A program made the position numbers and the translations under genes. The notes beneath the pieces are model-generated. The model did no database searches, was not told the origin of the DNA, and was given only the letters and a program-made list of their open reading frames with translations. 64,000 bases of DNA, taken from contig NZ_QJTD01000002.1 in NCBI RefSeq assembly GCF_003217215.1, positions 756,654 through 820,653 of the forward strand, given 5' to 3'. Positions 1-64,000 of the stretch are shown in pieces; position 1 is the first letter of the stretch, and the number at the start of each line of letters is the position of its first letter. This DNA comes from Winogradskyella epiphytica (GTDB taxonomy: Bacteria > Bacteroidota > Bacteroidia > Flavobacteriales > Flavobacteriaceae).

Positions 1-272
1 TTAATTTGAAATGCTTCGATGTACTATTGAACAGCCTTCAGCTAGACTTATCACCGGTACACACTACAACTTTTGAAAAGGAGCCGGTAAATAAAATAGA
101 TTTTAGACATTTAGCGCAACGCAAATTCGAAGCACCTACTCTTCAACCATACACTCAAGTATTTACTGAAAAACATGGCTTTATACCGAATCTTAGTATC
201 TTAGATGTATTATTTAATGAAGGGCCAAATACAGAGTTGTATTTAAAACGACAAGATCTAACTTTAGTTTAA
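1..272 (+). CDS. WbqC-like family protein, C-terminal part (cut by window edge)
   Basis: The reading frame is open to the left edge, so only the last ~90 residues are present. The motifs LAQRKFEAPTLQPYTQVF and HGFIPNLSILDVLFNEGPN match the C-terminal half of the WbqC-like family, which is usually about 200 residues. The family is found in Bacteroidota and in some O-antigen clusters; its exact chemistry is not established. The TTG at position 6 is unlikely to be the true start, because the family has an N-terminal half that would lie outside the window. It ends 13 bases before the next gene on the same strand and may be co-transcribed with it. Confidence 0.75.
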   Translation, partial: NLKCFDVLLNSLQLDLSPVHTTTFEKEPVNKIDFRHLAQRKFEAPTLQPYTQVFTEKHGFIPNLSILDVLFNEGPNTELYLKRQDLTLV

Positions 273-285
273 ATTCAAATTAAAA

Positions 286-594
286 ATGTTACAATCAACT
301 GCTCATTATGGTATACACTTCGGGTTGCCCTTGCTAGTGGCACTAGTGTTTTATAAAAAGTATTGGCTTAAAGCCTATGGCATTATGATACTAGGCATGT
401 TGATTGATTTAGACCACTTAATGGCCAATCCAATTTTCGACCCCAACCGTTGTAGCATTAATTTTCATCCGCTCCACACCTATTATGCTATGGTTATATA
501 TCTGCTGCTGCTAATTCCTAAAAAAACAAGACTCTTAGGCTTAGGTTTAGTCATTCACATTATCGCAGATATGGCAGATTGTGGCTTAATGTAA
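286..594 (+). CDS. DUF6122 family small membrane protein
   Basis: 102 residues with three to four hydrophobic segments and the motif LIDLDHLMANPIFDPNRCS followed by NFHPLHT, which is the signature I associate with DUF6122, a flavobacterial family of unknown function. The conserved Asp/His residues (LDLDH-like, HPLH, and HIIAD near the end) recall metal-dependent membrane hydrolases, but no function can be assigned. It follows the WbqC-like gene by 13 bases. Its stop overlaps tail-to-tail by 9 bases with the convergent phosphatase gene. Confidence 0.75.
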   Translation: MLQSTAHYGIHFGLPLLVALVFYKKYWLKAYGIMILGMLIDLDHLMANPIFDPNRCSINFHPLHTYYAMVIYLLLLIPKKTRLLGLGLVIHIIADMADCGLM

Positions 595-1608
595 TTTTAA
601 AGTGGCTTTTATCGGGTAATGATCTGATAGTTTTTCCTCGTAAAGCTTAAAGCCATTTACGGTAAAATCTTTATCGACTAATATAAAATCGATTCGTAGC
701 GGGAAGAATTTAAAGTCGTAAGTCCTCCCAAAGCCATTCCCGGCTTCCTCAAAGCTATCTTTTAAATCATCTCCTAAAATCATTCTATAAATATAGGAGT
801 AAGCAGTATTATTAAAATCTCCTGTCACTATAGTCTTATAATTGGATTTGGATTTATGTGCTAAAAATAATTCCACTTGATCTTGTTGTGCCCTAAAGGT
901 CGAACGTACTTGTTTAAATAAATGGCCTGAGGTTTCGTCTTTTAACTTTTCTACGTCTGTTTGAATTCCCGACGATTGTAAATGAAAAGAATACACTCTA
1001 ATCGTATCTTTTCCTTTCACAATATCAGCAAATATGGCATTGTTATACGTGTTTGGAAACTCTAATGATCCTGAATTTACAATTGGGAATTTCGAAAAAA
1101 TAGTTTGTCCAGCTTTTATACCTTCGGTATGTCGACCATTAAAATTATAATAACCTTCAAGATCGATAGGATCACCTGTTCTATACTCCTGAAGACTTAA
1201 AATATCGGGTTGTTCGTTTAAAATAAGTTCTATAATATCCTCTTTCACTTCTTTACTAGGCAGCCATTCATATCTATTAAATAACCGTACATTAAATGAC
1301 ATTACAGTGAAATTAGCCTCATCTTCAACAGCTTTTGTTCTTGAAAACTTGTACATGGAGTTGATATAGTTCCAACCTAAAAGCAATACAATTAATGATA
1401 ATAAAAATTGCTTTCGTACTCTTAATAACCAGTAAAGAAAAAACAGCGCATTAAATAAAATCAGAAGCGGAACTCCTAAACTCAACACGGATAAGGAAGC
1501 AAAACTCTTCGGTGGGATATAAGGCAAAATATAAGAAATAAGCAATAGAAAGGCAACCAACGAATTGATAATGAATATAATTTTACTACCGAATCTTAAT
1601 CCTTTCAT
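586..1608 (-). CDS. Membrane-anchored endonuclease/exonuclease/phosphatase (EEP) family protein
   Basis: 340 residues. The first ~83 residues form three hydrophobic segments (about 9-29, 39-62, 68-83). A soluble EEP domain follows: TVMSFNVRLFNRYE near 101, SLQEYR with the metal-binding Glu at 141, TGDFNNTAYS near 264, and SDHYPIKA near the C terminus with the catalytic His. This is the Mg-dependent phosphoesterase fold shared by exonuclease III, DNase I and sphingomyelinases, so the substrate cannot be told from sequence. The membrane anchor suggests a periplasm-facing enzyme. It is probably the last gene of a leftward operon with the rhomboids and mutL. Confidence 0.88.
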   Translation of the reverse strand: MKGLRFGSKIIFIINSLVAFLLLISYILPYIPPKSFASLSVLSLGVPLLILFNALFFLYWLLRVRKQFLLSLIVLLLGWNYINSMYKFSRTKAVEDEANFTVMSFNVRLFNRYEWLPSKEVKEDIIELILNEQPDILSLQEYRTGDPIDLEGYYNFNGRHTEGIKAGQTIFSKFPIVNSGSLEFPNTYNNAIFADIVKGKDTIRVYSFHLQSSGIQTDVEKLKDETSGHLFKQVRSTFRAQQDQVELFLAHKSKSNYKTIVTGDFNNTAYSYIYRMILGDDLKDSFEEAGNGFGRTYDFKFFPLRIDFILVDKDFTVNGFKLYEEKLSDHYPIKATLKLH

Positions 1609-1636
1609 ATATATTACCCCATGAAAAGGGTAGGTT

Positions 1637-2521
1637 TTAGTCCTTACCGACTTTAAATAAAAATTCCTTCTCTTTTGAGGTTAGACTCTCATAGCCACTC
1701 TTGCTTATCTTATCTAAAATAGCATCTATCTTCTTTTGCTTATCTAAGGCTTCAGACCCTGTTTTAGTCTTCGTACTCGTTGTACCTTTAGTTTTGGTTT
1801 TAGTTTTGGTTTTATGAACGGTTTTAAGATGAGACTTAGGCTTAAACCAACTCATAAAACTATCCATCATACGTTCAAATCCAATCCCAATATCATTACC
1901 CTTAAGTAGGTTAGTCGCATAGAAATAACCTAATAAATATCCTCCAAAATGAGCTATATAACCACCTTGATTAAGCCCCATCATCATTCTAAATAAATCT
2001 AGACCTACAATAACCATAGCAATGTGCTTCCATTTCACATTAAACGAACCAAACAGTCTAATTTCACTATTAGGCATATAAGCAGCCACAAAGAGTAACA
2101 TAGCACTTACACCTGCCGATGCACCAATAAGTATTCCTTTTGCTCCTGAAAAGCTTAATGGAAGTAGATTTGCTGCTGCTAAATAAGCTACACCACCACA
2201 GATAATTCCTAAGAAATAAATATTCAAAACCATCTTTGGTCTGAATAAATTCATTGTCATTCGTGATAAATAATACAAGAATAACATATTAAAAGCCAGG
2301 TGAAACAGACCATTATGTAAAAACCCATAAGTAATCAAGGACCAGGGTTGAAACACAAAGTCCATGATATCTGACGGTAGTTCAAAATAACCAAACACAT
2401 TGAATCTCAACAGACTTTTAAATATCAGACCTACAAGAAAAACCACAACGTTAATGGCTATAATTTTACCAAAAACATCGAGATTATTAAACTTGTATTT
2501 TAAATCTTGAATCGTACTCAT
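1637..2521 (-). CDS. Rhomboid family intramembrane serine protease
   Basis: A polytopic membrane protein with the rhomboid hallmarks: HLAFNMLFLYYL in TM2, GASAGVSAML with the nucleophilic Ser in TM4, and AHFGGYLLGY with the catalytic His in TM6. Residues after about 225 form a basic Lys/Thr-rich tail (repeated KTKTK). I chose the ATG at 2521. The longer frame begins with TTG at 2533 and would overlap the preceding rhomboid gene, whereas the ATG sits two bases past its stop. It would cleave membrane proteins in the cytoplasmic membrane; the substrate is unknown. Confidence 0.9.
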   Translation of the reverse strand: MSTIQDLKYKFNNLDVFGKIIAINVVVFLVGLIFKSLLRFNVFGYFELPSDIMDFVFQPWSLITYGFLHNGLFHLAFNMLFLYYLSRMTMNLFRPKMVLNIYFLGIICGGVAYLAAANLLPLSFSGAKGILIGASAGVSAMLLFVAAYMPNSEIRLFGSFNVKWKHIAMVIVGLDLFRMMMGLNQGGYIAHFGGYLLGYFYATNLLKGNDIGIGFERMMDSFMSWFKPKSHLKTVHKTKTKTKTKGTTSTKTKTGSEALDKQKKIDAILDKISKSGYESLTSKEKEFLFKVGKD

Positions 2522-2523
2522 AA

Positions 2524-3276
2524 TTAATTCCAACGGTATTTATCTCTTTCATTCTTTTTCCAGAAATACATCAAAAGAAACCCTGTTAAAGCACCACCAA
2601 CGTGTGCCATATAAGCGGTATTACTCGGACTAAAAAATGAATTACCAGATATAGCCGAAAACAAATCTAAGGCAATAATACCTGGTATAAAATATTTCGC
2701 CTTTATAGGTATTGGCAAGAATATCATCATCAATTTAGCATTAGGAAATAACATGCCATAGGCTACTAAAACACCCATTATAGCACCAGAGGCACCAACC
2801 ATCATACTATTAAACGCGCCAACAAAACTTTTCCAATCATCACCTAGAAGTGGCACCCATCCAGTATTGTATTTGCCTTCGCTAAGTATACTTACTATCT
2901 CTTCTTGGGCAAATCCATTCTCAATTAATGTCGTTAAGCCTGTATTAAATTGAAAATATAAAAAAGCAACCTGAATTATGGCGGCTCCAAAACCTGAAAG
3001 CAAATAGAATACAACAAATTTCTTCCATCCAAACACCAGTTCTACGGCAGTTCCAAACATCCATAATGCAAACATATTAAATGCAATATGCATAAAGTTT
3101 CCATGCATAAACATATGAGTTAACACTTGCCATGGCTGAAAATTTGGATTCTGAGGAAAGTATAAGGCAAACCATTGGTAAAATGCCTCACCTTGTCCAA
3201 TGATCAGAGTTCCGATGAACATAATGACGTTTAATATCAATAAATGTTTTACAGCATCAGTTATTCCTTGTCTCAT
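2524..3276 (-). CDS. Rhomboid family intramembrane serine protease
   Basis: 250 residues, six predicted membrane segments. The catalytic dyad is visible in GASGAIMGVLVAYG (Ser) and AHVGGALTGF (His); HIAFNMFALWMFG provides the TM2 His/Asn. Compared with its downstream neighbour it has a shorter C-terminal tail and a longer loop (about 115-145) between early TMs. Two adjacent rhomboids directly after mutL look like an old tandem duplication, since the two share the domain core but little else. It starts 3 bases after the mutL stop, so translational coupling is likely. Confidence 0.9.
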   Translation of the reverse strand: MRQGITDAVKHLLILNVIMFIGTLIIGQGEAFYQWFALYFPQNPNFQPWQVLTHMFMHGNFMHIAFNMFALWMFGTAVELVFGWKKFVVFYLLSGFGAAIIQVAFLYFQFNTGLTTLIENGFAQEEIVSILSEGKYNTGWVPLLGDDWKSFVGAFNSMMVGASGAIMGVLVAYGMLFPNAKLMMIFLPIPIKAKYFIPGIIALDLFSAISGNSFFSPSNTAYMAHVGGALTGFLLMYFWKKNERDKYRWN

Positions 3277-3279
3277 ACT

Positions 3280-5139
3280 TTACATGAATTTTTTTTCAAT
3301 ATCATCAACACCCATAGTTACAAACGTAGGTCTATTAGTTGGGGATACATTGGGTTCCTTACAGGCAAACAAACTGTTTACCATATGTTCTTGCTCGGTA
3401 CTATTTAATGATTGCCCAGTTTTAATCGCTAAACTCTTCGCCATCGATTTTGCTAATAAATCGGCCGCACTAAAGTTAGCATCTGGAACATCATTTTCTA
3501 CATCGCTAATTAATTGTTCTAAAATAATAGAGACTTCACTTTCTGGAACGCCAACAGGCACTCCTGTGATAACCACCTCCTTCGCATTCATTTCTGAAAA
3601 CACAAAACCTGTATGTCCTAAATCGGTTTTAAGGTCTTCAATGATTTTCAACTCATTAGGCGTAAAATGTAGATGCAAAGGAAACAATAATTGCTGACTC
3701 GTGGCTTCCTTTATGGTGATATGTTTTAAAAAGTTTTCATACAAGATTCGTTGATGTGCTCTATTCTGATCAATAATCAACATTCCTGATTTCAAGGTGC
3801 TAACAATATACTTCTGTTGTAATTGAAAAGTCGTTTTCCGTGTTTCTATGGAAGAATCTGTAAAAATAGATTCATCCTTAGTTTCACTTTCAAAAGTTAC
3901 TTGACTAAAGTCAGATGAAGATTCATTGCCCTTAGATTCTAAACCAACATACATACTTTCCCATGAGGCTGTCGGTGCTGACTTAAATCCTGTATTTCGA
4001 CTCGAACTTTGTCTTCCTCCTCCAAAATCATTGGCAAATGGATTAAAATCACGGTCCACTTCAATAGCCGGAGTAGCAGCCACCTTGTTTTTATAACTAT
4101 AAGGCGTATCAAAATTACCTTGCTGATCGAAATCTAAAACAGGTGCAATATTAAATTGACCCAAACTGTGCTTTACGGCTGAACGCAAAATAGCGTATAA
4201 AGTATGCTCGTCGTCAAACTTAATTTCAGTTTTAGTCGGATGAATATTGATATCTATAGTTTTCGGGTCTACAGTAAGATTTAAAAAATAACTCGGATGG
4301 TAACTATCTTTCAATAAGCCTTCAAACGCTGCATTTATGGCGTGATTTAAATACGGACTTTTTATAAATCGATTATTGACAAAGAAAAACTGTTCCGACT
4401 TCGTTTTTTTAGAAAATTCTGGCTTTCCAACGAATCCTGAAATTTTCAATACTTCCGTTTCCTCTTCTACAGGAACTAATTTTTCATTCGTTTTGGTACC
4501 AAAAATATGAACAACACGTTGTCTGTAATTTTCTTGTGGCACATTGAATAAATCACTTCCATTATGGTAAAATGCGAAGGCGATATTAGGATGTGCCAAT
4601 GCTACACGATGAAATTCATCGGTGATATGACGAAGCTCGACGGTATCGGACTTTAAAAAATTCCGTCTTGCAGGAATATTAAAAAATAAGTGCTTTACTG
4701 AAACTGAGGTTCCTGTTGGCGTAACCGCAACTTCTTGAGATTTCACAACACTGCCTTCTATTTCTATCGAAGTTCCTAAATCATCTTCTGCCTGTTTTGT
4801 TTTTAGCTCTACATGCGCAATAGCCGCAATACTAGCTAAAGCCTCACCTCTAAACCCTTTCGTATTTAAGCGAAATAAATCTTCGGCAGCCTTAATTTTT
4901 GAGGTGGCATGACGTTCAAAACTCAAACGTGCATCTGTCACACTCATGCCCTTTCCGTTATCTATAACTTGAACTAAAGTTTTTCCAGCATCTTTAACAA
5001 TGAGCTTAATTTCCGTAGCATCTGCATCAATGGCATTCTCTAATAGCTCTTTAACTACCGACGCAGGACGTTGCACCACTTCACCTGCTGCGATTTGATT
5101 AGCAACATGGTCTGGTAAAAGTTGAATAATATCTGACAT
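3280..5139 (-). CDS. mutL: DNA mismatch repair protein MutL
   Basis: 619 residues. The N-terminal GHKL ATPase is intact: VVKELLENAIDADAT, DNGKGM, TKGFRGEALASI. A transducer domain follows (IHPTKTEIKFDD near 305). A low-complexity linker (about 350-425) leads to the C-terminal dimerisation domain. Family members with nicking activity carry DQHA(x)2E(x)4E there. The matching stretch here (about 455-467) reads DQNRAHQRILYE, with His to Asn and the first Glu to Gln. The C-terminal motif near ACKEPNVSPTNRP is also not the classical CPHGRP form. MutL couples MutS mismatch recognition to strand excision. Its start overlaps the preceding stop (TAATG). Confidence 0.96.
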   Translation of the reverse strand: MSDIIQLLPDHVANQIAAGEVVQRPASVVKELLENAIDADATEIKLIVKDAGKTLVQVIDNGKGMSVTDARLSFERHATSKIKAAEDLFRLNTKGFRGEALASIAAIAHVELKTKQAEDDLGTSIEIEGSVVKSQEVAVTPTGTSVSVKHLFFNIPARRNFLKSDTVELRHITDEFHRVALAHPNIAFAFYHNGSDLFNVPQENYRQRVVHIFGTKTNEKLVPVEEETEVLKISGFVGKPEFSKKTKSEQFFFVNNRFIKSPYLNHAINAAFEGLLKDSYHPSYFLNLTVDPKTIDINIHPTKTEIKFDDEHTLYAILRSAVKHSLGQFNIAPVLDFDQQGNFDTPYSYKNKVAATPAIEVDRDFNPFANDFGGGRQSSSRNTGFKSAPTASWESMYVGLESKGNESSSDFSQVTFESETKDESIFTDSSIETRKTTFQLQQKYIVSTLKSGMLIIDQNRAHQRILYENFLKHITIKEATSQQLLFPLHLHFTPNELKIIEDLKTDLGHTGFVFSEMNAKEVVITGVPVGVPESEVSIILEQLISDVENDVPDANFSAADLLAKSMAKSLAIKTGQSLNSTEQEHMVNSLFACKEPNVSPTNRPTFVTMGVDDIEKKFM

Positions 5140-5441
5140 TAATTAGTGTAGAAAATAGTGAGGTCGAAATCTATTATATAAAGAAAAATTAAAACGAAAA
5201 TGGCAATTAAAACTAATATCGTTCGGTTAAAACCGCTATTAGCTCTATTCCTATTACCTACTCTGCTATCGTGCCATTGACCCGAAAAATCATTTTTATT
5301 ATAGGTGTCAGCATAAGCGTCAAACTTCGAAGAATATTGAGAGGTATCGGTACCTTCTTTACCCTTATAATAACGCGGTGTATAATTAAACCTTTTGTTT
5401 TTAGGTAACTTTTTAATTAAGGTAAATTTTATTGGTCCCAT
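5139..5441 (-). CDS. Small membrane protein with NKRFNYTPRYYKG motif
   Basis: About 100 residues: a basic N-terminal segment KKLPKNKRFNYTPRYYKG, a polar middle, and one C-terminal hydrophobic segment (TILVLIAIFVLIFLYIIDF) with almost nothing after it, so a tail-anchored topology is likely. Flavobacterial homologues upstream of mutL are often labelled 'riboflavin synthase subunit beta', apparently because ribH is nearby; no lumazine-synthase domain is present here. I prefer the ATG at 5441, because the upstream alternative at 5468 is a TTG inside the preceding gene. Function unknown. It shares the NKRF-x-Y motif with its upstream neighbour. Confidence 0.72.
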   Translation of the reverse strand: MGPIKFTLIKKLPKNKRFNYTPRYYKGKEGTDTSQYSSKFDAYADTYNKNDFSGQWHDSRVGNRNRANSGFNRTILVLIAIFVLIFLYIIDFDLTIFYTN

Positions 5442-5451
5442 AATATCTATA

Positions 5452-5664
5452 TTAAATATATCCTTCAAGGATATAAATTAAAACAAAAATAAAAACTAAC
5501 AAGACAATTAAAGCAGGTAAAGTAGTAAACACACTTCCACGGCGTTTGCCACTAGCTCTTAATTCATTCCATTTAGTTTCTAAGTCGTCCTTCGACTTTC
5601 TTGCATCGGAATCCTGCAGTCGAGATTTATATGAAAATCGTTTATTTTTTCTTTGCTGAAACAA
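5452..5664 (-). CDS. Small tail-anchored-like membrane protein, NKRF motif
   Basis: 70 residues: basic N terminus QQRKNKRFSYKSRLQ, a charged stretch containing DLETKWNELRASGKRRG, then a single hydrophobic helix (PALIVLLVFIFVLIYILEG) at the C terminus. The layout and the NKRFxYxxR motif match the next gene downstream, suggesting a short paralogous pair. The best start is TTG at 5664, preceded by AAGGGT at a plausible distance; no ATG fits. Function unknown. The position between ribH and mutL appears to be conserved in flavobacteria, which argues that it is real. Confidence 0.65.
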   Translation of the reverse strand: MFQQRKNKRFSYKSRLQDSDARKSKDDLETKWNELRASGKRRGSVFTTLPALIVLLVFIFVLIYILEGYI

Positions 5665-5931
5665 GTGACCCTTGAATTAATCAATATTAATCTCAAAAGT
5701 ACTGAAAATACAAGGAAATATAGCTTAAGGATTCCTTAAAATTATAAACAATAAGGATGCCAATCTAAAGGTTGGAAAGTGAAATCGAATATGATATTGA
5801 AGATTTCCGCCTTCAAATCAAACCACATCAAAACTTCTGATCTGGATTTAACGATAGATATGAGAAGATCGGATTAGCCTAAAAAGCTAAACGAATACGA
5901 ATTAATACAGACTGAATACTTAGTATGACAA

Positions 5932-6441
5932 CTAAAGTTTACTATTCTTCCTGAGTTCCGCCATCTTAATAGCAGCAATAGCAGCTTCTGTACCTTTATT
6001 CCCATGAATGCCACCTGAGCGATCAATAGATTGCTGCATCGTATTATCGGTAAGTACACAGAAAATTACAGGAATATCGCCTTTAAGATTTAGATCTTTT
6101 ATCCCTTGAGTAACGCCCTCGCAGACAAAGTCGAAATGCTTCGTTTCTCCTTGAATCACGCAACCAATAACAATAATAGCATCCAACATTCCTGATTCCG
6201 CATAGAAACTTTTGCTCATTCTTGCAGCACCATAGGTAAGCTCAAAAGCTCCTGGCACATTCCAACGAACAATATTTTCTTTAATTGCGCCGCAGTCTAT
6301 TAAGGCATCAAAAGCACCTTGCCATAGACCTTCGGTAATAGTTTCATTCCATTCTGAAACAACAATCCCAAACCGAAAATCTTTCGCATTTGGGATTGTA
6401 GCTTTATCGTATGCCGATAAATTATGATTTGCAGTTGCCAT
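5932..6441 (-). CDS. ribH: 6,7-dimethyl-8-ribityllumazine synthase
   Basis: 169 residues, full length for the family. Motifs: RFGIVVSEWNETIT at the N terminus, VPGAFELTYGA, IVIGCVIQGETKHFDFVCE (substrate-binding loop with the catalytic His), and PVIFCVLTDNTMQQSIDR. It condenses 5-amino-6-ribitylamino-uracil with 3,4-dihydroxy-2-butanone-4-phosphate in riboflavin synthesis, usually as a 60-mer capsid in the cytosol. It starts 3 bases after the TPR gene stop, so the two are probably one transcript. Confidence 0.96.
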   Translation of the reverse strand: MATANHNLSAYDKATIPNAKDFRFGIVVSEWNETITEGLWQGAFDALIDCGAIKENIVRWNVPGAFELTYGAARMSKSFYAESGMLDAIIVIGCVIQGETKHFDFVCEGVTQGIKDLNLKGDIPVIFCVLTDNTMQQSIDRSGGIHGNKGTEAAIAAIKMAELRKNSKL

Positions 6442-6444
6442 ACT

Positions 6445-7209
6445 CTATAAGCTTGCTTCTACTTTTCCTATTAATACATCTGCTTTAGACGCTTCTGTTG
6501 AAGCTGAAAATTCAGACTTTATTCGCTTTAAATATCCTAAAGCTTTATCGTTCTTACCTAAATCAATAGCCACGCGAGCCGCTTTCATTAAGTATAATGG
6601 CGTAGTAAAGTCATTAACGTTAGCTTTGAATGCTTTCTCGTAATACTCTAAAGCCTCTTCTTTTTGGTTTAATTGCACAAACGCATCACCAATACCACCT
6701 TTAGCAATTGGATTTAACATTTTGTCATCACTAGAAAACTTTCCTAAATACGTTACCGCATTTTGGTAATCCTTAAGATTTAAATAAGCCATACCAGCAT
6801 AATAGTTAGCTAAATTAGCTGCAGGTGTACCGCTGTATTCACTAACGATATCTAACATACCAAACTTACCTTCACCACCTTCTAAAGACATTCTGAATAA
6901 TGAATCTGAAGACATCCCATTAACCGCATCATCAAAATACGATTTAGCCATGTACATTTCGTTCATTGCTTCTTTTTGTTTTGGTTCTGCTACTATCTTA
7001 TTGTAGCCTAAGTAACCTAAAACTATTAAAGCTATAGCACCAACAGCACCTAAAATGTACTTTTGGTTCCTTACAACCCATTCCTCAGTTCTTGAAGCTC
7101 CTTCATCTAAGGAATTAAACACCTCAGCAGTCGTTGAGTTTTCTTCAACAACTTCTTCCTTTTCTTTTTTCGTTTTTGGTTTGTAGCCTCTTTTCTTATA
7201 CGTTGCCAT
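6445..7209 (-). CDS. Membrane-anchored tetratricopeptide repeat protein
   Basis: 254 residues. A basic, Lys-rich N terminus (KKRGYKPKTKKEKEE) is followed by one transmembrane helix at about 51-67 (ILGAVGAIALIVLGYLGY) and a periplasmic region with TPR-like helical pairs (AANLANYYAGMAYLNLKDYQ, KEEALEYYEKAF, NDKALGYLKRI). The architecture resembles YfgM/BamD-type scaffold proteins, suggesting a role at the membrane with partner proteins, but the partner is not identifiable. It is the first gene of the leftward ribH-mutL run and has a TAnnTTTG -7 box upstream. Confidence 0.8.
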   Translation of the reverse strand: MATYKKRGYKPKTKKEKEEVVEENSTTAEVFNSLDEGASRTEEWVVRNQKYILGAVGAIALIVLGYLGYNKIVAEPKQKEAMNEMYMAKSYFDDAVNGMSSDSLFRMSLEGGEGKFGMLDIVSEYSGTPAANLANYYAGMAYLNLKDYQNAVTYLGKFSSDDKMLNPIAKGGIGDAFVQLNQKEEALEYYEKAFKANVNDFTTPLYLMKAARVAIDLGKNDKALGYLKRIKSEFSASTEASKADVLIGKVEASL

Positions 7210-7231
7210 AACTTGTCATTTTGTGCGTCTG

Positions 7232-7239
7232 CAAAAATA
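7232..7239 (-). promoter_or_regulatory. Putative Bacteroidota -7 box for the TPR-ribH-mutL run
   Basis: The complement reads TATTTTTG, a match to the TAnnTTTG -7 consensus of Bacteroidota primary sigma. A TTTAG that could act as the -33 element lies 17 bases upstream. The box ends about 23 bases before the ATG at 7209. Inferred from the motif only. Confidence 0.4.
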
Positions 7240-7275
7240 AAATTTTTATTGAGATTCTAAAGCCTATTTATTTGT

Positions 7276-7283
7276 TATTTTTG
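7276..7283 (+). promoter_or_regulatory. Putative Bacteroidota -7 box for recF
   Basis: TATTTTTG matches TAnnTTTG, with a TTG at 7249-7251 about 24 bases upstream as a weak -33 candidate. It lies 65 bases before the recF ATG, in the only divergent gap of this neighbourhood. AT-richness makes chance matches possible. Confidence 0.35.
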
Positions 7284-7348
7284 AATATTTAAAATCAAGC
7301 TCAAAAGCCCTGCAATAGCACTAAAATCAAGCAAATCTTACGCTTTTC

Positions 7349-8428
7349 ATGAATCTAAACACGCTATCTTTAGTTAATTACAAAAATTTTGAAAGTCAGG
7401 TTTTCGATTTCGACGCCAAAATCAACTGTTTTGTTGGCGCCAATGGGATCGGAAAAACCAATGCTTTAGATGCAATTTACCACCTCGCTTTCGGAAAAAG
7501 TTATTTTAACCCCATCGCGGTTCAAAATATAAATCACGATGCAGAGTTTTTTGTGGTCGATGGGAGTTTTACTAAAAACGATAAAACCGAAAAAATCATC
7601 GTTTCCTTAAAACGAGGACAAAAAAAAGTAATTAAACGAAATAGTAAGGCCTATGAAAAATTTAGTGAGCATATAGGATTTATTCCTCTGGTTATTATTT
7701 CTCCAGCCGATCGCGATTTGATTATAGAAGGTAGTGATACGCGACGCAAATTCATTGACAGTGTTATCTCACAAAGTGACAAAATGTATCTTACAGAATT
7801 AATTAGTTATAATAAGGTATTAGCACAACGCAATGCATTACTAAAATACTTCGCCCTGAATAATACGTTTAATGCCGATACACTCTCTATATATAATGAA
7901 CAGTTACATGATTATGGTTCTAAAATATTTAAAAAACGAGATGCTTTTTTAAAGACCTTCATTCCAATTTTCAAATCGCGTTACGAAGCCATTAGTCAAA
8001 GTAAAGAGCTAATTGACTTACAATATAAGAGTGATTTGTTTGAAAATGAATTGATCAATTTATTGAAGAACAATATCAATAAAGACAAAGCCCTGCAATA
8101 CACAAGTGTTGGCACACATAAGGACGACTTGATATTCCTGATTGATGATTTCCCAATTAAGAAATTTGGAAGCCAAGGTCAACAGAAATCATTCTTAATT
8201 GCTTTAAAGTTGGCGCAATTCGATTTTATAAAACAACAAAGTGGAGTCTCGCCTATCCTACTATTAGATGATATTTTTGACAAATTAGACGAAAACAGAG
8301 TCGCACAGATTATTAATTTGGTCGATGATGATCATTTCGGACAAATTTTCATTAGCGATACCCATGCCGAACGTACTGAAGACGTGATTAAACAAACCCA
8401 TCAATCCTATAAAATTTTCAAATTATGA
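7349..8428 (+). CDS. recF: DNA replication and repair protein RecF
   Basis: 359 residues, normal length. Walker A GANGIGKT at 30-37, ABC/SMC-type signature [18 protein letters not shown] near 270-290, and Walker [16 protein letters not shown] near 310. RecF is an SMC-like ATPase that loads RecA at single-strand gaps with RecO and RecR. It is followed by a lipoprotein gene and a DUF721 gene. In several bacterial groups recF neighbours DUF721/dciA, so this order has precedent. Confidence 0.96.
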
Positions 8429-8475
8429 GTTTTAATAACTTTCCCTTCCTATTAGATTATAGAAACCACCTCAAT

Positions 8476-8901
8476 ATGAAAACAACACTACTTATAATTT
8501 TCGGCCTCCTTATCGTAAGTTGTTCTAAAAATCCAGAATCGTATATTGAACACGTTCAAGGCTATTGGGAAATTGAAGAAGTTACTATGGCCGATGGCAG
8601 TAAAAAACAATACACGTTTAATGAAGTGATCGATTATATTAGTGTGAATGATAGTTTAAAAGGCTTCAGAAAAAAATTAAAACCAGGAATAAATGATACT
8701 TACTACACTTCGGGTGATGCCGAATCCATAGAGTTGAAAGTTGAAGACAATAAATTAAACATTTATTATACGACTCCTTATGCAAATTGGAAAGAGACGG
8801 TTCTTGAAGCCACTCCAGACCAACTTCGCGTTATAAACGAATACGATAAGATATACCTGTACAAGCGTTACGAATCCATTAAACTTGACTTAGGAGAATA
8901 A
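8476..8901 (+). CDS. Predicted lipoprotein, unknown function
   Basis: The start at 8476 gives a textbook lipoprotein signal, MKTTLLIIFGLLIVSCSK, with Cys as the acylation site. Starting at 8425 would put 17 unrelated residues in front and overlap recF. The mature ~120 residues contain QGYWEIEEVTMADGSKKQY, a lipocalin-like opening seen in many Bacteroidota lipoproteins that measure or bind small hydrophobic ligands. No known family can be named with confidence. Outer-membrane or inner-leaflet location is inferred only from the signal. Confidence 0.7.
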   Translation: MKTTLLIIFGLLIVSCSKNPESYIEHVQGYWEIEEVTMADGSKKQYTFNEVIDYISVNDSLKGFRKKLKPGINDTYYTSGDAESIELKVEDNKLNIYYTTPYANWKETVLEATPDQLRVINEYDKIYLYKRYESIKLDLGE

Positions 8902-8994
8902 GACGTTTAGATTTAAAATTCGTAAATTTATTTTAATGTTACTCCGGCATTAAATTGAAGTAATTACACACCTATTGGAAACAGACGAGAAACC

Positions 8995-9291
8995 ATGAAA
9001 AAGAGAAATAACGAGAACCAACCTATTCAAGATATTCTTAAAGAATTTGTTCAAGTGAATAACTTGCAATCGGGTTTAGATAAGGTCGATGTGAGAGAAG
9101 CTTGGGCCAACCTTATGGGAAATGGTGTGAATAATTACACCACAGCAATCGAGTTGAAACATGATACTTTATATGTACAACTGAGTTCAAGCGTTCTAAG
9201 AGAAGAACTGAGTTACGGTACAGAAAAAATCATTAAAATGCTTAACGAGTCCCTTCGTAAAGAAGTCGTCAAAAAACTAGTACTTCGTTAA
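8995..9291 (+). CDS. DUF721 domain protein (DciA-like)
   Basis: 98 residues matching the DUF721 fold: QDILKEFVQVNNLQSGLDKVDVREAWANLMG at the start, LYVQLSSSVLREELSYG in the middle (the conserved surface-strand motif VxLxSSxLRxEL) and a short basic end. Actinobacterial and proteobacterial DUF721 proteins (DciA) load or recruit the replicative helicase DnaB. The Bacteroidota versions are short like this one, and the same role is an inference. Its position downstream of recF supports a replication or repair link. Confidence 0.8.
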   Translation: MKKRNNENQPIQDILKEFVQVNNLQSGLDKVDVREAWANLMGNGVNNYTTAIELKHDTLYVQLSSSVLREELSYGTEKIIKMLNESLRKEVVKKLVLR

Positions 9292-9433
9292 ACGAATAGT
9301 CTACCTTATTTATTCGTATTACTTATTTTCAACCGACAAATCACAATCCTATTAATTTAGGGAAAATTCGTGCAAATAGTATCAGAGTTTTACTTATAAT
9401 TTGGTATTTTTAGAACATATATAATGTCTTTGC

Positions 9434-11845
9434 ATGAAGTATTTCAAATTCACCCTATCCCTTGTACTCACTATTGGGATATTTTTCGCTCTAAACACCA
9501 AATTCGGATCCATTCCACCCATTGGTAAATTCCTAAATCCCTATACCGGCGTCTGGCAAAATGAAACCGACGAAGCCATTACCGGAGAAATTGTTATTCC
9601 CGAATTGCAAGATAAAGTCACTATACATTATGATGAACAGTTAATTCCGCATGTCTTCGCGCAAAATGAAATGGACTTATATAGAGCGCAAGGTTACCTA
9701 ACCGCCAAACACAGGCTTTGGCAAATGGAGTTTCAAACCTTTGCCGCTGGAGGTCGTATTTCTGAAATTATTGGAGAAGCTGCGTTGGACTACGATAGGC
9801 AAGAACGAAGACGAGGCATGGTGTATGGCGCAGAACAAACCATTAACAAAATGGCCGAAGACGAACATACAACAGCTCTTGCTCAAGCATATGCCGATGG
9901 CGTTAACAGCTATATCAATCAACTAGATCCGAAGGATTATCCGGTAGAATATAAGTTGTTAGACTATGCTCCTGAAGAGTGGACAACGAAAAAAACAGCC
10001 TTACTATTAATGTATATGACGAAAATGTTGGCTGGTGGCGATGACGATTTGGAAAACACGAATGCCTTGCGATTATTTGGTAAAGAGCGCTATGATTTAC
10101 TTTTCCCTGATTTCTTTGATGTGACCGATCCTATAATCCCAAAAGAAACGGATTGGAGTTTTATAGACGTCCCTCAAACACCAACACCAAAAAATGAAAT
10201 CCTATTAGATTCTATTTCGGAAACTATCGAAAAACCAAACCCAGATAATGGAAGTAATAACTGGGCGGTTTCGGGTGAGAGATCTTATTCCGGACATCCT
10301 ATCTTAGCCAACGATCCTCATTTAGGCATCAACCTCCCTTCCATTTGGTTTGTGATGCAATTAAGTACGCCTACACATAATGCCTTTGGCGCTACACTAC
10401 CTGGAGCTTTAGCTGTTATATCAGGATTTAACCAAAATATAGCCTGGGGAGAAACAAATGCTACAAGAGATGTAATCGATTGGTATAAAATTGAATTCAA
10501 CGAAGACCGAACAAAATACAAGTTCGACAACGAATGGAACGATGTTAAGCATAGAGTTGAAGAAATCAAAATTAAAGGCCAACCTACCTATAGAGACTCA
10601 GTATTGTATACCCATCATGGCCCTGTAGTTTACGACAAAAACTTTAAATCGAATGAAGAGTTAGCCGGTTATGCCATGAAGTGGACAGGACATATTCCTG
10701 GTAATGGTCAAAAGACCTTCTTGGATTTAAATAAAGGAAAAAATTATGACGATTACGTAAAGGCTTTACAACATTGGGTAGCTCCTGCTCAAAATTTCGT
10801 GTTTGCCTCAACCGAAGGCGATATTGCGATTTGGATTCAAGGACTTTTCCCTAATAAATGGGAAGGTCAAGGAAAATTTGTAATGGACGGAAGCAAATCA
10901 GAAAATGACTGGCAGAGTTTTATTCCGCAACCCTTTAACGCACATACTAAAAACCCAGCACGCGGATTTGTGAGTTCTGCCAACCAACATCCCGTAGATG
11001 AGTCCTATCCTTATTACGTGTTTAATGATGGTTATGAAACCTATAGAAACCGTGTTATTAACGACTTTTTTAATTCTAAAGATAAATTCAGTATTCAAGA
11101 TTTTAAAGATTTGCATAATAACAACTACAATCTAAAAGCGGCTGAAATTGTTCCTTATATGTTAGAGCAGATGGATACCTCAACATTAACTTCCGAAGAA
11201 AAAGCCATCTACGATGAAATAAGCGATTGGCAATTTAATAATGATATTGATGAAGTTGGACCGAGTATATTCCGATTATGGTATGAAAAACTTTATGATA
11301 TGGTTTGGGACGAATTTGACGTAGAAGACACAGCTTTAGAAAAACCATTCACTTATCAAACTATTTACTTATTAAAGCATAAAGGTGATGATGCCTTTAT
11401 GGATATTGTAGACACACCAAAGGTTGAAACAGCAAAAGATTTATTCTTATTAGCTTTTAAACAAGCTAGCAAAGGTCTACTAGAGATAAAAAAGGAAAAA
11501 GGAGACTACACCTGGATGAAATATAAAGCCACTTACGCCGGTCATCTATTACAAAAACTACCTGCTTTTTCTATATATGACATTCCTGTTGGTGGCGACC
11601 GAAATATTGTAAATGCTAATTCTGAAAACCATGGAGCGTCTTGGAGAATGATTGTAGAGATGACCTCACCCCCAACAGCATTTGGTATTTATCCAGGCGG
11701 ACAGTCAGGTAATCCAGGAAGTAAATACTATGATAATTTTATAGACGATTGGGCTGCGGGCGAGTATCATAGTCTTAATTTTTTACAATCAGAGGAAGCG
11801 ACAGAAGATATCGTCGGTACACAAATATTAACACCATCTAAGTAA
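9434..11845 (+). CDS. Penicillin acylase family protein (Ntn hydrolase)
   Basis: 803 residues, standard for the family. An N-terminal hydrophobic segment (KFTLSLVLTIGIFFAL) acts as signal or anchor. The alpha chain includes AQGYLTAKHRLWQMEF. The precursor is expected to self-cleave before Ser274 in NGSNNWAVSG, the new N-terminal nucleophile of the beta chain; NDPHLG and SANQHP follow. Members hydrolyse amide bonds such as penicillins, acyl-homoserine lactones or N-acyl amino acids, and the natural substrate is unknown here. The periplasm is the likely location. The downstream membrane gene begins at its stop codon (one-base overlap). Confidence 0.93.
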   Translation: MKYFKFTLSLVLTIGIFFALNTKFGSIPPIGKFLNPYTGVWQNETDEAITGEIVIPELQDKVTIHYDEQLIPHVFAQNEMDLYRAQGYLTAKHRLWQMEFQTFAAGGRISEIIGEAALDYDRQERRRGMVYGAEQTINKMAEDEHTTALAQAYADGVNSYINQLDPKDYPVEYKLLDYAPEEWTTKKTALLLMYMTKMLAGGDDDLENTNALRLFGKERYDLLFPDFFDVTDPIIPKETDWSFIDVPQTPTPKNEILLDSISETIEKPNPDNGSNNWAVSGERSYSGHPILANDPHLGINLPSIWFVMQLSTPTHNAFGATLPGALAVISGFNQNIAWGETNATRDVIDWYKIEFNEDRTKYKFDNEWNDVKHRVEEIKIKGQPTYRDSVLYTHHGPVVYDKNFKSNEELAGYAMKWTGHIPGNGQKTFLDLNKGKNYDDYVKALQHWVAPAQNFVFASTEGDIAIWIQGLFPNKWEGQGKFVMDGSKSENDWQSFIPQPFNAHTKNPARGFVSSANQHPVDESYPYYVFNDGYETYRNRVINDFFNSKDKFSIQDFKDLHNNNYNLKAAEIVPYMLEQMDTSTLTSEEKAIYDEISDWQFNNDIDEVGPSIFRLWYEKLYDMVWDEFDVEDTALEKPFTYQTIYLLKHKGDDAFMDIVDTPKVETAKDLFLLAFKQASKGLLEIKKEKGDYTWMKYKATYAGHLLQKLPAFSIYDIPVGGDRNIVNANSENHGASWRMIVEMTSPPTAFGIYPGGQSGNPGSKYYDNFIDDWAAGEYHSLNFLQSEEATEDIVGTQILTPSK

Positions 11846-12201
11846 TGAATAAAAATAGTATCAATTTTATAGCCACTATTATATTAGCTGTTCTTTTATC
11901 CTTATTCCTGCCTTGGTGGTCGGTAATGACTGCAGCCTTAACAACAGCCTTATTCATCCCCTTAAAAAGGACAGCTGTATTTTTTATCCCGTTTTTAGCC
12001 ATTCTACTATTTTGGATAGTTTACAGTTATATCTTAAGCAGCGCGAATGATTTCACCTTAGCAAAACGTATAGCCGTGCTCCTTCCTTTAGGAGGCAATC
12101 CATATCTATTAATGATCGTTACGGGAGTTGTAGGCGGATTAGCAGCTGGTATATCAGCAGTTTTTGGAAAGCAGTTGACCTTATTATTAAAAAAGTCGTA
12201 A
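11845..12201 (+). CDS. Small integral membrane protein, unknown
   Basis: 118 residues, almost entirely hydrophobic: four helices at about 7-24, 29-42, 44-65 and 88-110, the last Gly/Ala-rich (VTGVVGGLAAGISAVFG). There are no recognisable catalytic residues. It overlaps the penicillin acylase stop by one base (TAATG), which suggests translational coupling and a possible partner or quality-control role for that enzyme; this is inference from position only. Confidence 0.6.
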   Translation: MNKNSINFIATIILAVLLSLFLPWWSVMTAALTTALFIPLKRTAVFFIPFLAILLFWIVYSYILSSANDFTLAKRIAVLLPLGGNPYLLMIVTGVVGGLAAGISAVFGKQLTLLLKKS

Positions 12202-12272
12202 CGCGAAAATTCTAAAGTCAATATGATTAGTAAGCTATAAATAGTTACGGTTCTCATAAGCCAACAATAGAC

Positions 12273-12698
12273 ATGCATATTGAAAACATATTCGAATATA
12301 TAAGAGAGATTTACCACCTAGATAAGTCGCGACTTCATTCGAATAGCAGAGAAGTTAAAGCGATTCTTCAGGCAATGGCTGAAATTGGAACAACAAAAGT
12401 TCCAGATTCAAATATCGATTTACATTATTTGATTCTATATATAGAAAAGTCATTTCAGCTTTCATTTGAGACTAATGAATCTCAAGACCCTAATGTCTGC
12501 TTTATAAAAAGTCACGAGCTTCGAGATGATTACAAAACCACCTTCACGCCTCAAGACCTCTTTAATTATTTAGCTGCAATTATCCAATCAACACCACTCC
12601 CAGATACGATTCATCAAAATCAAAAAACCCCAAGTATACCCCATCCAAAAGACGAAAAAACATTCTGGAAAATGGTCAAATTAGGAAGCCACATATAA
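12273..12698 (+). CDS. Hypothetical protein
   Basis: 141 residues, soluble and helix-rich, with no signal peptide. I do not recognise a family. The N-terminal half is amphipathic (NIFEYIREIYHLDKSRL, VKAILQAMAEIG). The C terminus has a Pro-rich linker followed by KDEKTFWKMVKLGSH. It lies 71 bases after the membrane protein on the same strand and immediately before the hairpin array, so its 3' end may be affected by array expansion. Reading-frame length and non-repetitive composition support a real gene. Confidence 0.5.
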   Translation: MHIENIFEYIREIYHLDKSRLHSNSREVKAILQAMAEIGTTKVPDSNIDLHYLILYIEKSFQLSFETNESQDPNVCFIKSHELRDDYKTTFTPQDLFNYLAAIIQSTPLPDTIHQNQKTPSIPHPKDEKTFWKMVKLGSHI

Positions 12699-12751
12699 GA
12701 AAGCTCATCTATTAAAAACAAATCGCAATTCACACCAAAACCCAAATCTAA

Positions 12752-14588
12752 GCCACAGAGCGGCGATATATTAATAGCAGGTGCAACATGTCGTTAACAA
12801 ATAAGCCACAGAGTGGCGGAATATTAATAGCGTTCATGCAATTGCAAATCCCAAATGTCAGCCGCAGAGCGGCGATATATTAATAACAGATGTAACATGG
12901 CGTTAACAATTAAGCCACAGAGTGGCGACATATTAATAGAACATATAAACACCCCACAACCAAAAGCTCCAGAGGAGCGACATATATAAAACCCGAATTT
13001 AGGCACAACAAGACGAAATAATAACCGATTTAACAAAACCCCATCATTCTGTGAAAAATTCTATAATACACAAACCCAACAATCGACGGTAATGAAAATA
13101 TACCGCTCCTATGGAGCTGTTTTATATGACCCAATCATGGTATCTACGAATATTACGCTCCTACGGAGCTAAAAACAACACTCCCTAAATTTTCTCATGA
13201 CCATTACCCCTTTTAATTAATAAAAAAAATGATAATGATTAAAACCTATTTTTCTGATCCAATTTTTACGACTAACATCAATACACCCAAATGTCAGCCG
13301 CAGAGCGGCGATATATCGATAGCAGACACAATAAGGCGTCAACATTTCAGCCACAGAGTGGCGATATATTAATAACAGGTGCAACATGTCGTTAACAAAT
13401 AAGCCACAGAGTGGCCACATATTAATAGAACATTTGAATACCCCACGTCCAAAAGCTCTAGAGGAGCGACATATATAAATTCCATATTCAACCACAGCAA
13501 TAAATATTAATCATAGGTGCAATTGCCCATCCCAACGTTTACCGCAGAGCGGCGATATATTAATAACATATACAATACGGCGTCAACAATTCAGCCACAG
13601 AGTGGCGACATATTAATAGAACATATAGACACCCCATAACCAAAAGCTCCAGAGGAGCGACATATTAACAACCCAAATTCAACCACAACAATTCATATTA
13701 ATCATAGGTGCAAGGTGCAATTGCAAATCCCAATGTCAGCCACAGAGTGGCGATATATTAATAGAACATATAGATACCCCATGTCCAAAAGCTCCAGAGG
13801 AGGGACATATTAACAACCAAAATTCAACCACAACAATACATATTAATCATAGGTGTAATTGCCCAACCCAATGTCAGCCGCAAAGCGGCGATATATTAAT
13901 AGCAGGTGCAACATGTCGTTAACAAATAAGCCACAGAGTGGCGACATATTAATCGATCATATGGATAACCAACAACCAAAAGCTCCAGAGGAGCGACATA
14001 TTAACAACCCAAATTCAACCACACCAATACATATTAATCATAGATGCAATTGCCCAACCCAATGTCAGTCGCAGAGCGGCGATATATTAATAACATATAC
14101 AATACGCATCCCAATTTCAGCCACAGAGTGGCGACATATTAATAGAACATATAGATACCCCATGACCAAAAGCTCCAGAGGAGCGACATATTAATAGCAG
14201 ATGTAACATGTCGTTAACCATGAAGCCACAGGGTGGCGACATATTAATAACGTTCATGCAATTGCGCATCCCAATGTCAGCCGCAGAGCGGCGATATATC
14301 AATAGCAAATACAATACGGCGACAATATTTCAGCCACAGAGTGGCGACATATTAATAGATCATATGGATAACACACAACCAAAAGCTCCAGAGGAGCGAC
14401 ATATTAACAACCCAAATTCAACCACACCAATAAATATTAATCATAGATACAATTGCGCATCCCAATGTCAGCCAAAGAGTGGCGACATATTAATAGAACA
14501 TATAGATACCCCATGACCAAAAGCTCCAGAGGAGCGACATATTAATAGCAGGTGCAACATGGCGTTAACCATGAAGTCACAGAGCGGC
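12752..14588 (+). repeat. Phased hairpin (REP-like) array, about 29 stem-loops
   Basis: A non-coding array of 13-base hairpins with three interchangeable 5-bp stems and usually an AGA loop: GCCGC/GCGGC, GCCAC/GTGGC and GCTCC/GGAGC. Each is followed by GAYATATTAA and similar bases. My start positions for rightward copies are 12752, 12805, 12861, 12914, 12966, 13297, 13350, 13403, 13455, 13541, 13594, 13646, 13739, 13791, 13877, 13930, 13982, 14068, 14120, 14172, 14225, 14280, 14333, 14385, 14471, 14523 and 14576. Two inverted copies are at 13105 and 13157. Consecutive starts are mostly 52-53 bp apart, with recurrent 86-bp steps. The block directly precedes a Y1 transposase gene. Confidence 0.9.
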
Positions 14589-14696
14589 GATATATTAACA
14601 AAACCCACAACAACACACAACCTATTGATTTTCAAACACATATTTCGTATTTTAATAACCTCAATTGAAATCAACAAATGATATTTCCAAATAACC

Positions 14697-15152
14697 ATGG
14701 CAAACACCTATTCACAACTCTATTTCCATATCGTTTTTGCCGTAAAAGGCAGAGCAAACCTCATTAAAACCCATTGAAAAGACGAACTCTACAAATATAT
14801 TTCAGGAATAATCACAAACAAGGATCAAAAATTAATGATCATAAACGGCATGCCGAATCACCTCCACCTCCTCATCAGCACAAAACCAAATTGCAACTTA
14901 TCAGATTTAGTAAGAGACATTAAAACCAATGCCTCGAAATGGATCAATGAAAAACGATTCGTCAACGGGAAATTCCAATGGCAAAATGGATTCGGAGCAT
15001 TTACGGTAAGTCAATCTCAACTCCAAAAAATCACAAATTATATAAAGAATCAGGAAGAACACCACAAGGTAAAATCATTCAGAGAAGAATATATCGATTT
15101 CTTAAAGGCTTATAATATCGACTTTAATACCCAATACATATTTGAAGATTAA
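14697..15152 (+). pseudogene. REP-associated tyrosine transposase (Y1/HUH, IS200-like) with one in-frame stop
   Basis: The frame from ATG 14697 encodes a complete Y1_Tnp protein (151 codons): MANTYSQLYFHIVFAVKGR, then the HUH motif H55-L56-H57 in GMPNHLHLLI, FQWQNGFGAFT, and the catalytic pair Y115/Q119 in NYIKNQEEHH. One TGA at 14775-14777 (codon 27) interrupts it; family members usually have Trp at this point (KxxWKDEL), so TGG to TGA is the simplest explanation. All catalytic residues lie downstream of the stop. A shorter product from ATG 14835 would lack the first beta strand. The enzyme class cuts single-stranded DNA beside hairpins, fitting the array just upstream. Recent inactivation or a base error are both possible. 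Confidence 0.85.
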
Positions 15153-15175
15153 CATCTTCATTTTACCCACAAAAA

Positions 15176-15203
15176 AACCTCTTAAAAATTAATTTAAGAG
15201 GTT
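15176..15203. terminator. Bidirectional terminator between transposase and immunophilin genes
   Basis: An 11-bp perfect stem (AACCTCTTAAA / TTTAAGAGGTT) with a 6-base loop. An A-tract lies on the left, which becomes a U-tract for the leftward immunophilin transcript. It sits between two convergent genes. Confidence 0.75.
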
Positions 15204-15225
15204 CTATATATTTTAAATGAATGTC

Positions 15226-16158
15226 TTATTTAACTCCCATCAACTCCACGTCAAAAACAAGGGTTGCATTTGGAGGAATAACGCCACCGGCACCTGCAGC
15301 ACCATATCCTAAATCACTAGGAATCACCAAACGCGCTTTATCACCAACGTTCAACAAGCAAATACCTTCATCCCATCCTGCGATAACCTGACCAACACCA
15401 ACTTGAAAATCTAATGGCGAATTTCTTTTGTATGATGAATCGAAAACGGTACCATCAGCCAACTGTCCTTTATAGTGTACAGAAACCATATTTCCTTTTT
15501 CTGCTTTTTTACCATCACCTTTCTGAATGATTTGGTAACGTAAACCTGATTCAGTTTCTTTAAAACCTGCAGCTAATTTATCTAATTCAGCTCGTGCAGC
15601 TTCACGCTCAGCAGCGATACGCTTTTCACGAGATCCTTCAAAAACTCTAAATGCTTCCACCGCGTTAAATTGTTCCGCAGCCTCTCCTTGTCTAATAATC
15701 TCAAGCGTTTCAATTACATCGCCTTGTGCAACGGAATCAACCACATCTTGTCCTTCTACAACCTTACCAAAAACGGTGTGCTTATTATCTAACCAATCAG
15801 TTGCAACATGAGTGATATAAAACTGACTTCCATTAGTACCAGGACCAGCATTAGCCATGGCTAAAACTCCAGGGCCGTCATGTTTTAATTCAGGATGAAA
15901 TTCATCATCAAACTTATAACCTGGATTTCCAGTTCCTGTGCCTTGTGGACAACCACCTTGAATCATAAAATCAGGAATAACTCTGTGGAACTTCAATCCA
16001 TCATAATAAGGAGTTCCTTGTGGTTTTACCGAATTTTCTAAATTTCCTTCTGCTAAAGCCACGAAATTACCTACTGTACCAGGTGTTTTCTCGAACTCTA
16101 AACTAACTAATATCTCACCTTTTGAAGTGTTGAATTTTGCGTATAAACCGTCTTGCAT
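15226..16158 (-). CDS. Cyclophilin-FKBP fusion peptidyl-prolyl isomerase
   Basis: 310 residues with two prolyl-isomerase domains. Residues ~1-165 are cyclophilin ([43 protein letters not shown]). A helical charged linker follows (about 165-200, [19 protein letters not shown]). Residues ~200-310 are FKBP ([47 protein letters not shown]). Dual-family immunophilins of this order are known from flavobacteria. It speeds Xaa-Pro isomerisation during folding. No signal peptide is visible, so it is probably cytosolic. It is monocistronic, with a good -7 box upstream and a terminator after it. Confidence 0.95.
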
Positions 16159-16186
16159 TGTATATCTGTGTTTTTATTTAAGATTG

Positions 16187-16194
16187 CAAAGATA
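16187..16194 (-). promoter_or_regulatory. Putative -7 box for the immunophilin gene
   Basis: The complement reads TATCTTTG, a full match to TAnnTTTG, 28 bases before the ATG at 16158. A TTTC about 20 bases further upstream is a weak -33 candidate. Motif-based inference. Confidence 0.45.
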
Positions 16195-16399
16195 GTGAAC
16201 TGAGTTATAAGTCTGAAACTAAAAGTGATTAGCCGAATTTGAAATGAATAAAAATGAGGCACTTTGATCACGAATAAGCACGAACCCCACCTAAGACAGA
16301 CTAAGATGAATGTCGAAACACCATATCACGAGCCCAATTCCACCGCCTACAAATTTGTACTTCTAACAATAAAGCCTAAATTCGCACAAATCAAATTTC

Positions 16400-16852
16400 A
16401 TGGCATTTTCTTTATCGAAACTTTTAGGCAAATCTTCTAAAACAGAAACCACTGATTCCGTTGAAGCCATCATAAACGATGTCCAAAACAAACCATTTGG
16501 GGTTTCAGAATCCAATGTGCTATACGCAGGTTTGAATGAATTAGGAGGCTATTTCTTTTTCCAAACGGTTATCGTTGGTCAGCTTTCAGTGAAATCTAAG
16601 GTCGGTGCGGAACTTTATTTTATAGGAGAGGATAACTTTAAACTCCAACTCCATTCAGATATGCCAGAGTTTGAATCCGAAGGTTCTGATATTAAAGGAA
16701 GACACGTCACTAAAATCGATTTTGCTATCGAAGAATCTGATGTCAAAAAATTAGAGAAAGCTACACTTAAAAGCATACAACTTATAGTGAAAAAGCATGA
16801 TATCGTATTTAGCAAATACGTCGTTCTTGATGCTTCCGACGAGGAAGAATAA
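16400..16852 (+). CDS. Conserved hypothetical protein
   Basis: 150 residues, soluble, acidic C terminus (DASDEEE), no signal. It starts MAFSLSKLLGKSSKTE. The middle alternates beta strands (GGYFFFQTVIVGQLSVKSKVG) with charged turns (ELYFIGEDNFKLQLHSDMPEF). The pattern suggests a small beta-rich protein; I recognise no family. It stands alone, about 240 bases from the divergent immunophilin gene. Codon use resembles neighbouring housekeeping genes, so it is probably native. Confidence 0.6.
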   Translation: MAFSLSKLLGKSSKTETTDSVEAIINDVQNKPFGVSESNVLYAGLNELGGYFFFQTVIVGQLSVKSKVGAELYFIGEDNFKLQLHSDMPEFESEGSDIKGRHVTKIDFAIEESDVKKLEKATLKSIQLIVKKHDIVFSKYVVLDASDEEE

Positions 16853-16904
16853 CAAACGGATGAACTCAGTTACCGCAATATTAACTAAAGTAATAAGATG
16901 CATA

Positions 16905-17000
16905 ACCCACCTAACCTCACTACCCCACCAATCCCCTAATCCCTAATTCCAAATCCCTAATCACTAATCACTAATAACTAATTACTATTCCACTACTCCC
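16905..17000. repeat. Degenerate CTAATCCC-type low-complexity repeat
   Basis: A run built from variants of CCCTAATCCCTAATTCC and CACTAATCACTAATAACTAA. It is the same simple-sequence family as in the 22.8-24.3 kb repeat field. No gene is visible between 16853 and 17196; the rest of that gap holds only AT-rich sequence and the recQ terminator. Confidence 0.6.
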
Positions 17001-17100
17001 CTAGTAATTTTAAATCGAGAATCAACCAGCTCCAATTGATAATGAATAAATAGGCTATTAATAATAGTCAACACAATTGAATTTCAAATAAAATAGCCTC

Positions 17101-17149
17101 AAAAAAAATATCGAGAATAAGATGCCAATGCAACACCATGTTCTCGATA
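17101..17149 (-). terminator. Rho-independent terminator of recQ
   Basis: On the minus strand a 9-bp stem (TATCGAGAA / TTCTCGATA, arms 17141-17149 and 17109-17117) with a 23-base loop is followed by a run of eight or more T residues. It lies about 50 bases beyond the recQ stop. The loop is longer than usual. Confidence 0.6.
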
Positions 17150-17196
17150 CAAATAATCTTATCTATTAAAGAGTATATAGTCTACAAACTAAAACT

Positions 17197-19398
17197 TTAA
17201 TTCGCGACCTCACTCATGAACTTAATACGATACAAGCGCAATTCCTCATCATCATAATCCCCATCGAACTCTTCAATCGCATCGGCAATCTTATCACTTT
17301 CAGTCTCCATAAAGTAATCATGGATTTCTTCTTGCTGATCTTCATCTAAAATATCATCAATCCAATAATCGATATTCAACTTAGTTCCTGAAAACACAAT
17401 CGATTCCATTTCCTTTATAAAGGCAGGCATTTCCATCCCTTTAGAACTGGCTATATCTGTTAATGGCAACTTCCGGTCTACGTTCTGAATGATGTATAAT
17501 TTGATAGCCGAATTGGTTCCTGTCGACTTCACCACCAAATCATCTGGTCGCATAATGTCGTTTTCCTCAACATACTCAGCAATCATAGCAATAAAATCCT
17601 TACCGTATTTTTTAGCTTTACTTTCGCCTACGCCGTGAACATTAGATAGTTCCTCTAAAGAAATAGGATATTTTAAAGCCATATCTTCTAAAGATGGATC
17701 TTGAAAAATCACAAATGGCGGTACACCTAATTTTTTAGCATTGCGTTTACGCAAATCTTTAAGCATTCCCATTAATTTCTCATCTGCAACAGCCGTTCCT
17801 CCTTTTGCAGCAGTGATAATACCATCATTAGACTCTTCATCAAACACATGGTCTTCAGCCATCATGAAAGATTGTGGCGACTTAATAAATTCAGTTCCAC
17901 TGTCGCTCAATCGTAAAACACCGTAAGTTTCAATATCTTTTTTAAGGTAACCTGCAACAAGCACCTGACGGATCAAGGCCATCCAATAGCGCTTGTCCTT
18001 ATCTTTACCGACTCCAAAAAAGTCCTGAGTATCAGTTTTATGTGATGAAATAAGGGCGTTAGAATTTCCAATAAGAACTTGAACCAAATCCTTAGCCTTA
18101 TACTTTTCATTTGTTTTCTGAACCGTATCCAGAAGAATTTTAACATCATCTTGAGCTTCGACCTGTTTTTTAGGGTGACGCATATTATCGTCCATATCGC
18201 CGCCTTCACCAGTCGCATTATCAAACTCTTCACCAAAATAATGAAGAATGAATTTACGTCGAGATACCGAAGTTTCAGCAAAGGCTACCACTTCTTGTAA
18301 TAGCGCATGACCGATTTCCTGTTCTGCAACAGGTTTACCCGACATGAATTTCTCAAGCTTCTCAATATCTTTATAAGCATAATAAGCCAAACAATGACCT
18401 TCGCCACCATCACGACCCGCGCGTCCGGTTTCTTGATAATAACTTTCTATACTCTTTGGAATATCGTGGTGAATCACAAAGCGAACATCAGGTTTATCAA
18501 TACCCATCCCGAAAGCAATGGTCGCTACCACCACATCCGTATCTTCCATTAAGAACATATCTTGATGCTTCACTCGTGTCTTAGCATCTAGTCCAGCGTG
18601 ATACGGAACGGCTTTAATCCCGTTCACTTGTAGCACCTGCGCTAATTCTTCAACACGTTTTCGGCTTAGACAATAGATGATACCCGATTTTCCTTCATTC
18701 TGCTTCACAAAACGAATGATATCAGCATCTACATTTTTTGTTTTCGGACGCACCTCATAATAGAGGTTCGGTCTATTAAACGAGGCTTTAAACGTAACGG
18801 CATCAGACATACCTAAACTCTTCAAGATATCTTCCTGAACCTTAGGAGTCGCCGTTGCGGTCAATCCAACAATCGGAATATCGTCACCAATTCGTTTAAT
18901 AATCGTTTTAAGATTTCTATATTCTGGCCTAAAATCGTGTCCCCATTCACTGATACAGTGAGCCTCATCTACAGCCATAAAAGATACCTTAACCGTCCGT
19001 AGAAAGTCAACATATTCTTCTTTTGTCAGCGATTCGGGCGCCACATATAACAATTTCGTGATGCCATTTACAATGTCATCCTTCACACGTTTCACCTCCG
19101 TTTTATTCAAAGACGAATTCAAAACATGCGCCACACCTTCGTGTTCAGACACCGCTCTAATGGCATCTACCTGATTTTTCATCAAAGCAATAAGAGGAGA
19201 AACCACAATAGCTGTTCCTTCTTTTATTAGCGCTGGTAGTTGATAACATAACGATTTTCCGCCTCCTGTAGGCATAATAACAAAGGTGTTATTACCCGCT
19301 ACTACGTTCTTTATAACTTCTTCTTGAAGACCTTTGAATTGTGAAAACCCAAAGTGCTTTTTTAATGCGGAGTGTAAGTCAATTTCTGCAATACTCAT
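17197..19398 (-). CDS. recQ: ATP-dependent DNA helicase RecQ (zinc-site-deficient form)
   Basis: 733 residues. Superfamily-2 motifs: FKGLQEEVI with Q motif, Walker [19 protein letters not shown] in [26 protein letters not shown], and [11 protein letters not shown] winged-helix RQC region and an HRDC-like segment (about 530-600, [19 protein letters not shown]) follow, plus a further ~120-residue acidic tail. The four cysteines that bind zinc in E. coli-type RecQ are absent: the equivalent stretch reads [22 protein letters not shown]. RecQ unwinds 3' to 5' in recombination and fork repair. The start region is duplicated, as described in the tandem-repeat entry. Confidence 0.95.
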
Positions 19399-19442
19399 TA
19401 ATCCCTATTAGTATTGCAATACTCATTAATCCCTATTAGTAT
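19387..19442. repeat. Perfect 28-bp tandem duplication across the recQ start
   Basis: Two identical 28-bp units lie at 19387-19414 and 19415-19442. Each contains, on the minus strand, an ATG with the first codons of recQ (ATG AGT ATT GCA). Because 28 is not divisible by three, the upstream ATG (19426) opens a different frame that ends after about 15 codons inside recQ. Confidence 0.9.
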
Positions 19443-19448
19443 TTTATA

Positions 19449-19456
19449 TACATTTG
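19449..19456 (+). promoter_or_regulatory. Putative -7 box for kdsD
   Basis: TACATTTG matches TAnnTTTG, 59 bases before the TTG start of kdsD. No convincing -33 element is visible, and the upstream sequence is the recQ tandem duplication. Confidence 0.35.
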
Positions 19457-19514
19457 CAACAAGTTTAAAGATAACAAATTCTTTAGACCTAAAAAACTCA
19501 ATAAATAATAAGTT

Positions 19515-20480
19515 TTGAACACTACGCAATCCATTTTAAACACAGCACACAGTACCATTAAGTTAGAGAGCAAAGCTATAGAAAATTTGTCTGATTTACT
19601 TACAGAAGATTTTGCAAAAGCGGTAGAATTGATATATAATTCTTCCGGACGTGTGATAATCACAGGAATTGGAAAGAGCGCTATCATAGCTAATAAAATC
19701 GTGGCGACACTAAATTCAACAGGAACGCCTGCGGTATTTATGCATGCGGCAGATGCTATTCATGGTGACCTCGGATTAATTCTAGAAAACGACGTGGTGA
19801 TTTGTATTTCAAAAAGTGGAAACACTCCTGAAATTAAGGTTTTAGTACCACTTATTAAGAATGCAAAAAACAAAATGATTGCCATAACGGGTAATATCGA
19901 CTCCTTTTTAGGTCAGCAAGCAGATTATATTTTGAATGCATACGTAGAGCAAGAAGCCTGTCCTAATAACTTAGCACCTACAACAAGCACAACAGCCCAA
20001 TTGGTTATGGGAGATGCTTTAGCTATTTGTTTATTAGAGCTACGTGGGTTCTCGAGTAGAGATTTTGCTAAATACCATCCAGGTGGTGCTTTGGGAAAAC
20101 GCCTTTATTTAAGAGTAAACGATTTGTCTTCTCAAAACCAGAAACCTCAAGTCGGACTAGAAACATCTTTAAAAGAAGTGATTGTAGAGATTACCGAGAA
20201 GATGTTAGGCGTTACTGCTGTGGTAGACAATGATGAGATTGTTGGTATCATTACCGATGGTGATTTAAGACGTATGTTGAGTAAGAGTGACGACTTCATG
20301 AGCTTAAAAGCAAAAGATATCATGAGTAAAAATCCAAGACGAATTTCTGAAGACGCTATGGCGGTGGATGCTAAAGAAGTGATGGAAGAATTCGGGATTT
20401 CTCAATTATTAGTAGAACACGACGGAAAATACTCAGGCGTGGTTCATCTTCATGATTTAATAAAAGAAGGCATTATATAA
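19515..20480 (+). CDS. kdsD: D-arabinose 5-phosphate isomerase (KpsF/GutQ family)
   Basis: 321 residues. An SIS domain occupies about 35-170, with GRVIITGIGKSAIIANKI and CISKSGNTPEI for sugar-phosphate binding and TTSTTAQLVMGDALA. Two CBS domains follow (about 205-320, ending LLVEHDGKYSGVVHLHDL). It converts ribulose-5-phosphate to arabinose-5-phosphate, the first step to Kdo for the LPS core. The start is a TTG; homologues begin at the same N-terminal helix and no ATG is available. TatC follows with a one-base overlap. LptB further on makes this an envelope cluster. Confidence 0.93.
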   Translation: MNTTQSILNTAHSTIKLESKAIENLSDLLTEDFAKAVELIYNSSGRVIITGIGKSAIIANKIVATLNSTGTPAVFMHAADAIHGDLGLILENDVVICISKSGNTPEIKVLVPLIKNAKNKMIAITGNIDSFLGQQADYILNAYVEQEACPNNLAPTTSTTAQLVMGDALAICLLELRGFSSRDFAKYHPGGALGKRLYLRVNDLSSQNQKPQVGLETSLKEVIVEITEKMLGVTAVVDNDEIVGIITDGDLRRMLSKSDDFMSLKAKDIMSKNPRRISEDAMAVDAKEVMEEFGISQLLVEHDGKYSGVVHLHDLIKEGII

Positions 20481-21322
20481 TGGCGAAAAAACAAGTGGAT
20501 GAGATGTCTTTCCTAGACCATCTCGAAGAATTAAGATGGCATTTAATAAGAGCAACTTTAGGGATTGTTATTGCCGGAATCTTAGCTTTTATATTTAAGA
20601 AATTTATATTCGATGTAATCATTTTCGGCCCAACACATATGAGCTTCCCAACTTACGAAGCCTTATGTAATATGTCCCGATTCTTAGGCATGTCGGACAC
20701 CACCTTTTGTGCTGAAAAATTCCCATTTATCATTCAAAACAGAACCGTTGCCGGACAGTTTTCAGCACATATATGGACCTCCATTTATGCAGGATTTATA
20801 ATTGCTTTCCCTTATGTTCTCTACCAACTGTGGAGTTTCATAAGTCCAGGTTTAAAGACCAATGAACGTAAAAACTCGAGAGGCTTCCTAATCATTGCAT
20901 CCTTATTATTCTTTTTAGGCGTGCTTTTCGGATACTATATTATTACACCATTATCAATTAACTTCTTAGCCAACTATCAAATATCGGATCAAATCTCTAA
21001 TGAGTTCGACATTAGCTCTGTAATCGCCATTGTGCGTTCCTCCGCTCTTGCCTCAGGATTTGTATTCGAATTACCTATAATTATTTACTTCTTAACTAAA
21101 GTTGGACTTGTAACACCACAGGTATTAAGAAAGTATAGAAAATTTGCCTTAGTAATTGTACTGATATTATCAGCAGTCATTACCCCTCCAGATATCGCGA
21201 GTCAAGTGATTGTGGCCATTCCTATATTATTATTGTACCAAATAAGCATCTATATTTCGGCCATTGTGGTAAGAAACCAAAAGCGAAAAGAAGCCAAAGC
21301 GAAGAAGAAATCTAAAAGTTAA
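20480..21322 (+). CDS. tatC: Twin-arginine translocase subunit TatC
   Basis: 280 residues, six TM helices. The N-terminal MSFLDHLEELRWHLIRA is the strongly conserved TatC signal-recognition helix; the Glu for RR binding is in the first cytoplasmic loop region (SPGLKTNERKNSRGF), and the C terminus is Lys-rich. A flavobacterial insertion (about 50-80, with three Cys) lies in the first periplasmic loop. TatC binds twin-arginine signal peptides and exports folded proteins. It overlaps the kdsD stop by one base. No tatA is visible nearby. Confidence 0.96.
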   Translation: MAKKQVDEMSFLDHLEELRWHLIRATLGIVIAGILAFIFKKFIFDVIIFGPTHMSFPTYEALCNMSRFLGMSDTTFCAEKFPFIIQNRTVAGQFSAHIWTSIYAGFIIAFPYVLYQLWSFISPGLKTNERKNSRGFLIIASLLFFLGVLFGYYIITPLSINFLANYQISDQISNEFDISSVIAIVRSSALASGFVFELPIIIYFLTKVGLVTPQVLRKYRKFALVIVLILSAVITPPDIASQVIVAIPILLLYQISIYISAIVVRNQKRKEAKAKKKSKS

Positions 21323-21335
21323 AACCTAAGAAGCT

Positions 21336-21686
21336 ATGTCAGATATTGTAAAAGAATTCAATGCATATCGTGCTAAAATGAATGATAAAATCTTAGCCGA
21401 TAACAATAAAATAGTAAAGCGAATTTTTAACCTAGATACCAACGCTTATCAAGAGGGCGCACTAGATAAAAAGACAAAGGAACTTTTAGGCTTAGTCGCA
21501 TCTACAGTTTTACGTTGTGACGACTGTGTGAAATACCACCTTGAAGCATCTTATAATGAAGGGTTAAGCAAAGAAGAAGTTAGTGAAGCTTTAGGCATTG
21601 CCACTTTAGTGGGCGGAACCATTGTCATTCCACATTTAAGACGCGCTCATGAATATTGGGAGGCCTTAGAACAACAAGAATCCTAA
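21336..21686 (+). CDS. Carboxymuconolactone decarboxylase / AhpD-like protein
   Basis: 116 residues with the CMD fold. The redox-type motif RCDDCVKYHLEAS has Cys61, Cys64 and His68, as in AhpD-type peroxidase partners rather than true decarboxylases. The pattern GLSKEEVSEALGIATLVGGTIVIPHLRRA is typical of the C-terminal half. It is probably a small disulfide-relay or antioxidant protein in the cytosol. It lies 13 bases after tatC and is likely co-transcribed. Confidence 0.88.
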   Translation: MSDIVKEFNAYRAKMNDKILADNNKIVKRIFNLDTNAYQEGALDKKTKELLGLVASTVLRCDDCVKYHLEASYNEGLSKEEVSEALGIATLVGGTIVIPHLRRAHEYWEALEQQES

Positions 21687-21765
21687 GGTTAAACTTTTAA
21701 TAAATGATAGCCAAAGCGAATAGAATCTATATGATTTTATTAATTTTAGCCTTCTAAGAAACACT

Positions 21766-22506
21766 ATGAAGTTAAGAGCAGAACATTTAATGAAGTCCTA
21801 CGGTGGACGAAAAGTGGTAAAGGATGTCTCTTTAGAGGTAAATCAAGGGGAGATTGTTGGATTATTAGGGCCTAATGGTGCTGGTAAAACCACATCTTTC
21901 TATATGATCGTAGGGATTATTAAACCTAACGGCGGAAATATTTACTTAGACGACACCAATATCACCAAATTTCCAATGTACAAACGTGCACAAAATGGTA
22001 TTGGTTATTTGGCTCAAGAAGCTTCTGTGTTTAGAAAATTAAGTATTGAAGATAATATCCTAAGTGTTCTTCAGCTGACGAAGTTAAGCAAGAAAGAACA
22101 ACATATAAAGATGGAATCACTCATCGAAGAGTTCAGCTTAGGTCATATTAGAACCAACCGTGGGGACTTACTATCTGGAGGTGAACGTCGTCGTACGGAA
22201 ATCGCTCGTGCTTTAGCTACCGATCCCAACTTCATTTTATTAGATGAACCATTCGCGGGAGTCGACCCAGTAGCGGTTGAAGATATCCAACGCATCATTG
22301 CCAAACTCACCAAGAAAAATATCGGTATTCTTATTACCGATCATAACGTACAAGAAACTTTAGCCATTACCGACAGAACCTACCTCATGTTCGAAGGAGG
22401 CATTTTAAAAGCTGGTAAACCAGAAGAACTAGCAGAAGACGAAATGGTTAGAAAAGTCTACTTAGGTCAAAACTTTGAACTAAGAAAAAAGAAACTAGAG
22501 TTTTAA
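21766..22506 (+). CDS. lptB: LPS export ABC transporter ATP-binding protein LptB
   Basis: 246 residues, a single ABC ATPase. Walker [17 protein letters not shown]-loop [13 protein letters not shown], signature [16 protein letters not shown], Walker [17 protein letters not shown], and H-loop [10 protein letters not shown]. The LSGGERRR variant and the C-terminal [10 protein letters not shown] are diagnostic of LptB rather than amino-acid importers. With LptF/LptG it extracts LPS from the inner membrane. It is the last gene before a long repeat field; a 79-base gap separates it from the AhpD-like gene. Confidence 0.95.
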
Positions 22507-22557
22507 GCTTAAAAAACTAAAGGCATTTCACCCCCAAAGTAACACCAAAAAAATTAT

Positions 22558-22596
22558 CAGTTCGAGTAAAATTCTAACAGGAATCTCGTATCAAAA
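22558..22596. repeat. TCGAG-type hairpin element (copy 1)
   Basis: CAGTTCGAGTAAAATTCTAACAGGAATCTCGTATC belongs to a short dispersed element with an inner inverted repeat around ATTCxAACxGGAAT. It also occurs at 22868-22908 and, better preserved, at 28964-29002. This copy has lost part of the right arm. Confidence 0.55.
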
Positions 22597-22867
22597 ACTA
22601 TTGAACCTAGGAGTTGTTACTCAGAGATTCACAGTGTGAACGCAGAGACTCACGAAGGTTTGTTGGAAGCTAGAAGCTAGAACCTCGAAGCTAGAACTTT
22701 TCGACTAAAAACTATCAACTAATCAACTCACAACAGACAACTCACAACTAACAACTCCTCACTTTTCACTTTTCACTTTTAGTTTTTCACTTTACTAATC
22801 CACTAATCCCTAATCCCAAATACCTATTCCACTATTCCCTAATCCCTAATACCTCATCGCCGATTGT

Positions 22868-22908
22868 CAGTTCGAGTAAAATTCTAACAGGAATCTCGTA
22901 TCGAGAAC
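22868..22908. repeat. TCGAG-type hairpin element (copy 2)
   Basis: It is the same element as at 22558, but here the right end TCGAGAAC is kept, so the outer TCGA arms can pair. Confidence 0.55.
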
Positions 22909-24393
22909 TATTGGAATTAAGCCGTTACACAGAGACTCGCAGAGAGAACGCAGAGTCTCACGGAGATTTGTTTGAAGCTGGAAGCTCGATGCTCGAAGCT
23001 GGAGGTTGGAAGCTCGAAGCTAGAAGTTGGACATAGAAAACTAACATTAATGGCTAAAATCGGTTAACGTTTCACACCACCTCACCGCCCCACTCCACTG
23101 CATCACCGATTCACTGCATTACCGCCTCACTCCCTAATCCCAAATACCTAATACCTATTCCACTATTCCCTAATCCCCAATCCCTAAAAACTAGAAAGAC
23201 CTCGGAAACTCGAAACTAGGAGTTGTTACTCAGAGATCCACAGAGTGAACACAGAGACTCACGGAGTTTTATTTGAAGCTCTAAGCTCGAAGCTAGAACT
23301 TTTCGACTAAAAACTATCAACTAATCAACTCACAACAGAGAACTCACAACAGACAACTCACAACTAACAACTCCTCACTTTTCACTTTTCCCTTTTCACT
23401 CCCATTCCCTAATCCCTAATCCCCAATTCCTAATCACTAATCACTAATGACTAATGACTACAAACTAGAATCTAGACCTCGGATACTAAAAGCAAGCTGT
23501 TACACAGAATCACACATAGCTCCTCGAAGAAAAACCAACCCAAGCAAATAAGAAAGTCCCAAATTTCGACAGCGTCGAAAGCTCAATTTGCAGAAATAAA
23601 GAGCGAAGAAACGGAACTGCGAAGCGCAGCTTCAAGCATGTAGTATCGATAGCGAATGGTGCGAATACCTTAAATAAATATAAGCGATATGAGTAATTTC
23701 CTCAAATTGATATGATTTTTTGGTTCGTTTTGCATCAAGGCAAAATGAACGTAGTAAATGCATGTCAGCCCCAGTGCTCCGATTGAGCGAGAAATGTATC
23801 AAGAATCTTTGAACCTAGGAGTTGTTACTCAGAGACTCGCAGAAAGAACACAAAGTTTCGCAGAGGTTTGTTGGAGGTTGGAAGCTCGATGCTCGAAGCT
23901 AGAGGTTGGATGCTCGAAGCTAGAAGTTGGACATAGAAAACTAACATTAATGGCTAAAATCGGTTAACGTTTCACACCACCTCACCGCCCCACTCCACTG
24001 CATCACCGATTCACTGCATCATCGATTCACTGCATTACCGCCTCACTCCCTAATCCCTAATCCCAAATACCTATTCCACTATTCCCTAATCCCCAATCCC
24101 TAAAAACTAGAAAGACCTCGGAAACTCGAAACTAGGAGTTGTTACTCAGAGATCCACAGAGTGAACACAGAGACTCACGGAGTTTTATTTGAAGCTCTAA
24201 GCTCGAAGCTAGAACTTTTCGACTAAAAACTATCAACTAATCAACTCACAACAGACAACTCACAACTAACAACTAACAACTCCTCACTTTTAACTTTTCC
24301 CTTTTCACACCGCCTCACCATATCACCACCTCACCATATCACCGTCTCACCAACTCACCAACTCACCGAATCACCAACTCACCGCCTAACAAC

Positions 24394-25257
24394 TCACCGC
24401 CTAACCCACTTCACCCCATTAACCACCACCAAACAAACCGCACCAGCAGCCAAGCCAACAATAAAATCACGTAAAATCGAAGGAATCCCCTCCAAGAAAT
24501 GATGTAAGTATTCAATATTATGAACAAAAATACCACCAGCCACTAAAATCAGAGCAATGGTTCCAATAACCGACAAACTCTTTATCACCCATGGTAAAGC
24601 ATTAACAAGAAAAGTACCAATACTAAATAAAAACCCTTTATTATCATCACTCTTTTCTATCAGACGCAAACCAAGATCATCCATACGAACAATCAAAGCC
24701 ACAATCCCATAAACCCCAACGGTAGCGATTAAGGCCACAATAGTCACCACAATAATTTGGTTCAACAATGGAATATTCACCACCGTGCCTAAAGCAATAA
24801 TGACTATTTCAACAGATAGAATGAAATCGGTGATTATGGCCGACTTCACCTTCGCCTTCTCTTGTTCTAAACGTTCTTCTGGCGTGTAATCCGTTTTTAA
24901 ATCCGTAACCACCGCCTTTTCATGAGGCACTATATATTCATAAATTTTCTCGGCACCTTCATAAGCTAGGTACAAACCACCAATCATTAATATCACAATC
25001 ACCGACCACGGTAAAAAGGCACTCAACAGAAAAGCCAAAGGGAGAATAATCAGCTTGTTAATAAAAGAACCTTTAGTAATCGCCCAAAGCACAGGAATCT
25101 CACGAGACGACACAAAGCCTGAGGCTTTTTCTGCATTTACCGCCAAATCATCCCCTAAAATCCCAGCAGTTTTTTTAGTCGTTATTTTGGTCATTGCAGC
25201 AACATCGTCCATAATTACCGCGATATCGTCTAATAATGCAAAAAATCCTGAAGCCAT
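24394..25257 (-). CDS. DUF808 family membrane protein
   Basis: 287 residues matching DUF808 (YedI family): N-terminal MASGFFALLDDIAVIMDDVAAMTKITTKKTAGILGDDLAVN, which is the most conserved block, then about six hydrophobic segments, and the motif LAYEGAEKIYEYIVPH after TM2. The function is unknown; it is predicted to sit in the inner membrane. It has full family length. It is the downstream gene of a short leftward pair with pssA, and its stop lies at the edge of the repeat field. Confidence 0.9.
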   Translation of the reverse strand: MASGFFALLDDIAVIMDDVAAMTKITTKKTAGILGDDLAVNAEKASGFVSSREIPVLWAITKGSFINKLIILPLAFLLSAFLPWSVIVILMIGGLYLAYEGAEKIYEYIVPHEKAVVTDLKTDYTPEERLEQEKAKVKSAIITDFILSVEIVIIALGTVVNIPLLNQIIVVTIVALIATVGVYGIVALIVRMDDLGLRLIEKSDDNKGFLFSIGTFLVNALPWVIKSLSVIGTIALILVAGGIFVHNIEYLHHFLEGIPSILRDFIVGLAAGAVCLVVVNGVKWVRR

Positions 25258-25298
25258 TTAGTGAGGTGTTTAGGTGAGGTATAAAGTTGAAATTGGAA

Positions 25299-26057
25299 TT
25301 ATGCGATTTTGGAAGCCGTTAATAACGAAAGCAATATATACAAGGCTATAATTAAAGGAATCGCGGCAAACTGCAACACGACTAATAATATAACACTCAA
25401 TATCAAAAATATATAACGAATGGAATTATCTCGAAACCCATAATTCTTAAACTTCAAAGCAAACAACTTAATGTTCGAGTTAAGTAGATAACAGCTCAAC
25501 AGTGTCAGGCCGATTAAAAACCATTTATTGATGATAATAGAATTCATCAAATCACTATTCTGGTACTCTAAAATCAAAGGCAGTGACATAATCACCAACG
25601 TATTAGCCGGAACCGGCAAACCTTTAAAATAACTTTGCTGATCCTCATCCAAATTAAACTTAGCCAAGCGATAAGCCGATGCCAAAGCAATAAACAAGCC
25701 TATAAGCGGTAATACCGACATCTTAAACCCTTGCCAATGGAAAATAGAATTCCAACTATCGCTATAGGTTGAATAATCCGGAGCATCGACTGTTAAAGAA
25801 ATTAATTTAAACATCACAATGCCGGGCACAACACCACTCGTCACCAAATCCGCCAGAGAGTCCAGCTGAATCCCTAAGGGACTTTGCACATTTAGTTTAC
25901 GAGCTAATAGCCCATCAAAAAAGTCGAAAAATATACCCAAAAACACGAACATAGCAGCGGCGATAAAATTGCCGTATACCGCAAAAATGATAGCAATACA
26001 ACCTGAAAGTAAATTCAGAAGAGTAACAATATTAGGAATGTGACGTTTAAGACTCAT
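25299..26057 (-). CDS. pssA: CDP-diacylglycerol-serine O-phosphatidyltransferase (CDP-alcohol family)
   Basis: The ATG at 26057 gives MSLKRHIPNIVTLLNLLSGC, the usual PssA start; an upstream extension to 26147 would be AT-rich and non-conserved. The CDP-alcohol signature D-G-x2-A-R-x8-G-x3-D-x3-D is complete in FDGLLARKLNVQSPLGIQLD and SLAD. Seven to eight TM segments follow. It makes phosphatidylserine, the precursor of phosphatidylethanolamine, in the inner membrane. A CDP-alcohol transferase of this length next to DUF808 is common in flavobacteria, but the serine specificity is inferred from family resemblance. Confidence 0.88.
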   Translation of the reverse strand: MSLKRHIPNIVTLLNLLSGCIAIIFAVYGNFIAAAMFVFLGIFFDFFDGLLARKLNVQSPLGIQLDSLADLVTSGVVPGIVMFKLISLTVDAPDYSTYSDSWNSIFHWQGFKMSVLPLIGLFIALASAYRLAKFNLDEDQQSYFKGLPVPANTLVIMSLPLILEYQNSDLMNSIIINKWFLIGLTLLSCYLLNSNIKLFALKFKNYGFRDNSIRYIFLILSVILLVVLQFAAIPLIIALYILLSLLTASKIA

Positions 26058-26200
26058 AATTTTAATTTTTGTAAAAATATAAAAGTATTTGCGTCTAATC
26101 TTAATATTTTTCAATTTGACATAAAAGAAAACAATAAGAACAGGCATTTGCAGTTAAATAGATAGGAAAATATTATGCATCTTTGTAAAAATTTTTGCTG

Positions 26201-27271
26201 TTGAAAAATTACTATGTAATTCTCTTAACACTTACTACGCTTTTCACTTCGGCACAAACCGCAAGAAAATATTCAAATGAATTTATGAATATTGGGGTCG
26301 ATGCTGCCGCTTTGGGCATGAGTAATGCTGTTGTATCACAAACCTCAGACGTAAATGCTGGATATTGGAATCCAGCCGGTTTGGTGCACCTAGAAGACAA
26401 TCAGCTTTCCCTAATGCATTCCAGTTACTTTGCCAATATCGCCAATTACAACTATATCGGCTATGCCATGCCTTTAGATGATAGAAGCGCCGTAGGCATC
26501 TCATTAATTCGGTTTGGTGTAGATGATATTTTAGATACCACACAGCTTATTGACGATCAAGGGAATATTAACTACGACCGAATAAGTACTTTTTCTACAG
26601 CCGATTACGGACTTACCTTTTCCTACGCTAGAAAACTCCCTTTAGATGGGTTGAATTTTGGGGTGAATGCAAAAATCATCCGTCGTATTATTGGAGACTT
26701 TGCCTCTTCATGGGGATTTGGTTTAGATGCCGGTATTCAGTTTGAAGGAAATAACGGGTGGAAGTTCGGCTTGATGGCTAGAGACATCACAACCACCTTT
26801 AATGCCTGGTCTATCGACGAAGAAAAATTCGAACAAATTAGTGGCGCGGTGGAAGGTGAAAATCAGGAGCTACCTGAAACTACCGAAATTACCATTCCAA
26901 AGTTGCAATTAGGCATGTCGAAGAAATGGATCTTCAATTACGACTACTCCCTTTTAGCGGCCGCCAACTTAAATATGCGTTTTGTAGAAAATAACGATAT
27001 CATTTCCACTTCCTTTGCCAGTATTGACCCCGCTTTAGGCTTTGAATTCGGTTATACCGATTTGGTCTTTTTAAGAGGTGGTGTAGGGAATTTTCAGAAC
27101 GAACTACAAATCGATAATTCAGAGCAACTCACCTTTCAACCTAACTTTGGAGTCGGATTTAAATACAAAGGCATTCAAATCGACTATGCTTTTACAGACA
27201 TTGGCGACCAAAGTGCGGCTTTATATTCTAATGTGTTTTCTCTAATCATAGACTTCAGCGTCTTTAGATAG
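26201..27271 (+). CDS. PorV2-like outer-membrane beta-barrel protein (PorV/PorQ family)
   Basis: About 357 residues with a signal peptide (KNYYVILLTLTTLFTSAQT, cleavage after AQ/SAQ). The opening MNIGVDAAALGMSNAVV and NAGYWNPAGL is typical of the PorV/PorQ family, which joins the type IX secretion system as an outer-membrane barrel or shuttle. The ending (VFSLIIDFSVFR) is a barrel C-terminal strand. The start is TTG at 26201 or 26195; no ATG fits. The name PorV2 is by similarity only. The Lnb-like gene follows by 7 bases. Confidence 0.8.
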   Translation: MKNYYVILLTLTTLFTSAQTARKYSNEFMNIGVDAAALGMSNAVVSQTSDVNAGYWNPAGLVHLEDNQLSLMHSSYFANIANYNYIGYAMPLDDRSAVGISLIRFGVDDILDTTQLIDDQGNINYDRISTFSTADYGLTFSYARKLPLDGLNFGVNAKIIRRIIGDFASSWGFGLDAGIQFEGNNGWKFGLMARDITTTFNAWSIDEEKFEQISGAVEGENQELPETTEITIPKLQLGMSKKWIFNYDYSLLAAANLNMRFVENNDIISTSFASIDPALGFEFGYTDLVFLRGGVGNFQNELQIDNSEQLTFQPNFGVGFKYKGIQIDYAFTDIGDQSAALYSNVFSLIIDFSVFR

Positions 27272-27278
27272 TTTCCTT

Positions 27279-28454
27279 ATGAAAATAAAATTACTTTTTA
27301 TAACCCTTCTTTTAACGGTGGTTTCAGCATTTGCACAACAGATACAATTATCTCCAGATGCAAAAGTTTCGGTGTTAACCATGGGACCAGGTGAATCTTT
27401 AAACGATGCCTTCGGACATAATGGCTTCAGAATTTCAGATAAAAACCTCGGCTTAGATGTGGTCTATGGCTATGGCGAATACGATTTCGATGCGCCTAAC
27501 TTCTACCTTAAATTCGCCCAAGGGAAATTAAACTACCTGATTAGCAGACACCATTTTTCAAACATCTACAACCACTATTCAGCCGCTAACAGAACCATCA
27601 CAGAGCAGGTGCTCAATCTTTCTACGGAAGAAAAACAAAAGCTATTCAACTATCTTGAAAACAATTATAAGCCAGAAAACAGACGTTATTTATACGACTT
27701 CTTCTATGATAATTGTGCCACACGAATCCGCGATGTGTCTTTAAAAGCAACGGATAGAGACATTAAGTTCAACGCGCCTGACGATGCAGAGCTGAAGACC
27801 TTCAGATCCTTAATTCACGATCATGTAGGCTTAAACACTTGGGGCAGTTTCGGGATTGATATCGCCTTGGGTTCTGTGATTGATAGACCAGCTTCGGCTT
27901 ACGAGCACATGTTCCTCCCTGCTTATATTAATACCTATTTTGAAAATGCCACTATTGGTGGTTCAGAGCAATTAGTTCAAAGTTCAAGCATACTCTACAA
28001 GAAAAAGGAAAACCAAGACTCCGCAAGCTTTTTATTTAGCCCATTGATGATTATGGGGCTATTAGCGATTCTTATCCTATTCATCACCTATAAGGACTTC
28101 AAAAACAACAGTCGAAGCAAGTGGTTAGACCTAACGCTCTTCACCCTAACAGGCCTCATTGGTTTCCTGATTTTATTCCTATGGTTCGCTACAGACCATA
28201 CCGCAACCGCACATAACTATAATGTCTTATGGGCCTTTCCATTAAACCTCTTTGCGATGAGTCAGTTGCTAAAACCAAAAGCAAGCCAATGGTTCAACCG
28301 CTATTTGAAGTTCCTTATCATCATGCTATGTCTAATGACGATGCATTGGCTCATCGGGGTTCAAGTCTTTGCCATAGGCCTGATGCCATTATTAATCGCT
28401 TTACTGATAAGATACATCTACTTAGTCCGATTCTATAACCAACCATCGAAATAA
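27279..28454 (+). CDS. Lnb-like (DUF4105) membrane protein, putative lipoprotein N-acyltransferase
   Basis: 391 residues: signal-like N terminus (FITLLLTVVSAFAQQ), a periplasmic DUF4105 domain (AFGHNGFRISDKNLG, then FYDNCATRIRDVSLKA with a conserved Cys) up to about 240, and then five TM helices. DUF4105 proteins have been renamed for Lnb, an enzyme that N-acylates lipoproteins in Bacteroidota lacking Lnt. The His/Cys motif pairs are present. Next to the porV2-like gene it forms a two-gene rightward unit concerned with the outer membrane. The catalytic assignment is by family. Confidence 0.8.
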   Translation: MKIKLLFITLLLTVVSAFAQQIQLSPDAKVSVLTMGPGESLNDAFGHNGFRISDKNLGLDVVYGYGEYDFDAPNFYLKFAQGKLNYLISRHHFSNIYNHYSAANRTITEQVLNLSTEEKQKLFNYLENNYKPENRRYLYDFFYDNCATRIRDVSLKATDRDIKFNAPDDAELKTFRSLIHDHVGLNTWGSFGIDIALGSVIDRPASAYEHMFLPAYINTYFENATIGGSEQLVQSSSILYKKKENQDSASFLFSPLMIMGLLAILILFITYKDFKNNSRSKWLDLTLFTLTGLIGFLILFLWFATDHTATAHNYNVLWAFPLNLFAMSQLLKPKASQWFNRYLKFLIIMLCLMTMHWLIGVQVFAIGLMPLLIALLIRYIYLVRFYNQPSK

Positions 28455-29453
28455 GCCTATTCCATTTTCCAACTTTAACCTTTTCTCCCCTCTGAAGTCT
28501 ATATCAAAAACCTAGTGGTATAGCCCTCAGCCAACTTACTTTTGCCTTCATTTTAAGGTAAAATACAAGCTATTTTTCTCATAAAACGAACATACCCTTT
28601 ATTCGAAGTCACTTCGGAGTCAATACGGAGTCAATTGGGAGTGAGGGGGTGATGCGGTGAGTTGGTTATGCAGTGAGGTGGTGTGAAAAGAATTTTAGTT
28701 GGTAGACGTTAGTTTTTAGTCGGAAAGTTCTAGCAGCGAGCATCCAACTTCGAGCCTCCAGCATCCAACTTCCAACAAACCTCCGTGACTCTCCGCGCCT
28801 CCTCTATAAATCTCCGCGTAACAACTTCGAGCATCCAACTTCTAGCCTCGAGCTTCCAACTTCTAGCATCCAGCTTCGAGCATCCAACCTCCAATAAACC
28901 TCCGCGAACCCGTATCTCCCAACTACCAACTAAATACTACCACCTAATGACTTCCCACTGTCACCTCGAGTGAAATTCCAACTGGAATTTTGTATCGAGA
29001 GGCAATTACATAAAAACTTAGTCTCCGCGAACCTCCGCGCCTCCTCTATAATTCTCTGCGTAACAGCTTCCAACTTCCAACTTCCAATCGTCTAGATTCT
29101 AAATTTGAGTTATGTGTCGACTGTTGTGATTTGAATGGGATTAGGCATTAGGTATTAGGAAATAGGTATTAAGGATTAGGGAGTTGAAGTGAAACGGGAA
29201 GAGTAAAAAGTCTTTAGTTTGTAGACGTTAGTTTTTAGTCGGAAAGTTCTAGCAACGAGCTTCCAACTTCGAGCCTCCAACTTCCAACAAACCTCCGTGA
29301 CTCTCCGCGTGCCCTCTGCGAATCTCCGCGTAACAACTTCGAGCATCCAACTTCTAGCTTCGAGCCTCCAACTTCCAACAAACCTCCGTGACTCTCCGCG
29401 TCTCCTCTGCGAATCTCCGCGTAACAACCTCCAACTTCCAGCTTCCAACACCC
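28455..29453. repeat. Non-coding repeat field, inverted relative to 22.5-24.4 kb
   Basis: There is no gene. It consists mostly of CTTCCAACTTCxAGC, CCTCCGTGACTCTCCGCG and TCTCCGCGTAACAACTTC units. These are the reverse complement of the families at 22.5-24.4 kb (GCTxGAAGTTGGAAG, CACGGAGxTTTGTTGGAAG, CGCAGAGACTC). Two ~110-bp near-copies lie at about 29230-29340 and 29345-29450. The first ~150 bases (28455-28600) are unique AT-rich sequence. Frames at 28785 and 29176 are translated repeat. Confidence 0.85.
28964..29002. repeat. TCGAG-type hairpin element (best copy)
   Basis: CCTCGAGTGAAATTCCA at the left and TGGAATTTTGTATCGAGAGG at the right can fold: an inner AAATTCCA/TGGAATTT stem with a 2-base loop and an outer CCTCGA/TCGAGG-type stem. 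It is the most complete of the three copies in the window. Confidence 0.65.
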
Positions 29454-30848
29454 CTACTGCCCACGATAATACAAAACAGTACTCATAGTCTTTATCACAA
29501 TATTTAGATCCAAAAACGCACTACGATGTTTTATATAATACAAATCATACTGAAGTTTAGTCAAGCTTTCATCAACCGAAGACCCATAGCGGGTTTTCAC
29601 CTGCGCCCAACCCGTTAAGCCCGGTTTAATAATATGTCTGGTTTCGTAAAACGGAATCGCTTCCGCTAACTCCTGCACAAAGCAAGGACGCTCTGGACGA
29701 GGACCAATAATACTCATATGTCCTTTGAGTACGTTATAAAACTGAGGAATCTCATCAATCCGAGAGCGACGCAAAAACATGCCGAACTTAGTAATCCGAG
29801 CATCATTTTTCTGTGCCCACTTTGCCCCATCTTTTTCCGCATTAACCACCATGGTTCGTAATTTAAGTATGCGAAACAACTCGGAGTTCTTACCCACACG
29901 ATCTTGAGAATAAAACAAAGGCCCTTTATTACCAATGGCATTTCCTATAAGAATAAAAGGCAATAATAGCGACCCTAAGAGTAAGCCAATGATAGAAAAT
30001 ACGATATCAAAAGTTCGCTGAAAAAGCATATACAGCTTATTCTCATTACTTCGACTAAACGGAAAATATTTATAGAAGTCCTTCCCTACAAACTGAATAG
30101 GCACCTTATGCAGTAATTCCTCATACACCTGCGTATAATCTCTAATTTTAAAACCACGTTGCAATAAGGTGAGAAGATCATTATGAACCTCAGATTTGAT
30201 ATCATCGGTTTTAAAACTGGCCACCAAAATTTCAGACACGCCCTTTTGTCTAACCGTTTGTAATAAATCCTTAGAATCATATTCTGTCAACTTATCATAC
30301 TTTTCATTCGCTGAACAGGTATCTGTACTATTGATATAGCCTACAATCTTATAGTTTTTATCATATTTACCTAAGGCTTTTATCAGTCGTTCAATCATAC
30401 AACCGTCTCCTACCAAGAGCACACGTTTATAAAACCGAGGAGACTCAATAAGGTTGATATACACTATCCGCCATAAAAGTATACATACAATGATACTTAA
30501 ATACAGATAAACGATTTGCATACGTTCATTAGGAAGTATAGGCGACAGAATAGGAGTAAATAAGTAGAACAATACGGTAGTTGACGCAGTTATCACAACG
30601 TTTTTAAACGTCACATCGAAACGGCTTGCGCTTTCCAGATCATACAATTCAAAAATAGTTCCGAAAACAGCTACATAAAACCCCAGTAATAGTAAGGCGA
30701 CACTATTGCTCCAGCTAACGGCGATATATTCAAAATCAAAATACAGACTTAAGCTATAGACCCCTATGAATACCATAACCAAGTCCAAAAGTCTAAGAAG
30801 GACTTTACGCTCAGAAACTTCAAAATGTATACCTTTATTCTTGACCAT
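29454..30848 (-). CDS. Undecaprenyl-phosphate sugar-phosphotransferase (WcaJ-type initiating transferase)
   Basis: 464 residues. Four to five N-terminal TM helices, a nucleotide-binding-like middle domain (RVLLVGDGCMIERLIKALG near 144), one more TM, and the C-terminal bacterial sugar-transferase domain: YSQDRVGKN, RILKLRTMVVNAE, SIIGPRPERPCF and KPGLTGWAQVKTRYG. It transfers a sugar-1-phosphate from a nucleotide sugar to undecaprenyl phosphate, which starts repeat-unit assembly. The sugar (often glucose or galactose) cannot be told. It lies at the downstream end of the leftward cluster. Confidence 0.93.
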   Translation of the reverse strand: MVKNKGIHFEVSERKVLLRLLDLVMVFIGVYSLSLYFDFEYIAVSWSNSVALLLLGFYVAVFGTIFELYDLESASRFDVTFKNVVITASTTVLFYLFTPILSPILPNERMQIVYLYLSIIVCILLWRIVYINLIESPRFYKRVLLVGDGCMIERLIKALGKYDKNYKIVGYINSTDTCSANEKYDKLTEYDSKDLLQTVRQKGVSEILVASFKTDDIKSEVHNDLLTLLQRGFKIRDYTQVYEELLHKVPIQFVGKDFYKYFPFSRSNENKLYMLFQRTFDIVFSIIGLLLGSLLLPFILIGNAIGNKGPLFYSQDRVGKNSELFRILKLRTMVVNAEKDGAKWAQKNDARITKFGMFLRRSRIDEIPQFYNVLKGHMSIIGPRPERPCFVQELAEAIPFYETRHIIKPGLTGWAQVKTRYGSSVDESLTKLQYDLYYIKHRSAFLDLNIVIKTMSTVLYYRGQ

Positions 30849-30904
30849 TATGTGGGAAAACTACAAAGTAAAGATAATAAGTCCAAATGAATTTTAACTT
30901 ATAT

Positions 30905-31915
30905 TTAAGATAACAGCGCATCCCATTTTGGTTTAACCACTTTCCAATCAAATTTTTCCACTTTAGAGCGCGCATTCTTGACTATTTGCTGCCTCAGAGA
31001 TTCATCTTGCTTAAGTCGTACAATAGCATCTACCATCTCATTAATTTGGTTGGGTGCCACTAATAAGCCATCAACATTGTTTGAAATTAAATAAGGCATC
31101 CCACCAACATTAGTGGATACAACGGGTAAACCTAAAGCCATAGCTTCTATGACGCTGACTGGCGTATTGTCAAAATTGGTCGTATTTATAAATATATTAA
31201 AATCCTGAGAACGTGAGATCCATTCGGATTTAGAGAGCTTGCCTGTAAATTCCACGTCAACGTCAAGTTCTTTTGCTAATTCTTGCACCTCGACTAAACT
31301 CCCATCAGAATCTGGCCCAACCATACATAATGTGGCGTCTGGGTAACGCTTTTTGATAGCCTGAAAAACGTGTATGGCCAATTGGGGATTATAGATTTTT
31401 GAAAATGAACGCACCCATAGCAATCGAAGTGTCTCATAAGTTCTTGATTGAAACGTATAATTATGGAGCTGAACCGTATTAGGGATATGAACAATAGGCT
31501 TATATCCATTAGTTTCAAAGGCTTCTTTGAGGTATAACGAAGGGGATACTATATGTTTCGCATGATTGAAAAGAGCGCTGCTTAATTTAGGATGACTTTC
31601 CAAACGAGCCGGTAAATTGCCACCATGCAGTATAGGTATATAATCGAGTTGAAGCCAACGACAAAGCTGACTCACTGCATAAGCATAATAAAAGTTTTGA
31701 GTACTATAGGTATCTATGAGGACCACATCAACTTTACACCGTAGTCGGATAACATGGAAAAGCATATCCAATAAGCGTAACAACTTATGAGTCTGACTAG
31801 AGGCATAATAAAGGGTATAACCCTCCTGCTCCAATAAACCACCTAATATCTTAATATAAGAGACATTATGAGCCTTACCTGCTAAGTTGTTTCCTATGTA
31901 AAGGACGTTTTTCAT
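30905..31915 (-). CDS. Glycosyltransferase family 4
   Basis: The ATG at 31915 gives MKNVLYIGNNLAGKAHN, a typical GT-B start; an upstream in-frame ATG at 31924 is also possible. The acceptor domain ends near 165. The donor domain carries FSKIYNPQLAIHVFQAIKKR and the E-x7-E nucleotide-sugar motif in NTPVSVIEAMALGLPVVST. The gene overlaps the 3' end of the Wzy-like gene. It is probably a cytosolic, membrane-associated enzyme adding one sugar to the lipid-linked unit. Confidence 0.88.
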   Translation of the reverse strand: MKNVLYIGNNLAGKAHNVSYIKILGGLLEQEGYTLYYASSQTHKLLRLLDMLFHVIRLRCKVDVVLIDTYSTQNFYYAYAVSQLCRWLQLDYIPILHGGNLPARLESHPKLSSALFNHAKHIVSPSLYLKEAFETNGYKPIVHIPNTVQLHNYTFQSRTYETLRLLWVRSFSKIYNPQLAIHVFQAIKKRYPDATLCMVGPDSDGSLVEVQELAKELDVDVEFTGKLSKSEWISRSQDFNIFINTTNFDNTPVSVIEAMALGLPVVSTNVGGMPYLISNNVDGLLVAPNQINEMVDAIVRLKQDESLRQQIVKNARSKVEKFDWKVVKPKWDALLS

Positions 31916-33230
31916 TAGTGACATTTAATAAAGCTAAGGCGTATATAAAAGCCGGCATAGCGATTCGCATTCCTGAATGGTTAATAGTTGCAAACCATAG
32001 ACATAAGAAGGCATAGAAATAGATGTTATTTTTATTCTGTGACCGATAATATAAGGGTTTAAAAATCAAAATAATCAGTATAGCCACGCCTAAGACGCCA
32101 TGTTCTGCCAAGGTACGACTTACTTCATTATGAGAAATAACCCCTTGTCCAGAATCCTCAATCCGCTGATCCTTAGCCCGACTGGAACCAATTCCGAAAA
32201 ATGGACTTGATATAAATCCTTCAATTTCCTCAACAAATAAATCGACACGCCCAGTACTTATATCCTCTTTTTCGCGTCCTAAAGAATCCTTATTAGCATA
32301 ACGCTTATCAAGCATATTGTTAGTTTGTACAGAAGAATAGGTCCACACTGCAAAAATACTAAAACAAAAAACCCCTAATAACATAATCAGTTCACTTCGC
32401 CTTCTATAGTTAACGTAGCCGTAATACATGACTAAAAATGCAATAAGAGCAATTACAGCGGCATAAATACCACCTCTACTTAAAGTCACTAAGGCTCTAA
32501 AACTAAGCATGGCAAAAAGGCTAATATTCAAAATTTTCAAGGGTATACTTGGCGATTTTACAAAAAACCGCACCGCTAAAATAAACATGCCTAAACCAAA
32601 CACGGTAGCCACTTGGTTGGACCCAAATCCACCAGAAGCCGCTGTATTAGACGCCGTATTGGTAATAACTTCTCTAAGATCTGGTGTATAAAAGAAGTTA
32701 TAAACCATATGTGCAATTAAAGGCAAAAGCATATATAATAACACTTTATGTAATTGATTTGGACTCACTTTTTTATCATAACAAAATAGTGCTGCAACCC
32801 CTAAGCAAGCCGGCCCACTCAATACGAATGCGATATTGGTTCTAAAGTTGGCATCAAAACTTAAGGTGGTAGAGGCCACAAAAATAGAGGGTATGAGGAA
32901 CATTAGATAAAAAAGATAGGGATAAGCTCTACCTGAAACACCTTTATAAAACATGCCTATCATTACAAAAAGCATCACTAAATATTTAGACGCTTCATAA
33001 GACACAGACCCTTTAGTTGTTCTCATAAAAACTTCAATACCAACAAAATACGCACAAGCTTTTAAAACTTCGTAAGTTTTTTTATCATCTGAAATCATGA
33101 TAATACGATACAGAAAATAAAATAAAGCGCTAAAAAAATAAAGCTTCGCTAAACTTTCATTAAAATAAATAAACATACCTATGACGGCGTGTAAACCGAT
33201 GGCACTGATATAGGTAATATTGGTTTTCAA
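31875..33230 (-). CDS. O-antigen ligase/polymerase family membrane protein (Wzy/WaaL-like)
   Basis: 451 residues, about 11-12 TM helices. The large periplasmic loop after about residue 300 holds GREKEDISTGRVDLFVEEIEG and FGIGSSRAKD followed by SHNEVSRTLAEHGVLG, the hallmark NExxR/H..E..G pattern of O-antigen ligases and Wzy polymerases. It either polymerises lipid-linked repeat units or ligates glycan to lipid A; sequence cannot separate these. The location within the cluster favours a Wzy role. Confidence 0.85.
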   Translation of the reverse strand: MKTNITYISAIGLHAVIGMFIYFNESLAKLYFFSALFYFLYRIIMISDDKKTYEVLKACAYFVGIEVFMRTTKGSVSYEASKYLVMLFVMIGMFYKGVSGRAYPYLFYLMFLIPSIFVASTTLSFDANFRTNIAFVLSGPACLGVAALFCYDKKVSPNQLHKVLLYMLLPLIAHMVYNFFYTPDLREVITNTASNTAASGGFGSNQVATVFGLGMFILAVRFFVKSPSIPLKILNISLFAMLSFRALVTLSRGGIYAAVIALIAFLVMYYGYVNYRRRSELIMLLGVFCFSIFAVWTYSSVQTNNMLDKRYANKDSLGREKEDISTGRVDLFVEEIEGFISSPFFGIGSSRAKDQRIEDSGQGVISHNEVSRTLAEHGVLGVAILIILIFKPLYYRSQNKNNIYFYAFLCLWFATINHSGMRIAMPAFIYALALLNVTNEKRPLHRKQLSR

Positions 33231-33309
33231 TGGATTTATTTAAGGTCTTATTTGAGTGAAAGCGTAAATCTAAAAATTTGATTATTGATATCGAATTAAA
33301 GAAACAATT

Positions 33310-34119
33310 TTAAGAAAATATACTTTTATAATTATCTAAGGGAAATTTATAATGGTAACTTTTATTGGTCAGATATACAAGAAAGTGGATAATAAAAACA
33401 GGAAGATAAGCTCGATATAATTTTAAATAACGGTCATAAGTTTTATTCCGATAGGCACATATAAGGAATGGGGTTATATCTGGGTTTAAATAATTTTTAT
33501 TGACTTGTGACTTCGTAATGTCTTTGTTTCGAATAAAGGATGAAAACACCAACTTTTGCCGCTTTCTAGAAAATTCAAAAACTTTGAGCACAGACAATGG
33601 CTGCTCTTTATTTTCCTCAAAAAACAACATCCCCCAAGACGGATCAATCAATACCCACTTGTTCAATTCTTTAATAAACACCTCATTAAAGGAGTGGCCA
33701 CCATTATCTCTGCTAAAAGGTGCACTGGTAGTTCCCCATTCGCGTACTTTGATATCATTAATCACACAGAAATTATTAAATACCTGTGCCATATCACTAC
33801 ATACACCGCCCTTCCCATATAATAACGTTTCTAAAGCTTTATCCGATGGCTCACTTAATCCAGGCCCTACTTTAGAATGAGAATACAACCACGTCACCAA
33901 CTGCTTAATAAGCTCCAAATCAGCATCAGGCTTCCCATCCTTAAAAATCTTAGTATTTATCTCATAAAAATAGGGTGGTATATCTTCTTTAGCATTCCAA
34001 TCATTATAAGATAGGTCTTGAATGGCTTCTATACTACTATTCTTAGACAAGATTCGAAATCGAGTAAGGTATAAGAAAGGATGGCGCTTTATAATCCAGC
34101 GAAGTTTTTTAAGCAGCAT
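33310..34119 (-). CDS. Transglutaminase-like domain protein
   Basis: 269 residues without a signal peptide. The papain-like triad is complete: Cys107 in GGVCSDMAQVF, His142 in NGGHSFNEVFI and Asp159 in WVLIDPSWG. Such domains act as cysteine proteases, amidases or transglutaminases. In polysaccharide clusters they are recurrent but the substrate is undefined. N-terminal basic residues (KKLRWIIKRHP) suggest membrane association. The gene sits between the Wzy-like gene and the GT4 pair. Confidence 0.82.
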   Translation of the reverse strand: MLLKKLRWIIKRHPFLYLTRFRILSKNSSIEAIQDLSYNDWNAKEDIPPYFYEINTKIFKDGKPDADLELIKQLVTWLYSHSKVGPGLSEPSDKALETLLYGKGGVCSDMAQVFNNFCVINDIKVREWGTTSAPFSRDNGGHSFNEVFIKELNKWVLIDPSWGMLFFEENKEQPLSVLKVFEFSRKRQKLVFSSFIRNKDITKSQVNKNYLNPDITPFLICAYRNKTYDRYLKLYRAYLPVFIIHFLVYLTNKSYHYKFPLDNYKSIFS

Positions 34120-34273
34120 TAAAGAATTAGCATAGAATTAGTTTGAGTTAAAAATATCATTTTTTTCTTAATTCTTGTCAACTATTTTAAAATTCACTGA
34201 TTTTCATGTTCAATATCATGAATGTTCTTTATAAATAGTCTTTGCTTCTAACAAATATTCCTAAAATAGCGCA

Positions 34274-35407
34274 CTATGCTAGTTTAATTATTTCAGCAAT
34301 TATACGATTATTATAGTGCTTAAAACTGAACTTATCAACAATTGGTCGTTGGTTATTTAAAATATTATGGTAGAGATTCATGTCAATCGACTTTAATACA
34401 CGAATCATAGCGGTCAATTCTGCCACGGTTACTTCAGATAAACAGAGTCCTGTTTCCTTATGTTTTATATATTGACCTATAGACGATATATTAGATACCA
34501 CAGGCATACATCCAAAGTTCATAGCTTCGGCAATGGCCTTAGGAAAACCTTCTGAAGCCGTTGTAGGCATTAAAAACACCTGACTTTCTTTATAAATTTC
34601 AAAAACCTGTCCTCTTGATAAAAAACCATGAAATATAAAAGAGACACCGGAGTTTTCTGCCAAAGTCATGAAAGCAGCTTTATCTGGACCATCCCCCACT
34701 AAGTGAACCACCTTTATTTGTTCCTTTTCTCCATCTGACAATTCAGTAATAGCTTGAATGATGCGTTCAACCCCCTTAGGCTTCTCCAACCGCCCCACGT
34801 AGCAAAAAGTTAATTGACCATCAAATGATTTTTGCTTATTCAATACCTCCCCTTGCTGCAACTCTGAAGTGGTTAAACAAGGATTTTCAAAAGTTAAACA
34901 ATGCTCTGGCTGGTTTTCCCAGTGCCCATTAATAGTCACTTTTCGAGATTGTCGTTTTAACATCCAGCGTTGCAAACGATAGCCTAAGGGTGGATTTGTC
35001 TGATTCCAATTCCCTGCATATTTAAACCATCCAGGAGTTTTAGCACAGAAGGTTAAATAAGGAATCACATACATCCCTATTCCTGTAGGGCTTCTAAACT
35101 GAAACCAATCAACCTTCTTTAAAGTTTGCCTAATAATTCTTAATACTTCAGGAGATTTCCATACAAGTTTCAACTTGTCACCAACGGATTGACCTCCCAA
35201 TGCGGGTAGAGATATAAAAACTATTTTATCTGAGCTATAGGGTAGAGCACTAGCGGGAGCTTCTTCATCATGCAACATAGCTACATGATATATAGTATCG
35301 AACACTTCTAATAAATGATTAAGCTCTGTTACTGTCGGCCCCCAACCAACAATGGTGCCATCAGGCCTTTTATAATGTTCGGTATGTGATATGACTGCTA
35401 AGTTCAT
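34274..35407 (-). CDS. Glycosyltransferase family 4
   Basis: 377 residues. N-terminal MNLAVISHTEHYKRPDGTIVG (acceptor domain) is unusual in beginning with a substrate-loop-like HTEHY motif. The donor domain has FCYVGRLEKPKGVERIIQAI and the E-x7-E motif EGFPKAIAEAMNFGCMPVV. It is joined to the next GT4 by a 3-base gap, so the two probably act in sequence on the same oligosaccharide. Confidence 0.88.
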   Translation of the reverse strand: MNLAVISHTEHYKRPDGTIVGWGPTVTELNHLLEVFDTIYHVAMLHDEEAPASALPYSSDKIVFISLPALGGQSVGDKLKLVWKSPEVLRIIRQTLKKVDWFQFRSPTGIGMYVIPYLTFCAKTPGWFKYAGNWNQTNPPLGYRLQRWMLKRQSRKVTINGHWENQPEHCLTFENPCLTTSELQQGEVLNKQKSFDGQLTFCYVGRLEKPKGVERIIQAITELSDGEKEQIKVVHLVGDGPDKAAFMTLAENSGVSFIFHGFLSRGQVFEIYKESQVFLMPTTASEGFPKAIAEAMNFGCMPVVSNISSIGQYIKHKETGLCLSEVTVAELTAMIRVLKSIDMNLYHNILNNQRPIVDKFSFKHYNNRIIAEIIKLA

Positions 35408-35410
35408 AAA

Positions 35411-36511
35411 CTAGTTTTCGATGAGTTCTTCATAGCGTTTAATAATAGTACTCCATGAATGTTGGTTTGCCCATTTTAAAGCCTCCTGTTTAAAATTAAT
35501 TGGAGATGCCATAATCCGATTGATTGCGTTTTTAAACTCAATGTCACTCTCATTGGATATGAGAAAACCAGATGCGCCATCCAAAACAGCATCCTCAATA
35601 CCACAGCCTTTAGAACCAATCGCCGGAACGCCCATAGCATTCGCCTCTAAAATGGCTATACCAAAACCTTCCACATCTCCAGAACGGCTTTCTGAGCTTA
35701 ACATCACAAAAATATCCGTAGCTTGAAGCACTTGCTTTAATCGTTCCTCACTCACACTTCCATGAAAAGTAATATAGTCTTCAACTCCTAAAGATTGGGC
35801 TATGACCATAAAGTCATCCGCTTCAGTGGGAATCCCCACACAATGGTAATGAAGCTCTGGAAAATGTTTCAGCAATTCGGGAAGTTGCTGAATCACATTC
35901 AACTGTCCTTTTCGAGAACTCACCCGACCAACCGTCGTTAAAACTGGAGATCCTTTAAGCTTGGTTCTTGACTGGGGTAGCTTCCAATCCGATATCGAAA
36001 TTCCATTAGGAATAACCTGAACGTCTTTATTCAAATGGCTGACTAAGGATTTGGTATAATGAGACACCGCCACAATCTGGTCAAACCGTTGTAAAGAAAG
36101 GTCTATAGATCTCTTTAGCCAAGCCGACTTAAAATTGACTTCCGTCCCATGAATCACCGCCATGGTCTTGCGTTTAAAACATAGGGAACCAAAGGCCACA
36201 TTCCATAAGGAGAACTTCCCTGTAGCAATAACAACATCTGTGTTCCTAAACTCTTTAAAAGTGGTGATAATCCGTTGAATATACATCAAAAACCGTAAGG
36301 ATCGCATAGAAATACGCTTCACCCTAAAAGGCAAACTCCCATCAAAACGCCTTTCCTCAGTCGCATCCACATCCCGCTGATCTGCAATCACTGTCACTGC
36401 ATAGTCATTCTCAGCCAAGTACAACGCTAAATTATAAGCATGATTCCCTATCCCCCCAGGTTGCGGAGGAAATTCAGAGGTCACAATGAGAATATTCTTC
36501 TTAATCAACAC
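35411..36511 (-). CDS. Glycosyltransferase family 4
   Basis: 366 residues. The start SEFPPQPGGIGNHAYNLALYL is the GT4 glycine-rich acceptor-side loop seen in PimA/WaaG-type enzymes. The donor domain has TVGRVSSRKGQLNVIQQLPEL and EGFGIAILEANAMGVPAIGS. The gene begins about 80 bases from the left end of the fourfold repeat that separates it from the upstream half of the cluster, so it may have its own promoter or depend on read-through. Confidence 0.9.
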   Translation of the reverse strand: MLIKKNILIVTSEFPPQPGGIGNHAYNLALYLAENDYAVTVIADQRDVDATEERRFDGSLPFRVKRISMRSLRFLMYIQRIITTFKEFRNTDVVIATGKFSLWNVAFGSLCFKRKTMAVIHGTEVNFKSAWLKRSIDLSLQRFDQIVAVSHYTKSLVSHLNKDVQVIPNGISISDWKLPQSRTKLKGSPVLTTVGRVSSRKGQLNVIQQLPELLKHFPELHYHCVGIPTEADDFMVIAQSLGVEDYITFHGSVSEERLKQVLQATDIFVMLSSESRSGDVEGFGIAILEANAMGVPAIGSKGCGIEDAVLDGASGFLISNESDIEFKNAINRIMASPINFKQEALKWANQHSWSTIIKRYEELIEN

Positions 36512-36592
36512 TATTTATTTTTCTTGTTTTTTTATGTCACCATCATTGAAAGCAAATCAATCACTTCAATCCCAACTTCAAATTCAACCCCA

Positions 36593-37222
36593 ACCCAGCT
36601 CCTTCCTTTAGCCAAAGGAAGGTGGTTTTTGCGCCAGCAAAAATCGGAAGGTTTGACCTAAAAGGCGAAGCACTTTTAAAAAGTCAATTTAACTCCTCCA
36701 CAACCAACAACAAACCATTCATAACCTTTCCAACCCCAACCAAGCTCCTTCCTTTAGCCAAAGGAAGGTGGTTTTTGCAACAGCAAAAATCGGAAGGTTT
36801 CACCTAAAAGGCGAAGCACTTTTAAAAAGTCAATTAATATAACAACTTAGCGCTTCCCCAATCAAAAATCAAAAATCCTCAATCAACAATCTCCAACCCC
36901 AAATCTCCATACCAACCAAGCTCCTTCCTTCAGCCAAAGGAAGGTGGTTTTTGCAACAGCAAAAATCGGAAGGTTTGACCTAAAAGGCGAAGCACTTTTA
37001 AAAAGTCAATTAATATAACAACTTAGCGCTTCTCCAATCAAAAATCAAAAATCCTCAATCAACAATCTCCAATCAACAACCTCCAACCCCAAATCTCCAT
37101 ACCAACCCAGCTCCTTCCTTCAGCCGAAGGAAGGTGGTTTTTGTGCCAACAAAAATCGGAAGGTTTGACCTAAAAGGCGAAGCACTTTTAAAAAGTCAAT
37201 TAATATAACAACTTAGCGCTTC
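36593..37222. repeat. Fourfold hairpin repeat inside the polysaccharide cluster
   Basis: Four copies of a ~110-bp unit, with CTCCTTCCTT starting at 36599, 36745, 36921 and 37101. Each unit has three inverted repeats: CCTTCCTTT-AGCC-AAAGGAAGG, TTTTTGC-xxCA-GCAAAAA and ACTTTT-A-AAAAGT. Copies 2-4 also share a right flank reading AATTAATATAACAACTTAGCGCTTC. Changes within copies are few (TTTAGCCAAA or CTTCAGCCGAA). No gene is present between 36512 and 37342; open frames here are translated repeat. Confidence 0.88.
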
Positions 37223-37236
37223 TCCAATCAAAAATC

Positions 37237-37350
37237 AAAAATCCTCAATCTCCAATCTTCAATCTCCAATCTTCAATCTCCAATCTCCAATCTCCAATCT
37301 TCAATCTCCAATCTCCAATCTTCAATCAACAATCTCCAATCTTCAATCAA
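37237..37350. repeat. CAATCTCCAATCTTCAATCTCC tandem tract
   Basis: Tandem 7- to 8-base units (CAATCTC, CAATCTT, CAATCAA) run into the last codons of the following glycosyltransferase gene, which ends in the tract at 37343. This suggests that the C terminus of that protein may have been reshaped by repeat expansion. Confidence 0.7.
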
Positions 37351-38674
37351 CCCTTTCTATCATAGCTCCTTCATCCAACTTCTTACCAGAAAGTCTCCAA
37401 CTTTTTAACACCTGAAAAACCACAATTGGCATCAGCAAGACACTCAAAAGTCCCCCAAGCACCAACATAGGTTTGTTTTTTTTAAATTGGTAAGGCATAA
37501 CAGATAAAGGCACTGTTCTACATAATGCAAATTTAGCCGCTTTGTTTCCAAAATAACGTCTATAAAAATACAAGACACTAGGGATGGGTCTTGGTGCAAA
37601 CCATTTTTTAGTTCTAAAGGCATCCCAACTACCCATCTCCCGTAAGCCACCAGAATCGACCTTTAAATGCAAACGGCCAGAATATGGGTTGGAAATATTT
37701 AAAAACCCCTGTAAATACGCACGTAATCCAAATTCCCCATCGCCCATACGTTGTTTTTCAAATTGCCGATCAAAGAGACCTATACGTTTAAAAACCTCTT
37801 TTTTAATCAAAACATTACCAGTATCTAATTGATCGCTAAGTCTAAAAAAATCATAATTCTCTGGTACTTTTGCTCCTAGCTTCGAAATGGAAACACCAGA
37901 AGAAATAGCTGCATTAAAATAATCTAAACATTTTAAATGCATAGAAATCCAATTGGGATCCACACGGCTATCATCATCAAATAGTAATAGATAATCACCT
38001 GTAGCCTTTTTAATCGCTGTGTTTCTAGCCAGCCAAAGTGCTTTTTCTTCTTGGTAAATAAGCTGTAAATCTAATTGGAAAGACGTATAAAAATTTTCTT
38101 GAAAGGGTTCAGACTGATCGACTACAATAACTTCAAAATTAGTATAGTCTTGTTGTTCTAAATCTTTTAAAACATCTTTTAAATAGATATATCGATTTAG
38201 GGTTGGAATAACGACCGTTATTTTCGGTTGACTTTTGATAAGTGGAGATTGGAAATTCTCCCAATTAGGATATTGAATTGGTGTTTTTAAATAAGTGCTT
38301 CGCTTTGTATGTCTGGTAACATAAAATGCTTTTAATTCTTTAAATGGGTTTTTTAAACTAAAGAGCCTGATAAAAAGAACATAAAGAACCCAGGCTATAT
38401 GAAAATATTTTCGAATAAAACGGTAATCATCTGTTAAAGGTAAGTTATCAAACGCTGTATAAGTTTCGGTTGTTCCAATGTAGCCTTTTTGAATCGCTTG
38501 CCAAGATAAATCATAGGCTCTTGCCAGTGCTGTCTCGTAACCAAAATCTTCATGAAGTTGTTTTAGAACTGAACCTGATAAAACTTCAATTTTTGGGAAT
38601 ACACTGACTCCTGTTTTTATAAACAAACGAAAATAATTGGTGGGCTGTAAGTATTTTAGAAATTCAAATGGCAT
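37343..38674 (-). CDS. Glycosyltransferase family 2 with long N-terminal extension
   Basis: 443 residues. The GT2 domain begins only near 150 (KITVVIPTLNRYIYLKDVL), with VIVVDQSE and DDD in YLLLFDDDSRVDPNW. The ~145-residue N-terminal region has a hydrophobic stretch (HIAWVLYVLFIRLFSL) and no known domain. A hydrophobic helix (GGLLSVLLMPIVVFQVL) near the C terminus suggests membrane anchoring at both ends. The last residues lie in a CAATCT repeat tract. It is the last gene before the fourfold repeat. Confidence 0.82.
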   Translation of the reverse strand: MPFEFLKYLQPTNYFRLFIKTGVSVFPKIEVLSGSVLKQLHEDFGYETALARAYDLSWQAIQKGYIGTTETYTAFDNLPLTDDYRFIRKYFHIAWVLYVLFIRLFSLKNPFKELKAFYVTRHTKRSTYLKTPIQYPNWENFQSPLIKSQPKITVVIPTLNRYIYLKDVLKDLEQQDYTNFEVIVVDQSEPFQENFYTSFQLDLQLIYQEEKALWLARNTAIKKATGDYLLLFDDDSRVDPNWISMHLKCLDYFNAAISSGVSISKLGAKVPENYDFFRLSDQLDTGNVLIKKEVFKRIGLFDRQFEKQRMGDGEFGLRAYLQGFLNISNPYSGRLHLKVDSGGLREMGSWDAFRTKKWFAPRPIPSVLYFYRRYFGNKAAKFALCRTVPLSVMPYQFKKNKPMLVLGGLLSVLLMPIVVFQVLKSWRLSGKKLDEGAMIERVD

Positions 38675-38730
38675 TAATAGCGTTTACTAATATAGTTTTA
38701 AAGCTGAAAAGTATTTTAAAATCGGATGTT

Positions 38731-39804
38731 TTAATTTAAAATGACTGTCTTTATTTGATTATAAATAAGTTCCTTTTCAAAAGATTCCTCATACATCCTT
38801 TTAAAATAATTGGACTCTAATCCTGTATAATTTAGATAAGGGTCTAATTTATCAATTAAATCTGAAATGTCATGTGGATTAAAACTAAATTGGTCAATTG
38901 AGAATTTTTTCCTATTAATAAAATCCAAAGCTCCAAAAGTATTTGAAACCAAAACGGAGGTGCCCAATGCAATAGCTTCAATAAAGACCAACCCAAAAGC
39001 TTCATAAAAACTCGGTAAGACTATCACATCCATGGCTTTATAAAACGAAGTCATCTCATTTACATTTAACAAACCTAAAAATATTACATCGTCTTCCATA
39101 TCCAAATCCGTTACCATTTGCTGTAAATGCTTTTTATAAGGTCCGTTTCCTGCAATGAACAATCTAACAGTTTGTTTTCTATTGTTCTTTAACTGAGATA
39201 AGGCTTCTATTACCATAGCATGATTTTTATTGGCAAATAACCGTCCTGGGCAACCAATGTTTACAACCGACTCTTGCTTTGATATTTTTAAATTATTGGG
39301 ATTAGAGCTATAGTTTTCAATAGATGTCCAAAAAGGGATGCGTCTAGTTTTATCTTTTGGAACCTTGTACACCGTATGCATTTCACTTTGTAAAGATTTT
39401 GAATTGGTCAGTACAACATCCGCCAAATTTAAGTAGAGCGATTTATTCCATATTTTTAACAAGTTCGGTTTGGTGTGCCCAAAAGCTGTATGGAACCACG
39501 CAATATTTATTTTTACCCCTAATAGCTTTCCAAATAAAATAGCGGGATTAATATAACTAAAATTAGAAATGACCACATCAGGCTTAATTTGTTTAATTAT
39601 CTTATAGATCTCCCTATAGTTTGCAACTAAATTTCCTCGCTTTTCACCATAAAAACTCACATTGTTTATTTTAAATTGAGATTTTTCATGCTTTAAGTAA
39701 AAATTGACCACCTCAAAACCATCTGCACAAAGTTTTTCCGAAAGCTCTTGAAAAAACTCAGATAATAGGCTTTTGTTGTACGTATAAAGAATTAATATTT
39801 TCAA
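38731..39804 (-). CDS. Glycosyltransferase family 4
   Basis: 357 residues. It starts MKILILYTYNKSLLSEFFQEL. The donor domain has IGCPGRLFANKNHAMVIEAL, LFIAGNGPYKKHL and the E-x7-E motif YEAFGLVFIEAIALGTSVLV. It ends about 57 bases before the extended GT2 gene. Thirteen bases upstream lies the pair of uncharacterised paralogues, so these genes are likely co-transcribed. Confidence 0.88.
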   Translation of the reverse strand: MKILILYTYNKSLLSEFFQELSEKLCADGFEVVNFYLKHEKSQFKINNVSFYGEKRGNLVANYREIYKIIKQIKPDVVISNFSYINPAILFGKLLGVKINIAWFHTAFGHTKPNLLKIWNKSLYLNLADVVLTNSKSLQSEMHTVYKVPKDKTRRIPFWTSIENYSSNPNNLKISKQESVVNIGCPGRLFANKNHAMVIEALSQLKNNRKQTVRLFIAGNGPYKKHLQQMVTDLDMEDDVIFLGLLNVNEMTSFYKAMDVIVLPSFYEAFGLVFIEAIALGTSVLVSNTFGALDFINRKKFSIDQFSFNPHDISDLIDKLDPYLNYTGLESNYFKRMYEESFEKELIYNQIKTVILN

Positions 39805-39816
39805 TAATTTATGGTT

Positions 39817-40584
39817 TTAACCTTTATGTTCGAGTTTTATTTTGTGTGATATTTTACGATAATAATATGGAGCTTTAACAAAATGTCTTACCCGTTTGGC
39901 TGTCGCAGAAATAAAGCTATCTTCATAAGATGTTCCAAAACCAGCATTGACACCTTCAATCCTTAAAGGACGTTTCAGTTGCTTATAAGTCCCATTAAAT
40001 TTTAGATATTCAAAAACAGAATCCCATAATGCCATCTCTATTGAATATTTGAGATTTATTGCTCGTCCTACCTGTTCTAAATAAGGGAAAAAATCTTTGG
40101 TAAAAAAGAAGCACCGAGCATCCATTTTAGTCACTTTATAAATATTACAAGAATAAACTTTTTTATATCTCTTCGTTAAAGCGAAAAAATTTGAATTTAA
40201 ATCTATGATATTTAATATTTTTAGTCTTCCAGTAATTTTTACAATAGCATCAGATTTTGAAATAAATTTAGAATGAAAAATTGAATAACTTATAATTTCG
40301 AGCTCTTTTGCTCCTTTTCCTCTATCTGGTATAGATGGTTCGGATTTGTATGTTAAAAACTCCAATCTATCCTTATTATCGTCATGTTCAAATTCACTTT
40401 CAATTGAGGTTCCTGAGTTTTCAGTAAAATCAATATTTAAGCTCGTTTTTTCCAAATAAAACTTTATAGCTTCAATATACTGCGCTCTTCTTGTATCAGG
40501 ATCTTTTAAAGCCAAAGTTGCAAAACTATTGGGATTAATAGTACCGGTCATAAGAATAACTATATTATTTTTAATTATATCCAT
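39817..40584 (-). CDS. Uncharacterised polysaccharide-cluster protein (paralogue A)
   Basis: 255 residues, no signal or TM. Conserved with its upstream neighbour: MTGTINPNSFATLALKDPD, FTENSG, RLEFLTYKSEP, DRGKGAKELEIISY, KITGRLKILNI and RCFFFTKDF. The pattern of an N-terminal beta strand, a central KGKGAKE loop and KxTGRLK recalls small GT-A glycosyltransferases found in capsule loci, but I cannot name the family. A role in adding or modifying a sugar is inferred from context only. Confidence 0.6.
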   Translation of the reverse strand: MDIIKNNIVILMTGTINPNSFATLALKDPDTRRAQYIEAIKFYLEKTSLNIDFTENSGTSIESEFEHDDNKDRLEFLTYKSEPSIPDRGKGAKELEIISYSIFHSKFISKSDAIVKITGRLKILNIIDLNSNFFALTKRYKKVYSCNIYKVTKMDARCFFFTKDFFPYLEQVGRAINLKYSIEMALWDSVFEYLKFNGTYKQLKRPLRIEGVNAGFGTSYEDSFISATAKRVRHFVKAPYYYRKISHKIKLEHKG

Positions 40585-40690
40585 ATTTATAAATCTTATA
40601 AGTTCTTTTCTTGAAAAAATTTTTATAAAAAGAGTTTTGTTTTAAGCCTAATGAATTAATAACTATAGTGTTATTCAGTTTAGTTATAAA

Positions 40691-41440
40691 TTAAATGTCT
40701 TTTTTTAGTTTTAAATAACAATATGGCGCTCTAAAATAATGTCTAACACACTTTATCTGTGCAATTAAAGGACTATCATCGTAAGGCGTTCCAAATCCAC
40801 CACTAATCCCACTTACTCTTAAAGGTCTTTTAAACTGTTTATATTCACTTCCATCTCTTAAATACTGCAATCCAGAGTCCCATAGAGCCTGCTCAAATGA
40901 ATATTTAAGATTAATAAGCTTACCAAACGTTTCTAAACATGGCCAAAAATCCTTTGTAAAGAAAAAACAACGTGAATCCATTCTTGTTAATTTATAGATA
41001 TTACAGGCAAGTAAATTTTTTTTGTTTTTATTAAAAAATGAAAAATCCTTATGTAATTTATGAATATTTAAAATCTTTAATCTACCAGTAACTTTAATAA
41101 TAGCATCAGAATCTGATATAAATTCAGAATGATACATAGCATAGTGTATAATTTCAAGTTCCTTGGCTCCTTTTCCTTTATCTGGTGTTGTTGGTTCTGA
41201 CTTGTATGTTAAAAATTCTAATCTCTCTTTGTCCTTAAAATTGTCAAACTCATTTTCTATTGAACATCCTGAATTTTCAGTAAAAACAATACTTAAATTC
41301 GTTGTTGACAAATAAAACTTTATGGCTTCAATATATTGATTCCTTCTTACATCAGGATCTTTTAATGCCAAAGTATCAAAACTATTAGGGGTAATTGTAC
41401 CGGTCAAAAGAAGAGTTATATGGTTTTTAACGTCATTCAT
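40691..41440 (-). CDS. Uncharacterised polysaccharide-cluster protein (paralogue B)
   Basis: About 249 residues from the ATG at 41440, chosen because MNDVKNHITLLLTGTITPN aligns with the start of paralogue A. The longer frame to 41482 would run into the preceding GT4 gene. It is roughly 60% identical by eye to paralogue A along its length, with the same order of motifs and similar C-terminal lengths. The tandem position argues for a duplication within the cluster, with divergence toward a second acceptor or donor. Confidence 0.6.
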   Translation of the reverse strand: MNDVKNHITLLLTGTITPNSFDTLALKDPDVRRNQYIEAIKFYLSTTNLSIVFTENSGCSIENEFDNFKDKERLEFLTYKSEPTTPDKGKGAKELEIIHYAMYHSEFISDSDAIIKVTGRLKILNIHKLHKDFSFFNKNKKNLLACNIYKLTRMDSRCFFFTKDFWPCLETFGKLINLKYSFEQALWDSGLQYLRDGSEYKQFKRPLRVSGISGGFGTPYDDSPLIAQIKCVRHYFRAPYCYLKLKKDI

Positions 41441-41456
41441 AGTATTTTTATTGATT

Positions 41457-42521
41457 CTATAAGCTCTTGAAAAAAGTAGCATCTCGATCTATCGCATAAG
41501 AAGTTTCATAGTATTTTATAAACCTTTTGTAACCAGAGGTTGCTAAGAAATTTCTATAACTTTCATCCATTAAAAGTGTTTCTAATTTATTAACCAAATC
41601 ATCAGAACGGTCTGTTTCAAATAATAATCCTGTTTCTTCATGAATAATAATTTCTTTAATACCTGTATTATTCGCACCTATTACACAAGTGCCAGTACTC
41701 ATAGCCTCAATAACGGTAAAGCCAAAGGCTTCAGAACGACTTGGAATAATAGTGCAATACGATTTTTTATAAGCGCTCAATACAGATTCTTTGTTTTTTT
41801 CACCTAAAAATGAAACGTGGTTAGAAACACCTAATGCTATTGTAAGATCGAGTAATTCATTTAAAAATGGACCTTGACCAATGATATCCAAACGCATAAT
41901 CGGGAATTTCTTAACTATTTGAGAAAACGCACGGATTAAAACATCAATGCCTTTGCTAGAATGCAAACGTCCAACATATAATAAATTCTTATTATCCGTG
42001 GTTACCCCTTGTAATGTGGAACTATAATCTTTAACTGAATTTGGAAGTACCGTTATTTTACGAGATGGTATTTTAAAAAAATTGGCAACATCTATTTTAG
42101 TCGCATTGGAGTTGGTTATAATAGTGGTAGCTAAGCTATAAATAAAAGACTTTCTTAGCACCTTATATCTTTTTTGAGCATATTGAGAGCTTAAAGTTCT
42201 TATCCAAGCAACTCTATTTTTAACACCAAACAGCCTACCAACAATTAAAAACATATTAACAAAACCAAACATAGAAATCATTAGGTCTGGCTTATAAGTT
42301 TGGACTAATTTGAAAAGAAACCAAAAATCTTTCCATGTTGTTGGCCGTACTGATGGCCACTTTAAAACAACTATATTTTCATTTAGCTTAATTTTTGTAT
42401 CTCGAATTTTACCTGCTATTACTATAACCTTATAATCCTGTGATAATTTATTGCTCAACGTTATAAAATAATCACCTGTGGAAGTTGACATAATATTATA
42501 AGAAAGAAAACAGGTTTTCAT
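41457..42521 (-). CDS. Glycosyltransferase family 4
   Basis: 354 residues. N-terminal KTCFLSYNIMSTSTGDYFITL with a serine/threonine-rich acceptor loop. Donor side LLYVGRLHSSKGIDVLIRAFS, LDIIGQGPFLNELLDL and the E-x7-E motif SEAFGFTVIEAMSTGTCVIGA. It stops 16 bases before the ATG of paralogue B. A 97-base gap separates it from the exostosin-like gene, which includes a poly-T stretch on the minus strand side. Confidence 0.88.
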   Translation of the reverse strand: MKTCFLSYNIMSTSTGDYFITLSNKLSQDYKVIVIAGKIRDTKIKLNENIVVLKWPSVRPTTWKDFWFLFKLVQTYKPDLMISMFGFVNMFLIVGRLFGVKNRVAWIRTLSSQYAQKRYKVLRKSFIYSLATTIITNSNATKIDVANFFKIPSRKITVLPNSVKDYSSTLQGVTTDNKNLLYVGRLHSSKGIDVLIRAFSQIVKKFPIMRLDIIGQGPFLNELLDLTIALGVSNHVSFLGEKNKESVLSAYKKSYCTIIPSRSEAFGFTVIEAMSTGTCVIGANNTGIKEIIIHEETGLLFETDRSDDLVNKLETLLMDESYRNFLATSGYKRFIKYYETSYAIDRDATFFKSL

Positions 42522-42618
42522 TTATTTGTTTTTTTTTTTAAATACAGTCTAGAAAATCTAATATTACAACTCCTATAATTTATAACTTTCAGAAGCACTT
42601 TTATTTTTAGCCACTCTA

Positions 42619-43680
42619 TTATATATTCACCTCTTGTGCTTCAAAAAAACCAGATAAGGTTAATTTTTCACGCCACAACTTACGATTTTTTTTAAACAAA
42701 GCGCTTAAAGCATCCGGATCTAATTGTTGATGAAAGTCTAATAAAATTTGTGATATGTTACGTCTATCCTTATAGTCCACCCAAACAACATGGTCTTTCC
42801 AATCAATGATATCGGACAAGGGTAAATACCCATCAGTATGCACATATAAAGGAATACGTCCCATCATAAGGGTTTCATAGAAACGCACAGAAAAATTCCC
42901 AGCACCACGGACACATAATACGTATTGCGAGTCTAATATATTATTATAAAAATCCGCAGTTGTGCTATCTGTTTCTTTATTCTTAGTTACACCTGCACGA
43001 TATTTTAATCGTTTAATAAAGCGACTATCAATAGCTGCATTAATTTCCAATCGCTTTAACAAAGAGGCTCGTAAATAACTTGTTGACAAAATTTCCTGTG
43101 GCTCATGACTATTAAATCGTAAGTAGCTTCTTAAATTTCTATAAACCTGTTTGGCAACTTCTAGAATGGCATTTTTTTTAGAATCAATTGCTAACCCACA
43201 AAATCCGACGATTGGTTGTGCACTGTAGTCAATATTTAAATACGTTTTATTTAATTTATTCTTAGTTAAATAATCTTCTATAATAGATGGAAAACCAACA
43301 TGACCTTGTTGTTTATTGGAGATATAACCACTCTGTCTGAATACTTTTAGATTTTTAATTGGCGGTAATTTCACACCAAAATCACCATTATTTATAGACC
43401 ATATTGGTTTACCCAGCCCTTGTGCCTTTTCAATAAAAGCATATGCTAAAGCCAATTGTTTAGTATTGGCGTAATAATTCCAAGACATAGGTAAAATAAC
43501 AACTTCGGCGTCACCTATAGCTTCAACTATAATAAAATTGCGTGCACTAACACCATAGCCTTTTATCCTTTGGACATCAGTAAAATTAGCATCTTTTATA
43601 AAGGGTTTTAATAAAGGAAATACTTGGCGACGGTAGGAAGCGTTATAATGTTCAGGTGGATAGTATAGTTTCATATTCAA
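42619..43680 (-). CDS. Exostosin-like glycosyltransferase (GT47-type C-terminal motif)
   Basis: 353 residues. The C-terminal half has QYVLCVRGAGNFSVRFYETL followed by MGRIPLYVHTDGYLPLSDIIDW, a close match to the exostosin-domain signature (CPRGxGNxSxRFYE...GRIPV) of GT47 enzymes. The N-terminal half (MKLYYPPEHYNASYRRQVFP) contains the acceptor-side strands. It adds a sugar of unknown type. It stops 16 bases downstream of the SGNH gene (in transcription order) and is likely in the same transcript. Confidence 0.78.
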   Translation of the reverse strand: MNMKLYYPPEHYNASYRRQVFPLLKPFIKDANFTDVQRIKGYGVSARNFIIVEAIGDAEVVILPMSWNYYANTKQLALAYAFIEKAQGLGKPIWSINNGDFGVKLPPIKNLKVFRQSGYISNKQQGHVGFPSIIEDYLTKNKLNKTYLNIDYSAQPIVGFCGLAIDSKKNAILEVAKQVYRNLRSYLRFNSHEPQEILSTSYLRASLLKRLEINAAIDSRFIKRLKYRAGVTKNKETDSTTADFYNNILDSQYVLCVRGAGNFSVRFYETLMMGRIPLYVHTDGYLPLSDIIDWKDHVVWVDYKDRRNISQILLDFHQQLDPDALSALFKKNRKLWREKLTLSGFFEAQEVNI

Positions 43681-43695
43681 AAATAATAACGCTTG

Positions 43696-44592
43696 TCAGT
43701 TTTTAAAATAGGTATTACTAAACAAACTTGTAAACGCTTCTGCACCCTTTTTACTTAAATGCGAAGGGTCACCAAAGTAATCCATTTCCCTAAAAACACC
43801 TGAAAAATCACGATAATTAGGTAATTGCTCCTTTAAAACTTCAGTATTAATTGAAGTATTATAATAGGGAGCTGTAAAAAAGAATAAATCAATATTTTCT
43901 TTTTTACAAATATCTATAATAATTTGTAATTGATTATTTTTTTTGTTTTCAAGTTTTATAGTACTTAATTCTCTACGCTTCTGCATGATTCCTGAAGGTA
44001 CAGCAAACCCATTAGTAGAATCAAACTTATTGGCGTTTATAAAACTCATCATAATTTCTCGAAATCCTAATTTAGAATCATAAACCATATAACGATAAAA
44101 TGGAATGTACTTTTTATAAACCGCTGCAGAATCAACAGTTTTAATCTCATTATAAATATAGTCGTCTTTTATAAATGGCATCCAAGGAATTATTGCTATG
44201 GGATCTAAACGCTCTTTATTATATTGTTCATCTACTTGAATAAATATCTTTTTAGTTTTTTGATGCTTTAAAAATTCTTTAACCATCAATTTAATTTCAA
44301 AATTATTAGATCCAGGATAGCCAAGGTTGATACCGCTTAAGCCTGTTTCAGATTTAATTTGTTGCGGATTTAAATGAAAAAAGACGCGTGAAGATCCAAA
44401 AATAGCATAATCGAATTGTTGATTGGGCTCCTTATTCATTAGCCAATTCACTTTGTTTCTTGCATATACTGGATGACTGTAAATTTGGGTGTACACCAAA
44501 TCCAAAATCACTAAAAGGATAAAAAAAACAGTTAAAGCAAATACAAATTGTTTGAAAAATGTTTTCATGCGGTTATAGTTGTTGTTTTTCAA
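43696..44592 (-). CDS. SGNH-type acyl-transfer protein, partner of MBOAT 1
   Basis: 298 residues: one N-terminal TM (FFKQFVFALTVFFILLVILDL) and a periplasmic SGNH-hydrolase-like domain. Block I is GSSR at 66-69 (YAIFGSSRVFFHLNP) and block V is D275-P-S-H278 (FGDPSHLSKKGAEAF). The pairing of a TM-anchored SGNH protein with an upstream MBOAT gene matches the AlgI/AlgJ and DltB/DltD arrangement, in which the MBOAT passes an acyl group across the membrane and the SGNH protein places it on the polymer. O-acetylation is likely but not proven. Confidence 0.75.
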   Translation of the reverse strand: MKNNNYNRMKTFFKQFVFALTVFFILLVILDLVYTQIYSHPVYARNKVNWLMNKEPNQQFDYAIFGSSRVFFHLNPQQIKSETGLSGINLGYPGSNNFEIKLMVKEFLKHQKTKKIFIQVDEQYNKERLDPIAIIPWMPFIKDDYIYNEIKTVDSAAVYKKYIPFYRYMVYDSKLGFREIMMSFINANKFDSTNGFAVPSGIMQKRRELSTIKLENKKNNQLQIIIDICKKENIDLFFFTAPYYNTSINTEVLKEQLPNYRDFSGVFREMDYFGDPSHLSKKGAEAFTSLFSNTYFKN

Positions 44593-44661
44593 AAGTCATA
44601 TAGTATGTCTAAATAATCACGCACTTGAGTATTAACTTTTAGTTGTGAAAACGTTTTAATC

Positions 44662-46098
44662 TTAAAATTGAAAATAAATAAACTCTTGGATATTAGAAAA
44701 ACTACCAAATACAACAATTAATAATACAATTAAAAGCATAAATACTGTTGGGTGTTTCACATTTTTAATAGGGTGCTCTTTTTGTCTCGAAAACCACTCA
44801 ATCAGTATTAGCATGCTTAATAGTGGCAATAATTCAAAAGCAAAACGGTTTAATTTCAGTCGGTCACTTAACTCAATGGAAAACTTAAAAATATTTTTAA
44901 TGTATAAAAATGCTATTTCTACATTTTCGGCTCTAAAAAATATCCATGCGAAAATGGTGAACCCAAAAGTCGTAACCATTTGAAACAACTCTTTTAAGTT
45001 AGGCAACCAACTATTTTCTGCTACAACATTAGTATGCACCCGATTTTTATTTTTTAATAACAAAGGCAAAAAATATACGGCATTTAGTGCACCCCAAATA
45101 ATAAAAGTCCAATTCGCACCATGCCAAAAGCCACTAACGATAAATATAATAAAAACATTACGAATTTGATTGCCTTTAGAACCTCGAGATCCACCTAAGG
45201 GAATATATAAATAATCTCGAAACCATGTAGAAAGTGAGATGTGCCAACGCCTCCAAAACTCGGCAATATCTCTAGAGAAATAAGGTGTGGCAAAATTCTG
45301 CTTTAAATTAAAACCAAAGAGTTTAGAGGTTCCAATAGCAATGTCTGAATAGCCTGAAAAATCACCATAAATTTGAAAGGCAAAGTAAATAGCACCCAAT
45401 AAAAGCGTGGAGGAGGAATAGTCTGTGTAATTATTAAAAATATCATTTGCAAATTGTGCGCAGTTGTCAGCAATAACCACTTTTTTAAATAAACCCCATA
45501 TTATTTGCCGTAAGCCATCTATAGCTAATTTAGAGTTGAATTGCCTTTTTACATAAAACTGAGGCAATAAATTGGACGCACGTTCAATGGGACCAGCCAC
45601 TAATTGCGGAAAGAAGCTTACAAAAGCGGCAAAGGATACAAAATTCTTAGTGGGTTCTAATTGCCTTCTATAAACATCAATAGTATAACTTAAAGTTTGA
45701 AACGTATAAAAACTAATACCAACAGGTAAAATAATATTAAGGGAACGGCCTTGAATCTCAGTGCCAAAAAAAGAAAACGCGGTCACAAAATTATCCAAGA
45801 AAAAGTTATAGTATTTAAAAAAACCTAGAAAACCTAAGTTCACAAGAATACTAATCCATAAGAGAATTTTCCGTTTACTTAAATCATTTTGCTTCGATAA
45901 AGCCACGCCCACTGCATAATCTACTAACGTACTAAAAAGAATTAAAGAGAGGAAACGCCAGTCCCACCAGCCGTAAAACACATAACTACTAATAACTATA
46001 AAGAAGTTTTGTAATTTCAGGTTTTTGTTAACTACAAACCAGTAAATAATAAAAACAACAGGTAAAAAAATAGCAAAATCTATGGAGTTAAATAGCAT
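44662..46098 (-). CDS. MBOAT family O-acyltransferase (copy 1)
   Basis: 478 residues, about eleven TM helices. Motifs: MLFNSIDFAIFLPVVFIIYW, FFPQLVAGPIERASNLLPQF, YGDFSGYSDIAIG, FWRRWHISLSTWFRDYLYIP and SGFWHGANWTFIIWG with the catalytic His. This is the AlgI/DltB/PatA class that moves acyl groups from a cytosolic donor to extracytoplasmic polysaccharide. It is nearly identical in layout to copy 2, with the same length. It lies 31 bases after a GT4 gene, upstream of its SGNH partner. Confidence 0.93.
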   Translation of the reverse strand: MLFNSIDFAIFLPVVFIIYWFVVNKNLKLQNFFIVISSYVFYGWWDWRFLSLILFSTLVDYAVGVALSKQNDLSKRKILLWISILVNLGFLGFFKYYNFFLDNFVTAFSFFGTEIQGRSLNIILPVGISFYTFQTLSYTIDVYRRQLEPTKNFVSFAAFVSFFPQLVAGPIERASNLLPQFYVKRQFNSKLAIDGLRQIIWGLFKKVVIADNCAQFANDIFNNYTDYSSSTLLLGAIYFAFQIYGDFSGYSDIAIGTSKLFGFNLKQNFATPYFSRDIAEFWRRWHISLSTWFRDYLYIPLGGSRGSKGNQIRNVFIIFIVSGFWHGANWTFIIWGALNAVYFLPLLLKNKNRVHTNVVAENSWLPNLKELFQMVTTFGFTIFAWIFFRAENVEIAFLYIKNIFKFSIELSDRLKLNRFAFELLPLLSMLILIEWFSRQKEHPIKNVKHPTVFMLLIVLLIVVFGSFSNIQEFIYFQF

Positions 46099-46128
46099 TT
46101 TAGTAAAGTCTTGTTTAATAGTTTAAAA

Positions 46129-47295
46129 TTAGTCTGTATAAAACGCATTAAAAGCCTCCTTTTGCTGCTCCAAATTAAAATGGTCTTGCACACGTTTTAT
46201 GGCGTGTTCAGAGATTTTAAGTTTTTCTTCCATAGGTAATTGAATAACTTCAAATATCTTTTTGGCTAACAATTCTGGTTTGTTTTTGGGAACTACCCAG
46301 CCTGAATAGCTGTCTTTTACATTTTCTGATAGACCTTCAGCGTCACTCACTACACAAAGTAAGCCCATAGCTTGTGCTTCTAAAACGGCATTGCAAAAAC
46401 CTTCCTGCAAACTGTATTGTATGTAAATATCAGAACGATTTAAATGTTCTTTCACCTGGCTATGCTCCAATTTCCCTAAAAATTGCACTTGCCCTAGAAG
46501 CTCTAATTGATAACAAGCAAATTTTAAGGATTCGTAGGCCTCGCCTGTACCTATAATCTTATACTCAAAAGAAACTCCCTTTTTTTTTAAAATCGCTAAT
46601 GCTTCTAAAGTTGTAACTAAATTTTTTATCCAATGTAAACGCGCTACAGTTATGAGTTGTATAGGTTCATTGGTCGTATTAGAGGTAGATGCTTTAAAGT
46701 GTAGCGTATCTATAGCTGGTGTAATTTTAATAATAGGAGCTTGGTCTTTAAAACCATTTTTATAAAGCAGATCAGCAATACCATTTGAAATGACATGAAT
46801 TTTCGAAACGTTATCCCAGAGTTTATGATAACAATTAGGATGTTTTAAAGGATAAACGCCAATATCAAACCCTCTAAAACTAACCGCCATTTTGGCTCCT
46901 ATGGCTTGCGCTACTAATTCTTTGTCTATCGCCAATGTACCAAATCCATAATGCAGCCAATCCCCTTTATATTTTAAGAGCTGTGCATTAATATAAATTT
47001 TTTCCAAAATACGTCTCATAGAACTACCGTCTTGACGCTCTAATCTTATAAATTCCCGAACCGCTCTTATATTTGGAAACAAGCTAAACCCAACTATAAA
47101 CATGTTAAAAACTTGTAGTATTAAAAACCGATTAACAGCTCGACTCTTTTTATGGGTACAAAGTTTATAAGTCTCTAGACTAGGCCCAGTAAATAAAGTA
47201 ACCTCATGGCCATTTTCTTGCAAGCCTTTAATTTTTGAATTAAAAAAGGTTTCAGAATACGCTGGGGCTTGGGAAAGTACAATTCCTATTGTCAT
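46129..47295 (-). CDS. Glycosyltransferase family 4
   Basis: 388 residues. N-terminal MTIGIVLSQAPAYSETFFNSKIKGLQENGHEVTLFT contains the SETF motif of WaaB/ExoO-like GT4 enzymes. Donor side TVARLHWIKNLVTTLEAL and YSLQEGFCNAVLEAQAMGLLCVVS. It lies between the two acyltransferase cassettes, 1 base from the SGNH gene of cassette 2, so its glycan product may be the substrate for one of them. Confidence 0.88.
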   Translation of the reverse strand: MTIGIVLSQAPAYSETFFNSKIKGLQENGHEVTLFTGPSLETYKLCTHKKSRAVNRFLILQVFNMFIVGFSLFPNIRAVREFIRLERQDGSSMRRILEKIYINAQLLKYKGDWLHYGFGTLAIDKELVAQAIGAKMAVSFRGFDIGVYPLKHPNCYHKLWDNVSKIHVISNGIADLLYKNGFKDQAPIIKITPAIDTLHFKASTSNTTNEPIQLITVARLHWIKNLVTTLEALAILKKKGVSFEYKIIGTGEAYESLKFACYQLELLGQVQFLGKLEHSQVKEHLNRSDIYIQYSLQEGFCNAVLEAQAMGLLCVVSDAEGLSENVKDSYSGWVVPKNKPELLAKKIFEVIQLPMEEKLKISEHAIKRVQDHFNLEQQKEAFNAFYTD

Positions 47296-47296
47296 T

Positions 47297-48232
47297 CTAA
47301 TTATTATTGCTTTTCAGTTTCTTCATTTGAATTGCTAAATCTAATGAAAACTTTTTACCTGAATCAACAGTTAAATGATTTCCATCCGTATATTCATAAG
47401 CATCTTTAAATGGCATCATATTGATATAAGGTATTTGATAATCTGTTGCAACCGTATTCATTTTTTTATCAAAATCTGGTATCAATTCATTTTCTATTTC
47501 TAACATCGCTTCTATTACAGGTATCCTAACTAAATATACATCACCCTGTTCTTTAAATAAGTTTATTGTTTTAATTAAATAATCAAATCTATATTCAGAA
47601 ATCCCATTGTACTTTACTAATCTCTTTCTATAACTTTCAATTTTATTTTTTGTTCTAAACTCCCTAGATATCATATCAGATTCTATAGTTACTTCCAACC
47701 AACCATTATCCTGCACATAAAATGTTTGATACATGCCTTTTCGATTTTTGTTTCTGATAATAGCCTCATTTTTAGGAATAAAAGATTCTAGAAGATATTC
47801 AATATTTGGATTTATATTAACAAAATTTGTTTTTCCAATAAAGTCAGCATCTTCAGGATACTCAATTTCATTTTTATTAGTTAATTTATTTTCTGCTAAA
47901 GACCACGGAGTGACACAAATTATAAAAACATTTTTTTTATAATCCCTTTTGAGTTTGCTTGAAATACTTTTATAATATGCTTTACCGTATGGCGATGCTG
48001 AAATTGTAAACCCATAATTATATATGCCTTTTGAACCATATACAGAATCAATAATATTTGGATGTACACCCTGACTAGCTCTAGATGACCCCACTATAAG
48101 CGATGTTTGTTTTGGTGATGAAAGCTTTCCATAAAAGGCATCGGTTGTACCATCTGCCATACTAAACACAAAAAGAAAACTAGCTATCAAGACAACTAAA
48201 AACAGGATTGTATGTATTATAAATCGTTTCAT
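47297..48232 (-). CDS. SGNH-type acyl-transfer protein, partner of MBOAT 2
   Basis: 311 residues: an N-terminal TM (FIIHTILFLVVLIASFLFVFS) and an extracytoplasmic SGNH-like domain. Block I is GSSR at 48-51 (LIVGSSRASQGVHP) and block V is D283-G-N-H286 (EYTDGNHLTVDSGKKF). The central part differs strongly from the SGNH protein of cassette 1, so substrate preference may differ. Its ATG overlaps the MBOAT stop (TAATG), indicating translational coupling. Confidence 0.75.
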   Translation of the reverse strand: MKRFIIHTILFLVVLIASFLFVFSMADGTTDAFYGKLSSPKQTSLIVGSSRASQGVHPNIIDSVYGSKGIYNYGFTISASPYGKAYYKSISSKLKRDYKKNVFIICVTPWSLAENKLTNKNEIEYPEDADFIGKTNFVNINPNIEYLLESFIPKNEAIIRNKNRKGMYQTFYVQDNGWLEVTIESDMISREFRTKNKIESYRKRLVKYNGISEYRFDYLIKTINLFKEQGDVYLVRIPVIEAMLEIENELIPDFDKKMNTVATDYQIPYINMMPFKDAYEYTDGNHLTVDSGKKFSLDLAIQMKKLKSNNN

Positions 48233-49668
48233 TAAAATTGAAAATAAATAAACTCTTGGGTTTTACCTCCATAAAAAAAGATAATCATCGCAATGGTATA
48301 ATATATAAATAATCGAATGAATTTAGGGTATCCATACCACAAACGTTCTATGGCATATAAATTTCGTCTTCCGGCCCATTCTATCAAAACAAAAATTAGT
48401 AAAAAAACAAATACATCAGTTGGCCTAATTTGAGGCAATGTAAATAAAGATGAATTCGCTATTTTAGAAATAAAATCAATGGCCATAGAGACATTCTCTG
48501 CTCTAAAAAAGACCCAAGCAAGAACTGTCAAACCAAACGTTATTAACATTTGAAGCAACTCTGTAAGATTAGGAAATATAGTATATTGAGCTACAACATT
48601 GGTATGCATCCGATTTTTATTCCGCAATAGTAAAGGTAAGAAATACAAGGCATTTAATGCCCCCCAAATAATAAAGGTCCAGTTAGCACCATGCCAAAAA
48701 CCACTCACAATAAAAATAATAAACACATTACGGACTTGATTCCATTTTGAACCTCTAGAACCTCCTAAAGGGATATAAACATAATCACGAAACCAAGTGG
48801 ACAGCGAGATGTGCCAACGTCTCCAAAACTCAGCCATATCTCTAGAAAAATAAGGCGTGGCAAAGTTCTGTTTTAAGTCGAATCCGAAAAGACGAGAAGT
48901 TCCTATAGCAATATCTGAATACCCCGAAAAATCTCCATAAATTTGAAAGGCAAAAAACACAGCTCCCAATGCTAAAGTACTGGCAGAATAGGTTTCATAA
49001 CCATTAAAAATGGTATTTGCAACGTTTGCACAATTGTCTGCAATAATCACTTTCTTAAATAAACCCCAAAGTATTTGTCGCAAACCATCAACCGCTTTAT
49101 TGTAATTGAATTGTCTTCTTACATAAAATTGAGGTAATAAATTTGAAGCGCGCTCAATGGGACCAGCAACTAATTGTGGAAAGAAACTCACAAAAGCAGC
49201 AAAGGATATAAAGTCCTTGGTAGGCTCCAATTGTCGCTTATAAACATCAATGGTGTAACTTAGCGTTTGAAAGGTGTAAAAACTAATCCCAACGGGTAAT
49301 ATAATATTTAAGGTATTAGGCTGTATATCTCTACCAAAAAATGAAAAAGCCTGTACAAAATTATCTATAAAAAAATTATAATATTTAAAGAAGCCTAGAA
49401 ATCCAAGATTTACAATAACACTTACCCAAAGTAGTAGTTTACGTTTTCCTAAATCCCGTTGTTTTGATAATGCTAAGCCGATAGTATAATCTACAAGGGT
49501 ACTAAAAAGTATTAAAGATAAAAACCGCCAATCCCACCAACCATAAAACACGTAGCTAGCCATGACAATTAGTAAGTTTTGATACTTTATTTGCTTATTT
49601 ACTACAAACCAATACAGTACAAAAACTATGGGAAGAAAAACCGCAAAATCTAAGGAGTTAAATAGCAT
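48232..49668 (-). CDS. MBOAT family O-acyltransferase (copy 2)
   Basis: 478 residues, same length and motif order as copy 1 (MLFNSLDFAVFLPIVFVLYW, FFPQLVAGPIERASN, FWRRWHISLSTWFRDYVY, SGFWHGANWTFIIWG). The two are close at the nucleotide level in the middle, while their C-terminal ~90 residues diverge (e.g. LPQIRPTDVFVFLLIFV here). A duplication of the MBOAT gene with separate SGNH partners is the simplest history. It is followed directly by its SGNH gene. Confidence 0.93.
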   Translation of the reverse strand: MLFNSLDFAVFLPIVFVLYWFVVNKQIKYQNLLIVMASYVFYGWWDWRFLSLILFSTLVDYTIGLALSKQRDLGKRKLLLWVSVIVNLGFLGFFKYYNFFIDNFVQAFSFFGRDIQPNTLNIILPVGISFYTFQTLSYTIDVYKRQLEPTKDFISFAAFVSFFPQLVAGPIERASNLLPQFYVRRQFNYNKAVDGLRQILWGLFKKVIIADNCANVANTIFNGYETYSASTLALGAVFFAFQIYGDFSGYSDIAIGTSRLFGFDLKQNFATPYFSRDMAEFWRRWHISLSTWFRDYVYIPLGGSRGSKWNQVRNVFIIFIVSGFWHGANWTFIIWGALNALYFLPLLLRNKNRMHTNVVAQYTIFPNLTELLQMLITFGLTVLAWVFFRAENVSMAIDFISKIANSSLFTLPQIRPTDVFVFLLIFVLIEWAGRRNLYAIERLWYGYPKFIRLFIYYTIAMIIFFYGGKTQEFIYFQF

Positions 49669-49677
49669 ACAATCTGA

Positions 49678-50787
49678 TTAATTGGTGAGTTTGAGATATA
49701 ATTCCTGACAGGTAGCTACTTCTTTGTCTATATGGTAATTCTGCACGACATAATCCCTAAACCTGTTTCCTATTTGTATATTTTCCGCTCTTGTTTTAGA
49801 ACAACACGCTAACAACGCTTTTCCCCAAGAAGCAACATTTCCAGCTACAACCAAATGCTCTGGAAATGGTTGCAATTGATCTTTTATGCCAGAAACAGCC
49901 GCCCCTAAAACATTTTTACCCGCAGCCATGGCTTCCAATAAAGACACCGGAGAGCCTTCACCGCTGCCCAATGTTGGCAAAACAAATAGTTCAGCTAAAC
50001 TTAAATAATCTTGAATACGCCCTTGTTTACCACAAAATAACACCCGATTTTTCAAACCTAATGTCTGGGTTAATTTAATCATTTCAAGACCATAATCACT
50101 TGTAGCATCTCCTACAAGCATTAAAATCCAATCATCTAGCTGTTCACAAACCAATTGAAATGCTTGCAAAAGTACTTCAATACCTTTTACTGGTACTAAA
50201 TTAGCCACACACATCACAATACGCTGTTTGGAATCTAATTGCCAGTGCTTAACTAAATCTTCATTCCGAATTACAGGTTTAAAAACGGCAACATCAACGC
50301 CACGCGGAATTAAAGTCGTTTTCTTCGAATTCTTAAAAAACTCCTGAAGCATATCGGTATTTTGAACCGCAATAGCACTAGCTAAAAATGTTCTTACCAA
50401 CCAGGCGTTTTTTGAAGCGCCTCCCCAATTCATATTTTTTTTAGTATAAACCCATGTAATACCCGCCATTTTTGCCGCTAAAGGTTCTGAGTAATCTGCT
50501 GCATAATGCATGCTATGGATAATATCTGGTGCGATGGCTTTTAATTTCCTACTAATATCATAACAGGCCTTTATACCTTTTAAATAGGGCTTCATGGGCG
50601 TGGTATATTGAATAATATGAATAGGAATACCAGACTCTTCTACCGTTTTAAAAAACGTACCACGATTGTGCATACAAGCAATATGCACCTCAAAGCGTTT
50701 TGGATCTAGTCGTTTTGCCACCTGCAATAAGGCTCTACCACTACCAGCAGTATCAAAATTGGGAATAGTAAATAAAATTTTAATCAT
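49678..50787 (-). CDS. Glycosyltransferase family 4
   Basis: 369 residues from the ATG at 50787, which overlaps the asnB stop by four bases (ATGA); the longer frame to 50820 would lie inside asnB. MIKILFTIPNFDTAGSGRALLQVA is a GT4 glycine-rich acceptor loop. Donor side CVANLVPVKGIEVLLQAF and EGSPVSLLEAMAAGKNVLGA. The coupling with asnB suggests that its product and the amidated sugar are made together. Confidence 0.88.
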   Translation of the reverse strand: MIKILFTIPNFDTAGSGRALLQVAKRLDPKRFEVHIACMHNRGTFFKTVEESGIPIHIIQYTTPMKPYLKGIKACYDISRKLKAIAPDIIHSMHYAADYSEPLAAKMAGITWVYTKKNMNWGGASKNAWLVRTFLASAIAVQNTDMLQEFFKNSKKTTLIPRGVDVAVFKPVIRNEDLVKHWQLDSKQRIVMCVANLVPVKGIEVLLQAFQLVCEQLDDWILMLVGDATSDYGLEMIKLTQTLGLKNRVLFCGKQGRIQDYLSLAELFVLPTLGSGEGSPVSLLEAMAAGKNVLGAAVSGIKDQLQPFPEHLVVAGNVASWGKALLACCSKTRAENIQIGNRFRDYVVQNYHIDKEVATCQELYLKLTN

Positions 50788-52613
50788 TTCACTAAAGCAT
50801 ATAAAGTAAATAAAGGCCATTTAAAATCCTGCTTCTTATCAGCATGTCGCTGTAGCATCTGTTCTATGGCATGGCGTTCAAAACCAAAACTTGTTAAGTC
50901 TGCATCCAACAAACGCTCTGTAAATAACGTTTTTAAATCTTCACGAAGCCAGCCACTCAAAGGTATAGAGAAGCCCTTTTTTACAGTTTCCATTGGTACA
51001 GATGGAATCCGTTTATGTAATACCTGCTTTAACACTTGCTTACTTTTGTTTTTACCGTAACTCAACAAGGGATCTATTTGTAAACTCGCCTCAATCATCT
51101 GTTTATCCAAAAAAGGCACGCGTACTTCCAAACTGTTTTCCATACTGGCCAAATCTACCTTTCTCAAGGTTTTTTGCATCATCCCATAAAACTCAGCATG
51201 CCGCATATGCTGCAATAAGGTTCTTATATCCCCTGAGTTCTCGTAACTATACACTTGGTAGCTTTCCGGCAAGGATACAGCTGCTAATTGAGGTGCTAAG
51301 GCATCCAACCATTCTTTTCTAAACCTAGAATGTAAGCCTTGTTGTGCGCTTGCCTGACTTGAAGCTAAAAGCACCGCATTTAAGTTTTTATTTCCGCTGG
51401 CATACTTATCAAAACCATATAAGCCCTTACGTATTAAACTAGGATAATGCTGAAAGCGAATGTTTTTACCAACACTCCAAAACCGTTCATAGCCAAAAAA
51501 CAATTCGTCACCGCCATCACCACTTAAAGCAACAGAAACTTGCTTCTTTGCTAATTTAGAAACTAAATAGGTTGGTAAAATACTAAAATCGGCCATGGGC
51601 TCATGCAACGCATTCATAGCCTCATCCCAATAAGACAGCATCTCTTTAGCGTCCAAATTCCAAACAGTTTGTTGCAGATCTAAAGCTTCAGCAAACTGTT
51701 GAGCGCGTTCAGATTCGTCATGTATCTTACTATCAGAACCTATGGTGAATAATTGAGTGTTTTTATGGTATTTCTTTATAGAAGTTCCTATTAAAGTGGA
51801 ATCAACACCTCCCGACAAAAAAGCACCTACAGGAACATCCGAAAGCAGTTGCCGTTCTACAACCTTATCCAATACGGTTTCAATATAGTATTCGGCTTCA
51901 GAAGAATCTGTTATAAATGAAGATTGGTTGACTGGCAGTTCCCAATAGCGTTGATGGGTTTTTACACCTTCACTACTAAACGTAATGATCTCACCTGGCA
52001 AAACTTGAAACGTATCTTCATAAAGTCCAAAAGGTGCAGGCATAAAGTGTTGTTCTAAATAGAGTTTTAAAACCTGCGAATTAATAGATTTACTAGAATA
52101 TAAAGCGTGTCCTCTTATTTGGTCGTACTGACTTGCTACTACTAATGCCTTACCATCCCATCCATAAAACAAAGGTTTGATGCCTGCAAAATCTCGAACC
52201 AAACTTAACTCTAAAGTTTGATGATTAAATATGACCATAGCAAACATGCCATTTAGAGCTTTTATGGTTTTCTCTACTCCCCAAGCCTCCAAACAAGCCA
52301 CAATAGTTTCCGTATCGCTATGTCCACTAAAATTGTTGTAATTGAGTCTTTTTCGCAGGTCAAAATGGTTATATATTTCGCCATTAAAAACGATCGTGAA
52401 TTTCTTATTAGCACTTTGCATAGGTTGATCTCCAGCGGCTGAAACATCCTGAATGGCCAATCTATTAAATCCCATTTGCACATTAGGCGAAATAAACATA
52501 TAGCCACTGCTATCAGGACCCCGCTTGCGTGATAAGGACAATAAATCTAAGAAGTGATCCTTGTTTAGGTCGGTTTGAGTTGATAAATTATATTCGACTA
52601 AAAATCCACACAT
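50784..52613 (-). CDS. asnB: Asparagine synthase (glutamine-hydrolysing), cluster-associated
   Basis: 609 residues. Class-II amidotransferase with Cys2 (MCGFLVEYN), RLAIQDVSAAGDQPM, FNGEIYN and HSDTETIVACLEAWG. A PP-loop synthetase domain follows with FLSGGVDSTLIG (about 265) and SGDGGDELFFGYERF. Enzymes of this type make asparagine, but in polysaccharide loci paralogues amidate sugar acids (the WbpS model). Embedding between glycosyltransferases favours the second role; sequence alone cannot decide. Confidence 0.88.
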   Translation of the reverse strand: MCGFLVEYNLSTQTDLNKDHFLDLLSLSRKRGPDSSGYMFISPNVQMGFNRLAIQDVSAAGDQPMQSANKKFTIVFNGEIYNHFDLRKRLNYNNFSGHSDTETIVACLEAWGVEKTIKALNGMFAMVIFNHQTLELSLVRDFAGIKPLFYGWDGKALVVASQYDQIRGHALYSSKSINSQVLKLYLEQHFMPAPFGLYEDTFQVLPGEIITFSSEGVKTHQRYWELPVNQSSFITDSSEAEYYIETVLDKVVERQLLSDVPVGAFLSGGVDSTLIGTSIKKYHKNTQLFTIGSDSKIHDESERAQQFAEALDLQQTVWNLDAKEMLSYWDEAMNALHEPMADFSILPTYLVSKLAKKQVSVALSGDGGDELFFGYERFWSVGKNIRFQHYPSLIRKGLYGFDKYASGNKNLNAVLLASSQASAQQGLHSRFRKEWLDALAPQLAAVSLPESYQVYSYENSGDIRTLLQHMRHAEFYGMMQKTLRKVDLASMENSLEVRVPFLDKQMIEASLQIDPLLSYGKNKSKQVLKQVLHKRIPSVPMETVKKGFSIPLSGWLREDLKTLFTERLLDADLTSFGFERHAIEQMLQRHADKKQDFKWPLFTLYALVK

Positions 52614-52690
52614 ATATGCTTTTACTTGGTTTTAAATTTTCGCTGTATTTATTAAGTTTTTCTTCTCAAAAACAGTGCACATGCCTTATA

Positions 52691-53674
52691 TCATTTTACA
52701 ATATACCGCATATAATACTTCAATACATAGTAAGCATAAAATTTATACAAATTCCTACTTCCTGTTACTATTGTTAAATGAATAAACAAACTAGTAATAA
52801 CTGGGATTCCTAAAGGTTGAATGTCTTTTAGTAGCTTTTTTTTAAGCAATTTTCTTTGAGAATAGCCTACTGTAACACTTAGCATTTTAGGTATATAACC
52901 ATAAGCTCTAATTAGAACTTCTTTTTTAAATGCTAATGGTACCTCATTTTCTAATAGATAGGGAATATGCTCATGAATTAGAGGTTCCCAATAGGTAAAT
53001 TCCCTTGACAGCGCTTTTTTATTTTGAGCGCTTACAGTAGAAGAGTCATGTCTGTAATAAAGTAATATTTTTTTATCTAAATGAGCAACCTTACATTCCA
53101 TCCCCAATTTAACATGAAATGCAGCATCTTCTCCTAGCTTTAAAAGTGGATTGAAACAACCTATTTTATCAAAAACTGATCTTCTGTGTAAAAAACTCGG
53201 CGTACCAGGTAAAGTTCCATAATTCATCCATCGAATACCCCAATAATGATATTCTGGTACCGTTAATTTATAAGTATCCTTAAGACTAACTTTCGTCTCC
53301 CTTAGCTTCATGTTAGATTTGATAGTATTACCATGAACACTATCTAAACTAGAATCTATTTTAAGCACTTCTAATAAGCTATTTAAGGCATTTTCAAACA
53401 ACTCATCATCCACATCAAAAAAATAAACAAACTCACCTTTGGCTTGTTCTAACCCCGCATTTCTAGCCGATGCCGCCCCTTGCACGGGTTCTCTATATAA
53501 ACGTACGCGGTCGTCTTTTGCTTGAATACTCGTAATAATAGCTACAGAGTTATCCAGAGAGTTATTATCAACAAAAATTATTTCAAGTACCCCTATATTC
53601 TGATCAATTAAAGTTTTATACGCATTCTCAATAAACGGCGCACCATTATAAATTGGAATAATAACGCTTATCAT
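52691..53674 (-). CDS. Glycosyltransferase family 2
   Basis: 327 residues from the ATG at 53674 (MISVIIPIYNGAPFIENAYK), which matches the family start; a longer frame to 53713 would abut the upstream stop and add residues with no GT2 counterpart. Motifs EIIFVDNNSLDNS, ASARNAGLEQAKGEFVYFFD and DVDDE for donor/metal binding, and LGEDAAFHVKLG in the acceptor region. A hydrophobic C-terminal region suggests membrane contact. Confidence 0.86.
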   Translation of the reverse strand: MISVIIPIYNGAPFIENAYKTLIDQNIGVLEIIFVDNNSLDNSVAIITSIQAKDDRVRLYREPVQGAASARNAGLEQAKGEFVYFFDVDDELFENALNSLLEVLKIDSSLDSVHGNTIKSNMKLRETKVSLKDTYKLTVPEYHYWGIRWMNYGTLPGTPSFLHRRSVFDKIGCFNPLLKLGEDAAFHVKLGMECKVAHLDKKILLYYRHDSSTVSAQNKKALSREFTYWEPLIHEHIPYLLENEVPLAFKKEVLIRAYGYIPKMLSVTVGYSQRKLLKKKLLKDIQPLGIPVITSLFIHLTIVTGSRNLYKFYAYYVLKYYMRYIVK

Positions 53675-53713
53675 ATAATCAACACATTTATTGCTAATGG
53701 GATTTCTCACCAT

Positions 53714-55102
53714 TTAAGACTTATTAAACTTAGAATTCCAAACAGATAAGGTTAAAAGCATGCTTACGGCATGGGAATAAAACACAGGATCTTCAGCTTT
53801 AAACTTATTATACATACTATCGATCACCTCCTGATCAACAAACTCTAAAAAAGAAGCATCGTATAAATAACTGCGTAAATTTTCATCATTGCTTTCTCCT
53901 AAAAACTGCAACTCCCAATTTCGCTGAATATACTTTTTTCCAGCAATCGCATTCATCTTTCTACTTATTTTATTTTTAATACGATAAGGCAAATTATAAG
54001 GCAACTTGTTGTTTTCATAATTATACAAATTAAAAGGCATCTGTTCTTGCCAAGGAATGCGCGCTAATGTTGCATCTCTATTTTTGATATACTCTATCTG
54101 TAATTTCCGATCCGCTAAGTACTGCTCCGGTATTTCGCAAATAAACTGACACATACGATCATCATAATACGGCAAATTAACAGGCTGGGCTTCCTGAAAA
54201 AACGACAAACTAACACTAGTCCAGCGTGGCGCCCAATACAAACTCTTAAAGGCACGTATTTTAGCTCCTTTGTCATCAATATCTATTTGGTTTAATAACT
54301 TTTGAATACGCATTTTTAAATAACTTTCAAAATCACCATCCAAATCCCAGGACTTCCATAGGGCACTGGCTACAGCCAAGCCACCTTTCTTAATCACTTT
54401 TTTATAAATAAGGTCCAATTCCGTTAAATGAGCATCTTGCTCCGCAATACCACGATCAAAAAACACATCGCCCCAATGACCTAAAGAGAATTCGCCTTCC
54501 ATAGCTTTAAACTCTTTTAAAACTGCCATTTGCCTAGGGTGTGTAAACTCTGAATAACAATTATTAATTGCAGCCGCATCATCTAAAACCTCCCATAAAT
54601 AATGGGATGGAATAATAAAAGGATCAAAAGGAAACGCACAGGCTTTAGCCATCAACTCGCTTATCTTATGTTCTTTAAAGCCATCTTTAAACGAATAAGA
54701 ATAACTGTGCACATCGGCTTTTAAATGTTTTAAAGCAACAGCTTGAGTCCTGCTATCCAAACCACCAGATAAGGGTAATAAAACTCGGTTATTTCCCGTT
54801 TGTTCCTTTACAATCATTTCAAATAAATCAGTGAACTCGGCTAGTGCTGTTTTAAAAGAAATATCTCGAGGTTTTGAATACCATTTAAAAAATGAATTTT
54901 GCTCTTGTATCTGTCCATTAGCATTCAAAACATATTCGGTTCCTGGTTGCAAGATCTTTTCATCCTTAAAAAAACTATCGTCTTCCAAAAAAAATCCCGT
55001 GGCTGCAAAAACACAAATGGCCTTAAAATCTATCGCATGAGGTGCATCCACCTTAGCAAAGGTTTGTTTTTTAGGAATAATTGGTACTCTTGTTGTTTTC
55101 AT
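53714..55102 (-). CDS. Asparagine-synthase-like protein lacking the glutaminase domain
   Basis: 462 residues. The synthetase domain starts near 105 with LLPLSGGLDSRTQAVALKH, PP-loop at 112-117, and has LGHWGDVFFDRG in place of the usual SGDGGDE. The N-terminal ~100 residues are not the Cys-nucleophile Ntn domain: no MCG start and no glutamine tunnel motifs. It therefore cannot itself release ammonia from glutamine, and would use free ammonia, another amine, or a partner such as the full-length AsnB nearby. Amide or adenylation chemistry on a sugar or amino acid is inferred. Confidence 0.78.
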   Translation of the reverse strand: MKTTRVPIIPKKQTFAKVDAPHAIDFKAICVFAATGFFLEDDSFFKDEKILQPGTEYVLNANGQIQEQNSFFKWYSKPRDISFKTALAEFTDLFEMIVKEQTGNNRVLLPLSGGLDSRTQAVALKHLKADVHSYSYSFKDGFKEHKISELMAKACAFPFDPFIIPSHYLWEVLDDAAAINNCYSEFTHPRQMAVLKEFKAMEGEFSLGHWGDVFFDRGIAEQDAHLTELDLIYKKVIKKGGLAVASALWKSWDLDGDFESYLKMRIQKLLNQIDIDDKGAKIRAFKSLYWAPRWTSVSLSFFQEAQPVNLPYYDDRMCQFICEIPEQYLADRKLQIEYIKNRDATLARIPWQEQMPFNLYNYENNKLPYNLPYRIKNKISRKMNAIAGKKYIQRNWELQFLGESNDENLRSYLYDASFLEFVDQEVIDSMYNKFKAEDPVFYSHAVSMLLTLSVWNSKFNKS

Positions 55103-55284
55103 TCTATATAGTAATCGAAGATAATATATTTTAGGACTTTTGTAAAGGTTGTTTAAAATTGAAACTTTAAATTCTCATTTTTGTACTATCGATTATCATT
55201 TTAGATTCATAAAATGAAGGTCGCATACAATTACACTTTATTAGTTCACATATGTTTTAAATACAATTGACCACATTTCATTCT

Positions 55285-56241
55285 CTAGTCGAAAGATTTT
55301 TCTGTGATTCCAAAGTACTCAAAAACTTCTTTAACTTGTCGATCATTATCGTTATCAAAGACATTTTTTGAGAATAAGGTTTCTTTTTGAGATTCAGGAA
55401 TTTCAAGAAACTGTTCGAAATAAAAATCAGTAAATACGACTGGAATACCACTTGCTATTTGGCCTGCTTTTAACCATACATCATCACCTATACAATTAGT
55501 CTTTTTTATACCTTCTAAATCAAAAAATGAATCTTGAAAAAAACGAGGTTGGTATAACACACCACCAACACCTGTTGCAAACAACATTTTTGAAGGATTG
55601 CTACTACCCACAATGTTAATTTTCCATTGGCGGTAAGGTTTTATGTGATGATCCTTTATTTCCATATAACGAATGCGATTAGCCACCACGCAATGCGGGT
55701 GTTTGTGATGGGTTTCCATTAATCGGGACAACATCTGCGTAGGGTAGATAATATCATCATCTACAGTCACAATTAAATTATCTGGATATTTTTGAAAGGC
55801 ATAATAATACTTAGTATGTGCCCCAATATCTTCACAAAATTCAATATCCAAACCTAAGGGTATCAATTCTAATAAGGCCTGTGGCAATTCTTCTTCACCT
55901 AACGGAAACTGATCTTTACCTAGCCACAATACAATCTTTTTAGGTTTTAGCGTTTGATTTAGAATACTGCGTATGGCTAAATAAACCACATCTATTCTTC
56001 CAGGAAAGGAAGTTAAGCTTACTATAATAGTACTAGCGTCATCCACTTCCAAAGAATTTATAGACACGGTCTTATAGTGAGCAACTAAATTGACTTTTAA
56101 ATATTTATAAAGCTGCCAATGTAACCAATGGTTTACCCGATTAGCCTTCTTTAGAGGTTTTCGAGTTAAAAAATAGTTGTATAAGAAATGAATCATATTA
56201 CTTTTTGTGATAGTAGATTCTTGAATAAAAATGAGATTCAA
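55285..56241 (-). CDS. Putative GT2-like glycosyltransferase
   Basis: 318 residues. The core resembles a small GT-A family seen in capsule loci: IIVSLTSFPGRIDVVYLAIR, QTLKPKKIVLWLGKDQFP, a DDD metal motif in LIVTVDDDIIYPTQM, and GVGGVLYQPRFFQD and CIGDDVWLK. It differs from ordinary GT2 by SFPGR in place of the YN loop. The start at 56241 adds ~15 residues before MIHFLYNYF; the ATG at 56196 is equally possible. A 180-base gap separates it from the asparagine-synthase-like gene. Confidence 0.7.
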   Translation of the reverse strand: MNLIFIQESTITKSNMIHFLYNYFLTRKPLKKANRVNHWLHWQLYKYLKVNLVAHYKTVSINSLEVDDASTIIVSLTSFPGRIDVVYLAIRSILNQTLKPKKIVLWLGKDQFPLGEEELPQALLELIPLGLDIEFCEDIGAHTKYYYAFQKYPDNLIVTVDDDIIYPTQMLSRLMETHHKHPHCVVANRIRYMEIKDHHIKPYRQWKINIVGSSNPSKMLFATGVGGVLYQPRFFQDSFFDLEGIKKTNCIGDDVWLKAGQIASGIPVVFTDFYFEQFLEIPESQKETLFSKNVFDNDNDRQVKEVFEYFGITEKSFD

Positions 56242-56381
56242 AAATATTCAAAATAACTAAGATACTCAGCTTATTCTTATACTTTAATATATGCTGTACA
56301 TGTCGAATGCCGTTACACGCCTAACCTCTTCTAATTAATTAACTCTAACAAACATAATAACATCAATAAAAATTAAAAGTT

Positions 56382-57347
56382 TTAAATTTTCTTTAAACCA
56401 TAAGTATTAAAAACTTCATTTTGTTTCATCAACTCATAAAACTTATAATACTTTCCAGAAATAGAATTCGAAATCTTTGCTATATAATAATAATAATAGT
56501 GTTTGGGAAAAACACTCTTTAATTCGTCCGTAAAGCCCTTCGGTAAATCTATGTTATTGTTTAGTTGCAAATAACAATGCACACATTGCAATAAGGAGTA
56601 TCTATTAAATTTGGATGAATTGGCTTGATCTTTTATATCCATATAATTATGCCAATTTGATTCGAACATTTTCTTTAGATGAATTTCAGTGGATTGATCA
56701 CGCTGTCCTTGGATGGAACTTGTCGTGTATCTTCTTAAGGTTAAAAAAACATCTAAATAAAATAAATTAGTAGTTTTCAATAAGAGCTTACAATTAAAGT
56801 TATGCTCTTGTCCTGCTGTCATGAGTTCATTGAATTGAATAGTTTCAATAACGGATCGTTTTACCATTAAATCTGGGGTATGCCATCTAATATAATCTAT
56901 AGCATATCTTTCAAATGTAACATCTGAAGCTTTAAAGTCATAATTAAAAAAAGAATTATTTTTTTTATTGAAGTACTTGGTTTTACTAACAACAAAGTCA
57001 ACATCATTTTCAGCCAAAGCCTTGGCTTCTAACGCTAACTTTTCTGGAACCATCAGATCATCACTATCAAACCACTGAATATAATCACCTTTACTTAATT
57101 TAAATCCATAATTACGAGCGCCATTACCACCAGGCAAATGTGTGTCTGGACGTTTGTAGTATTGAAACCGACTTTCATTAGCCATATAATCCTTAAGAAG
57201 TTGTTCTGTAGTATCAGTACTTCCGTCATCAACTATAATACATTCCCAATTACTATAGGTTTGTGCAATAATTGAATCAAGAGTTTCACCAATTATATGT
57301 GCTCGGTTATACGTGGGGATGATTATGGAAACTAAATATTTATTCAC
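56382..57347 (-). CDS. Glycosyltransferase family 2
   Basis: 321 residues. MNKYLVSIIIPTYNRAHIIGETLDSI, CIIVDDGSTDTTEQLL, GNGARNYGFKLSKGDYIQWFDSDD. It belongs to the same paralogous set as the genes at 58319, 59328 and 60364 (PTYNRAxLIGETLDS and W/F-FDSDD), but has the GNGARNYGF form shared with the 58319 gene. The C-terminal ~100 residues diverge and probably define the acceptor. Confidence 0.88.
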   Translation of the reverse strand: MNKYLVSIIIPTYNRAHIIGETLDSIIAQTYSNWECIIVDDGSTDTTEQLLKDYMANESRFQYYKRPDTHLPGGNGARNYGFKLSKGDYIQWFDSDDLMVPEKLALEAKALAENDVDFVVSKTKYFNKKNNSFFNYDFKASDVTFERYAIDYIRWHTPDLMVKRSVIETIQFNELMTAGQEHNFNCKLLLKTTNLFYLDVFLTLRRYTTSSIQGQRDQSTEIHLKKMFESNWHNYMDIKDQANSSKFNRYSLLQCVHCYLQLNNNIDLPKGFTDELKSVFPKHYYYYYIAKISNSISGKYYKFYELMKQNEVFNTYGLKKI

Positions 57348-57482
57348 AAGAGAAAATTTGTATTAAAGCAGAAATAAAATCTGACCGGTTTTAAAATGAG
57401 ACCTATTAATTGAAGTCAATATCATTAAGTGATATTATTGTTTAAAAAAAAACAGTATTGATCGGCTATTCTAATAAATTAT

Positions 57483-58226
57483 TTAAAAGTTTGAAATCAT
57501 AAAGGGTAACGTATCGAAAGACTTGTTACTCCTAAAATAAGTATATCTCTCCATAAATTGAGGTTTGATTTTTAGTATTTGAGCCCAACGTTCAGAAATT
57601 TGAAGTTCATCTTCCCTTTGTGCGTCATCCAGAAACACGCCGTATGTATTGGATAATCTATTTTCAAGAAAAGGTATTGCGGAATAACGCGCAAATGGTG
57701 TGCTGCCTCCAAAAGGACCATCTACAATAATCAAATCAAACTTTTGCTCATCCTGTAGGGCAGTCGCTATTTTTGCCGAATCATACCAAAGTTCTTGATT
57801 CAGAATTTTCAAATCATTTGGAACAGCCGTCATTGGCGCGTGAATGAACGTAACTATATCTTCAAGACCATGACGTGAAACATCCATTTACATCTTAGAT
57901 AACCATTCTTCACTAGATTCTACGGAATAGAGTTGAGCAGGTAAATTTAAAGTTCTTATTAATTGGGCAATATATAGTGTTGACGCTCCAGACCCAAATT
58001 CAATGATATGCTGTCGTTTATTAATGACAATATCATTTAAAATGTGCAAAATAACACTTGGCGAAATAGACCAGTCGGTAAATGGAATAAAATTAGGCTC
58101 TGGGAACAATCTGCTTATATGAGCATAATCCAACACAACTTGCTCGCTTTTTTGTTGATTTATACCAATTTCCTTTATGCGATCCTTAATATAGGTTTGT
58201 AGTTTTTTTTTGAGATTAAATGACAT
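57483..58226 (-). pseudogene. SAM-dependent methyltransferase interrupted by an in-frame stop
   Basis: One frame contains both halves of a class I methyltransferase. Upstream part (from ATG 58226): IIEFGSGASTLYIAQ, the SAM-binding glycine motif, and LYSVESSEEWLSKM. Then comes a TAA at 57888-57890 and, in the same frame, MDVSRHGLEDIVTFIHAP, FDLIIVDGPFGGSTPFARY and the C-terminal strands. Nothing else is lost, so a single base change (e.g. AAA to TAA) is the simplest explanation. It could be a recent null mutation, a base-calling error, or phase-like variation. It would methylate a sugar or glycolipid. Confidence 0.82.
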
Positions 58227-58318
58227 CAATTCAGTTTTTAGGTTGCGTGTTTTTGTTAAAAAAAAAAAATCTAATGATACTCGTTTAGTCAATCACTTTT
58301 AAAGTGGTTTATGATATT

Positions 58319-59260
58319 TTACGAATCAATTACAACAAATTGGTTAGCACCGCGCTTTATTAAAAATTGAGAAACAGTACAGCCCATTAAATAAAGCTTT
58401 TGGCCTATGCTTAAATATGGAAAAGCAAGCAATCGTTTAACAACCTCTTGATAGTGACCATTTCTTAGCATTACTTTTAAACTATTTAAACAGTGTTTTT
58501 TATATCTATTAATACCTTTTGTGTGCTTTTGTGCCGCAAAATAATTCAAAACCATAAGATATACTTGATAAATGGAAGCCATTTTTAAAATATCCATATC
58601 CGACCGATAGCTCATGGAACCGTCATGAGTTTTTACAGTAAAAAGTATCTTGTTAACATGGACAATTTTTAATGAATTAGATGCTGTAAAAAACCGAAAG
58701 AAAAAATCGAGATCTTGGTTTTTTTTTAAAGATTCATCAAAGCGAATGTTTGCTATTTGGTTTCTTCGTAACATATAAGAATAAGGCCCAAAAGACACGT
58801 CTCCATTTACCAAGTCGTTAAGTATGTCACCGCTAAAACTCTTATTGGCTATACGGGTTCGTTTACCCATTTTATTAACATTTTCAAATGCGGAAAAAAC
58901 GACGTCTGTATCAGCCTCTTTAATAAAACACTGCATTTTAGTAGCAATAAAGTCTGGAGCCATAACATCATCACTATCAAACCAATTTATAAAATCACCA
59001 GTGCTTTTTAAAAACCCATAATTTCTGGCACCATTGCCGCCAGGCTTATGAGCATCTGGACGTTTAAAGAACTTGAATCGATTATCTTGGTTTACATAAC
59101 CCATTATAACCGCTTCGGTTCTATCTTCACTACCATCATCTACAACAATGCACTCCCAGTTTTGATAGCATTGAGAAACTACTGAATCTAAAGTTTCTCC
59201 TATCAATTGAGCACGATTATAGGTAGGTATAATAATAGAAACTAATGGATTTTCTTTCAA
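58319..59260 (-). CDS. Glycosyltransferase family 2
   Basis: 313 residues. MKENPLVSIIIPTYNRAQLIGETLDSV, CIVVDDGSEDRTEAVI, GNGARNYGFLKSTGDFINWFDSDDVM. The acceptor half has KKNQDLDFFFRFFTASN. The C terminus ends in a basic patch and a short hydrophobic run (GQKLYLMGCTVSQFLI). It is closest in its first 110 residues to the gene at 56382. It lies between the interrupted methyltransferase and the next GT2. Confidence 0.88.
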   Translation of the reverse strand: MKENPLVSIIIPTYNRAQLIGETLDSVVSQCYQNWECIVVDDGSEDRTEAVIMGYVNQDNRFKFFKRPDAHKPGGNGARNYGFLKSTGDFINWFDSDDVMAPDFIATKMQCFIKEADTDVVFSAFENVNKMGKRTRIANKSFSGDILNDLVNGDVSFGPYSYMLRRNQIANIRFDESLKKNQDLDFFFRFFTASNSLKIVHVNKILFTVKTHDGSMSYRSDMDILKMASIYQVYLMVLNYFAAQKHTKGINRYKKHCLNSLKVMLRNGHYQEVVKRLLAFPYLSIGQKLYLMGCTVSQFLIKRGANQFVVIDS

Positions 59261-59327
59261 CGCAATGGGTGTTTTTTATAAAATTATATTTTTTAAAGGA
59301 TACTAATTTAACATTTTATGTCAAACT

Positions 59328-60275
59328 TTAAACACTATGACCAATTAGCTTTCTATAGAAAAAATAACCTTTATCCTCGCTAACCTTAAAACTTAACCAC
59401 ATGGGAAAAAAATAGAAGGCTTTAACATGTAACTCACTAAATAGCGCCTTTATAAAAATACTTTTTTTAGGTGCATAGCTCGTATTTCGACCTTTGGCCA
59501 TGTAAAAAAGACACTTTTTTATCAGAAAAATCCGTGTTTCCTTTTCGGCAATTTCTTTTAAATCCAAATAAGTTAACCATTTTGATTTAAAAGCGCCTGA
59601 AAGCAACTTTTGCTCATTATCTATACGTCCTCGTATAGAATCCGTGTGATGTCTCCGTAAGCTAACAACCTTATCTACAAAAAAAGCATGGGTTGAATAA
59701 TGCACTAAAATAGAAAAATAATTATACTCTTGTCCAGATTGTAAAGCTTCATTAAATCTTATACGAGTTGCTATATCTCGTTTAATACAAACATCTAATG
59801 TCAACCAATTAATGTTCTGAGCGACATAATTATATTTTGATATTTTGAAATCTTCGAAATTATAATAATCCTTAAGTTTTACTGACGTATGGTTGAAGTA
59901 TTCCGTTCGAGTAATCACATAATCACAATTAAATTTCTTAATGGCATTAACTTTAACTTCCAAATGGTTTTCAGTCATTAAATCATCACTATCAAAAAAA
60001 ACAACATAATCACCTTGAGCTTTATTTAAACCTATATTTCTACAGGCGTTGGCACCTTTGGGTTTGGCGTCAGATCTTTTATAAAATTTTATTCTTTTGT
60101 CAAGATGTCTATAGTTAACCACGACATTCTCGGTTTTATCTGTACTACCATCATCTATAATTAAGCATTCCCAATTAAGATAACTTTGCGCTTTAATAGA
60201 ATCTAAAGTATCGGCTATTAAGTTTGCACGATTGTAAACTGGCATGATGATAGAAACTAAAGATTGCGTTGACAT
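59328..60275 (-). CDS. Glycosyltransferase family 2
   Basis: 315 residues. MSTQSLVSIIMPVYNRANLIADTLDS, LIIDDGSTDKTENVV, GANACRNIGLNKAQGDYVVF, FDSDDLMTENHLE. The stretch from GANACRNIG to FNCDYVITRTEYFN is nearly identical at the DNA level to the neighbouring 60364 gene, while the first 60 residues and the last 150 differ. It shows a local exchange or recent partial duplication. The RRHHTDSIRGR motif lies in the acceptor half. Confidence 0.88.
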   Translation of the reverse strand: MSTQSLVSIIMPVYNRANLIADTLDSIKAQSYLNWECLIIDDGSTDKTENVVVNYRHLDKRIKFYKRSDAKPKGANACRNIGLNKAQGDYVVFFDSDDLMTENHLEVKVNAIKKFNCDYVITRTEYFNHTSVKLKDYYNFEDFKISKYNYVAQNINWLTLDVCIKRDIATRIRFNEALQSGQEYNYFSILVHYSTHAFFVDKVVSLRRHHTDSIRGRIDNEQKLLSGAFKSKWLTYLDLKEIAEKETRIFLIKKCLFYMAKGRNTSYAPKKSIFIKALFSELHVKAFYFFPMWLSFKVSEDKGYFFYRKLIGHSV

Positions 60276-60363
60276 AATATCCGTTTAATGGACTAAAATA
60301 AGGAATAAGGTATTATAAGCTACTGGAACAAACACAAGATTATATCATTTTATGTATAACAGA

Positions 60364-61308
60364 TTAATCTGCTCTTTTCTGCACTAATTTATTTCGAAAA
60401 TAATAGCCTTTATTACTGTATTTCATTAATAGTAACATTAAAACGAAATAGCAGCCTTGAAAACCGTACATACTAAAAATTTCTTTTAAAAATTTAGTTG
60501 TATTCGAAATTGGGATAAGTCTCAAAGCATATACATTCGCAATACAATTGACTAAAAGAAAATCCAATTCTTGTTTTTCAGCTGTAAACTTTAAATCCAT
60601 ATAGGTAAACCAATTTACTCTAAAAGAACTTTCATTCTTTAATAAATTGGTTTTCAAGTTCGACCGGATCGAACTATCATGATGTCGTCGTAACGACACA
60701 ACCTTATTAACAAATTCAGCACAGTTTGATTGCTGTATCAATTTACTAAAATAATTATACTCTTGTCCAGACTGTAAATTCTCGTTAAAAGTTATAGTTT
60801 TTGCGATTGAACTTTTTATACAAACATCTAAAGTTAACCAGTTTAATTTTTTTGTTAAATAATTATGCAGCGTAATGGAAAATTCATCAAATTTATAATA
60901 CCTATTGATGACTTCATTAGTGTAATTAAAATATTGTGTTTTTGTTATAATATAATCACAATTAAATTTTTGGATAGCATCAACTTTAATCTCCAAATGA
61001 TTTTCAGTCATTAAGTCATCACTATCAAAAAAAACAACATAATCACCTTGTGCTTTATTTAAACCTATATTTCTACAGGCGTTGGCACCTTTAGGTTTTG
61101 TGTCAGGTCTTTTAAAAAGTTTTATTCGCTTATCGTTTTGAGCGTATTCTGTTAGAACGCTAGTAGTTGAGTCTGTACTCCCATCATCCACCACAATACA
61201 TTCCCAATTGGTGTAGGTTTGTGCCAATACAGAATCCAACGTCTCACCAATTAAATGCGCGCGGTTATAAGTAGGGATAATAATAGAAACAAGTGTTTGT
61301 TCTGGCAT
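60364..61308 (-). CDS. Glycosyltransferase family 2
   Basis: 314 residues. MPEQTLVSIIIPTYNRAHLIGETLDSVL, IVVDDGSTDSTTSVL, GANACRNIGLNKAQGDYVVF, FDSDDLMTENHLEIKV, and RRHHDSSIRS in the acceptor half. It is the first gene of the leftward cluster in this window; no cluster gene lies upstream of it within 200 bases. A promoter would lie in 61309-61500, which I cannot resolve further. Confidence 0.88.
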   Translation of the reverse strand: MPEQTLVSIIIPTYNRAHLIGETLDSVLAQTYTNWECIVVDDGSTDSTTSVLTEYAQNDKRIKLFKRPDTKPKGANACRNIGLNKAQGDYVVFFDSDDLMTENHLEIKVDAIQKFNCDYIITKTQYFNYTNEVINRYYKFDEFSITLHNYLTKKLNWLTLDVCIKSSIAKTITFNENLQSGQEYNYFSKLIQQSNCAEFVNKVVSLRRHHDSSIRSNLKTNLLKNESSFRVNWFTYMDLKFTAEKQELDFLLVNCIANVYALRLIPISNTTKFLKEIFSMYGFQGCYFVLMLLLMKYSNKGYYFRNKLVQKRAD

Positions 61309-61527
61309 CAGTAGAATTTACGCTACTAAGATACAAAGCCATAAGAAATACAGCCAATAAAATCAAAGAAAGGATAAAATAAGAGTGGTAAGTGAATAAA
61401 AAAGAAAGAAGACAAGGCCTTTGATCGTTATTAAAGCAATCAAAACGGAGTTAAACAAAAGGAGTCGACAAATTACAACGACATACATGGAGAGTAATTA
61501 GGCAAGCTAAGCAGGTAATCATCGGCA

Positions 61528-61734
61528 CTAAGACCGTTTTTCAATGCCATTTACCATATTAAAAACATCGTCGAAGGGCAGAGCCATATATTCACAAAAC
61601 TCACGTATAGTAACAGCCTGATGTTTCTTTTTTTTATAAACATCCCTCATGGTACGAAGTAGGGTTTGTGCATAGGTTTGGGACTTACCTAAAATAATGG
61701 CAACCTCTTTAGGGTATATGCATATTTGTTTCAT
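61528..61734 (-). CDS. Small putative DNA-binding (helix-turn-helix-like) protein
   Basis: 68 residues. KEVAIILGKSQTYAQTLLRTMRD followed by KKKKHQAVTIREFCEYMALP looks like an excisionase or MerR-type winged HTH (a helix, a turn, a recognition helix, then basic residues and a second helix), but no family is certain. A decayed copy of the same gene lies at 62244-62424. Together with the intervening simple repeats this hints at a mobile-element remnant. It is expressed away from the polysaccharide cluster by orientation only, since both are leftward. Confidence 0.55.
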   Translation of the reverse strand: MKQICIYPKEVAIILGKSQTYAQTLLRTMRDVYKKKKHQAVTIREFCEYMALPFDDVFNMVNGIEKRS

Positions 61735-62243
61735 GTGTTAATAATAATTTAAAGACGCTGTGCTGATTTTTACTTGTTAATACTTCCATAATTATCTGAT
61801 TTTAATAGTTTAATTCATACAAATCTAACTGGTTATCAGTCCATAACAGTTCTAAAACATTAAACGTTATTAAAAGTTCTGAACAATAAATATCTTATTT
61901 CTTACAATTTTACTACTATTTAATAATTGTATAAAATGATAACAATATAGCTTGTGCCATTAAAAGTATTGTCTTACCATAATACAAGCAGTGCTTGTCT
62001 TGCAAGGATCCGATGATGTCGTTATCAGTTAAAGAATTGATAAAAAGTTTTAATTTCATGATTTTGAGGGTATTATAGAAAAATTAATTAATGACTTAAA
62101 GTTATAAGGAAATTAACAAAAAAGGCTTAAAGCGCTCTTATATTCGATGAGACGGTTTTATTTGTAAGATTTATAATATAAATAATTATCAGTTTTATCA
62201 GACAAATGCTTTAATATAATCGATAAAACATGAGTTGAACTAC

Positions 62244-62424
62244 TAATAACAAAACCATCATCAAAGGGTAATGCCATATACTCACAAAACTCACGTATAG
62301 TAACAGCCTAATATTTCTTTTTATTATAAACATCCTTCATGATACGAAATAGGGTTTGTGCGTCGGATTGGGACTTACCTAAAATAATAGTGACTTCTTT
62401 AGGGTATATGCATATTTGTTTCAT
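62244..62424 (-). pseudogene. Decayed copy of the 61528-61734 gene
   Basis: The frame from ATG 62424 begins MKQICIYPKEVTIILGKSQ and follows the intact gene closely, but codon 39 is TAG (plus-strand CTA at 62308-62310) where the intact copy has CAG (HQAVT). Similarity resumes after the stop (AVTIREFCEYMALPFDD) and is lost at about 62244. The copy is inactivated. Confidence 0.75.
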
Positions 62425-62646
62425 TTTGTGTTAAAAAAACTAACTATCTACATGTAATACGGCTTATAATATCAAAACGGATGGTTTTTCTTAAACATTA
62501 ACGTTAACAGGGTTTTCCCTACAAAAATAAGAAGATTATTATATTAATAAAGCGAAGCGTACCAAAGTAATCAATCGTCGGGTTGCACCCAGTCGAAACC
62601 CATTCCCAACTCCCCTCTTTTAAAAAAAAGGACGACCAAGCGTTAA

Positions 62647-62669
62647 AAAATAGTCCAGTGGACTATTTT
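62647..62669. repeat. Hairpin AAAATAGTCC-AGT-GGACTATTTT
   Basis: A 10-bp perfect stem with a 3-base loop, in a stretch that translates to DYFSEGASWRMGRICHSE, a sequence that looks like part of a dispersed repeat rather than a gene. The small open frame at 62583-62774 is therefore not called. Confidence 0.5.
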
Positions 62670-62741
62670 AGCGAAGGAGCGAGCTGGCGCATGGGCAGAA
62701 TTTGCCATAGTGAAACGAAGGCAAAGAAAGGGGTGTTCAAA

Positions 62742-62807
62742 CTCCGTACTTACTCCGTACTTACTCCGTACTAACTCCGTACTAACTCCGTACTAACTCC
62801 GTATCTA
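62742..62807. repeat. 11-bp tandem repeat, about six units
   Basis: Units of CTCCGTACTTA then CTCCGTACTAA, with the last degenerate (CTCCGTATCTAA). The first two and last three differ only at one base. Such tandem repeats are prone to change in copy number. Confidence 0.8.
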
Positions 62808-63060
62808 ACTTCTACAAAAACAGAAAACACTAAAAACATAAAAAAGCACCAAAACCGCCAAAAACATTAAAAAACATTAAAAAACATTAAAAACAACCAT
62901 ACTAAACCATAACACCAAAAACCTTCAAATCACTAGAAAACAGAAATTTAAAACAACTTTAAACAATAACAACCCAAAACAACCAAAACCAAAACAGCAT
63001 TCTAAAATCAGCCATAATTTAGCCTTATGATTGTGACAACAGCTGTGACATCTGAAATTT

Positions 63061-63161
63061 TTAAGCAGGAGCTCATGCTTAAGTGCACCTTTTCGAAACA
63101 GCTGTTTAGCAATTAAAATTTAGTGTTGAACCAGTATGCTTATTAAAACAAAATAGCATAC
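63061..63161. promoter_or_regulatory. Cluster of palindromes upstream of the 63177 gene
   Basis: TTAAGCA-GGAGCTCA-TGCTTAA (63061-63082, near-perfect 22-mer), AAACAGCTGTTT (63096-63107, perfect), and GTATGCT...AGCATAC (63134-63140 and 63155-63161, 14-base spacer). The last ends 15 bases before the ATG. A GTGACAACAGCTGTGACA motif precedes them at about 63032. They could be operator sites or a recombination site; no protein partner is identified. Confidence 0.5.
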
Positions 63162-63176
63162 ATAAATTTTAAAATT

Positions 63177-63926
63177 ATGGCAAAATATAAAAGCCTATTT
63201 AAAGTAAGAGGCTCCATCGACGATGTGAGTTTTTACAAGACAGAAGATGGATACGGCATCAGATCCAAATCAAGCTTAGACAAAGCACGACTTAAATCTG
63301 ATCCAGCCTTCGAAAGAACTCGTGAAAACAACAACGAGTTTGGCAATGCAGCAACCAGTGGTAAAATACTGCGTCGCGCAATTATTGACATGGTCTCTAA
63401 TGCAAAAGACAACAAACTCGCATCGCGCGTAACTCAAGTAATGAGTCAAGTTAAAAACTTCGATCTCACCTCACCTAGAGGACAGCGAAATGCAGCAGTT
63501 GGCATACTAACACCAGACGGTAAAATACCTTTGATAGGATTTAATTTCAACAGAAGATCGAGTCTTTCAGAGGTATTCCAATCCGATTACAGCTTAAGCA
63601 CAGCTACGGGAGAAATCGTAATTAGCAATTTCATCCCCACACAAAAGCTAATTATCCCGGAAGGAGCAACGCATGTAGAGTTTACAGCAGGCTTTCTTAA
63701 TCTGGATTTGGCGACGCAAGAAAAGGATATGCAAATAAGCAATGTGGAGAACTTAGCGATTAATGGTATATCAACCACAATAACGCTAACACCTGCTGCA
63801 CCAGCTGCCGGAACAGGGCAAAGCTTTTACTTATTAAAAGTGGCCTTCTTTCAGGAAATTAACAATTTACAGTATCCGCTTAAAAACGGAGCTTTTAATG
63901 CCTTACAAATCCTGAATGTGTTATAG
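63177..63926 (+). CDS. Conserved hypothetical protein (Bacteroidota KxxGTIxDLxFYK family)
   Basis: 249 residues, no signal peptide. MAKYKSLFKVRGSIDDVSFYKTEDGYGIRSKSS and DPAFERTRENNNEFGNAATSGKILRRA are a recurring pattern in Bacteroidota hypotheticals that lack an assigned function. The C-terminal half is beta-rich (TGEIVISNFIP, THVEFTAGFLNLD, ISTTITLTPAAPAAGT). The opening lysines and arginines suggest nucleic-acid or surface contact, which is speculative. It has its own terminator and an upstream set of palindromes. Confidence 0.65.
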   Translation: MAKYKSLFKVRGSIDDVSFYKTEDGYGIRSKSSLDKARLKSDPAFERTRENNNEFGNAATSGKILRRAIIDMVSNAKDNKLASRVTQVMSQVKNFDLTSPRGQRNAAVGILTPDGKIPLIGFNFNRRSSLSEVFQSDYSLSTATGEIVISNFIPTQKLIIPEGATHVEFTAGFLNLDLATQEKDMQISNVENLAINGISTTITLTPAAPAAGTGQSFYLLKVAFFQEINNLQYPLKNGAFNALQILNVL

Positions 63927-63944
63927 CAGTAGAGCTCTAACAAA

Positions 63945-63976
63945 AAAACGGACACCTTTGGTGTCCGTTTTTATTT
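63945..63976 (+). terminator. Rho-independent terminator
   Basis: AAAACGGACACC-TTT-GGTGTCCGTTTT forms a 12-bp perfect stem with a 3-base loop followed by TTATTTC. It lies 19 bases after the 63177 gene stop. It is also nearly bidirectional (A-tract on the left). Confidence 0.9.
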
Positions 63977-64000
63977 CTGGAATTTACATTATTAAGCAAC

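Follow-up and report, generated by a model that had tools for sequence, protein, structure and literature searches.

In REPtrons a mostly single-copy Y1 transposase gene lies between inverted palindromes, further copies of which are clustered or dispersed, and repeat and enzyme co-evolve, according to the parts of Nunvar (2010, PMC2817692) and Corneloup (2021, PMC8266576) drawn on here. In the portions used of the classification by Quentin et al. (2018, PMC6006769), REPs are called automatically by a GT[AG]G located 0-2 nt 5' of a 7-20-nt stem, no REP is listed for TnpA_Y1 subclass 1.2, which is described as "generally without" terminal structures, and subclasses 2.6 and 3 are said to have 'atypical' structures. 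Insertion of IS200/IS605 elements takes place 3' of a short target sequence (excerpts of PMC5934647), and this is the model adopted here. One-end-tagged palindromes, head-tail dimers and clusters are features of the GTAG and CGTC superfamilies, and CGTC repeats are reported in Bacteroidetes (PMC3733652, sections used here). RayT genes are reported in Chryseobacterium in a paper whose excerpted text does not mention repeats (PMC11194056). Among the open-licence PubMed Central matches listed, judged by title and start of abstract, we found no description of the repeats reported below.

These repeats form a tandem array beside a Y1 transposase gene in a 64,000-nt stretch of the Winogradskyella epiphytica genome (the window). 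The REPtron features given above recur here, and by this analogy the transposase appears to work like a REPtron that lacks the GTAG foot. The original prediction had drawn the comparison with REP/RAYT systems, and the flanking hairpins and inward tails found in relatives bear it out. The differences are an IS200-type protein that falls below the REP_Tyr_transpos cut-off (33 against 80), a GTAG/GTGG 5' foot that is nearly absent, the ~50-nt spacing and the same-strand tandem arrays. As for IS608 and ISDra2, the predicted HUH Y1 fold is common to both sides and the NCBIfam IS200/IS605 cut-off is passed. In IS608 the hairpins of both ends are on the same strand, whereas here many relatives have inward-pointing tails on both sides of the gene, and this genome has a single copy of the gene. 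Unlike the class 2 transposases (RAYTs) with their high genome copy number, the repeat model gave at least 39 matches at E<1 in this genome, all within two arrays. Since the automatic REP rule requires both a 5' GT[AG]G and a 7-20-nt stem, 5-bp hairpins tagged on the 3' side do not fit it as worded in the text used (PMC6006769), and in contrast to the GTAG and CGTC superfamilies as covered in PMC3733652 the units have 5-bp stems followed by a 3' tail that carries RTAG. The nearest match is subclass 1.2, again as far as the portions used extend: the Y---Q--HH, WQ and HuH motifs, the low copy number and the occurrence in Bacteroidota are alike, and the proteins of that subclass, from Bacteroidetes and Cyanobacteria, have ~148-150 aa (PMC6006769), the window gene having 151 codons plus stop. 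However, the absence of REPs reported there appears to be contradicted by hairpins, scored without a tail filter, within 250 nt of the gene in 91 of 97 deduplicated loci, and by the orientation-specific tails.

A hairpin array beside an interrupted Y1 transposase gene

By eye we listed 27 hairpin+tail units in the window, with starts from 12752 to 14576 and the last tail ending at 14601; imperfect stems were kept and tails lacking a hairpin were left out. The units fall into two blocks with a 331-bp interval between them:

12752..12991, + strand: first block, five hairpin+tail units (GCCAC/GCGGC hybrid, GCCAC, GCCGC, GCCAC, GCTCC)
13092..13117, - strand: inverted hairpin GCTCC-ATA-GGAGC (13105-13117) of another unit type, tail GGTATATTTTCAT; weak model match (E 0.38)
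13144..13169, - strand: inverted hairpin GCTCC-GTA-GGAGC (13157-13169), tail GTAATATTCGTAG; model E 6.7e-4, the unit being among those used to build the model
13297..14601, + strand: main block, 22 hairpin+tail units, mostly 52-56-nt modules with some 33-nt hairpin-less modules between
13672..13704, + strand: 33-nt module without hairpin, ending ATATTAATCA
13817-13849, 14008-14040 and 14411-14443: further 33-nt hairpin-less modules
14625..14651, + strand: possible decayed unit (low confidence), TTGA-TTT-TCAA then ACACATATTTCGTATT, 49 nt past the last clear unit
14697-15152, + strand: Y1 HUH transposase gene, TnpA_Y1 subclass 1.2-like (NHLH, WQ, YIKNQEEHH)

Each unit consists of a 5-bp stem, a 3-nt loop that is almost always AGA and a 13-nt tail close to GAYATATTAATAG, in the array mostly GAYATATTAAYAR with variants such as ATATATAAA. 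The stems are GCCGC/GCGGC, GCCAC/GTGGC and GCTCC/GGAGC plus a few hybrids, and the earlier claim that three stem types swap both sides at once was confirmed: in the 21 distinct rows of the 27 units (105 cells), both sides had changed in 16 cells against 4.4 in shuffles, and pairing reached 95.2% against 82.7%. The both-side changes are confined to two of the five stem pairs and thus represent few independent events. Across species, with the relatives' units preselected for 5-bp stems, 32 both-side cells were found against 8.2 in shuffles, and both comparisons support the predicted selection on pairing.

Both inverted hairpins sit inside the 331-bp gap, where they make up a second unit type inverted to the main units (13092-13169, minus strand), one tail being ATATTCGTAG. 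Similar inverted pairs with two tail types occur in another genome, G016 (L185). No inverted unit was seen 3' of the window's own transposase gene.

The spacers of the window array recur as well, and there is a 191-bp higher-order repeat. A CRISPR array was ruled out by the recurring spacers and varying stems; of nine neighboring window genes, only the RecQ gene matched Cas-labelled models, those of helicases (best 25 of 34 families). An Rfam RNA was likewise rejected, as no family reached its gathering score.

Left of the array, a 141-aa ORF at 12273-12698 looks similar to the C-terminal region of a restriction-modification enzyme of type ISP/IIG (a Pfam match just under the cut-off; PADLOC E 5e-4) and on these matches is probably a remnant of such an enzyme. 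On the minus strand of 12752-14535, many array hairpins have T-rich DNA on their 3' side and scored as terminator-like. Fields of short tandem repeats at 22724-24405, 28601-29449 and 36736-37348 look by eye unlike the hairpin array; their units are 7-mers such as CTAATCC and CAATCTC and a 190-bp unit present 2.9 times. At 62740-62895, tandem AACTCCGTACT (6.4 copies) is followed by AAAAACATTA repeats.

The transposase and its relatives

The transposase gene is interrupted by an in-frame TGA (14775-14777) and was the only Y1_Tnp match found in the genome. Its motifs appear to match TnpA_Y1 subclass 1.2, the comparison covering only the motifs of Table 1 (PMC6006769). Relatives have the Y---Q--HH motif in 94 of 97 cases and WQ in 96 of 97. 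For an intact relative a confident fold was predicted (pLDDT 90.5), nearest to the ISDra2 and IS608 TnpA proteins and then to the E. coli RAYT. Two intact relatives scored 72.5 and 72.3 bits against NCBIfam NF033573 (IS200/IS605), past the cut-off of 55, and the 3' piece of the window protein alone scored 45.7. Against REP_Tyr_transpos all three failed the cut-off of 80 (33.4 and 32.3 for the relatives, 34.3 for the window 3' piece). The NCBIfam cut-off places the protein outside the RAYTs. The repeats, for their part, differ from canonical REPs.

Hairpins flanking the gene in relatives

We scanned 107 relative loci, mostly from Bacteroidota (80 from named records and 27 from a family search); L061, L069 and L107 were removed from the unit list. 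Within 600 nt of tnpA (170 kb) there were 41 window-type hairpin+tail matches against two in the 746 kb beyond; these are spread over 20 of the 107 loci, at least three loci fetched twice supply five of the 41, and a few matches look like chance. Hairpin density among the loci listed, duplicates included, was 5-14 per kb at 0-150 nt from the gene against 0.5-0.7 per kb at 2-6 kb, the far control DNA in both density comparisons being probably mostly coding.

The tails are oriented. Of 110 upstream hairpins, 43 had a tail ending in TAG or RTAA that pointed inward and 3 had one that pointed outward; of 145 downstream hairpins the numbers were 49 and 13. At 25 of 92 loci both sides had inward tails and at none did both point outward. 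In the main subfamily, named MANTY after the N-terminus of its protein, tail information was 4.56 bits in the right orientation and 2.16 in the wrong one, with a weaker contrast in other subfamilies (2.75/1.81, 3.76/2.00 and 4.29/3.13 bits). RTAG stood at tail positions 10-13 in 86 of 123 units, a set preselected by tail score, and the GTAG/GTGG 5' foot in one. By eye the tails vary with subfamily in the loci listed (ATATTNRTAG, forms like GAACACGAATAG, and TTAATTCAG). Over 86 loci tail distance followed protein distance with a Mantel r of 0.54, against 0.14 for the wrong orientation; the latter is weak but beyond all 2000 permutations, and we count it against the reading preferred below. An exception to the orientation is G016 (L037), which has same-strand hairpins at both sides.

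MANTY hairpins in many of the loci listed lie ~8-24 and 60-70 nt 5' of the start codon and ~7-18 and 55-60 nt 3' of the last sense codon. For sides with two hairpins inside 120 nt, the distance between them is 48-54 nt in 17 of 24 cases upstream of the gene and in 22 of 26 downstream (39 of 50; mean 50.7, sd 1.5, taken over only the 39 values within 48-54). The DNA between these 48-54-nt pairs resembles shuffled background when the proteins are less than 75% identical. Hence the ~50-nt spacing is kept across species of one subfamily without its sequence. The MSQSL-type subfamily has, among others, spacings near 68-72 in the loci listed, so the ~50-nt figure is not universal. Genome G042 has many 49-bp spacings, and G053 has 25. 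At L181 (G042), longer hairpins (~8-9 bp, e.g. GACCCGCC...GGCGGGTC) stand beside 5-bp units and have the same kind of tail and spacing.

Such positions might suggest that the hairpins are regulatory elements of tnpA, leader or end-of-gene structures, and the array an exaggerated leader. On 19 of 24 measured upstream sides the inner hairpin is 8-24 nt from the start codon, and on 21 of 26 downstream sides it is 7-18 nt from the last sense codon. The tails at L163 and L165 end no more than two bases from the start codon, and 12600-15260 of the window contains 14 terminator-like sites where 2.5 are expected, 12 of the 14 being on the minus strand. Yet the second array of this genome, described below, is far from any Y1 transposase, and G016, G042 and G214 carry copies away from the gene, and we consider this explanation very improbable. 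At L163 and L165 the hairpin+tail adjoining the start codon might permit self-regulation.

Distribution of the repeats among genomes

In the family sample a repeat model match at E<=0.01 occurred in 10 of 22 genomes with the transposase and in 2 of 177 without it. The latter two, G044 and G047, which have no tnpA at the cut-offs used, gave matches near E 0.007, with about two such expected by chance, and the matched sequences look like plausible units. Among 60 Winogradskyella genomes, matches at E<=0.02, a line set after the matches were known, were found only in this genome (G000), G157 and G214, exactly the three of the 60 with a tnpA 75-85% identical to the query. Model R1 was partly built from loci of G000, G184, G016, G042 and G007, whose flank matches are therefore circular; it contains no loci of G157 or G214, on which the genus result depends. 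Three other Winogradskyella genomes had single matches at E 0.03-0.09; that of G230 (E 0.04) looks like a unit, and this genome is tnpA-negative at the cut-offs used. The repeat-like units without a detected gene (G044, G047 and G230) count against the preferred reading. Five Winogradskyella genomes with a 41-50% identical paralogue gave no match at E<=0.1, with a model that was not made for their kind.

In G214 ~1 kb and one ORF separate the transposase gene from an FKBP-type gene, the same one as in the window. Further repeat copies away from the gene were found in G016, G042 and G214. In all, G016 gave at least 22 and G042 at least 27 matches at E<=0.5 (38 candidates scored per genome). All such counts are lower bounds, the first-look candidates scored per genome numbering 150 for this genome, 38 for the family and 127 for the genus. 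The link to a Y1 transposase that had been proposed from the window alone is thus upheld by flanking hairpins, orientation-specific tails and co-occurrence in the genomes of the genus. The array belongs with the transposase.

The second array of this genome lies at C1:618589-619105, a contig on which no Y1 gene was found. Scoring 150 of 2356 first-look candidates gave no dispersed copies, only the two arrays. Outside the arrays the tail pattern matched 34 times against 26 for the reversed control pattern. We checked 19 stretches covering 20 of these 34 matches; 18 of the 19 yielded a tail and only L159 paired fully, with an AT-rich stem. A 329-aa ORF (L140 8541-9530, G000:C1), which we take to be an IS110-type transposase, lies ~2.4 kb from the second array.

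Array pitch and module length

Starts were predicted to be 52-53 bp apart almost everywhere. This was a little strong: 18 of the 25 window spacings, from which the 331-bp gap was excluded, have these values, the rest being 55, 56, 86 (four) and 93. In the second array the spacings are 49, 27, 51, 27, 49, 52, 65, 27, 64 and 27. A search for the same pitch elsewhere had also been suggested; ~50 nt is kept in one subfamily, the second array is mixed and G042 uses 49.

When the window array was cut after each tail, modules of 52, 53, 55, 56, 60 and 33 nt resulted, with extra pieces of 383 and 85 nt where two units with variant tails were left uncut; the second array gave modules of 52, 51, 50, 49, 27 and 14 nt. 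The 86- and 93-bp intervals arise because a 33-nt module is added to one of 53 or 60. Since both arrays, cut at the tail end, fall into a few set lengths, the pitch is module length. A module consists of a ~23-30-nt lead, a hairpin (5-bp stem, 3-nt loop) and a 13-nt tail that ends in ATATTAATAG.

This bears on the view that the hairpins form a helically phased DNA-protein scaffold, standing 52-53 bp apart on one side of the helix. Besides the 18 of 25 spacings, the resultant at 10.5 bp is 0.78 for consecutive spacings, and the 22 main-block starts reach 0.80 with a best-fit period of 10.57. However, the resultant for all 27 starts together is 0.26 at 10.5 bp per turn (0.60 at 10.6), and when the main block's own spacings were reordered, 1403 of 2000 orders did equally well. 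Moreover, spacings of 27, 49, 51, 52, 64 and 65 occur in the second array, and G042 and G053 have the 49 and 25 already mentioned. The scaffold is exceedingly improbable, and the predicted placement of all hairpins on one helical face did not survive the comparison. Nor is the array best explained, as had been suggested, by templated copying or a DNA-protein assembly; the better reading is that modules are joined where the tail ends in TAG.

In the second array a 27- or 14-nt module is present or absent between like neighbors, the change falling at the tail end. In a change-point test on pairs alike to the left and not to the right, 61 of 106 window pairs and 14 of 22 second-array pairs broke between -3 and +1 relative to the tail end, most of the remaining breaks being at the far edge of the comparison; with the right sides alike, breaks were scattered. 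Because shared homology ends at the tail end, cleavage and recombination give the same outcome in this test. Among ten leads, 5 of 45 pairs scored as related, and the two leads whose donors were sought in the genome occurred only inside their own arrays.

Discussion

We think it probable that the array arose by tandem expansion of a REP-like repeat cognate to a subclass 1.2-type Y1 HUH transposase, TnpA cutting and joining modules at TAG. This reading is based on the hairpins with their covariation and tail, the inward-tailed flanking hairpins of relatives and the co-occurrence with tnpA, and further on the spacing kept without sequence, the co-variation of tail and transposase, the set module lengths and the predicted HUH Y1 fold. 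A single-stranded state, for example at a replication fork, would expose the hairpins. TnpA would recognize hairpin+tail on one strand, bind two same-strand hairpins ~50 nt apart, cut just 3' of the tail TAG and join the ends, and modules would be excised or inserted TAG to TAG. As the tail would be both end and target, units would be inserted one behind another and the array would grow at its own tails. The two-hairpin spacing may reflect the complex that synapses neighboring units. Cleavage and joining just 3' of TAG, the single-stranded intermediates and the two-hairpin complex are inferred. Several results weigh against this reading. The information in the 5' foot is at most 0.35 bit, so no IS608-like guide can be named. 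A search for empty sites recovered none, either at the window locus, which holds a different ORF in G202 and G203, or at one G042 array compared with G259 and G257; the flanking DNA of the relatives is too diverged or different. Among the candidates scored, this genome also gave no dispersed copies. With the local gene interrupted, both arrays are probably relics or are now altered only by recombination.

A passive satellite would account for the array differently: the units were once linked to the transposase, and growth now proceeds only by replication slippage or unequal recombination. Consistent with this, an in-frame stop interrupts the local transposase gene, there are long copied blocks and a 191-bp higher-order repeat, the change points lie largely where shared homology ends, and the two leads traced are found only within their arrays. 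With hairpin and tail common to all modules, the same TAG-bounded gains and losses would follow from slippage or homologous recombination, and later array growth could be explained by recombination. Slippage alone, however, does not place unrelated leads at the same post-tail position. It also leaves unexplained the 14- and 27-nt modules beside 50-nt ones and what is seen at intact genes of other species, namely how the tails are oriented, how the hairpins are spaced and how the tails co-vary with the protein. As a full account we regard it as unlikely.

In a third account, which we hold to be distinctly unlikely, the array is an integron-like store onto which the transposase adds single-stranded inter-hairpin segments TAG to TAG. 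Hairpin+tail would then be both end and landing site of a standing array, and unrelated leads would pile up as cassettes under a fixed grammar of ~50, 33, 27 and 14 nt.

On the preferred reading of a tandemly expanded cognate repeat, a transposase branch near the IS200 type, reported to be without IS ends or REPs, appears to own repeats in many Bacteroidota. The repeat layout, a 5-bp hairpin with a 3'-side tag and ~50-nt pairs in one subfamily, is unlike the REP types described in the portions of the literature drawn on here. The loci provide a ready set of enzyme-substrate pairs with a cut site predicted to the base, and bear on how IS200-type transposases became domesticated repeat-managing enzymes.
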